Below are positions 1 to 27,598 of a stretch of 27,598 bases of DNA, one piece after another. Under the pieces are notes generated by a model that saw only the letters and a list, made by a program, of their open reading frames with translations, was not told where the DNA came from and did not search any database. This stretch comes from a virus. How positions within the stretch are numbered: the stretch's first letter is position 1; every line of letters starts with the position of its first letter. The position numbers and the translations under genes were made by a program. The stretch lies in the IMG/VR virus record IMGVR_UViG_3300033979_000485, positions 1 through 27,598 of that record; one strand, given 5' to 3'.

Positions 1-333
1 CACTTCGCCCTTGTCGTCCAGCTCGGGCTGCACCGGGGGCTGGGCCAGCCGGCGCTGGGCAGCTTCCAGGGCCCAGGTCTCGCGCAGCAGCGCCATGTCG
101 GCACGCGCCTGGACGCCCGCGTCCCGCGAAGCCAGCGTTGCGGCGGCGAAGGCCGCGACCTGCGCCCGGTCATCGTCGTCCATCGCGTAGATGCCCAGCA
201 TGTTGCCGGTGACCTTGCGGTTGAGCACCTGCTCGTCGACCACCGAGAACTGTGACCTGAGCATGGCCTCGGTGCGGTTGGCGATGTCGGCCTCGGACCA
301 GTCGTCGTTGGCCATCAGATCCACGAAGCTCAT
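1..333 (-). CDS. Hypothetical phage protein after the tail fibre (partial, 3' end outside window)
   Basis: This leftward frame opens with ATG at 333-331 and stays open to the window edge, giving 111 residues with no stop, so the C-terminus is missing. It begins MSFVDLMANDDWSEADIANR and is acidic and helical in character, rich in Ala, Asp and Glu, with no signal peptide or membrane segment. Its start overlaps the stop of the tail fibre gene in an ATGA arrangement (TGA at 332-330), so translation is probably coupled to the fibre. Short proteins of this kind often follow tail fibre genes in betaproteobacterial prophages. A fibre-associated or chaperone role is possible, but I cannot assign a function. 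Confidence 0.8.
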   Translation of the reverse strand, partial: MSFVDLMANDDWSEADIANRTEAMLRSQFSVVDEQVLNRKVTGNMLGIYAMDDDDRAQVAAFAAATLASRDAGVQARADMALLRETWALEAAQRRLAQPPVQPELDDKGEV

Positions 334-3300
334 TGCACGCTCCTCGATGCCTGGATCTGCACCCAGGTGGTGTTGCCCGGCGCGGTGCCGAAGCGGATGG
401 TTTCCCGGAACCCATCGAAACGGCGGGTCCAGTCCTTGGTCGCGCCTTCCTGCTTGGCGGTGCCGGCAGACGACACTTCCTCGGCCTCGTAGCCCACCGG
501 CAGGTGGAAGTCGGTGAAGTTGATCTGCACGCCCGAGGCGCTGGCCGTGGCCGCTGCCGACAGGTAGATCGTGGTGCCGCTGATGGCGACGATGGTCGCG
601 CCCGCAGGGATGCCAGAGCCCGTGACCGCCGCGCCCACCACGCTGCCCGGGTAGGACAGGTTGGCCACGCTGGTGATGGCGGTGTTGCCGTTGACCGTGG
701 TGGCCGTGAAGCCGCCCACGTAGTCGAAGGCCACCAGATCCTTGTTGAGCCGCGCAGCCGCCTCGGCACGGCGCACCAGTTCCTCGCGCAGGCCGTAGGC
801 CGGGATGCTGACGTCCACGCCCGGGTTGGTGGTGCTGCGGGCCAGGAGCTGGATGCCCGAGGCGGCAGCCGCCCGGGTGTAGCTGCCTGCCGGCACCGGG
901 GTGACGCTGGTGCGCACCAGCCCGGCCCACTCGCTCTCGTTGGCCGCGCTCACGGCGATCCACCGGTCGGTGGCGTCGTCGTAGGTCAGGTCGACGATGT
1001 TGCCGCTGTCAGGCAGGCAGCACTTGGCCCCGGCGCGGAAGAGCTGCTTCTCCTGCTCGTACATCCAGACCGACTGCTCGGCCGTGGGCACGGTGGCGCT
1101 GAGCTTGAGCAGCGCGATGCTGCCCGGGAAGGGCGCGTCCAGGGCTTGGCTGTTGCCGATGGTCAGCGTGGCACTGCTGTTGTTCAGCGTGAGCAGCGGG
1201 TTGCCCCGGGTGGCTGCGACCTCGACACCGTTGACCCGGATGGACAGGGTGCCATCGGTGGTGTAGCACGCCTCAGCCTTCAGCCACGTGGCGGTGTTGT
1301 AGGCCGCGCTGGTTGTGACGGTGCGGGTGGTGGTGCCGTCGAAAGCAGTGGCGGTGAGCCGACAGGCAGCGTCTGTGCCCAACCTGATATACGGACCCGA
1401 GGAATGGGCACGTGAAGCGGCGTCCCCCGGAATTGCGAGCGGAGTACCCGTAGTCTCAACATACGGAGATACTACATCTCCTTCATTGATTTGGAGTTCT
1501 GCCAAGTATATGGTCAGCGCAGAGGCGAATGTCCCGCTAGCCATGGCAAACAAAGACTGCCAACCAGAAGAAACACCGGTGTATGAGTTAGTTGTGGTTT
1601 GCCAGACTCCGGCCGCTGATGCTGACAGCGGGGAAAAAGAATCGCCACTGCCGAGATTACCTGCCATACCTAGACTGACTGATTCTCCAGCGGCAATATC
1701 CCTGGACAGCGCATACGCAAAACGACGGGTATATCGCTTCGTAGCCGTCTCTGTAATTTTCGAGTTGTCGTTACTTCCGAAATTCAGCAGGTAGGAATTC
1801 GAAAAACTAGCCCCGGCAGCAATGTCGATCTTTACGACATTAGATTTACCGCTGTAGGTGGCAGAAGAAATTGTTACACCGGATATACCGTAGGTAAACG
1901 GAGTTAGGCTGGTGGACCTCGGGAACAAATTCCCACGCCACAAGTAATTGACCCACGCCGAGCACGACCACTCCCCGGTGCCGAAGTCGAGATCGGCGCT
2001 GTAGGGCTCCCGGGCGTAGTTGCTGACCGAGAAGCCCGAGTAGGCCACCAGCTCGGCGGCTGCGGCGACTTCGGAGCGGGTCAGGGTGCCGGTGACGAGT
2101 GCTCCAGCGAGTTGGTATGAACGGTTTGTCACACCGACCAACGTCATCTTCAGGTTGTCGACAACAAAATTGGCACCAGCGACTGTGCTAAGGATTTGAA
2201 GTTCGAAATAACCATCGCTCCTGATTAGTGCGAAACCGCGGATTGTCGTAGGTCCGACTACGGTCGAATTGCTAAAAGCTCCAGCATTGCCTGCAAACTC
2301 AAGCCGAATGCGCCCAGAGCCAGAGATAACATCTGCCTCGACTGCGTACACCCCAGGTGCAACAGTTAACGCCCCCGTACCCACACCTGTGAAAGCATTA
2401 CCTGCCGTCACAACTAACTGCCCAGATACAACGCTGGCTGATCCTCCAATCGGTACGGTAAAAAAGCTATTCGTGCCGCTTGAAAAATCACCGTTAGGGA
2501 TTATTGACGACTGCGCGGCTACAGCTCCTGTTGCGTTATCCGACAGGAAGGTGCGCCGGATGTCGCCGGGTTGGTGGCCGGTGTTGAAGAGGCTGGTGAC
2601 GATTGCACCTGAGCTACGACCGACGCTCGCTTCGTGGATGCGCAACCAGCCAACGCGATTGCTGCTTGCCAGGACAAAGTTGTTTCCGAAGCCAGCGGCG
2701 GCGGACGGCGTGCCACGCACGCAATCCGGGAAAGTGCTTTGCGATATTGCGCTTAGCGCAGAATTGACTTCCGGGTTTGCGACGTAATACATAGACGAAC
2801 CAACCCCGGCATTGCATAAATACCCACGATTGTTCGCCCTGTTTATTGAGGAGCCGTAGCCTGCAAAACCACTAAAAGAAGTCTTGCTGCTCTCGTTGAA
2901 AAATAGTTGAGGAGCACCCTCTGCCATGCCGAAAATCAGAGGGTCGACGATGTTGTCATCAGGTATGCGCTTGGGTGTTTTGGGGGCAGTAACGAACAAA
3001 CCCTCCATGTTTATCCCACTGAGAGCAACAGTGGAAATCAGAACAGGTGCGTAGAGTGACGTAAGCCGGCTGGAGATGTTTCCGTTGTAGTACAGCGATC
3101 CGTGATGTAGATAGGCGGCATCTCTGGGAAAATTCCAGATCCAGAAATGCCCGGAGTTGTTCATAGCTCTGTGAAAGCCGAAAACACCGTTGGCCATAGA
3201 TCTGGCCACCCCGTTGATAGCGTTGGTACCGCCAGGATTGCCAAATTGTGCGTAGTTGAACCGGATCCACATTGGGAATCCGGGGGTCGTCAGGTCATAA

Positions 3301-4124
3301 AACGTCGTGCCGTTTGCAGCTCCAGATTCAGACACAATGCCGACAATTTTCGGAAAGTCGCGCTTGTTGCCCCGGAAGACCTGGGTGATGCCGCTGCTGG
3401 CATTGAGTCTGTAGAACAGGCCATCGGTGGTGCGCTGGAAGTAATCGCCCGTCGTGGCCCCTGACACCGCACGCGCCGCAGATTCACTGGCCTGGGCGCC
3501 GAGCCACTTGCCGTTGATGTCCTCGTTCCACCAGCTCGTGTGCTGGCACTTCTCCGTCCACGCGCCACCGTCGCTGTCCTTCGATGTGTCGTAGACGAAC
3601 ATCGCCGTGACCGCGTTGGGACTGCGGTGCAGCGCTGCGGCGTTGACGCCCGACAGATCCTGCTGCACCACGCTGGACGCGCTGGCGGCGTGGCCTGCGG
3701 CTACCGAGGCGGCGTTCTGCGCCGCGATGACGGCGGCTTGTTGGGCGGCGGTGTTGCCGTAGATGGCCAGGGCGCTGGCGGCGCTGCCTGCGGCCTCGCC
3801 GGCCTTGGTGTTGGCCGTGGTGGCGCTGGCGGCGGCGGCGCTGGCGCTGGCGCTGGCTGCCGCCGCCTGCGTGGTGGCGGTGCTTGCCGAGGCGGCGGCT
3901 GAGGACTGCGAAGCTGCCGCGGCCACGCGGCTGGCATCCGCGGCCACGGCGTCGGCGTCGGCCTCGACCGCGTTGTTGTAGACGTTGGTGGCGGCCGCGT
4001 TCATCTCGCTGCGCATGGTGGGCAGCGCGCCCAGGAAGGCGTCGGCCAGCGTGGCGAAGGTGCTGGGGTTGTTGCGGCTCGGCGGGGTGGGCAGGGCCTG
4101 GATCGTGGGCGGCGTGGTGGGCAT
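330..4124 (-). CDS. Mosaic tail fibre / receptor-binding protein
   Basis: This 1264-residue protein is most likely the side or tip fibre that recognises the host surface. Residues about 40-160 are an Ala-rich, Ser/Thr-dotted stalk with coiled-coil potential. Residues about 255-535 are a Gly/Asn-rich beta domain ending in WLRIHEA and GDIRRTFLSDN. Residues about 535-665 look like a jelly-roll carbohydrate-binding module (NGDFSSG start, VDNLKM end). A LamG/concanavalin-like domain begins at about 695 (DLDFGTGEWSCSAWV), is broken at about 726-900 by a second CBM-like segment (NLFPRS to VSPYVETTGTP), and resumes at PYIRLG. Near the C-terminus is a small beta motif (GSGIPAGATIVAISG). The central third is clearly lower in GC than its flanks. 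A GGAG Shine-Dalgarno precedes the ATG at 4124. Fibre identity is well supported; the exact ligand is unknown. Confidence 0.88.
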   Translation of the reverse strand: MPTTPPTIQALPTPPSRNNPSTFATLADAFLGALPTMRSEMNAAATNVYNNAVEADADAVAADASRVAAAASQSSAAASASTATTQAAAASASASAAAASATTANTKAGEAAGSAASALAIYGNTAAQQAAVIAAQNAASVAAGHAASASSVVQQDLSGVNAAALHRSPNAVTAMFVYDTSKDSDGGAWTEKCQHTSWWNEDINGKWLGAQASESAARAVSGATTGDYFQRTTDGLFYRLNASSGITQVFRGNKRDFPKIVGIVSESGAANGTTFYDLTTPGFPMWIRFNYAQFGNPGGTNAINGVARSMANGVFGFHRAMNNSGHFWIWNFPRDAAYLHHGSLYYNGNISSRLTSLYAPVLISTVALSGINMEGLFVTAPKTPKRIPDDNIVDPLIFGMAEGAPQLFFNESSKTSFSGFAGYGSSINRANNRGYLCNAGVGSSMYYVANPEVNSALSAISQSTFPDCVRGTPSAAAGFGNNFVLASSNRVGWLRIHEASVGRSSGAIVTSLFNTGHQPGDIRRTFLSDNATGAVAAQSSIIPNGDFSSGTNSFFTVPIGGSASVVSGQLVVTAGNAFTGVGTGALTVAPGVYAVEADVISGSGRIRLEFAGNAGAFSNSTVVGPTTIRGFALIRSDGYFELQILSTVAGANFVVDNLKMTLVGVTNRSYQLAGALVTGTLTRSEVAAAAELVAYSGFSVSNYAREPYSADLDFGTGEWSCSAWVNYLWRGNLFPRSTSLTPFTYGISGVTISSATYSGKSNVVKIDIAAGASFSNSYLLNFGSNDNSKITETATKRYTRRFAYALSRDIAAGESVSLGMAGNLGSGDSFSPLSASAAGVWQTTTNSYTGVSSGWQSLFAMASGTFASALTIYLAELQINEGDVVSPYVETTGTPLAIPGDAASRAHSSGPYIRLGTDAACRLTATAFDGTTTRTVTTSAAYNTATWLKAEACYTTDGTLSIRVNGVEVAATRGNPLLTLNNSSATLTIGNSQALDAPFPGSIALLKLSATVPTAEQSVWMYEQEKQLFRAGAKCCLPDSGNIVDLTYDDATDRWIAVSAANESEWAGLVRTSVTPVPAGSYTRAAAASGIQLLARSTTNPGVDVSIPAYGLREELVRRAEAAARLNKDLVAFDYVGGFTATTVNGNTAITSVANLSYPGSVVGAAVTGSGIPAGATIVAISGTTIYLSAAATASASGVQINFTDFHLPVGYEAEEVSSAGTAKQEGATKDWTRRFDGFRETIRFGTAPGNTTWVQIQASRSVQ
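1370..1950 (-). other. Low-GC CBM-like module nested inside the fibre LamG domain
   Basis: Base composition changes sharply near 1950 and near 1370-1430, with AT-richer sequence between. The encoded segment, about residues 726-905, opens NLFPRS and closes with AELQINEGDVVSPYVETTGT, a pattern typical of phage carbohydrate-binding jelly rolls. The high-GC sequence on either side reads as the two halves of a single LamG domain (WSCSAWV before, PYIRLG after). I infer insertion of a foreign module into a surface loop. Boundaries are approximate. Confidence 0.6.
2100..2545 (-). other. Low-GC CBM-like module between fibre domains
   Basis: A second AT-richer block encodes about residues 527-675 of the fibre. 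It begins IIPNGDF and ends FVVDNLKMTLVG, which fits a CBM4/9-type jelly roll in sequence pattern. It lies between the conserved GDIRRTFLSDN segment and the start of the LamG-like domain, at a linker and not inside a domain. Composition and edges were judged by eye. Confidence 0.5.
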
Positions 4125-4143
4125 CTTCAGAAACTCCAGGGTG

Positions 4144-5043
4144 TCAGGTCAGGCCCTCGACTTCGAGGGACACGAGCGCGGTGGTGGGGTAGGCGACGTC
4201 GATGCTGAAGTCGCGGTACCAGCCGTAGACGACGAGCGGGGCGTAGATCGGGTCGTCGGCGCCGATCCAGATGCATGGCGTGGCGCGGATGTCGCTGAGC
4301 ACGCGCTGCACCCCGTTCATGCGCACGGCGTCCAGGAACATGCGCGCCGTCATGCGCTTGGCAAAGGTGCGCGGCACGAAGGTGGTGATGCCGAATTCGT
4401 CGGTCTGCTTGACCGAGTAATCGGTGATGCCGGCGGTGGCGCCGTACTCGGCTTCGCCCAGGTCGTAGCTCTGGCCGAAGACCAGGTTGCCGATGGCCAC
4501 CGCGCCGCCGCCGGTAAGCGTGACGACGAGCTGGCCGTTGAGGTACAGCGGCAGATCGGTCAGCACCACCTCGCCGAGCTGGACGAATGGCTCGAAGAAG
4601 TAGCCGAACCAGTCGAGGATGATGGTGCCGTCCAGCGCCTTGGTGACGGTGTAGACCGTGGTGCCACCGGGCGAATCCTTCAGCGTGACCGTCAGGCTGC
4701 TGCCCACCAGGCCGACGGCGGCCACGCTGTTGACGTAGCCCACGTTCACCGTGACGCTGAGGCTGCTGGTGGCCTGGCTGGCGGTGCTGACCTGCTCGTC
4801 GAACATGGCCCAGCGGTTGGTGGGGCCGACGGCCAGCCAGTTGGTGCTGTCCAGCTCGGGCGCGGTGGCGGTGGTGCCGGCCACCAGGCGCTCGTAGATG
4901 CGGTGCGTCTGCGTGCGGATGGCGCGGTCGCCCTGGGCGTAGGCGGTGGCGGCGTTCCAGGCGGTTTCGCCGGTGGCGGGCTCGGCAATGCTGGCGGCGG
5001 CCAGCATGGCGTCGGTCATGCTCTTGGGCTTGATGACTTTCAT
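4144..5043 (-). CDS. Tail protein with possible carbohydrate-binding segment
   Basis: This is a 299-residue protein encoded directly after the tape measure, where tail-tip or distal tail components are expected. Residues about 25-65 (TAWNAATAYAQGDRAI, then YERLVAG and NWLAVGPTNRWAMFD) resemble the aromatic-rich CBM5/12 chitin-binding pattern. The rest is beta-rich and ends with YPTTALVSLEVEGLT. No signal peptide or membrane helix is seen. Its ATG overlaps the tape measure stop (ATGA at 5043-5040), so it is probably co-translated, and the fibre gene starts 19 nt after its stop. Proteins of this form recur in betaproteobacterial siphovirus tails. It has no obvious lambda M or L counterpart, and its precise position in the tail tip is inferred. 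Confidence 0.75.
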   Translation of the reverse strand: MKVIKPKSMTDAMLAAASIAEPATGETAWNAATAYAQGDRAIRTQTHRIYERLVAGTTATAPELDSTNWLAVGPTNRWAMFDEQVSTASQATSSLSVTVNVGYVNSVAAVGLVGSSLTVTLKDSPGGTTVYTVTKALDGTIILDWFGYFFEPFVQLGEVVLTDLPLYLNGQLVVTLTGGGAVAIGNLVFGQSYDLGEAEYGATAGITDYSVKQTDEFGITTFVPRTFAKRMTARMFLDAVRMNGVQRVLSDIRATPCIWIGADDPIYAPLVVYGWYRDFSIDVAYPTTALVSLEVEGLT

Positions 5044-8000
5044 GGCGCGGCCACCGTCTGCAGGCTGTTGCCGTCGGGCGTGACGCGCTCGAGGATGCGC
5101 GACGTCTTGGCGGTATGGCTGGCCGTGGCGGCCATGGCGGCGTGCAGGTTGGCCATCTCGGCGCGCAGGGCGCGCACCTCAGCGGCCAGCAGCTCTTCGC
5201 GCCGCTGCCCGTTGCCCAGCATGGCGGCGGTATCGGCGGCAGACCAGTAGCGGGCGGGGCCCGTGGCCTCGAGCTCGGGGCCGCGCTCGCCGACGATGCG
5301 CAGGCCGCCGGAGTGCAGGCCGCCCATTGCGAAGGCGGGGACACCACCGAGCGAGCGGATCAGGTCGCGCAGTGCGTTGACCTGCGGCTCGTAGGCGCGC
5401 AGCGCGGCCTGGGCCTCGGCTTCGGCCTGCTGCGCGGCGGCAAAGGCGGGGTTGGCGCGCTCCTCGTAAATGCCGCCCTTGGCGAAGCCAAGCCAGTCAT
5501 ACCGCGTGCCTACGCGCACGCTGGTGGTGGCCGGCGTGCCGGCCAGCGTGGCCTGGGCGCTCTGCACGTTGCCTTGCAAGCTGCCCAGGTAGGAGCTGGC
5601 GCTCTTCAGGTCAGCCTGCGCGCGCTGCAGGTCTTGCTGGCGCTTCACCTCGGCCTGCTGCGCGGCGGTCTGCATGTTGATCGCGCTGATGACCTGCGAC
5701 AGCCGGTCGGCCACCAGCGTGTTGCCGCTGGTGATGCGGTCCACCAGCAGCAGGCTGGTGGGGTCGCTTTCGCTCAGCTTGGCCAGCACGCGAGCGAGCG
5801 TTGAATCGCTGCTGGCCAGGAAGCTGATGGCCCGGCTCTGCTCGTCGATCACGCCCCCGGTAGCATCGGCGACCGAGCCGGTGGTGGCGGTGGTGCGGTT
5901 TGCGGCGGTAACGATGTCGCCGGTACCCAGGATGACCGAGCGCACGCGCTCTGCGGTCAGCTCTTGCAGGCTGACTTGGGCGTCACTGTTGCGGTCTGCG
6001 CGCGCGATCAGCGCCCGGATCTGGTCGTCGCTGGCCTTGCCCGCCAGCCCGCGCTGCAGCTCTTCGAAGGTGAGCAGTCCGTCGACGTTGGCGTCCAGAC
6101 CATCAAAGCCGGCGATCAGTTCGCCGGTCAGCGTCAGGATGCGCTGGGCGACATCGACGGTGCTGCGGTTGACGAGTTCCAGGCGTTGGCGCACCTGGTC
6201 GGCCGCAAGCTCTTGCACGCTGACCTGCCTGTCGCCATTGGTATCCACGCGCGCGATCAGCGCCCGGATCTGGTCGTCGCTGGCCTTGCCCGCCAGCCCG
6301 CGCTGCAGCTCTTCGAAGGTGAGCAGGCCGTCGACGTTGGCGTCGAGCGCCTGCATCGCGCTGGCGATGGCGCCGCTGGAGCCGAGCGAAGCATTGATGG
6401 CTTGCAGCAGCGTGGTGTGCTGCTGCAGCGTTTCTACGGTGAGGTTTCCGTTCTGCAGGTCTTCCTGCAGCACCTGCAGGGCGGCGGTGTTGATGTCCAG
6501 CAGCGCGGCCTGGGCGCTGCGCTGGCCGCCCAGGGTGTCGCTGAGAGCGGCCACGCCCTGCAGCTCGGCCGCGATGCGGGCGGCGCCGATGTTGGCTTCG
6601 GCCCGGGTGCGGGCGGTGCCGCGCAGGCTTTCGGCGTAGGTGCTGGCCAGGGCGCCCAGGTTGCCCATGGCGGTGGCATCGCCGGCCTGGGCGGCGGCCA
6701 GGCCGGTGCGGTAAGCGCTGGCGGCGCTGGCGCCCGGGCTGCCCGTGCCCAGCAGCGCGACGATGGTCTGGCGCAGGCTGCTGCCGGCCTGGGCGTAGGC
6801 ATCGGCAGCCTGGCGCGCGGCGTTGGCGGCGGACTGGCTGGCGCTGATCTGCCTGGCCAGGGCGTCGGCGGCGGCGCTGGTGGCGGCGGCGGTGGCGGCG
6901 GCCAGCGCGGCCTGCTCGTCGCGCAGCGCGACGATGCGGTCAAAGAGCGCGCGGTTGCTCTCGTGAATGGCTTCGCGCTCTCGGCGACGCAGCTCTGCGG
7001 TGTCGCCCTGCAGCTGCAGCAGCTGCGTCTCGAGCTGGGCGCGCTCTGACATGACCTGCTGGTAGAGCTGGCGCAGGCTGTCGGCGGTGGTGCCGGCGCC
7101 GCCGGCCAGGCGGGCCATTTCGTCGGCGACGCTGCCGAGTTCTTTGGCGAGCTTCTGCTGAATCTCCTCCTCGGTCAGACCCATGAAGCTGATCTTGATC
7201 TGCCGGTTGAAGCCGTTGACGGCATCGGCGGCTAGGCCCATGTCGCGGGCCATCTGCATGGTGCTGTCGCGCAGCGTGGTCAGGCTGGTGTCGAGGAAGG
7301 CTTCAAGCTCGGGCTGCACCCCTTGGCGCGTGGTCTTGTCGCTGCGGAACAGGCCGCCCTTGTAGGAGTTGTACTGGCTGCCATCGAAGCCGCTGCCGGT
7401 GAGGAAGCCTTCGATGCCGGTGTCCTTGAGCTTGCGGCCGAACAGGGGCTGCCACAGCGCGGCCAGCGCGCCAGCGGCGGCCAGCCAGGGCAGCGCGGTG
7501 GCAAACGCTGCCCCGGCGCCCATGGCGCCGCCAGCGCCCGCGGTGGTGGGCCCGGCCAGGCCGGCGGCCAGCGATGCGCCCTGCATGCCGCTGCCGAACA
7601 GGCCCAGGCTGGTGCTGCCGATGGCGTTGCCGAAGCCGCCGATCAGCCCGCCCAGGCTGCTGGCGGCCGAGCCGCTGACGGCGCCGACCAGACTGCTGAT
7701 GCTGTTGACCCCGCTGAGTATGGACAAGCCCCCGGCGCCGCCGCCCGTGCTGGCGGCAGCCGTGCCGGCCAAGCCCAGGCTGCCCACGATGACGCGGGCC
7801 ACGGGGTCGACGATGGCCTTGATGATGGGCTGCAGCACCAGGGTGCTGAAGTAGCGCTTCAGTGCGTCGCCTGCGCTCTTGCCGCCGGACATCAGCGCGT
7901 CGGCCAGGGATTGGCCGACCTGGTCGACGGTGCGTTCCCACTGCGCGGCCGCGTCCTTGGCCGCCTGGTCGTTGGCCTGGCGCACGCGCTGGTCGCCCAG

Positions 8001-10082
8001 GGCGCCGAGCAGTTTTTCGCGCGCCTGGATCTCGCGCTCGATGGCGTCGTAGCCCTCGGTGCCCGCGCGGTACATGGCCTGCTGCTCGCGCAGGCGGGCG
8101 ATGGTGACCAGCTCGATGGCTTCGGCCAGGCTGATGGCCTGGGCGGCGGCCAGGGCGCTGGCCTTGGCGTCGAGCTCGAGGTCTGCGGTGCGGGCCTGGA
8201 TGGACTCGAGGTTGCGGCGGGCGGCTTCGGTCTGGTCGTCGAGGTACTTCTGGACGGCGGCGGCGTCCTGGATCTGGGCCTGGGTGATCTGGTCTTGCAG
8301 GGTCAGCAGGTAGTCGCGGTAGGCTTCGCGCTGGCGCAGGTACTCGCGGGTCGCTTCTTCTTCGGCCTCGTACTCGCGCACCAGGGCGGCCAGGGCGATG
8401 TCAGCCTGCAGCTGCAGCTCGCGCTGGTGGGCGGCTTCGGCTGCCAGCTCGGCGGCGTCGTAGCGGGCGATGGCGGCCAGGTCTTGGGCGGCGCGCACTT
8501 CGCGCTCGGCCTTGATGGCGGCGTCGGCGGCGCGCTCGGCATCGTATTCGCGCACCTGCTGGGCCAGGGCGCGGTCGGCCTGCAGCTCCAGCTCGCGCTG
8601 CAGGGCCTCGGCGCTGGTTTGCTCAGCGGCCAGCGTGGCGTCGTCGTAGCGGGCCTGCTGGCGCAGGGCGTCTTGTGCGATGCGCTCCAGCTCGGCCTGG
8701 TGCGCGGCTTCGGCATCGGCCACGGCGCGGTCGTAGCGCAGCAGGCGGTTGAGGCTGTCCTTCTCGTCGGCTTCGAGCTGCAGCTGCGCGGCGCGGCGGG
8801 CGGCTTCGTCAGCGGCGGCCTGGGCAGCGTCTTCGCGCCCCAGGCGCGCCAGGTCTTGGCGGGCGCGGATGTCGCGCTCGGCGTTGGCGGCGGCGGCGGC
8901 ACCGGCCGCGCCGGGGCCGCCGCCGATTTCGGGCGCGCTGGGCCGCGTGTCAGGTGCGGTGCCGCCCTGCGCCTGCGCCTGGGCTCGGCGCCTGGCGTTG
9001 AAAGATTCGCGCAGGCGGCGGCTGAGCGCGGTTCCGTCGTAGTTCCACAGGTTGTCGAGCTTTTCGTTGAACTCCTGGACGACGTCGTTGCGATCTTGCA
9101 AAGCGCGCTGGATGGCGGCGCGATTTTCGGGGTTGAAGATGCCGCCCCTGTTCTCGATGCGCAGCAGGCCGAAGACCTCGGCGAAGGTGCTGACATCGGT
9201 GAAGACGGCGCGGAAGGCGCTTACGACGACGCCGACGGTCTTGGCCACGCCGACCAGCGCCTCGGCCACGGTGGCGACGGCGATGGCCGCATCCTCGGCC
9301 CAGCTGGCCAGCGTGTCGCGCTGGCGCAGGTCATTGGTCTGGGTGATGGTGTCGTTGAGCGCCTTGGCGAAGTCGGAAAGCACCGGCAGCATCTGGCTGG
9401 CCACTGTGCGCGACAGTCCGCCAAGGCGCATTTGCAGCAGATCGACCTGCTCATTGAAGCGTCGCGCGGCTTCGCTCGCTTCGTTGTCCACCGTCAACCC
9501 CATGGCTCTGGCTTGACGATCGAACTCAGCCATGCCGGCGGCGCCGCGATTCAGCAGCGGCACGAGCTTGACGCCCTCTTCGCCGAACAAGCCGACGGCC
9601 AGCGTGGTCTTGGCCACCCCGTCGCGGTAGCCGGCAAAGCGATCCATGACTTCGCGCAGCACGCTCATGGTGTCGCGCAACGATCCATCGGCGTTGCGCG
9701 TCGAGATGCCCATCGCGTTGAGCGCCTCACTTCCCTTTGCGACTGCCACGGAGAGCTTGGACAGCAGAGGCGCCATCTGATCGGCTTGAAGGCCGCTGCG
9801 CCGGAAAGCCAGTTCAAGGCCGCCAAGGTTTTCAACTGCGATACCGAGCTGCTGCGAGAGGCGACCTGCTTGCTCAGTCGCATCAATGGCTGACTTGACA
9901 AACGCTGCGATCGTGCCCACCGACAGCGCGGCGGCCAGCTGCGGCCCCAGCGACTTGAAAGCATCGCCCACCTTCAGCGTCTTCGCGTCCAGCTCGCCCA
10001 GGCTGCGCGTGACGCCCGCCAGGCCGCCCGTTACCTGGGCGGCGCCCTGCAGGTTGAGCCGAATGCCGATCTGTTCTGCCAT
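5040..10082 (-). CDS. Tail tape measure protein with EF-hand pairs
   Basis: The 1680-residue product fits the lambda gpH role: it sets tail length and forms the tail lumen scaffold. Residues about 1-330 are the conserved N-terminal tape-measure region (phage minor tail type). About 340-730 is a long Ala/Glu/Gln/Arg coiled coil with internal repeats. About 760-880 is a Gly/Ala/Leu-rich hydrophobic stretch. The C-terminus has the typical tape-measure motif FAMGGLHSGGLRIVGERGPE near residue 1615. Residues 1247-1374 carry four EF-hand-like loops: DANVDGLLTFEE at 1247 and 1330, DTNGDRQVSVQE at 1280 and DRNSDAQVSLQE at 1363. At about 0.15 nm per residue the tail would be roughly 250 nm, assuming the whole protein is extended. 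It follows the G-T chaperone by 18 nt and overlaps the next gene. Confidence 0.93.
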   Translation of the reverse strand: MAEQIGIRLNLQGAAQVTGGLAGVTRSLGELDAKTLKVGDAFKSLGPQLAAALSVGTIAAFVKSAIDATEQAGRLSQQLGIAVENLGGLELAFRRSGLQADQMAPLLSKLSVAVAKGSEALNAMGISTRNADGSLRDTMSVLREVMDRFAGYRDGVAKTTLAVGLFGEEGVKLVPLLNRGAAGMAEFDRQARAMGLTVDNEASEAARRFNEQVDLLQMRLGGLSRTVASQMLPVLSDFAKALNDTITQTNDLRQRDTLASWAEDAAIAVATVAEALVGVAKTVGVVVSAFRAVFTDVSTFAEVFGLLRIENRGGIFNPENRAAIQRALQDRNDVVQEFNEKLDNLWNYDGTALSRRLRESFNARRRAQAQAQGGTAPDTRPSAPEIGGGPGAAGAAAAANAERDIRARQDLARLGREDAAQAAADEAARRAAQLQLEADEKDSLNRLLRYDRAVADAEAAHQAELERIAQDALRQQARYDDATLAAEQTSAEALQRELELQADRALAQQVREYDAERAADAAIKAEREVRAAQDLAAIARYDAAELAAEAAHQRELQLQADIALAALVREYEAEEEATREYLRQREAYRDYLLTLQDQITQAQIQDAAAVQKYLDDQTEAARRNLESIQARTADLELDAKASALAAAQAISLAEAIELVTIARLREQQAMYRAGTEGYDAIEREIQAREKLLGALGDQRVRQANDQAAKDAAAQWERTVDQVGQSLADALMSGGKSAGDALKRYFSTLVLQPIIKAIVDPVARVIVGSLGLAGTAAASTGGGAGGLSILSGVNSISSLVGAVSGSAASSLGGLIGGFGNAIGSTSLGLFGSGMQGASLAAGLAGPTTAGAGGAMGAGAAFATALPWLAAAGALAALWQPLFGRKLKDTGIEGFLTGSGFDGSQYNSYKGGLFRSDKTTRQGVQPELEAFLDTSLTTLRDSTMQMARDMGLAADAVNGFNRQIKISFMGLTEEEIQQKLAKELGSVADEMARLAGGAGTTADSLRQLYQQVMSERAQLETQLLQLQGDTAELRRREREAIHESNRALFDRIVALRDEQAALAAATAAATSAAADALARQISASQSAANAARQAADAYAQAGSSLRQTIVALLGTGSPGASAASAYRTGLAAAQAGDATAMGNLGALASTYAESLRGTARTRAEANIGAARIAAELQGVAALSDTLGGQRSAQAALLDINTAALQVLQEDLQNGNLTVETLQQHTTLLQAINASLGSSGAIASAMQALDANVDGLLTFEELQRGLAGKASDDQIRALIARVDTNGDRQVSVQELAADQVRQRLELVNRSTVDVAQRILTLTGELIAGFDGLDANVDGLLTFEELQRGLAGKASDDQIRALIARADRNSDAQVSLQELTAERVRSVILGTGDIVTAANRTTATTGSVADATGGVIDEQSRAISFLASSDSTLARVLAKLSESDPTSLLLVDRITSGNTLVADRLSQVISAINMQTAAQQAEVKRQQDLQRAQADLKSASSYLGSLQGNVQSAQATLAGTPATTSVRVGTRYDWLGFAKGGIYEERANPAFAAAQQAEAEAQAALRAYEPQVNALRDLIRSLGGVPAFAMGGLHSGGLRIVGERGPELEATGPARYWSAADTAAMLGNGQRREELLAAEVRALRAEMANLHAAMAATASHTAKTSRILERVTPDGNSLQTVAAP
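5999..6098 (-). repeat. Direct repeat copy 1 (EF-hand pair, tape measure gene)
   Basis: This 100-bp stretch recurs at 6248-6347, offset 249 bp (83 codons). I count only two differences, at 6078/6327 and 6096/6345. It encodes the EF-hand loop DANVDGLLTFEE and the following helices. The near identity of the DNA, against diverged flanks, indicates a recent internal duplication or gene conversion. Confidence 0.9.
6248..6347 (-). repeat. Direct repeat copy 2 (EF-hand pair, tape measure gene)
   Basis: Partner of the repeat at 5999-6098, in the same orientation and reading frame. Together with the diverged second loops (DTNGDRQVSVQE and DRNSDAQVSLQE) it forms two tandem EF-hand pairs in the protein. 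Confidence 0.9.
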
Positions 10083-10100
10083 GGTGCTCAGGCCCGTGGT

Positions 10101-10505
10101 TCAGCGGCGCGCCGAGGCGGGGCGCTCGCGGCGGGCGCGGTCGGCCCATTCGTGCAGGGTGACGCGCTCCATGCGCTGGATGTCGGCCAGCAGCTGGCGC
10201 GCGCGGCGCGGGGGGCGGTCCAGGCGGGCCAGGCGCAGGTAGGCTTCGACGCCCGCGTAATTGAGGCCCGTTGGCTGCCCCATGCCGGCGTAGACCCACT
10301 GCGTCTGCAGCGCCAGCCACGTGGTGAGCGCGCGCTGGTTTTCGGGCAGCAGGAAGAAGGGCTTGGGGCCGCCGGTGTCGGATTGGTCGAGCACCAGGCC
10401 GAAAGCGGCCAGCGCGGCGTCTTGTTCGTGGTCGGCGGCGTCGTCATCTTCCGTGCTCCCGAAGTCCAGCTCGCCGCGCGCGAGCAGGCGCGCCGCCTCC
10501 TCTAG
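10101..10505 (-). CDS. Tail assembly chaperone T region, expressed as G-T fusion by -1 frameshift
   Basis: This frame has no convincing start of its own. It is open from the slippery site at 10511-10505 to the TGA at 10103-10101, giving 134 residues after the shift and a G-T fusion of about 246 residues. The C-terminal part (PENQRALTTWLALQTQWVYA, then GMGQPTGLNYAGVEAYLRL) matches the DUF1799-type proteins that occupy the lambda T position. In lambda, G and G-T bind the tape measure and recruit tail tube subunits, and the position just before the tape measure gene fits that. A GTG at 10394 could start a shorter product, but no ribosome binding site is seen there. Confidence 0.82.
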   Translation of the reverse strand, partial: LEEAARLLARGELDFGSTEDDDAADHEQDAALAAFGLVLDQSDTGGPKPFFLLPENQRALTTWLALQTQWVYAGMGQPTGLNYAGVEAYLRLARLDRPPRRARQLLADIQRMERVTLHEWADRARRERPASARR

Positions 10506-10840
10506 TTTTTTGCCGTGCCCTTGGCTCCGCAGCTTTCCAGGTACGCCCCGAAGATGACGCCGGCCATGCCCACGATCTCGAGCAGCGCGGCCAGGTTGGC
10601 CGGGGTGAAGGGCACCTGGTTGGCGTCGTCGTCGAGCACCCCGTCCCAGCCGCTGACGACATCGGCCAGCAACTCGGGCACCGTGCGCTGGTTGCTGTCG
10701 ACGATGTCGCGCAGCGCGCTCTGCGACAGGCGCTTGGCCTGGAGCGAGAACGAGAACGCGGCCGGCTTGCCGTCGGCGCCGGGCAGCTTGCCGGCGACCG
10801 GGACGGTGATGGTGTTGCTGACGTAGAGGCGGAAGGCCAT
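10502..10840 (-). CDS. Tail assembly chaperone (lambda gpG-like)
   Basis: This 112-residue protein lies between the tail tube and tape measure genes, the lambda G position. It starts MAFRLYVSNTITVPVAGKLP and has a short N-terminal beta segment and a helical C-terminal half (ANLAALLEIVGMAGVIFGAY), as in known tail assembly chaperones. It ends with GCA AAA AAC TAG, a -1 slippery site overlapping the stop, so most ribosomes should release the short protein while a fraction continue into the T frame. It probably works in the cytoplasm as a scaffold on the tape measure and is absent from the virion. The 59 nt before its ATG hold no strong Shine-Dalgarno. Confidence 0.82.
   Translation of the reverse strand: MAFRLYVSNTITVPVAGKLPGADGKPAAFSFSLQAKRLSQSALRDIVDSNQRTVPELLADVVSGWDGVLDDDANQVPFTPANLAALLEIVGMAGVIFGAYLESCGAKGTAKN
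10505..10511 (-). other. Programmed -1 ribosomal frameshift site (A_AAA_AAC)
   Basis: The last sense codons of the G gene are GCA AAA AAC, followed directly by TAG. This places the canonical heptamer A AAA AAC in the correct X XXY YYZ phase. Slipping back one base reads CTA GAG GAG and enters the downstream T frame, which has no stop before 10103. A 6-bp GC hairpin (arms 10485-10480 and 10474-10469, 5-nt loop) lies 19 nt downstream and could act as stimulator, although the spacing is longer than usual. Confidence 0.85.
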
Positions 10841-10899
10841 GCGGGGCTCGGTGTGGGGATGGTTGCGGTGGGCAGGGCGGCGCGGTCAGGCGGCGGGGC

Positions 10900-11859
10900 T
10901 TACAGGCAGACGATGCGGAGCTCGTCGTTGCCGCTGGACGGGACGAAGCGCAGGTTGAGGCCGGTGTGAAGCTCGCCTTCGTAGTCGACGTCGGACGGGT
11001 CGATGCGCTGCACGCGCGGGGCGTGCAGGATGATCCCCACGCCCGCGCCGGTGCTGTGCGTGAAGCCCAGCGTCGTGGTGGTGTTGGCGTTGATGTCGGT
11101 GCGGAAGGTGGCTTCTTGCGCCGCGGTCAGCTCGAGCTGGCAGGAGCCGGTGACATCACGCTGCGTGATGGCAACCGATTGGCCGCCCAGGATGGCCTTG
11201 CGGGCAATGCTGTTGCCCAAGTTGATGGCCAGGCCGCGGCTGGGGTAGGCGGTGCCGCTGGTCAGCGTGCCGGCGCTGTACGTTGCGCCCAGGTTGATGT
11301 CGCCCGAATTCACGTCGGACACCACGCTGGGCACCTTCCACGAGGTGAGCGTCAGCGTGGGGTCGGCGGTGGCGGTGGTGCCGCCGTCCAGGCCCGTGAA
11401 GGTAAAGCGGATCATCGGGCGCTCTCCTTCGTTCAGCATGAGCTCGGCGTTGCCCATGCAGCCCAGCGCCTTGCGCAGCGTGCCGTCGATGTGGTAGTAG
11501 ATGGTGGCCGACTTGAACGACGCGCTGACGGGCGTGTATTCGACTCTGGCAGGCGTGGTGAGCACCGCTTCGGCCATGCCGCAGGCCAGCAGCAGCGGGC
11601 CCCAGGCCGGGGCGGTGCCGGCGGCGCCTGAGTTGGCCAGCTCGACGTCGAAGCTGCACTCGACGAAGCGCGTGCCGGCCAACTGCTCACTGCCGCCCAG
11701 GTTGGCGCGGATCAGGTCGCGGTTGACGTTGGTGTACGCGACGTTGAACGAGGCGTTCGACACCAGAATGGCGTTGGCGGCGCCATCGGGCGTGGGGTCC
11801 ACCCCGTAGTTGACTTCGGTCTTGGCGAGGATGGCGGTCTTGCGGATGAGGCGGCCCAT
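10900..11859 (-). CDS. Major tail tube protein
   Basis: The 319-residue product sits where lambda V lies, between the tail terminator and the G/T chaperones. It is beta-rich with alternating Thr/Ser and hydrophobic residues (for example LTLTSWKVPSVVSDVNSG). It opens MGRLIRKTAILAKTEVNYG and ends NLRFVPSSGNDELRIVCL. It would polymerise into the hollow tube through which DNA passes. The start is well supported by an AAGGAG Shine-Dalgarno seven bases upstream that overlaps the stop of the preceding small gene, a good site for a highly expressed structural protein. The family assignment rests mainly on position and fold-type composition. Confidence 0.82.
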   Translation of the reverse strand: MGRLIRKTAILAKTEVNYGVDPTPDGAANAILVSNASFNVAYTNVNRDLIRANLGGSEQLAGTRFVECSFDVELANSGAAGTAPAWGPLLLACGMAEAVLTTPARVEYTPVSASFKSATIYYHIDGTLRKALGCMGNAELMLNEGERPMIRFTFTGLDGGTTATADPTLTLTSWKVPSVVSDVNSGDINLGATYSAGTLTSGTAYPSRGLAINLGNSIARKAILGGQSVAITQRDVTGSCQLELTAAQEATFRTDINANTTTTLGFTHSTGAGVGIILHAPRVQRIDPSDVDYEGELHTGLNLRFVPSSGNDELRIVCL

Positions 11860-11862
11860 GGC

Positions 11863-12084
11863 TTACTCCTTCGATGCGGCGGCGGTTTCGGTGGCGGGGG
11901 CGGCGGGCGCCGCGGCGGGTTCGGGCAGGGGCACCCAGGCCTGGTGGCCGGCGTCCCACGTCCAGCGGCCACCGGCTGGCGGCGTGCCCACGGGTTGCAG
12001 GTTGGGCGGCTCGGCGGGTGCGGGGGCGGGCTTGGCGGCGGGCATGGTGGCGGGTGCGTTGGTGGGTGGGCGCGTCAAGGCCAC
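11863..12084 (-). CDS. Small Pro/Ala-rich protein between tail terminator and tail tube
   Basis: This 73-residue frame is nearly all Pro, Ala, Thr and Glu apart from a central GGRWTWDAGHQAWVPLPEP segment, whose tryptophan spacing suggests a tiny beta hairpin. The start is a GTG at 12084 that overlaps the end of the preceding gene by 10 nt; an ATG at 12045 would give a 60-residue form. Its stop lies 3 nt before the tail tube ATG and overlaps that gene's ribosome binding site, so translation is likely coupled. Short proteins with a WTWDxxxxAWV pattern are frequent in proteobacterial phages, but I know no proven function. Confidence 0.6.
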   Translation of the reverse strand: MALTRPPTNAPATMPAAKPAPAPAEPPNLQPVGTPPAGGRWTWDAGHQAWVPLPEPAAAPAAPATETAAASKE

Positions 12085-12527
12085 GCAACCAGGCTGTTGG
12101 ACCGGGTGCGGTGCTGGACGACAAGGCTGATGGTGGCGGCCACGAGCGGCGTGTCACCGTCGTCGGTCTGCCAGTCGATGGTGGGCGTCATGCGCACGTC
12201 GATCACGCCCAGGTTGGTGGCCGGCTGCCACACGGCGATGCGCGCCCAGGCGGCTTCGAGCAGCGCGTCAACGGTGGCGGCGGGCTCGCTGGCCGAGCTG
12301 GCGCCGCGCGCCAGGCAGTCGACGGCGAAGCTGGTTGTCCACTCGTAGCCAGCGCCCAGGGTGCGGGGGTAGTCGGCGCGGCTCTGCAGCATGCGCACGT
12401 TGACCTGCGCGCTGTGCTGCGCGGCCATGGGGCGTGTGGCGTTGGTCTTGACGTTGCCCGATGCCAGCCCAGGTGATGCGGTGAGCAGCGCGACCAGGGC
12501 GGTTTGGATGGCGAGGTGGGCGCTCAT
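12075..12527 (-). CDS. Tail terminator (lambda gpU-like minor tail protein)
   Basis: The 150-residue protein lies between the FII-like joining protein and the tail tube, as lambda U does after FII and Z. It starts with an amphipathic helix (HLAIQTALVALLTASPGL). A beta region with a hydrophobic core follows (AGYEWTTSFAVDCLA, then VIDVRMTPTIDWQTDDGDTP), typical of tail terminator proteins. It would cap the finished tail tube and present it for joining to the head. The start at 12527 lies 3 nt after the stop of the FII-like gene. Function is inferred from size, pattern and gene order. Confidence 0.7.
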   Translation of the reverse strand: MSAHLAIQTALVALLTASPGLASGNVKTNATRPMAAQHSAQVNVRMLQSRADYPRTLGAGYEWTTSFAVDCLARGASSASEPAATVDALLEAAWARIAVWQPATNLGVIDVRMTPTIDWQTDDGDTPLVAATISLVVQHRTRSNSLVAWP

Positions 12528-12530
12528 GTC

Positions 12531-12815
12531 TCAGGCGCGCTCGAGCATGAGCCGGCTGACGCCGGTGCCGTCGGGTTGGTGCTCGACGATGGTGTAGGTG
12601 GTGCTGCCGACCACGGCGGCCTTGCCTACCGGGCTGGCGGGCACGTGCGCCGTGGGCAGCGTCAGCATGGGCTGCGCTGCCGCGATGCCGGCCACCGCCA
12701 GGCCGCCGAGCTGGTGTTCGGCGTCGAAGATGGCCTCGCGCGCCGCGCCGTCCACCGTGACGGCCACGCCCAGGCCGCTGGCCTTGAAGAAGGGGGCAAG
12801 GTTTTCGGCAAACAT
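12531..12815 (-). CDS. Head-tail joining protein (lambda gpFII-like)
   Basis: This 94-residue protein begins MFAENLAPFFKASGLGVAVT, contains FDAEHQLGG, then PTAHVPASPVGKAAVVGSTT, and ends VEHQPDGTGVSRLMLERA. That order of motifs is characteristic of FII-type head-tail connectors, which bind the filled head below the portal and W complex and receive the tail. It lies between the head proteins and the tail terminator, as expected. No Shine-Dalgarno is obvious in the 29 nt before its ATG. Confidence comes from both sequence pattern and synteny. Confidence 0.75.
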   Translation of the reverse strand: MFAENLAPFFKASGLGVAVTVDGAAREAIFDAEHQLGGLAVAGIAAAQPMLTLPTAHVPASPVGKAAVVGSTTYTIVEHQPDGTGVSRLMLERA

Positions 12816-12844
12816 GGGCGGCGGGCGGGCTTGGGGCGGCGGGG

Positions 12845-13474
12845 TCAGTCGGTCTCGCTCAGCGCGACGACGGCCAGCGTGTAGGCGGGGCTGCTGGTGC
12901 CGCCGATGTCGTAGTTCATCCGCAGGTAACGTGCGCAGCGGTCGAAGTTGATGGCGCGCTTCTGGGTGGACACACCGGTGGTCAGGCCGGTGAAGGCGCC
13001 GCCGTCGACATCGCTGTAGCTGCGGGCCGTGGTGGCGATGGCGATGGTGTCGCCGTTGGCGAAGGCGGTGCCGCCGGCCACCAGGTCGAAGGCGACGTAA
13101 GCGCTGGTGAAGCGCTGGCCCACCGTGGCGTTGCCCAGGGCGCCCGAGGTGGCGCCGACGACTGCGGCCGTGGTGGCGTTGCTGAAGGTCAGCGTGATGG
13201 TCTCGGCCACCGCATCGGGGCCAGCGACGACATCGAAGCAGTTGCCCGTGCCGGTGTTGCTGCCCGGGGTGACGCTGGTCACCGCATCGGTGTCAGGCGA
13301 ACCCTGCAGCTTGAGCGCCAGCGTGGGCGTGCTGCCGGCCGTGTTGCGGGCCATCAGCACGATGGCGCCTTGGCCCTTGAGGCTGCGCGCGTCGATGCCG
13401 GCGCTGTTGCCGTCGGCGCTGATGGCGGCCGGGGCCTGGATGTTGGTGAGGGTGGCGTCGCCGATGATGTCCAT
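12845..13474 (-). CDS. Probable head-associated structural protein (beta-rich, unassigned)
   Basis: The 209-residue sequence is rich in Thr, Ala, Gly and Val with beta periodicity (TLALKLQGSPDTDAVTSV near the middle) and ends AINFDRCARYLRMNYDIGG followed by SSPAYTLAVVALSETD. That C-terminal pattern, a jelly-roll-like strand set closing with RYLR or RYIR, is common in small phage head proteins encoded after the major capsid protein. A decoration, head-fibre or FI-position role is plausible. I cannot choose between these from sequence alone. It starts 3 nt after the preceding stop. Confidence 0.65.
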   Translation of the reverse strand: MDIIGDATLTNIQAPAAISADGNSAGIDARSLKGQGAIVLMARNTAGSTPTLALKLQGSPDTDAVTSVTPGSNTGTGNCFDVVAGPDAVAETITLTFSNATTAAVVGATSGALGNATVGQRFTSAYVAFDLVAGGTAFANGDTIAIATTARSYSDVDGGAFTGLTTGVSTQKRAINFDRCARYLRMNYDIGGTSSPAYTLAVVALSETD

Positions 13475-13477
13475 GCG

Positions 13478-13741
13478 TCAGTCCTTGGGTGCGGCCTTGC
13501 GCGGGCGGCGCGGCGGCGTGGGGGTGGCGGGCTCGGGGGCCGGGGTGACCATGGCGGCGTGCGCTTGCTGCACGGCGTCCAGCGCCTGCAGCAGCGCGGG
13601 CGGCTCGTCGGGCAGCGGCTGCGCGCGGCCGGCGGCCACCAGAATGGCAACCACCGTGGCCGGCAAGTCGCGCACATCGCCCGGGTGGGCGTCGTTGCCG
13701 ACGCCCCCCAGGGCCGTGCCGCGGACGAAGCGCACGCGCAT
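13478..13741 (-). CDS. Small head-region protein of unknown function
   Basis: This 87-residue protein is encoded between the major capsid protein and a beta-rich head protein. The N-terminus (MRVRFVRGTALGGVGNDAHP, then GDVRDLPATVVAILVAAGRA) has the form of short phage proteins that include a GDVxDLP turn and an AxxLVxAGRA helix. The C-terminus is a basic, proline-rich tail (PPRRPRKAAPKD). Its position is that of lambda FI, but I see no sequence proof of that. It starts 11 nt after the capsid gene stop. Confidence 0.65.
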   Translation of the reverse strand: MRVRFVRGTALGGVGNDAHPGDVRDLPATVVAILVAAGRAQPLPDEPPALLQALDAVQQAHAAMVTPAPEPATPTPPRRPRKAAPKD

Positions 13742-13752
13742 GCTCAGGCGCC

Positions 13753-15687
13753 TCAGATGGTGGCGCCGGTGGCCTTGCAGAAGCTCTGCGGGTGGCGCAG
13801 CGCGATGTCGGCCAGCTGGAAGCTCGTGACTTCCACCATGCCCTGCTTCTTGAGCGCGTAGGGGTCGACCACGATCTCGAGCGCGCCCCAGGTGCCGATC
13901 ATCACGCTGGTGAAGTCGCCGAAGATGACGCCGTGGTCGCTGCCGCTGCCCAGCGTGGCCAGCACCTGGTTGGTGGCCACCGCGCGGTAGCCCACCAGCT
14001 GGCCGTCGTTGAGCGGGCCCGTCCAGATCATGCGGCTGTCGGTCGACGCGGCGATGACCGTCTGCGCCAGTTTGCCGGCCATGCCCGGCGTGGTGGCGAA
14101 GGCCAGGTTGCCCATCAGGGCGTTGTCCTTCAGCACCTCGGTGACCATGTCGATCAGCTTGCCGTAGGTGGGCGTGCCGCCCATCGCGATGCTGTTGACG
14201 TTGCTGGCGGCGTAGATGCCGGTGGGCTCGTTGTTGCTGCCGCTGCCGTGCAGCACGGCGCGGTCCCAGGCCAGCGCGTGCTGGGCGGCCAGGTCGTTGC
14301 GGATGAACTGCTCGACGTCGATGCTGGACTGCGCCATGAGCTGGCGGCTGAAGGCCGTGGTGGCCTGCAGCGTCTTGGGCGTGAGGCTGACGCTGCCCAG
14401 CGTGGCGTTGCTGGCCGTGACGTTGGTGCCGTCGTTCTCAGGCATCCAGTAGGCCGTGGCCGCACCCGTCTGCTTGGGGAAGCTGACCGGGCTGGTCAGG
14501 CCGGCCATGACGCGGGCGCCCAGCTCCACCGCAACCGTCTGGTTGCGCAGCAGGTCGATGAACTCGCCCGGCTCGGTGAAGACCGTGCTGCTGCCCTTGG
14601 TGGACGTGTTCCACAGCGATTCGGCGATGGCGGCGCGCTCGGCCTGCAGGCGCATCGGCACGAAGATGCCGCCGTGGCGCTTGGCGTTGGCGGGCAGCTG
14701 GCGCTCGAGCTCCTGGCTCAGCTCGGCCTCGAAGCCGCTGACGGCCTGACCTTCGGCGCGAGCGATGGCGGCGGCGATGGCGCGCACGTAGCTGTACTGC
14801 TTGCGCTCGCGCTCGTTGAGCTTGACGTCGGCGGCCAGCGGCTTGTTGGCCACTTGGCGCAGCACCTCGGCCTGGAACTGCTCGACCGTGTGGCCGGCCT
14901 GGATGGACTTGAGCGCCAGCTCGCGGGCGTCGTAGCCCTGGATGGTGGCGGCGAGCTGGGAGATTTCGGCGGCGTGGTTGCGCTCGGTGACTTGGACGTC
15001 GGACATGGTGCGGCCTTTCAGCGGCTGAGGTTGCGGGGTCGGTGCGGCAGGGGCCGCGCGGTCGGCAGCAGGCGAAGGGCCGGCCACCGGGGTGGCCGGG
15101 TCGGCGGCTGCCGGCGCCGAGAAGGGTGCGGGTGGCGCGTGGGGTGCGGCTTGGGGCTGCGCCAGGGCGCGGCCGACGCCGACGCTGGGGTCGGCGGGCA
15201 CGCTGACGAGCGACACCTCGTAGGGCTCCCAGTCGGTGACGCGGTAGGTGTCGTCGTCGTCGTCGTCGGTTTCGATCAGCTTGGCGGCGTGGATCATGTA
15301 GCCCACGGAGACGTTGCGGCGGATGCCGTCGCGGACGTCTTGCCAGACTTCCTCAGCCCGCACGCTGCGGCCGAAGCGCACCACGGCGCGGGCCACGCGG
15401 TCAGCGCCGACTTCGACCTGCTCGACCACGCCGACGACGTCGCGCGTGTCGTGATCCACCAGCAGGTTGGCGCCGCTGGTCAGGCGCTGCAGGCGCATGG
15501 CGGTGGGGCTGACGTCCAGGATCTCGCGGCCCCACCAGCGGTCGAACGGCGCTTCGCTGGCGAAGGCCAGCGTGGCGGTGCGGGCTTCCTCGTCGATCTG
15601 GGCGCGCTCGAACTGCAGCGCCCGGCTCAGCGGCTTGGCGGCCTGCGCATCGCGGATGGCCTGCGGCAGAAGGTTGGCGTCTTGCAT
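13753..15687 (-). CDS. Fused HK97-type prohead protease and major capsid protein
   Basis: One 644-residue frame joins three parts. Residues 20-175 are a U35-type prohead protease with candidate catalytic His79 (LLVDHDTRDVVG), Ser127 (RRNVSVGY) and Glu157 (EPYEVSLVSVPADP). Residues 176-226 are a Pro/Ala linker. Residues 228-644 form a helical scaffold or delta segment followed by an HK97-fold major capsid protein (AYWMPENDG, then WDRAVLHGSGSNNEPTGIY, ending HPQSFCKATGATI). The protein would build the prohead and cleave its own scaffold. An ATG at 15006 with AAAGG upstream could also start a separate capsid precursor of 417 residues. A run of six Asp at 141-146 comes from a GTC-type microsatellite. 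A conserved hairpin lies 23 nt before the start codon. Confidence 0.92.
   Translation of the reverse strand: MQDANLLPQAIRDAQAAKPLSRALQFERAQIDEEARTATLAFASEAPFDRWWGREILDVSPTAMRLQRLTSGANLLVDHDTRDVVGVVEQVEVGADRVARAVVRFGRSVRAEEVWQDVRDGIRRNVSVGYMIHAAKLIETDDDDDDTYRVTDWEPYEVSLVSVPADPSVGVGRALAQPQAAPHAPPAPFSAPAAADPATPVAGPSPAADRAAPAAPTPQPQPLKGRTMSDVQVTERNHAAEISQLAATIQGYDARELALKSIQAGHTVEQFQAEVLRQVANKPLAADVKLNERERKQYSYVRAIAAAIARAEGQAVSGFEAELSQELERQLPANAKRHGGIFVPMRLQAERAAIAESLWNTSTKGSSTVFTEPGEFIDLLRNQTVAVELGARVMAGLTSPVSFPKQTGAATAYWMPENDGTNVTASNATLGSVSLTPKTLQATTAFSRQLMAQSSIDVEQFIRNDLAAQHALAWDRAVLHGSGSNNEPTGIYAASNVNSIAMGGTPTYGKLIDMVTEVLKDNALMGNLAFATTPGMAGKLAQTVIAASTDSRMIWTGPLNDGQLVGYRAVATNQVLATLGSGSDHGVIFGDFTSVMIGTWGALEIVVDPYALKKQGMVEVTSFQLADIALRHPQSFCKATGATI
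15004..15018 (-). promoter_or_regulatory. Possible internal translation start for the scaffold-capsid portion
   Basis: ATG at 15006-15004 follows GAAAGGCCGCACC, placing a modest AAAGG Shine-Dalgarno about eight bases upstream. It lies at the linker end, exactly where the scaffold-capsid half begins (MSDVQVTERNH), codon 228 of the fusion. Internal initiation would let capsid subunits outnumber protease copies, as assembly requires. This is inference. Confidence 0.4.
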
Positions 15688-15710
15688 GCGGGCATTGCAT
15701 CAGCCCGCGG

Positions 15711-15738
15711 GGTGACATTTCCAGGGGTAAATGTCACC
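15711..15738 (-). promoter_or_regulatory. Conserved intergenic hairpin, copy A (upstream of protease-capsid gene)
   Basis: Perfect 10-bp arms GGTGACATTT (15711-15720) and AAATGTCACC (15729-15738) enclose an 8-nt loop. The element lies 15 nt after the portal stop and 23 nt before the protease-capsid ATG. It matches copy B at 17901-17928 at 24 of 28 positions, and the bases just before each start codon (TGCCCGC) are also shared. There is no U-run, so it is not a simple terminator. Confidence 0.75.
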
Positions 15739-15753
15739 TGCCCTTGCACGCGC

Positions 15754-17295
15754 TCAAGCGGCTTCGGCCGGCGCTGGTGCAGGCGCCGGCGCGGGCTGCG
15801 CGGCCGGCGTGGCGCCCGGGGCGCCCTGGTAAGCGGTGAGCGTGACGCCGTAGCGCTGGGCCAGGGCTTGCGCTTCGCCGATCTGCTGCAGCACGTCTTC
15901 GAAGTCTTGCCCCATCTGCGCGGCCAGGGTCTGCGGGGCGATCAGGCCGGCGCGCACGGCCTGGGCCTTGGCTTCCATGTCGGCGCGCGGGTCCACCCAG
16001 TCCCAGCGCCGGGCCTGCCACTCGTGCATGCTGAACTTGGCCAGGCGCGACGCGGGCAGCGCGCTGCCGTTGGGCAGCAGCACCGCGCCCGACAGCAGCG
16101 CCTGCTGCAGCCAGGCGTTGAACATGGGCCGCAGGAAGGCGCCGATGAACCACGCCTGGTCACTGGCCCAGCGGTCGCGCTCTTCAAGCGTGCCGCTGCG
16201 GATGCTGCTGAAGTTCACGCCTTCCAGGTCATTGGCCAGGCTGTGATAGGCCACGCGCCAGCCGCTGGCGATGCGCTGCAGCGTGGTCTTGACGAAGGGG
16301 CCGAAGTTCTGCTCGGGGTACTTGCTGTCGAAGGCCTGGAACTCCACGCCCGGGGGCAGCGTGTCGAAGGTGCCGGGCTGGCTGGTGGTGATCTGCTGGC
16401 CGTCGCCGGCTTCGTCGCTGCCCACCGGGGGCAGGCCGTCGGGCGTGCGAAAGAAGCCGTAGTGGTTGGCGCCGTTCTCGGCGGCCAGCAGCGCGCTCAG
16501 CATGAAGCCGCCCAGGTGGTGCAGGCTCACCATGCCCGGGGCCATCCAGGGCACGCCCCGGGCCTGGCCGGGCACGTCGACGCGGAAGCGGTGGATCAGC
16601 TCGGCCACCGGCACGCGCACCTTGCGGCGCTGCTGAGCGCCGCGCAGGTCGTTGGGGTGGCTCTGGTACAGGTGCAGCGCCAGCGTGCGGCCGGCTTCGT
16701 CCTGCTCCACGCCCATGACGACGCGGTTGCCGTTGGGCAGCAGCTCGGTGTGCTGGGTGTCGATACGGTCGGCGTCGATGAGCTCGAGCGCGAAGTTGTA
16801 GCGGTTGCCGGCCGCGGCGCCGCGTACCATGCGCACCAGAAACTCGCCGTCGGTGGGCAGGCTGCCCACCAGCGTCTCGCAGACGTCGCGCAGGCTCATG
16901 GTGCCGGTGATGTCGGCGGCGGCGGCCCACTCGGCAAAGGCGGCTTCGATGGCCTGGTTGGCCAGGCGGTCGGGCGTGCGGCCGTTGTCGTCGACCACGC
17001 GGGCCTGCAGGCGGAAGCCGTCAGGGCCGACGATGTTGCCCTGGCACATGCCGATGAACTTGCGCGCGTAGTCGTTGTTCTTGGCCAGGTCGCGGGCGCG
17101 GGCGCGCAGGCGGTCGAGATCGCTGCGCAGCTCTTCGTTGATGCTGGCGTTGGCGGTCCACCATTCGCTGGTGAGGCGGTCAACCCGGGCGGCGTCGAAG
17201 CGGCGGGCCTGGGCTGCCGGCAGGCGGCGGCGTGCAGCCGGCGGGGCGATGAACTGCGCCACGCGCTGGCGCAGGCGTTGGGTGAGGCTGGGCAT
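15754..17295 (-). CDS. Portal protein (lambda gpB type)
   Basis: This is a lambda-family portal of about 513 residues, which forms the dodecameric DNA channel at one capsid vertex and the docking site for terminase. Diagnostic segments include TSEWWTANASINEELRSDLD near residue 45, then LAKNNDYARKFIGMCQGNIVG, DGEFLVRM, PWMAPGMVSLHHLGGFMLSA, and the C-terminal WDWVDPRADMEAKAQAVRAG followed by RYGVTLTAYQGAP. The frame extends two codons further to a TTG at 17301, but ATG at 17295 has an AGGA Shine-Dalgarno seven bases upstream, so I prefer it. The last 20 or so residues are a Pro/Ala tail. Some portals of this family have a proteolytically trimmed terminus; nothing here shows whether this one does. 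Confidence 0.94.
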   Translation of the reverse strand: MPSLTQRLRQRVAQFIAPPAARRRLPAAQARRFDAARVDRLTSEWWTANASINEELRSDLDRLRARARDLAKNNDYARKFIGMCQGNIVGPDGFRLQARVVDDNGRTPDRLANQAIEAAFAEWAAAADITGTMSLRDVCETLVGSLPTDGEFLVRMVRGAAAGNRYNFALELIDADRIDTQHTELLPNGNRVVMGVEQDEAGRTLALHLYQSHPNDLRGAQQRRKVRVPVAELIHRFRVDVPGQARGVPWMAPGMVSLHHLGGFMLSALLAAENGANHYGFFRTPDGLPPVGSDEAGDGQQITTSQPGTFDTLPPGVEFQAFDSKYPEQNFGPFVKTTLQRIASGWRVAYHSLANDLEGVNFSSIRSGTLEERDRWASDQAWFIGAFLRPMFNAWLQQALLSGAVLLPNGSALPASRLAKFSMHEWQARRWDWVDPRADMEAKAQAVRAGLIAPQTLAAQMGQDFEDVLQQIGEAQALAQRYGVTLTAYQGAPGATPAAQPAPAPAPAPAEAA

Positions 17296-17321
17296 GGGCA
17301 AGTCCTGCGGGTAGGGTCGGC

Positions 17322-17876
17322 TCAGCGGCGGGCGAAGCGCACGAAGACGCGGCGCGGGTCAGGCAGGCCGCGGGCGGCACGGCTGGCGGCGTCTTCGCGC
17401 AGCACCTCGCCGCGGTACTTGTCGCGCAGCTGCAGCAGCTCGGGGATGGGGATGTACTTCAGCTGGCGGCCGGCGATCTGGTACTCGCCCACCTCGCTGG
17501 TGGCGCGGCCTTCGATGACGGCTTCGATGGCGTCGAGCACCTTGCGGGCGTGGCTGCGGCCATCGGTGGCGGTGGCGAAGGTGGGCCGCACGGTGAGCGT
17601 GCCGGTGCCCACGGTGTACACCTCGCCGGCCTTGCTGGCCTGGGCGCGCCAGGTGTAGGTGGCGGCGGCCCAGGTGGCGGTGGTGGCGGCGGCCACGGTG
17701 ACCAGGTGGGCGTCACCGTCGGCGCTGGCGCTGAAGACGTAGCGGTTGGCGGCGCTGACCAGCGTGTACGTCAGGGCCCAGCCCTGGCCGGCCGGGTAGT
17801 CAGCCAGGATGCGGCGCCACTTGGCGGTGTCGCCTGCGGCCAGCACGGCCGGCTCTTGGGTGGGGATGTCGCTCAT
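17322..17876 (-). CDS. gpW-like head-tail connector with extra N-terminal beta domain
   Basis: The product is about 184 residues. Residues from about 105 on (ARKVLDAIEAVIEGRATSEV, then GEYQIAGRQLKYIPIPELLQ, then LRDKYRGEVLRE) show the helix, beta-hairpin, helix plan of lambda gpW, a 68-residue protein that joins the portal base after packaging. The gene also occupies the W position, between terminase and portal. Residues about 10-100 form an Ala/Thr-rich beta domain absent from lambda gpW, so this is an enlarged version. An upstream GTG at 17885 is possible; ATG at 17876 is preferred because it matches the spacing seen downstream of the paired hairpin. The gpW relation is pattern recognition and should be checked by structure prediction. 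Confidence 0.7.
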   Translation of the reverse strand: MSDIPTQEPAVLAAGDTAKWRRILADYPAGQGWALTYTLVSAANRYVFSASADGDAHLVTVAAATTATWAAATYTWRAQASKAGEVYTVGTGTLTVRPTFATATDGRSHARKVLDAIEAVIEGRATSEVGEYQIAGRQLKYIPIPELLQLRDKYRGEVLREDAASRAARGLPDPRRVFVRFARR

Positions 17877-17900
17877 GGCGGGCACTCTGCGGTGGTTGGG

Positions 17901-17928
17901 GGTGACATTTCAAGGGGCGGATGTCACC
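17901..17928 (-). promoter_or_regulatory. Conserved intergenic hairpin, copy B (upstream of gpW-like gene)
   Basis: Arms GGTGACAT (17901-17908) and ATGTCACC (17921-17928) are perfect 8-bp inverted repeats around a 12-nt loop containing AGGGG. The element starts 2 nt after the stop of the Mor-like gene and lies 24 nt before the ATG at 17876. It is the partner of copy A at 15711-15738, with the same total length and the same central AGGGG. Confidence 0.75.
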
Positions 17929-17930
17929 TG

Positions 17931-18239
17931 TCAGCGGCCGCGCACGACGCGCAGCACCTGGCGCTCGGTGATCTGCTCCTGGCGGGCGATTTCGGACAGG
18001 CGCACGTTCTCGAGGTAGGCGCGCTGGATGCGGCTGTTGCGCTCGGCCCGGGCGTCGCGGGTCTGGCGGCGCGGCACGTGCACCTGTTCACCGCCCCAGT
18101 GCTGGCGGATCTCACGCTCGACCTGCTGGGCCAGCTGCTCGTCGAGCTGGCGGCCGGCGGTCTGCTCGGCGCGGCGCACGCGGGCGAGCATGTCGCGCAC
18201 GATGTCGGCGTGGGTGGGCAGGTGGGCGGTGGTCACCAT
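17931..18239 (-). CDS. Mor-family-like transcription activator (HTH)
   Basis: The 102-residue protein starts MVTTAHLPTHADIVRDMLAR. Its second half, HWGGEQVHVPRRQTRDARAE followed by RLSEIARQEQITERQVLRVV, follows the Mu Mor/C pattern: a GG-x-x-h-x-h-P turn, then a C-terminal helix-turn-helix. Mor of phage Mu activates middle transcription by binding a dyad upstream of its promoter; this shorter relative may control late genes of its own phage. An AGGA Shine-Dalgarno eight bases upstream supports the ATG at 18239, which overlaps the terminase stop by 7 nt. A longer in-frame extension exists but is antisense-like in composition. Hairpin copy B follows its stop by 2 nt, a possible autoregulatory site (inference). 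Confidence 0.72.
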   Translation of the reverse strand: MVTTAHLPTHADIVRDMLARVRRAEQTAGRQLDEQLAQQVEREIRQHWGGEQVHVPRRQTRDARAERNSRIQRAYLENVRLSEIARQEQITERQVLRVVRGR

Positions 18240-20320
18240 CGGCGGCGTCCTTGTGGGATGGTCGGGCGGTGGGCGGGGCGGCGCTGCGGGGTGGGCGGCG
18301 CGGTGGCGGTGGTGGCGGCGGCGGGCGGCGGCTCGGCCTGGCGGGCGGGCTCGGCCGGCGCGGGCGGCGGCTCTTGGGTGAGCGCGGGCGGCGGGGGCGC
18401 GGGCGCGGCAGGCTCGTCGAACAGGCTGCGGTCTTCCACCCGGGCTTGCCACTTGCGCCAGTCGCCTTCGCGCCAGCGGTCGATGCCGGCGAACACGGCG
18501 GCGGCCAGGGCGTAGACGGCGCAGTCCAGCGCTTCGTTGCGGCGGCCGGCGGGCTTGACCCACTCCAGCCTGGGGCGGCCTTTGACGTAGCGGGTGACGA
18601 GCTTTTCGCTGGTGAGCTGGTCGAACACCTCGGGCGGCAGGTGCTTGCTCAGGTGCACGTAGCCCGGGCCGGGCTGGGCGGTGCGCAGGCGGCCGTAGAT
18701 TTCGGCCTTGGCGGTGTCCGTGCCCAGCGGCCACAGCTTGACGCCCCCTTTCATCTTCTGGCCGCGCCAGGTCACGTCCTGCGGCGTGGGCTTGCCCAGC
18801 AGCGCCTTGCCGGCCTGGCTCATGCCCTTGACGGCGTGCACGTGCGCGTGCTGGTGGGCGCGGGCGTAGGCGTAGACGGCCTGCGTGTGGTGGCCGCCGC
18901 TGTCGACCATGCAGGCCAGCACCGGCACGGGCCGGCCGCTGGCGTGCAGGATGGGCGTGCGGCGGTACTCGGTGAGCGCGGCCCAGGGGCTGCCGGGCTG
19001 GCTTTCGTCGAGCGCGGGGTCGCCGTAGAAGACGGCGCGGTCGACGAGCTGGCGCTCCATGCCGCGCCCCCAGGCCCAGGCGTAGGCTTCGATTCGGTCA
19101 CCCTGCACGTCGGCGCCGATGGTGGCCACGTACAGGCCCCAGTGCACCTGGCGCAGCGGGATGTCGGCGGCGCGCTTGCGCAGCGCGTGCTCGTCGGCGC
19201 GGTCGCCGCTTTCCTCGAAGGTTTCGGCCAGCCGGGTGTTGACGAAGACGCGCAGCAGGCTGATGTCACCGGCGCGGGCAGCGATCAGCGCGCGGTGCCA
19301 CTCGACCACGATGTCGGCCCAGCTGAGCCAGCCGAGCGGGCTGTAGAGGCTGCTGAGCTGGAAGCCGCGCACGCGGCCGGCGGCGGCGCCCGGGGCCTCA
19401 GCCACCCAGCGGCCGGCGGCCAGCATGGCGGGCTTGTGGTGCTCGCGGATCTCGCCGCCGCAGTGCGCGCAGACGTAGCGCACGCTGTCGGGCAGCGGGC
19501 TGCCGTCGTCGGCGCTGTCCCACTTCAGCCCGTGCGGCTTGTCGGCGCCCCACTCCAGGGCCTGGTGCTCGCCGCAGTGCGGGCAGGGCACGTGGTAGCG
19601 GCAGCGGTCGCTGGCCAGGTAGCGCTGCTCGATGCGGCTGAAGTCCTTGGTGGTGGGCGTGCTGGTCAGCAGGCGCTTGCGGCGGCTGAAGGTGGTCTGC
19701 CGCGCCTCGGCCAGCTTGATGGGGTCGCCTTCGCCGTCGGCGTCCAGCGGGTAGGCGTCGATCTCGTCGAGGAACAGGTCGCGCACGGGCATGCTGCGCA
19801 GGCCGGCGGCGCTGTTGGCGCCGGCCACAGCCATGAAGCCCCCCGCGAACTCTTTGAGCAGCGTGGTGTTGGCGTCATCGCGGCTGCGGTTATCGCGCAC
19901 TTTGCGGCGCAGGGCGGGCGATTCTTCGATCATCGGCGCCAGGCGCTGGCGGCTGTAGCGCTTGGCCATGTCGATGGTTGGCTGCACGATCATCACCGGG
20001 CCGGGGTTGGTGTCCACCAGGTAGCCCAGCCAGTTCGAGCCGATGCGGGTCTTGCCCGTCTGCGCGCCCCACATCAGCACCACCTCTTCAACCGTGCTGT
20101 GCTGGCTGAGGCAATCCATCGGCTCGCTGGCGTAGGGCGTGCGGGCGGCACGGTAGGGGCCGGGCTCGGCGCTGTCTTTGGCGCTCAGGATGATGGAGCG
20201 TTCTGACCATTGGGATACGCCGATGCGCTCGCTGGGCCAGGCGTAGGCCATGGCGGCGCTGATGACCGTGCGGGCCTGAGCCAGTGCGGCTGTGGAGTCC
20301 AGCAGGTCGCGCGCGCCCAT
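18233..20320 (-). CDS. Terminase large subunit (lambda gpA type)
   Basis: This 695-residue packaging motor and nuclease cuts concatemeric DNA and pumps it into the prohead through the portal. Visible features are Walker A WGAQTGKT at 84-91, Walker B LFLDEID at 182-188, and a Cys-x2-Cys pair at 246/249 (CPHC) and another at 284/287 (CAHC) that could bind zinc. An RNase H-like nuclease domain opens at ATIGADVQGD (Asp404). The C-terminal 60 residues are Pro/Ala/Arg-rich and probably flexible, where lambda gpA contacts the portal. The ATG is 1 nt after the small subunit stop. Length is close to lambda gpA (641) plus the tail. All key motifs look intact. Confidence 0.95.
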   Translation of the reverse strand: MGARDLLDSTAALAQARTVISAAMAYAWPSERIGVSQWSERSIILSAKDSAEPGPYRAARTPYASEPMDCLSQHSTVEEVVLMWGAQTGKTRIGSNWLGYLVDTNPGPVMIVQPTIDMAKRYSRQRLAPMIEESPALRRKVRDNRSRDDANTTLLKEFAGGFMAVAGANSAAGLRSMPVRDLFLDEIDAYPLDADGEGDPIKLAEARQTTFSRRKRLLTSTPTTKDFSRIEQRYLASDRCRYHVPCPHCGEHQALEWGADKPHGLKWDSADDGSPLPDSVRYVCAHCGGEIREHHKPAMLAAGRWVAEAPGAAAGRVRGFQLSSLYSPLGWLSWADIVVEWHRALIAARAGDISLLRVFVNTRLAETFEESGDRADEHALRKRAADIPLRQVHWGLYVATIGADVQGDRIEAYAWAWGRGMERQLVDRAVFYGDPALDESQPGSPWAALTEYRRTPILHASGRPVPVLACMVDSGGHHTQAVYAYARAHQHAHVHAVKGMSQAGKALLGKPTPQDVTWRGQKMKGGVKLWPLGTDTAKAEIYGRLRTAQPGPGYVHLSKHLPPEVFDQLTSEKLVTRYVKGRPRLEWVKPAGRRNEALDCAVYALAAAVFAGIDRWREGDWRKWQARVEDRSLFDEPAAPAPPPPALTQEPPPAPAEPARQAEPPPAAATTATAPPTPQRRPAHRPTIPQGRRRW

Positions 20321-20321
20321 G

Positions 20322-20843
20322 TCAGACGCGCTCCTTCAAATGCAGCAGGGCGTTGCGGATTTCGATGTCCAGCGCATCATGAACACGGGCCTGGTTTGTC
20401 TCGGCGGCCAGCACGGCAGACAGGCGGTTAGGGATCTGCTGCATGGCCTCGCGGAAAGTGGCGAAGATGCGGGACAGCTCGGCCTGGATGTCGGCGGCCG
20501 ACACCAGCTCACCGATGGCCTTCTTGTATTCCAGCTCGGCCAGCTTGGCGTTGTAGGCGCGCTCCTGCGCCTGCGCCTGGCGGAAGATGGCGTCCACGCG
20601 GCCAGCCTCGGCAATCGGCCGCAACGGCTCGCTGGGTTCGCTGCCCGGCTTGGCGTTGGTGCCGTTGCGGGCGCGGCCCAGATCGGTGGTGTTGCGGATC
20701 AGCCGGTCGGTCAGCTCAAAATCCACCACGCGCCGGCCGTTCACCTCGCGCTCCACCAGGCGCCCTTGGTGGCCGAGCTTGGTGACGTAGGCGGGCGACT
20801 TCTTGATGTGCTCCGCGTACTCGCTGCGGCTGCCCGTGGTCAT
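20322..20843 (-). CDS. Terminase small subunit (Nu1-like)
   Basis: This 173-residue protein is encoded directly before the large subunit. The N-terminus (SRSEYAEHIKKSPAYVTKLG) is a helix-turn-helix of the Nu1/winged-helix type used to bind the cos or pac site. The C-terminal half is a long helical region (AYNAKLAELEYKKAIGELVS, then FREAMQQIPNRLSAVLAAET) typical of small subunits that oligomerise. Its ATG overlaps the methyltransferase stop (ATGA at 20843-20840). It would recognise phage DNA and load the large subunit onto it. Confidence 0.85.
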   Translation of the reverse strand: MTTGSRSEYAEHIKKSPAYVTKLGHQGRLVEREVNGRRVVDFELTDRLIRNTTDLGRARNGTNAKPGSEPSEPLRPIAEAGRVDAIFRQAQAQERAYNAKLAELEYKKAIGELVSAADIQAELSRIFATFREAMQQIPNRLSAVLAAETNQARVHDALDIEIRNALLHLKERV

Positions 20844-22090
20844 GAGCGCGCAGCCTCCACCTCGGCAAAGGTTTGGCCGGTGGCCTCGAGGGTGGCCTGG
20901 CGGCCGGTGAAGGCTTGCCAGCGGTTGATGATGACGTCGACGTAGCGGGGGTCGAGCTCCATCAGGCGGGCAATACGGCCGTTCTTTTCGGCGGCGATTA
21001 GAGTAGTGCCACTGCCGCCGAAGCTGTCTAGAACTGAATCGCTGCCCTTGGTGTTGTTGAGCATCTGGTACTCAAACAACGCCACCGGCTTCATGGTTGG
21101 GTGCTCCGCACTTCGCGCCGGGCGGTCAAACTCCAAGATCGTGGTCTGCTTTCGGTCGCTCGCCCACAAGTGCCCAGCGCCCTCCTTCCAGCCGTACAGG
21201 CAGGGCTCGTGACGCCAGTGATAGTCCTGGCGGCCCATCACCAGGCTTTGCTTTTTCCAGATCAGGCACTGACGCACTTTCCACCCGGCGTCCTGCGCTG
21301 CGCCTCTGAAGTTATAGCCCTCCGAATCGGCGTGCCAGATGTAGAAGACGGCGCCGGGCTTCATCACTGCGTCGGCAGCCACGTAGGCGTCGCGCAGAAA
21401 CTGGCGAAACTGGCCATCGGCCATCGAGTCGTTCTGGATCTTCAGAGCGTCTTTGGTTTTGCCCTCGTAGGCCACGTTATAGGGCGGATCGGTAAGCCAC
21501 ATGTCAATGCCCCCCCCCAGGGTGAGCGCTTCCATGTGGTCGATGCGCGTGCTGTCCCCACACATCACCCGGTGCTTGCCCAGCAGCCACACATCGCCAT
21601 CCGCCGTCACCGGCTGCGCGGGGGGCTCGGGCGCTTCGTCAGGGTCGGTGAGTCCTTCGGTTTCGGGCTCGGGCTCGGTCAGCAGCGCGCCCAGCTCGTC
21701 AGCGTTGAACCCCAGCAGGTCAAGGTCGAAGTCAGCGGCCTGCAGGTCTTCCAGCTCCAGGCGCAGCATGGCTTCGTCCCAGCCTGCATTGAGGGCCAGC
21801 TGGTTGTCGGCGATGACGTAGGCGCGCTTCTGCGCATCGCTTAGGTGCGCCAGGCGGATGCAGGGCACCTGGGCCAAACCAAGGGCCTTGGCCGCCATGA
21901 CGCGGCCGTGGCCAGCGATGATGCCGCCCGCCTCGTCCACCAGCACCGGGTTCGTGAACCCGAACTCCCGCATGCTGGCCGCGATCTGCGCCACCTGCTC
22001 GTCGCTGTGGGTGCGGCTGTTGCGGGCATAGGGCACCAAGCCCGCCACCGGCACCAGCTCTAGTCGGTCTTGAATTACCACCGCTGCCAT
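20840..22090 (-). CDS. ParB-domain DNA methyltransferase
   Basis: The 416-residue protein has two parts. Residues 10-135 form a ParB/Srx-like nuclease-type domain (YARNSRTHSDEQ, GGIIAGHGR at 55-63, ADNQLALNAGWD). Residues 165-400 form a beta-class amino-methyltransferase with DPPY at 201-204 and the AdoMet motif DSFGGSGTT at 355-363. It would methylate adenine N6 or cytosine N4, possibly to protect phage DNA from host restriction or mark packaging sites. ATG at 22090 has AGGTGA upstream; an in-frame GTG lies at 22111. A run of nine G on the coding strand (21518-21510) falls just before the DPPY motif, a slippage-prone tract. Such ParB-methylase genes often precede terminase genes in proteobacterial prophages. 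Confidence 0.9.
   Translation of the reverse strand: MAAVVIQDRLELVPVAGLVPYARNSRTHSDEQVAQIAASMREFGFTNPVLVDEAGGIIAGHGRVMAAKALGLAQVPCIRLAHLSDAQKRAYVIADNQLALNAGWDEAMLRLELEDLQAADFDLDLLGFNADELGALLTEPEPETEGLTDPDEAPEPPAQPVTADGDVWLLGKHRVMCGDSTRIDHMEALTLGGGIDMWLTDPPYNVAYEGKTKDALKIQNDSMADGQFRQFLRDAYVAADAVMKPGAVFYIWHADSEGYNFRGAAQDAGWKVRQCLIWKKQSLVMGRQDYHWRHEPCLYGWKEGAGHLWASDRKQTTILEFDRPARSAEHPTMKPVALFEYQMLNNTKGSDSVLDSFGGSGTTLIAAEKNGRIARLMELDPRYVDVIINRWQAFTGRQATLEATGQTFAEVEAARS
21510..21518 (-). repeat. G9 homopolymer in methyltransferase gene
   Basis: Nine consecutive C on the plus strand (G on the coding strand) encode the Gly192-194 run, seven residues before DPPY. A one-base slip here would truncate the enzyme before its catalytic motif. 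Whether it varies in a population cannot be seen from one sequence. Confidence 0.8.
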
Positions 22091-22118
22091 CGTTTCACCT
22101 GGCCGTTTCACGTTTCAC
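22091..22118 (-). repeat. Three GTGAAACG octamers upstream of the methyltransferase start
   Basis: The octamer GTGAAACG (minus strand) occurs at 22118-22111, 22111-22104 and 22098-22091. The last copy abuts the ATG at 22090 and overlaps the AGGTGA Shine-Dalgarno. They could be a protein binding array or simply a short tandem duplication. Confidence 0.5.
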
Positions 22119-22221
22119 CAATGCCGAAACTTGCCCACTAGCCGAACATCGCGCTCGCGAATGACCCGCGATGGAGGGCCCAGGAAGGACCCAGACCGGG
22201 GGGTGGGCTGGCTCGCTGAAC
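22112..22221. other. Intergenic spacer between methyltransferase and gpZ-like genes
   Basis: About 110 bp without a convincing gene. The upstream end of the GTGAAACG repeat lies here. I see no clear promoter or terminator. Confidence 0.6.
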
Positions 22222-22932
22222 TCATGACCTGGCGCGCGCGGTGCGCATGGCTTGCTCGATGGCCCGCGCCCATTCGCGCGGCAACTCGCGGGCGACGACG
22301 GGCTGCGCGGCGGCCAGGAAGTCCACTCGCTTCTCGTAGCGCGCCGAGCGCTGCGGGAACACGATCAACGGGATGAGCTGCGAGCGCCCATCGGGGCGCG
22401 CGATGCGCTTGTAGATGCCGGGCGGGCTGCCGGGCACGCCGGCCTCGGTGGGGTCGCCGTAGAAGATCTCGACGTTGCGGCTGACGCGGATGGTGCGCGA
22501 CTGGCGCTTGCTCAGCTTGCCTTCGCGCCGGGCCACGGCCAGCAGCTTGGCGATCGTGCCGCGCGGCAGGTTGCCGAAGGCGTCGAGCTCCACCGCAGCA
22601 GGCAGGCGCAGGGCCTTGCGCGCCGGCTGCCGCGTGCCGCCCTGCAGCTGCCAGCGCAGGTAGCTCGCTTGGCGGGTCTTGAAGAAAACGCCGGCTTCGA
22701 GTTTGCGCTTGTCGGCGCGGGCGATGAAGGTCGATGCGCGGCTGCCCGTGGGCTCGCCGGCCGTGAAGGGGGTGGGTCGATCCAGCGCGCCCCGCAGCAG
22801 GCCGGGCACGATGGCCTGCACGTGGCGGGCCGTGGCGTTGAGCGCCACGCTGGCCGCAAAGTCAGCCTGCCCGGCCAGCGCGCCCAGGCGTTCGCGCACC
22901 TGGGCGATGTTGGTGTCGATGGTGATCCTCAC
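22222..22932 (-). CDS. Putative minor tail protein Z-like
   Basis: The product is 236 residues, opening with a GTG codon at 22932 (VRITIDTNIAQVRERLGALA). The order of motifs (ASVALNATARHVQAIVP, then LDRPTPFT, FFKTRQASYLRWQLQGGTR, and GIYKRI) is that of phage minor tail or tail-completion proteins of the gpZ kind. Lambda gpZ acts near the head-tail junction. The GTG overlaps the previous stop in a GTGA arrangement, which supports this start over a longer upstream extension running through non-coding repeats. It lies upstream of the terminase genes instead of between FII and U as in lambda, so either the gene has moved or it does another job. Function is moderate confidence. Confidence 0.62.
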   Translation of the reverse strand: MRITIDTNIAQVRERLGALAGQADFAASVALNATARHVQAIVPGLLRGALDRPTPFTAGEPTGSRASTFIARADKRKLEAGVFFKTRQASYLRWQLQGGTRQPARKALRLPAAVELDAFGNLPRGTIAKLLAVARREGKLSKRQSRTIRVSRNVEIFYGDPTEAGVPGSPPGIYKRIARPDGRSQLIPLIVFPQRSARYEKRVDFLAAAQPVVARELPREWARAIEQAMRTARARS

Positions 22933-23192
22933 GGCGCCGCCCCCCACACCAACCCACCCTGCCCGTCCAACCGCACCCGCCGGCCGCTGACCGTGCTGCC
23001 GAACTCGCGCAGCACGCCATCCGGCCCGATCTCGGCGGCGTAGAAGCCGCCCTTGCCCTGCTTCCCCCTCAGCACAACGCGGTCGGCGGCCTGCTTGCCC
23101 AGCTCGGCCCGCAGCCAGTCCACCAGCGCGGCGGTCTGGGGCATGGTGGATCGCAGGCTTGCTGCCTTGCTGCCTTGGCCTTGCTGTTGCAT
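22929..23192 (-). CDS. Small phage protein of unknown function
   Basis: About 87 residues from ATG 23192; a shorter 71-residue form would start at ATG 23144 (MPQTAALVDWLRAELGKQAA). No Shine-Dalgarno favours either. The body has a helix followed by a beta segment with RGKQGKGGFYAAEIGPDGVL and GSTVSGRRVRLDGQGG, suggesting a compact basic domain that might bind nucleic acid. Its stop overlaps the GTG of the next gene, so the two are probably co-translated. I do not recognise the family. Confidence 0.55.
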   Translation of the reverse strand: MQQQGQGSKAASLRSTMPQTAALVDWLRAELGKQAADRVVLRGKQGKGGFYAAEIGPDGVLREFGSTVSGRRVRLDGQGGLVWGAAP

Positions 23193-23222
23193 GGTGCTGT
23201 GTTGTGGTGCTCTTTGCTCTCT

Positions 23223-23436
23223 CGTCCAACCGTCCAACCTCGTCCAACCCCTTTCCCCCTGTGCGCGCCCCTGCGGGGGCGTGCGGGGGCGTGCGGGCGT
23301 CCGCGCGCCCCCACGCACACACGCATGTGCACGTGAGGCAGGTTGGACGAGGTTGGACGGCACCCTGCCACCGAGGTAAAAACCGCCCGTCCAACCTTGC
23401 GCAGAGGTTGGACGGAGGTTGGACGGAGGTTGGACG
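23223..23436. repeat. Cluster of nine GGTTGGACG / CGTCCAACC repeats (candidate iteron array)
   Basis: CGTCCAACC occurs at 23223, 23231, 23241 and 23388. GGTTGGACG occurs at 23341, 23351, 23406, 23417 and 23428 (first bases, plus strand). The last three repeat as an 11-bp unit, GGTTGGACGGA. The outer trios are inverted relative to each other and flank a GC-rich core (about 23260-23335) with its own inverted repeats and an alternating CA/GT tract. A tenth copy lies in the end of the primase gene at 23542. The position right after a primase-helicase gene recalls the iterons recognised by the phage P4 alpha protein; origin function is inference. Confidence 0.75.
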
Positions 23437-23439
23437 AGA

Positions 23440-25869
23440 TCAGAATTCATCGAGCGTTTCCTCGGCCGGACCACCGGCCTGCGGCTCGCTGGTGGGACCA
23501 CCCACCGCGTTCTGATCGTCCGCGCCCTGCCCCGGCTTCGAGGTTGGACGGACGTAGCGCCAAAGCCTGGCGCCATGGGCGTCGCGCTTCTTCGTCCAGC
23601 CGAGCTTGTGCATGGCGATGCCCACGCGCGTGCTCATCTGGCGGGCACCGTCGATGCGGTCGCTGGGCACGCCCAGGCAGTACACCAGCAGCTCGTGCGT
23701 GGTGAAGCTGTCGCGCTCGCAGGCTTCGGTGTGCGCTTCGCCGAAGCGGGCGCTACTGTCCACCCAGCTGGCGATGCGCTCAAACCACGGATCGCCGATC
23801 TCGCGGCGCTCCTGCTCGGGGACAAGGTAGCGCTGTTCTTCCTCGCGCGTGGGCCAGCAGCGCCGGGTTTCGGCGTCGTCACTGGCCAGTCGGGCGATGG
23901 CCTCGGCAAACATCTGGTCGCGGTCGGCGGCCAGCTTGTCGAGGTTGATCTCGTCGTCGCAGGCCACGGGCCAGAAGCGCCGGGCGCCGGTCGAGTCCTT
24001 GCTGTACTCGTCCTGGTTGGTCGTGCCGGCGAAGACGCAGCTGCGCGGGCGATCGGCCGGACGGCGGGCAAAGGGCTCGCGCACGCGGTCGATGCGGCTG
24101 GTCAGGTATTGCTTGACGGCGGTGGTCTCGGCGCGGCTGAAGCTGTCGAGCTCGGCGATCTCGTACAGCCACTTGCCCGACAGGTTGAGCAGCGCGTCCT
24201 TGTCGCCGATGCGGATGGGCGTGTCGGCAAACCAGTCGTCGCGGCCCACCAGGGTGCGCAGGCTGGTGCTCTTGCGCTTGCCCTGCTTGCCCTCGAGCAC
24301 GATCATGTAGTCGGCCTGGCAGCCCGGCTGGCGGATGCGGCGCACCATGTTCATCACGAACCACGGGCCGATCAGGCGCGTGTAGGTGGTGTCGGCCGCG
24401 CCCACGCACTCGTGCAGCCAGTGCGTCAGGCGGTCGATGCCGTCCCAGGCGGGCAGGTTGTCCAGGTACTGGCGCACCGGGTGGAACTTGTTGTCCGTGG
24501 CGGCCATGGCCACGCCGGCCGCCAGCGTGGCCTCGGCCCGCACCCGAAGGCGTAACTGCGTGGCGAGCCAGTAGCCCAGGCTGTAGTCGTCGTCGGTGGC
24601 CCACTCGCCCGGCTCGCTGCCCCAGGGCGTGGTGCGCGTCTTGAGCACGCGGTAGGCAAACTCGTCGAAGGCCACCAGGCCCGCCAGCTCGGGGTGGTGC
24701 TTCAGCGTCAGGAAGACGTTTTCACGGCAGTCGGCCACCCCGCCTTCGCTGTTGCGCAGCAGCAGCGCGTCCAGCGCCGGGGGCAGGTTGTTGCGGGGCT
24801 TGCGCCTGCCACCCGGCGCGGAGCCGGACGCAGTGGTAGATCGGGCTTCGGCCGCTTCGGCGCCTTCGGGGTCGGCGTGGTAGTCGGGTGCGTCGTCGGC
24901 CTGGTCGTCGCCGGCTGCACCGTCGTCCTGCAGATCGGGCGCGTCCTGCGGCGGCGGCGGTGCGCGCAGCGGGCCGCGGCTGCGCGGCGGCGACCAGCCG
25001 GCGTCGATGGCGCGGCGGAAGATGGTGGCCTCGGTGATGCCCTGGCCGCGGAAGCTGGCCCACTTGCGCGCCAGCACCTCATGGCCGGGGTACTTGCTGC
25101 CCTTGCTGCTCCACCAGTCCCACAGCCGCAGGCCGCCTTCGCCCAGCGCGGTCTTGAGCGCCATGCCCACCTCGACCCAGTCGTCGTGCGGCATGTCGCT
25201 GTCCAGCTGCAGCAGCGCAGATTCGAGCCGCCGGCCCAGATCATCGGCGGCGGGCGTGGCGGGGCGTGGCGCAGCGGCGCGCGGCGCCTGGTCGCGCGCC
25301 GGCTTGACCAGCTCGCGCAACATCGCCAGCGTCTGCGGCGTGATCGGGCCCACCTCTGCCGGCGTGCCGGCCCATCGGTCGCCGGTGCAGGTGAAGAACT
25401 GTCGGCCGCAGAAGACCTCCACACCGATGCTGTTGTCCTTGAAGGTCTGCGTGTGCCCGGCCACGATGATGTGCACGCCCCGGCCGCTGGGGCTGCGCTC
25501 GGTGTAGCTGGCGCACTGCTCGATGATGCGCAGGCAATGCGGCGCCACCTCGCCGGTGTCGGCGTCGATGGCGGCGTCGATGTCGATGCCGATCAGCCCG
25601 TCCCCGGGCAGGAAGGCGAAGCCCAGCCCGTCAAAGCGCCCGGTGTCCACCAGCGCCCGCGCCTGGGCAAAGCCGGCCAGCTGGGCGCGGTCGTCGGCGC
25701 TGCCCTGCTCACCGCGGCGCTTGCGCCCGCTGCAGTAGTAGGGCACCTTGCGCGGCTTCTTGTCGCCGGGGTAAGTCTCGAAGCGCCAGACCAGCCACTG
25801 GTCCAGCGCCCGCATGGCGGCGGGCAGGTTGTCCAGCAGCGGCTGCATCAAGGCGGCTTCCTGTGTCAT
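23440..25869 (-). CDS. Primase-polymerase / VapE-type helicase
   Basis: The 809-residue replication protein has an N-terminal archaeo-eukaryotic-type primase-polymerase domain: IGIDIDAAID with Asp96 and Asp98, and SPSGRGVHIIV with SGRGVH at 128-133. A PriCT-like helical segment follows at about 215-290 (DDWVEVGMALKTALGEGG). A Pro/Asp-rich linker spans about 300-360. The C-terminal half is a virulence-associated E (VapE)-type ATPase with Walker A GKQGKRKS at 527-534, AELDSFSRAETTAVKQYL, and the downstream FAGTTNQDEYSKDSTGARRF. It should prime and unwind phage DNA. ATG at 25869 is 13 nt after the previous stop; a TTG at 25890 is less likely. A GGTTGGACG repeat falls in its last 40 codons and nine more follow the stop. 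Confidence 0.92.
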   Translation of the reverse strand: MTQEAALMQPLLDNLPAAMRALDQWLVWRFETYPGDKKPRKVPYYCSGRKRRGEQGSADDRAQLAGFAQARALVDTGRFDGLGFAFLPGDGLIGIDIDAAIDADTGEVAPHCLRIIEQCASYTERSPSGRGVHIIVAGHTQTFKDNSIGVEVFCGRQFFTCTGDRWAGTPAEVGPITPQTLAMLRELVKPARDQAPRAAAPRPATPAADDLGRRLESALLQLDSDMPHDDWVEVGMALKTALGEGGLRLWDWWSSKGSKYPGHEVLARKWASFRGQGITEATIFRRAIDAGWSPPRSRGPLRAPPPPQDAPDLQDDGAAGDDQADDAPDYHADPEGAEAAEARSTTASGSAPGGRRKPRNNLPPALDALLLRNSEGGVADCRENVFLTLKHHPELAGLVAFDEFAYRVLKTRTTPWGSEPGEWATDDDYSLGYWLATQLRLRVRAEATLAAGVAMAATDNKFHPVRQYLDNLPAWDGIDRLTHWLHECVGAADTTYTRLIGPWFVMNMVRRIRQPGCQADYMIVLEGKQGKRKSTSLRTLVGRDDWFADTPIRIGDKDALLNLSGKWLYEIAELDSFSRAETTAVKQYLTSRIDRVREPFARRPADRPRSCVFAGTTNQDEYSKDSTGARRFWPVACDDEINLDKLAADRDQMFAEAIARLASDDAETRRCWPTREEEQRYLVPEQERREIGDPWFERIASWVDSSARFGEAHTEACERDSFTTHELLVYCLGVPSDRIDGARQMSTRVGIAMHKLGWTKKRDAHGARLWRYVRPTSKPGQGADDQNAVGGPTSEPQAGGPAEETLDEF

Positions 25870-25882
25870 GGCGCGGCCTGCG

Positions 25883-26143
25883 TCAGTCAACGCGAACCAT
25901 CAGGCGCGAGGCCACGCGCTCGTGCATCTGGAAGCCATCCTTGCGGGTCTTCGTCGGCCCCAGCGCGCCGGCATCGGGCGGGGGGTCCAGGTATTCGAAG
26001 TGCAGGATGTCGTCGCCCGATGCATCGGGCTCGATCTTGGCCAGGCGTGCAAGGCGGCCGGTGCGGGTGAGGTACTGGCGGTTGACGCGCGCTTCAAAGG
26101 CGCGGTGGCGCACCAGGCCCGGTGTCTGCGTGCGGCCTGCCAT
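25883..26143 (-). CDS. Small basic early protein of unknown function
   Basis: This 86-residue protein (MAGRTQTPGLVRHRAFEARV at the start) is rich in Arg with a central helix (NRQYLTRTGRLARLAKIEPD) and a C-terminal segment DDILHFEYLDPPPDAGALGP. Its ATG shares a base with the TGA of the ribbon-helix-helix gene (TGATG), which makes translational coupling likely, and it ends 13 nt before the primase-helicase start. I do not recognise the family; the charge suggests possible nucleic acid or replication-complex contact, which is speculation. Confidence 0.6.
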   Translation of the reverse strand: MAGRTQTPGLVRHRAFEARVNRQYLTRTGRLARLAKIEPDASGDDILHFEYLDPPPDAGALGPTKTRKDGFQMHERVASRLMVRVD

Positions 26144-26412
26144 CACGCAGCCCCCCGCACTTGCGCATGCTCACCAGTCCCGTCGCCCGGCGCCGGGAAC
26201 ACATGCAGCCGGGCCGGCAGCGGGCCTTCACGGGTGACGGCGGTGCGCCGAACATGGGCCACATGTTCTCCCCACGTTTTGCCATGCTCGAGCGAGCACA
26301 CCAGATCACGCAGCAGCTCGCCCGGGTTGCACCCGGCCGCGTGCGCGCGTCGACGGAAGGCCTCGGCTGTTTGCTCGTCGAGCCTGACCTTGATTTCCTC
26401 GGTGAGCTTCAT
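26143..26412 (-). CDS. Ribbon-helix-helix DNA-binding protein
   Basis: The 89-residue protein begins MKLTEEIKVRLDEQTAEAFR and continues RRAHAAGCNPGELLRDLVCS. This is the short beta strand plus two helices of the Arc/CopG/MetJ ribbon-helix-helix fold, which binds operators as a dimer. The C-terminal 45 residues are basic and less conserved in appearance. It lies in the early region between the control genes and the replication gene, suiting a secondary regulator. A GGAG sequence about 14 bases upstream is a weak ribosome binding site. No adjacent toxin gene is evident, so an antitoxin role is not supported. Confidence 0.7.
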   Translation of the reverse strand: MKLTEEIKVRLDEQTAEAFRRRAHAAGCNPGELLRDLVCSLEHGKTWGEHVAHVRRTAVTREGPLPARLHVFPAPGDGTGEHAQVRGAA

Positions 26413-26644
26413 GGTGCGTCAGGCTCCGAGCGTGGAAGAAAAAACGCGCCGCCCGGCCGGGCATGCGGAGGAGACGGTACGCAGCGGCACCGGCCGGGCA
26501 GCCGGCATCACGGCCGGCCAGCGTGGCGCAGAAACCCGGCCATGGGCACCGGGCAGGGAGGGATCGGGGGCGACGAAGGGCGGGCGCCCTGCCCGGCTGA
26601 CAATGGCGGCTCTCACCCCAACCAGTGCAACCAAGAGGGCGCCC
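26413..26644. other. Non-coding GC-rich stretch between divergent early genes
   Basis: About 230 bp lie between the leftward ribbon-helix-helix gene and the rightward small gene. It contains repeated CGGCCGGGCA sequences (about 26455 and 26490), a 12-bp GCCCGGCCGGGC palindrome at 26451-26462 and an A6 run at 26439-26444. Divergent promoters would be expected here, but I find no convincing -35/-10 pair. Confidence 0.5.
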
Positions 26645-26836
26645 ATGGACAAATACGATTTCACGCAGTACCACCTGCCGCCCCGGCAGCAGCGGGATGC
26701 GTTGCAGGAGCTGTGGTCAATGCATGCGGAGACGCTGCAGGCTCTTGCGCGCATCGAGTCGCTGCTGCAGCAGCTGCTTGCCGCTCACCAGGCAGCACCG
26801 GAGCGGCGAGCTGCGAATCCATCCACGCCTGGTTGA
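26645..26836 (+). CDS. Small rightward coiled-coil protein, overlaps opposite gene
   Basis: This 63-residue protein starts MDKYDFTQYHLPPRQQRDAL and continues QELWSMHAETLQALARIESL followed by LQQLLAAHQ, an amphipathic helix with heptad-like leucines. The composition is that of a genuine protein, and AAGAGGG lies about six bases before the ATG. It is the only complete rightward gene in the window and overlaps the 3' half of a leftward gene by 176 bp. Family unknown; similar short coiled-coil orphans occur in betaproteobacterial prophages and genomes. Either it or the opposing gene could be spurious in the overlap. Confidence 0.5.
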   Translation: MDKYDFTQYHLPPRQQRDALQELWSMHAETLQALARIESLLQQLLAAHQAAPERRAANPSTPG

Positions 26837-26966
26837 GCTGCTCGGCAAACTCAGGCGGTTCGCGCTTGAACGTAAGGTACATCGACAGCACAAGCTGCCG
26901 CTCCAGCAGCGCGCGGATGGCGCGCAGCTCGGTCAGCATCTCAGGGGTGTCTGCGGTGTTAGTCAT
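26661..26966 (-). CDS. Small early helical protein, unknown function
   Basis: The 101-residue protein begins MTNTADTPEMLTELRAIRAL and continues LERQLVLSMYLTFKREPPEF, a clear amphipathic helical start. Its C-terminal 45 residues are Ala/Thr/Pro-rich and lie antisense to the rightward gene. The start is strongly supported by AGGAGGG nine bases upstream, inside the end of the Cro-like gene, whose stop is 4 nt before this ATG. The two are probably expressed together from the early leftward promoter. Function unknown. Confidence 0.65.
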   Translation of the reverse strand: MTNTADTPEMLTELRAIRALLERQLVLSMYLTFKREPPEFAEQLNQAWMDSQLAAPVLPGERQAAAAAATRCAQEPAASPHALTTAPATHPAAAGAAGGTA

Positions 26967-26970
26967 GCGC

Positions 26971-27204
26971 TCATCCCTCCTGCGCCACAGCCAGCGGCCG
27001 GGCGACGATCTTGTCTGACTCAGCTTCCGGAACCATGTCCTCCAGCGTCACTTGGCCGCCCGTGAAGTCACGCACCGCCTTCATGCGCGACGCCGGCACC
27101 CCGTGCGTCTTCCAAGACCACACTGCAGTCTTGTTGACGCCGAAATGCGCCGCCATTGCGGTCATGCGGCCGCTTTCTTCGGCCAGCCAATCGGACAAGT
27201 TCAT
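26971..27204 (-). CDS. Cro/YdaS-like repressor
   Basis: This 77-residue helix-turn-helix protein begins MNLSDWLAEESGRMTAMAAH and continues FGVNKTAVWSWKTHGVPASR, the short Cro-like domain also seen in the YdaS family. The C-terminal 25 residues are acidic then neutral. It is transcribed divergently from the partial repressor gene, as expected of the lytic-side regulator that competes for shared operators. A promoter with TTGACG and TAAACT places the transcription start at or within a base or two of the ATG, and there is no Shine-Dalgarno, so its message is probably leaderless. Confidence 0.82.
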   Translation of the reverse strand: MNLSDWLAEESGRMTAMAAHFGVNKTAVWSWKTHGVPASRMKAVRDFTGGQVTLEDMVPEAESDKIVARPLAVAQEG

Positions 27205-27210
27205 TCGCTC

Positions 27211-27239
27211 AGTTTAGAGGAACCTAAACGATACGTCAA
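27211..27239 (-). promoter_or_regulatory. Early leftward promoter driving the Cro-like gene
   Basis: On the minus strand, TTGACG (27239-27234) and TAAACT (27216-27211) are separated by exactly 17 bp, a good sigma70 match. The predicted transcription start is near 27204, the A of the ATG. Operator 1 lies between and over these elements, so binding there would shut the promoter off. Confidence 0.75.
27212..27229. promoter_or_regulatory. Operator 1 (GTTTAG-N6-CTAAAC)
   Basis: A perfect 6-bp inverted repeat with a 6-bp spacer, overlapping the -10 element of the early promoter. It is the probable binding site for the repressor, the Cro-like protein, or both. Confidence 0.75.
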
Positions 27240-27245
27240 GCGCGC

Positions 27246-27263
27246 GTCTAGCCGCCTCTAAAC
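27246..27263. promoter_or_regulatory. Operator 2 (GTCTAG-N6-CTAAAC)
   Basis: Same 18-bp layout as operator 1 with one mismatch in the left half-site. It lies just upstream of the early -35 element and before the repressor gene. Centres are 34 bp apart, about three helical turns, which would allow cooperative binding on one face. Confidence 0.7.
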
Positions 27264-27289
27264 CTCCTTCGGTTAACGTCCCGCCCGCC

Positions 27290-27598
27290 ATGCACGCCCT
27301 GCGCCGATCTAAACTCCGTCATCTTTTGGAAGTTGACTTCCGGGGTGATCGGGGAGCGTTCTTGAACAAATCAAAATTGAGCAAGGGCCGGCTTTCGCAG
27401 TTGCTGGATCCGAACGAGCCGTTTGGGGACACCGCGGCCCGCAACCTGGAGACCCGGCTGCAGCTCGAGCCGGGCTACTTCGACGCGATGAACGCCAGCA
27501 CTGTCGAGTGGGCAGTCAAGTTCGACGCGCTGCCACCCGAAGTTAAGGCCCGTTGGACGCAACTCGTTGAGATGCTGGCGCCTGGCTCATCAAAAGTT
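27290..27598 (+). CDS. Phage repressor, N-terminal part (CI-like, partial)
   Basis: From ATG 27290 the rightward frame is open to the window end (103 codons), so the C-terminus is missing. Residues about 24-67 (FLNKSKLSKGRLSQLLDPNE, then PFGDTAARNLETRLQLEPGY, then FD) are the classic XRE/lambda-repressor-type DNA-binding domain seen in many Burkholderiales and Neisseria prophage repressors. The gene is divergent to the Cro-like gene across shared dyad operators, which fits the lysogeny repressor. A LexA/S24-type peptidase domain may follow outside the window, but this cannot be seen. No strong Shine-Dalgarno or promoter is visible in the 80 bp upstream, consistent with a weak or activated maintenance promoter. 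Confidence 0.8.
   Translation, partial: MHALRRSKLRHLLEVDFRGDRGAFLNKSKLSKGRLSQLLDPNEPFGDTAARNLETRLQLEPGYFDAMNASTVEWAVKFDALPPEVKARWTQLVEMLAPGSSKV
27309..27314. promoter_or_regulatory. Operator half-site CTAAAC inside the repressor gene
   Basis: TCTAAACTCC here resembles the right half of operator 2 (TCTAAACCTCC), but the expected left half-site is missing. It could be a weak third site or chance. Confidence 0.3.

Follow-up and report, generated by a model that had tools for sequence, protein, structure and literature searches.

The locus described here raises the question of whether an AT-rich segment within a phage tail fibre gene is a separate module set into another domain, and what its composition says about where it came from. 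The window, by which we mean the whole stretch of DNA analysed, comprises the 27,598 bases of IMG/VR record IMGVR_UViG_3300033979_000485 and encodes phage structural proteins on its minus strand, in the order large terminase, capsid, tail tube, tape measure, PHROG-6278 protein and fibre; all features given below lie on this strand. The fibre gene (330..4124) was called from its open reading frame and translation together with weak PHROG tail hits, and encodes 1264 amino acids, with codon i starting at 4124-3(i-1). Its product is laid out as an Ala-rich N-terminus, a region that reads as a probable beta-propeller, a LamG domain and a C-terminal part. The complete 1264-residue protein matched no Pfam family at E<=1, as expected of a fibre whose LamG domain is split, and neither it nor the scaffold of a relative with an empty site (L012) had a match among 50,697 phage records. 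Upstream, the tape measure protein (5040-10082) contains EF-hand pairs, calcium-binding motifs that Pfam EF-hand_7 matches at E 2.2e-16 over residues 1239-1293.

A preliminary description, made from the letters of the DNA, had placed a jelly-roll-like module of 175 or so AT-rich codons at 1370-1950, between the high-GC halves of the LamG domain, and had taken the drop in GC as a mark of horizontal exchange. We examined each part of this description against relatives of the fibre, base composition, profile searches and structure models.

Limits of the insert and its parent domain

Homologues without the insert set its left junction directly after SAWVN (residue 726) and its right junction just before SSGPYIRLG (residue 908). 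With the GC contrast, these junctions delimit an insert, at the site we call S4, of 181 codons at 1404..1946 (fibre residues 727-907), with a recognisable core, NLF...VETTGT, at 1443-1931. Over the empty loop of 14-16 residues the net gain is 165-167 codons, near the number first given; the original limits overlapped the insert but overran it by approximately 11 codons into the second half of the LamG domain. The AT-rich stretch is real, since the S4 segment has a GC of 0.506 and all 22,932 stretches of equal length (543 nt) taken from outside the fibre gene lie higher (minimum 0.599). The flanking halves are GC-rich as described, with GC3 of 0.82 over 60 codons to either side versus 0.49 in the insert.

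These halves also proved to be a single LamG domain. The first part (1947..2054; residues 691-726, ELVAYSG...SAWVN) and the second (1023..1403; residues 908-1034, SSGPYIRLG...LFRAGAK), both taken from alignment A1, run on from one another in the empty relatives. Three of the four empty fibres were searched, and each matched most of the Laminin_G_3 profile (PF13385) unbroken, at 64.3 bits for L012 (E 1.8e-17), 59.1 for L031 (E 7.4e-16) and 52.5 for L035 (E 7.7e-14), against a gathering cut-off of 27.6. The window fibre belongs with them because its second half is 55-79% identical to that of 17 other filled fibres and 54-75% identical to that of the four empty ones. Consistent with this assignment, a partial model of the window LamG region had laminin-G domains as its best Foldseek matches (Gas6, E 8.7e-4). 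Given that the AlphaFold model of LamG plus insert was weak (mean pLDDT 47), we infer the position of the S4 loop at the LamG surface from its tolerance of inserts.

Sockets and module types across the fibre family

A search with the LamG flanks recovered 10 viral loci. A profile built on the conserved residues that follow the loop found 23, together with a single genome, that of Polaromonas sp. P2-4; among 399 genomes, profile A2 matched only the Polaromonas one. With duplicates removed the family comprises 23 fibres, the window included, of which 22 could be scored at S4. Left out of the counts were L016, whose contig starts inside LamG, and L021 and L027, duplicates of L020 and L026. The loci are mostly metagenomic, with a host named only for the Polaromonas provirus, and the fibres are few and related, so that the counts below are not counts of independent events.

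An alignment of nine sequences revealed a conserved scaffold broken at fixed places, its beads including YSADLDFGTGEW... and DAPFPGS...MYEQEKQ. We refer to the breaks as sockets and count one as filled when it holds 60 residues or more. At S4, four of the 22 fibres have 14-16 residues and the other 18, the window among them, have 131-190, which bears out the proposal of a separate module in a LamG loop whose parent domain is still readable. S1 (3450..3470; residues 219-225) and S2 (3387..3404; residues 241-246) are empty in the window, with seven and six residues, and are filled in 10 and 6 of 16 fibres, respectively. S3 (2127..2537; residues 530-666, IIPNGDF...VVDNLK) holds a type A insert in the window and is filled in 17 of 20 fibres, being empty in L019, L030 and L031; its limits in L033 were set by hand. 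The fibre of the Polaromonas P2-4 provirus carries a module at S3 and has an empty S4. S5 (1167..1184; residues 981-986), which also lies within LamG, is empty here at six residues and filled in 5/22. In L026 and L033, S1 reaches about 290-320 residues, which we read as two putative modules in tandem.

Module types were called from motifs by eye and from profiles rather than from structure, type A by the landmarks xELVTNGDFS...FDNISVREV and type B by NLL..SE..W...GAQLExGSTATxY. Sockets S2 and S5 hold type B only (11/11), and S1, S3 and S4 hold mostly type A, with type B at S4 in the window, L026 and L028; the S4 module of L034 received an automatic type B label and was counted as type A from its ending. 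No family could be assigned firmly to type A: a single module (L013 S3) gave a match below cut-off, to DUF642 (E 3.6e-4), and matches in the PDB were to xylanase modules (E 0.05-0.11), which we take to be of CBM4 type. A type B profile of 14 rows, one of them the window insert, matched the RcGTA head spike fibre Rcc01080 at E 1.6e-33, as well as Pseudomonas phage baseplate proteins (E217, Pa193). The S4 module of L026, an unambiguous type B, matched NF048003 (GTA_spike_fiber) at E 8.3e-29, as did the S5 module of L022 at E 2.1e-19. Among the 50,697 phage records, 380 contain relatives of this L026 module, and of 93 candidate stretches found in viral contigs 82 proved to be relatives (80 were kept); these numbers mark type B as a widespread portable module.

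The window S4 insert matched NF048003 in NCBIfam at E 9.9e-6 (26.2 bits, below the curated cut-off of 36), over insert residues 4-169 (166 of 181) and profile positions 6-177 of 182, and the profile matched none of five controls (one reversed, four shuffled). The insert landmarks NLF, GW and LTIYLAELQINEGDVVSPYVETTGT align with those of type B, and PHROG 2189 (tail) was matched at E 0.0011. Two other profile tests did not confirm the assignment. An HMM built from 48 IMG/VR type B modules gave the insert 3.7 bits, within the range of shuffles (best listed 12.5), and the same HMM also missed the S4 module of L028 (4.0 bits); hhalign of the insert against 11 type B modules returned a probability of 0.3%. 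An insert-only AlphaFold model, weak (mean pLDDT 57.7) and made from an alignment that itself consists of type B modules, had 9b45 (E 0.011, prob 0.89) and 8env (E 0.24) as its top PDB matches, both of which type B profile A4 also matches. Alignments A3 and A9 misplaced module fragments into LamG columns and so were kept out of folding. The jelly-roll-like character first ascribed to the insert is supported but unproven; we consider it likely that the insert is a very divergent type B module, that is, a jelly roll of the GTA spike-fibre type.

On the broader question our confidence is slightly higher still, and we regard it as quite probable that the S4 segment forms an entire binding module set into a single surface loop of the LamG domain of a multi-socket phage tail fibre. 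The fibre family would then consist of a conserved scaffold with at least five sockets, two of them within one LamG domain, and each socket would be occupied by one jelly-roll-like module of type A or type B, or else be closed by a loop of only 4-16 residues, with some S1 sockets probably holding two in tandem.

Base composition and exchange of modules

If an AT-rich module had recently been imported horizontally from a foreign donor, several features of the insert would be accounted for. Its GC3 contrast of -0.34 is the largest in the family, tied with the window S3 insert and L013 S5, and outside the fibre gene the GC of the window is nowhere this low. No direct relative was recovered from viral contigs (a peptide scan with residues 728-920 gave eight stretches, none of them a relative), from phages (tblastn, E<=1) or from the Polaromonas P2-4 family (299 genomes, searched without a positive control); phmmer with the insert found nothing in the PDB at E<=10. 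However, GC3 is below that of the flanks in 52 of 56 family inserts (Wilcoxon p 4e-10, which is only a guide because related fibres are not independent), and insert GC3 follows flank GC3 (rho 0.70), so that low GC marks this class of module generally. The second GC-poor insert of the window fibre, at S3, has a GC3 of 0.45, and residues 265-460 (2745-3332), a variable stretch that reads like a beta-propeller and in which no insert was found, have a GC3 of 0.56, so AT-richness is not confined to inserts. Low GC is therefore no proof of a recent foreign origin of the S4 insert; this part of the preliminary description is not supported, and we consider such an import improbable.

Within the window fibre, GC3 follows conservation, with rho of 0.62 across all bins and 0.33 on the 45 scaffold bins. 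Because the poorly conserved fibre N-terminus is GC3-rich, relaxed selection alone does not explain the AT-richness of the modules, which is only partly explained.

The case for exchange comes instead from the modules themselves. In the close pair L022 and L023, the scaffold beads are 87% identical before S4 and 92% after it, and the S5 module is identical (100%) in protein and DNA, while the other four modules are only 34% (S1), 31% (S2), 26% (S3) and 43% (S4) identical. Modules in this pair have been exchanged independently of the scaffold; the breakpoints are not sharp, identity staying low for approximately 30 residues past S4. Exchange of modules is thus supported, though not by the GC drop first offered for it. 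A comparison of L018 with L023 gave 75% identity at S4 and 36, 31, 33 and 26% at S1, S2, S3 and S5, respectively; identities of 95-100% at the 'tail' of L034 were disregarded as products of a truncated contig. The window S4 module is 5-27% identical to the 17 other S4 modules, and by these values appears unrelated or only remotely related to them.

Such low identities might also arise without any exchange, if an old S4 insert had diverged in place in each lineage and types A and B were extremes of one family. In keeping with this, a left linker, xP...[FYL]Pxx[GS], is present in 14 of the 15 type A modules at S4 and in none of the three type B and four empty S4 sites, and type A modules at S4 and S3 cluster somewhat by socket (9 changes versus 12.6 in shuffles, and 8 versus 13.6) on a module tree in which only 2 of 39 inner branches are starred as well supported; most of that tree is unresolved, and we draw little from it. 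On the same tree, S1 modules are scattered, needing 10 changes for 10 rows, which runs against divergence in place, as does the L022/L023 pair with its identical S5, its conserved scaffold and its four dissimilar modules. On the scaffold tree, from which inserts were left out, S4 state needs five changes; empty sites need four, and type B at S4 (the window, and L026 with L028) needs two, the starred branches forcing at least two. Weighing these points, we judge divergence in place to have only a small chance of being correct, about that of recent import. Exchange of whole modules remains our preferred reading, and the start of the insert hints at how it came about: the window reads WVNY, as does L028, and the empty L035 reads WVNY too, which suggests that the window module may have entered an empty loop rather than replaced a type A module.

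Hypervariable stretches in a receptor-binding protein are also what a diversity-generating retroelement acting on the fibre might produce. A reverse transcriptase (PF00078) was matched in 0 of 13 records, some of which may be fragments, and in 3 of 14 control genomes, and the fibres differ by whole modules and not by substitutions at fixed codons. We rejected this explanation, which we consider extremely improbable.

Probable function, known systems and neighbouring genes

We propose that recombination between phages would swap a module while the scaffold beads on either side hold the fibre in register, which could be kept because both ends of a module would leave the parent loop near one another. 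Each module would probably bind a surface glycan, and its replacement would change or add a specificity while the LamG sandwich stays folded. Receptor contacts with interchangeable specificity are the most likely reading of the modules, one we favour with moderate confidence. The modules could otherwise be spacers or trimer or oligomer contacts that make the fibre stiffer or longer and bind no receptor, as the type B profile matches to baseplate proteins of E217 and Pa193 might suggest; E217 gp45 is structural, being described in the available part of its source as a subunit of the baseplate triplex with the task of anchoring the fibre (PMC10329688), so not every type B domain need bind sugar. 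Fast, independent turnover of modules is, on the other hand, expected of receptor contacts and not required of spacers, and the RcGTA homologue serves in attachment: head fibres containing the type B domain enable binding to capsule polysaccharide, according to the accessible portion of the RcGTA report (PMC7296036). That portion gives residues 2-10 of 325 as the only ones of the head fibre resolved in the structure (PMC7296036). We regard the role as spacers or oligomer contacts as unlikely and retain that of receptor contacts. The resemblance to RcGTA lies in the head spike fibre domain (Rcc01080, a chain of PDB 6tb9), which socket type B modules match strongly and the window insert at the E value given above; unlike the RcGTA domain, which belongs to a head-fibre protein, the window insert is nested in a LamG loop and falls below the NF048003 cut-off.

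A LamG sandwich that takes inserts in its loops has a counterpart in neurexin, whose splice-insert structures were matched by the LamG model in Foldseek, among others. Neurexin inserts are short, alternatively spliced segments, whereas here whole domains are exchanged in DNA. Shuffling of fibre domains has also been described, in a study that we take to be that of Smug et al. 2023. In the part of that text available (PMC10684548), domains of receptor-binding proteins are reported to have been exchanged recently among tail fibres and spikes of related phages; the domains swapped there are C-terminal and exchanged end to end, unlike modules nested in scaffold loops. Lactococcal 936 phages likewise nest a CBM in a phage structural protein, the evolved Dit, the MTP or the neck-passage protein, for extra saccharide binding (PMC6669499, from its accessible sections). 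There the carrier proteins are different, the hosts are Gram-positive and the CBM is of the BppA type, whereas here one fibre has several sockets, each with alternative modules. Domain-in-domain insertion in siphophage tail proteins is known from lambda gpJ and T5 pb3, for which the portion of the source at hand lists an HDII-insertion, a beta-sandwich in HDIV, an inserted Ig-like domain and the T5 plug domain (PMC10721106); these are parts of a conserved structural hub, in contrast to interchangeable modules. Nested CBMs, inserted tail-protein domains and fibre-domain shuffling are thus already known, but several interchangeable sockets on a LamG scaffold appear to be new, as no account of such a fibre was found in the full-text literature searched, from which subscription journals were mostly absent.

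Phage fibres usually vary at the tip, whereas the variable parts here are nested at fixed places in loops of conserved domains, so that specificities could be added, dropped or traded singly. Empty sites pinpoint the place at which a LamG sandwich can accommodate an additional complete domain, and in L022 and L023 nature has in effect run an experiment in module exchange. If the modules bind different glycans, socket occupancy would be a readable code for the host surface sugars of the uncultured phages of this group, whose only named host is a Polaromonas, and the socket loops would be of use for studying the evolution of nested domains.

Behind the fibre gene lies a small open reading frame (1..333) that is truncated where the contig ends; its ATG and the stop codon of the fibre gene overlap as ATGA, as read from the sequence. 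By tblastn it was matched in 22 of 24 relative loci, L030 and L034 being the exceptions. The best match immediately follows the fibre in 21 of these 22, and that of L018 is found upstream, after the end of a second fibre-like gene. The L012 copy matched no Pfam or PHROG family, and the product is a candidate fibre-assembly factor or chaperone. On the upstream side, a tape measure gene and a gene for a phrog_6278 protein precede the fibre in the window, and both were also found in L035 by tblastn, while L014 has an SU10 adaptor and L026 a lambda-J-like protein at this place. Since the virion genes that precede it differ, the fibre cassette seems to move between virion types. We give roughly even odds to the fullest form of this reading, in which the fibre is a combinatorial scaffold of at least five fixed loop sockets, two in one LamG domain, that take two unrelated jelly-roll families interchangeably, singly or in tandem, and serves as a multi-site glycan reader whose specificities are traded singly, with the scaffold and the small reading frame behind it travelling between virion types.

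Near the fibre C-terminus, residues ~1137-1203 (516-716; VGGFTATTVNGNTAITSV...ASGVQINF) are high in GC and absent from L002 and L012 and, judged by eye, from L031 as well; they may form a further optional unit of the fibre.
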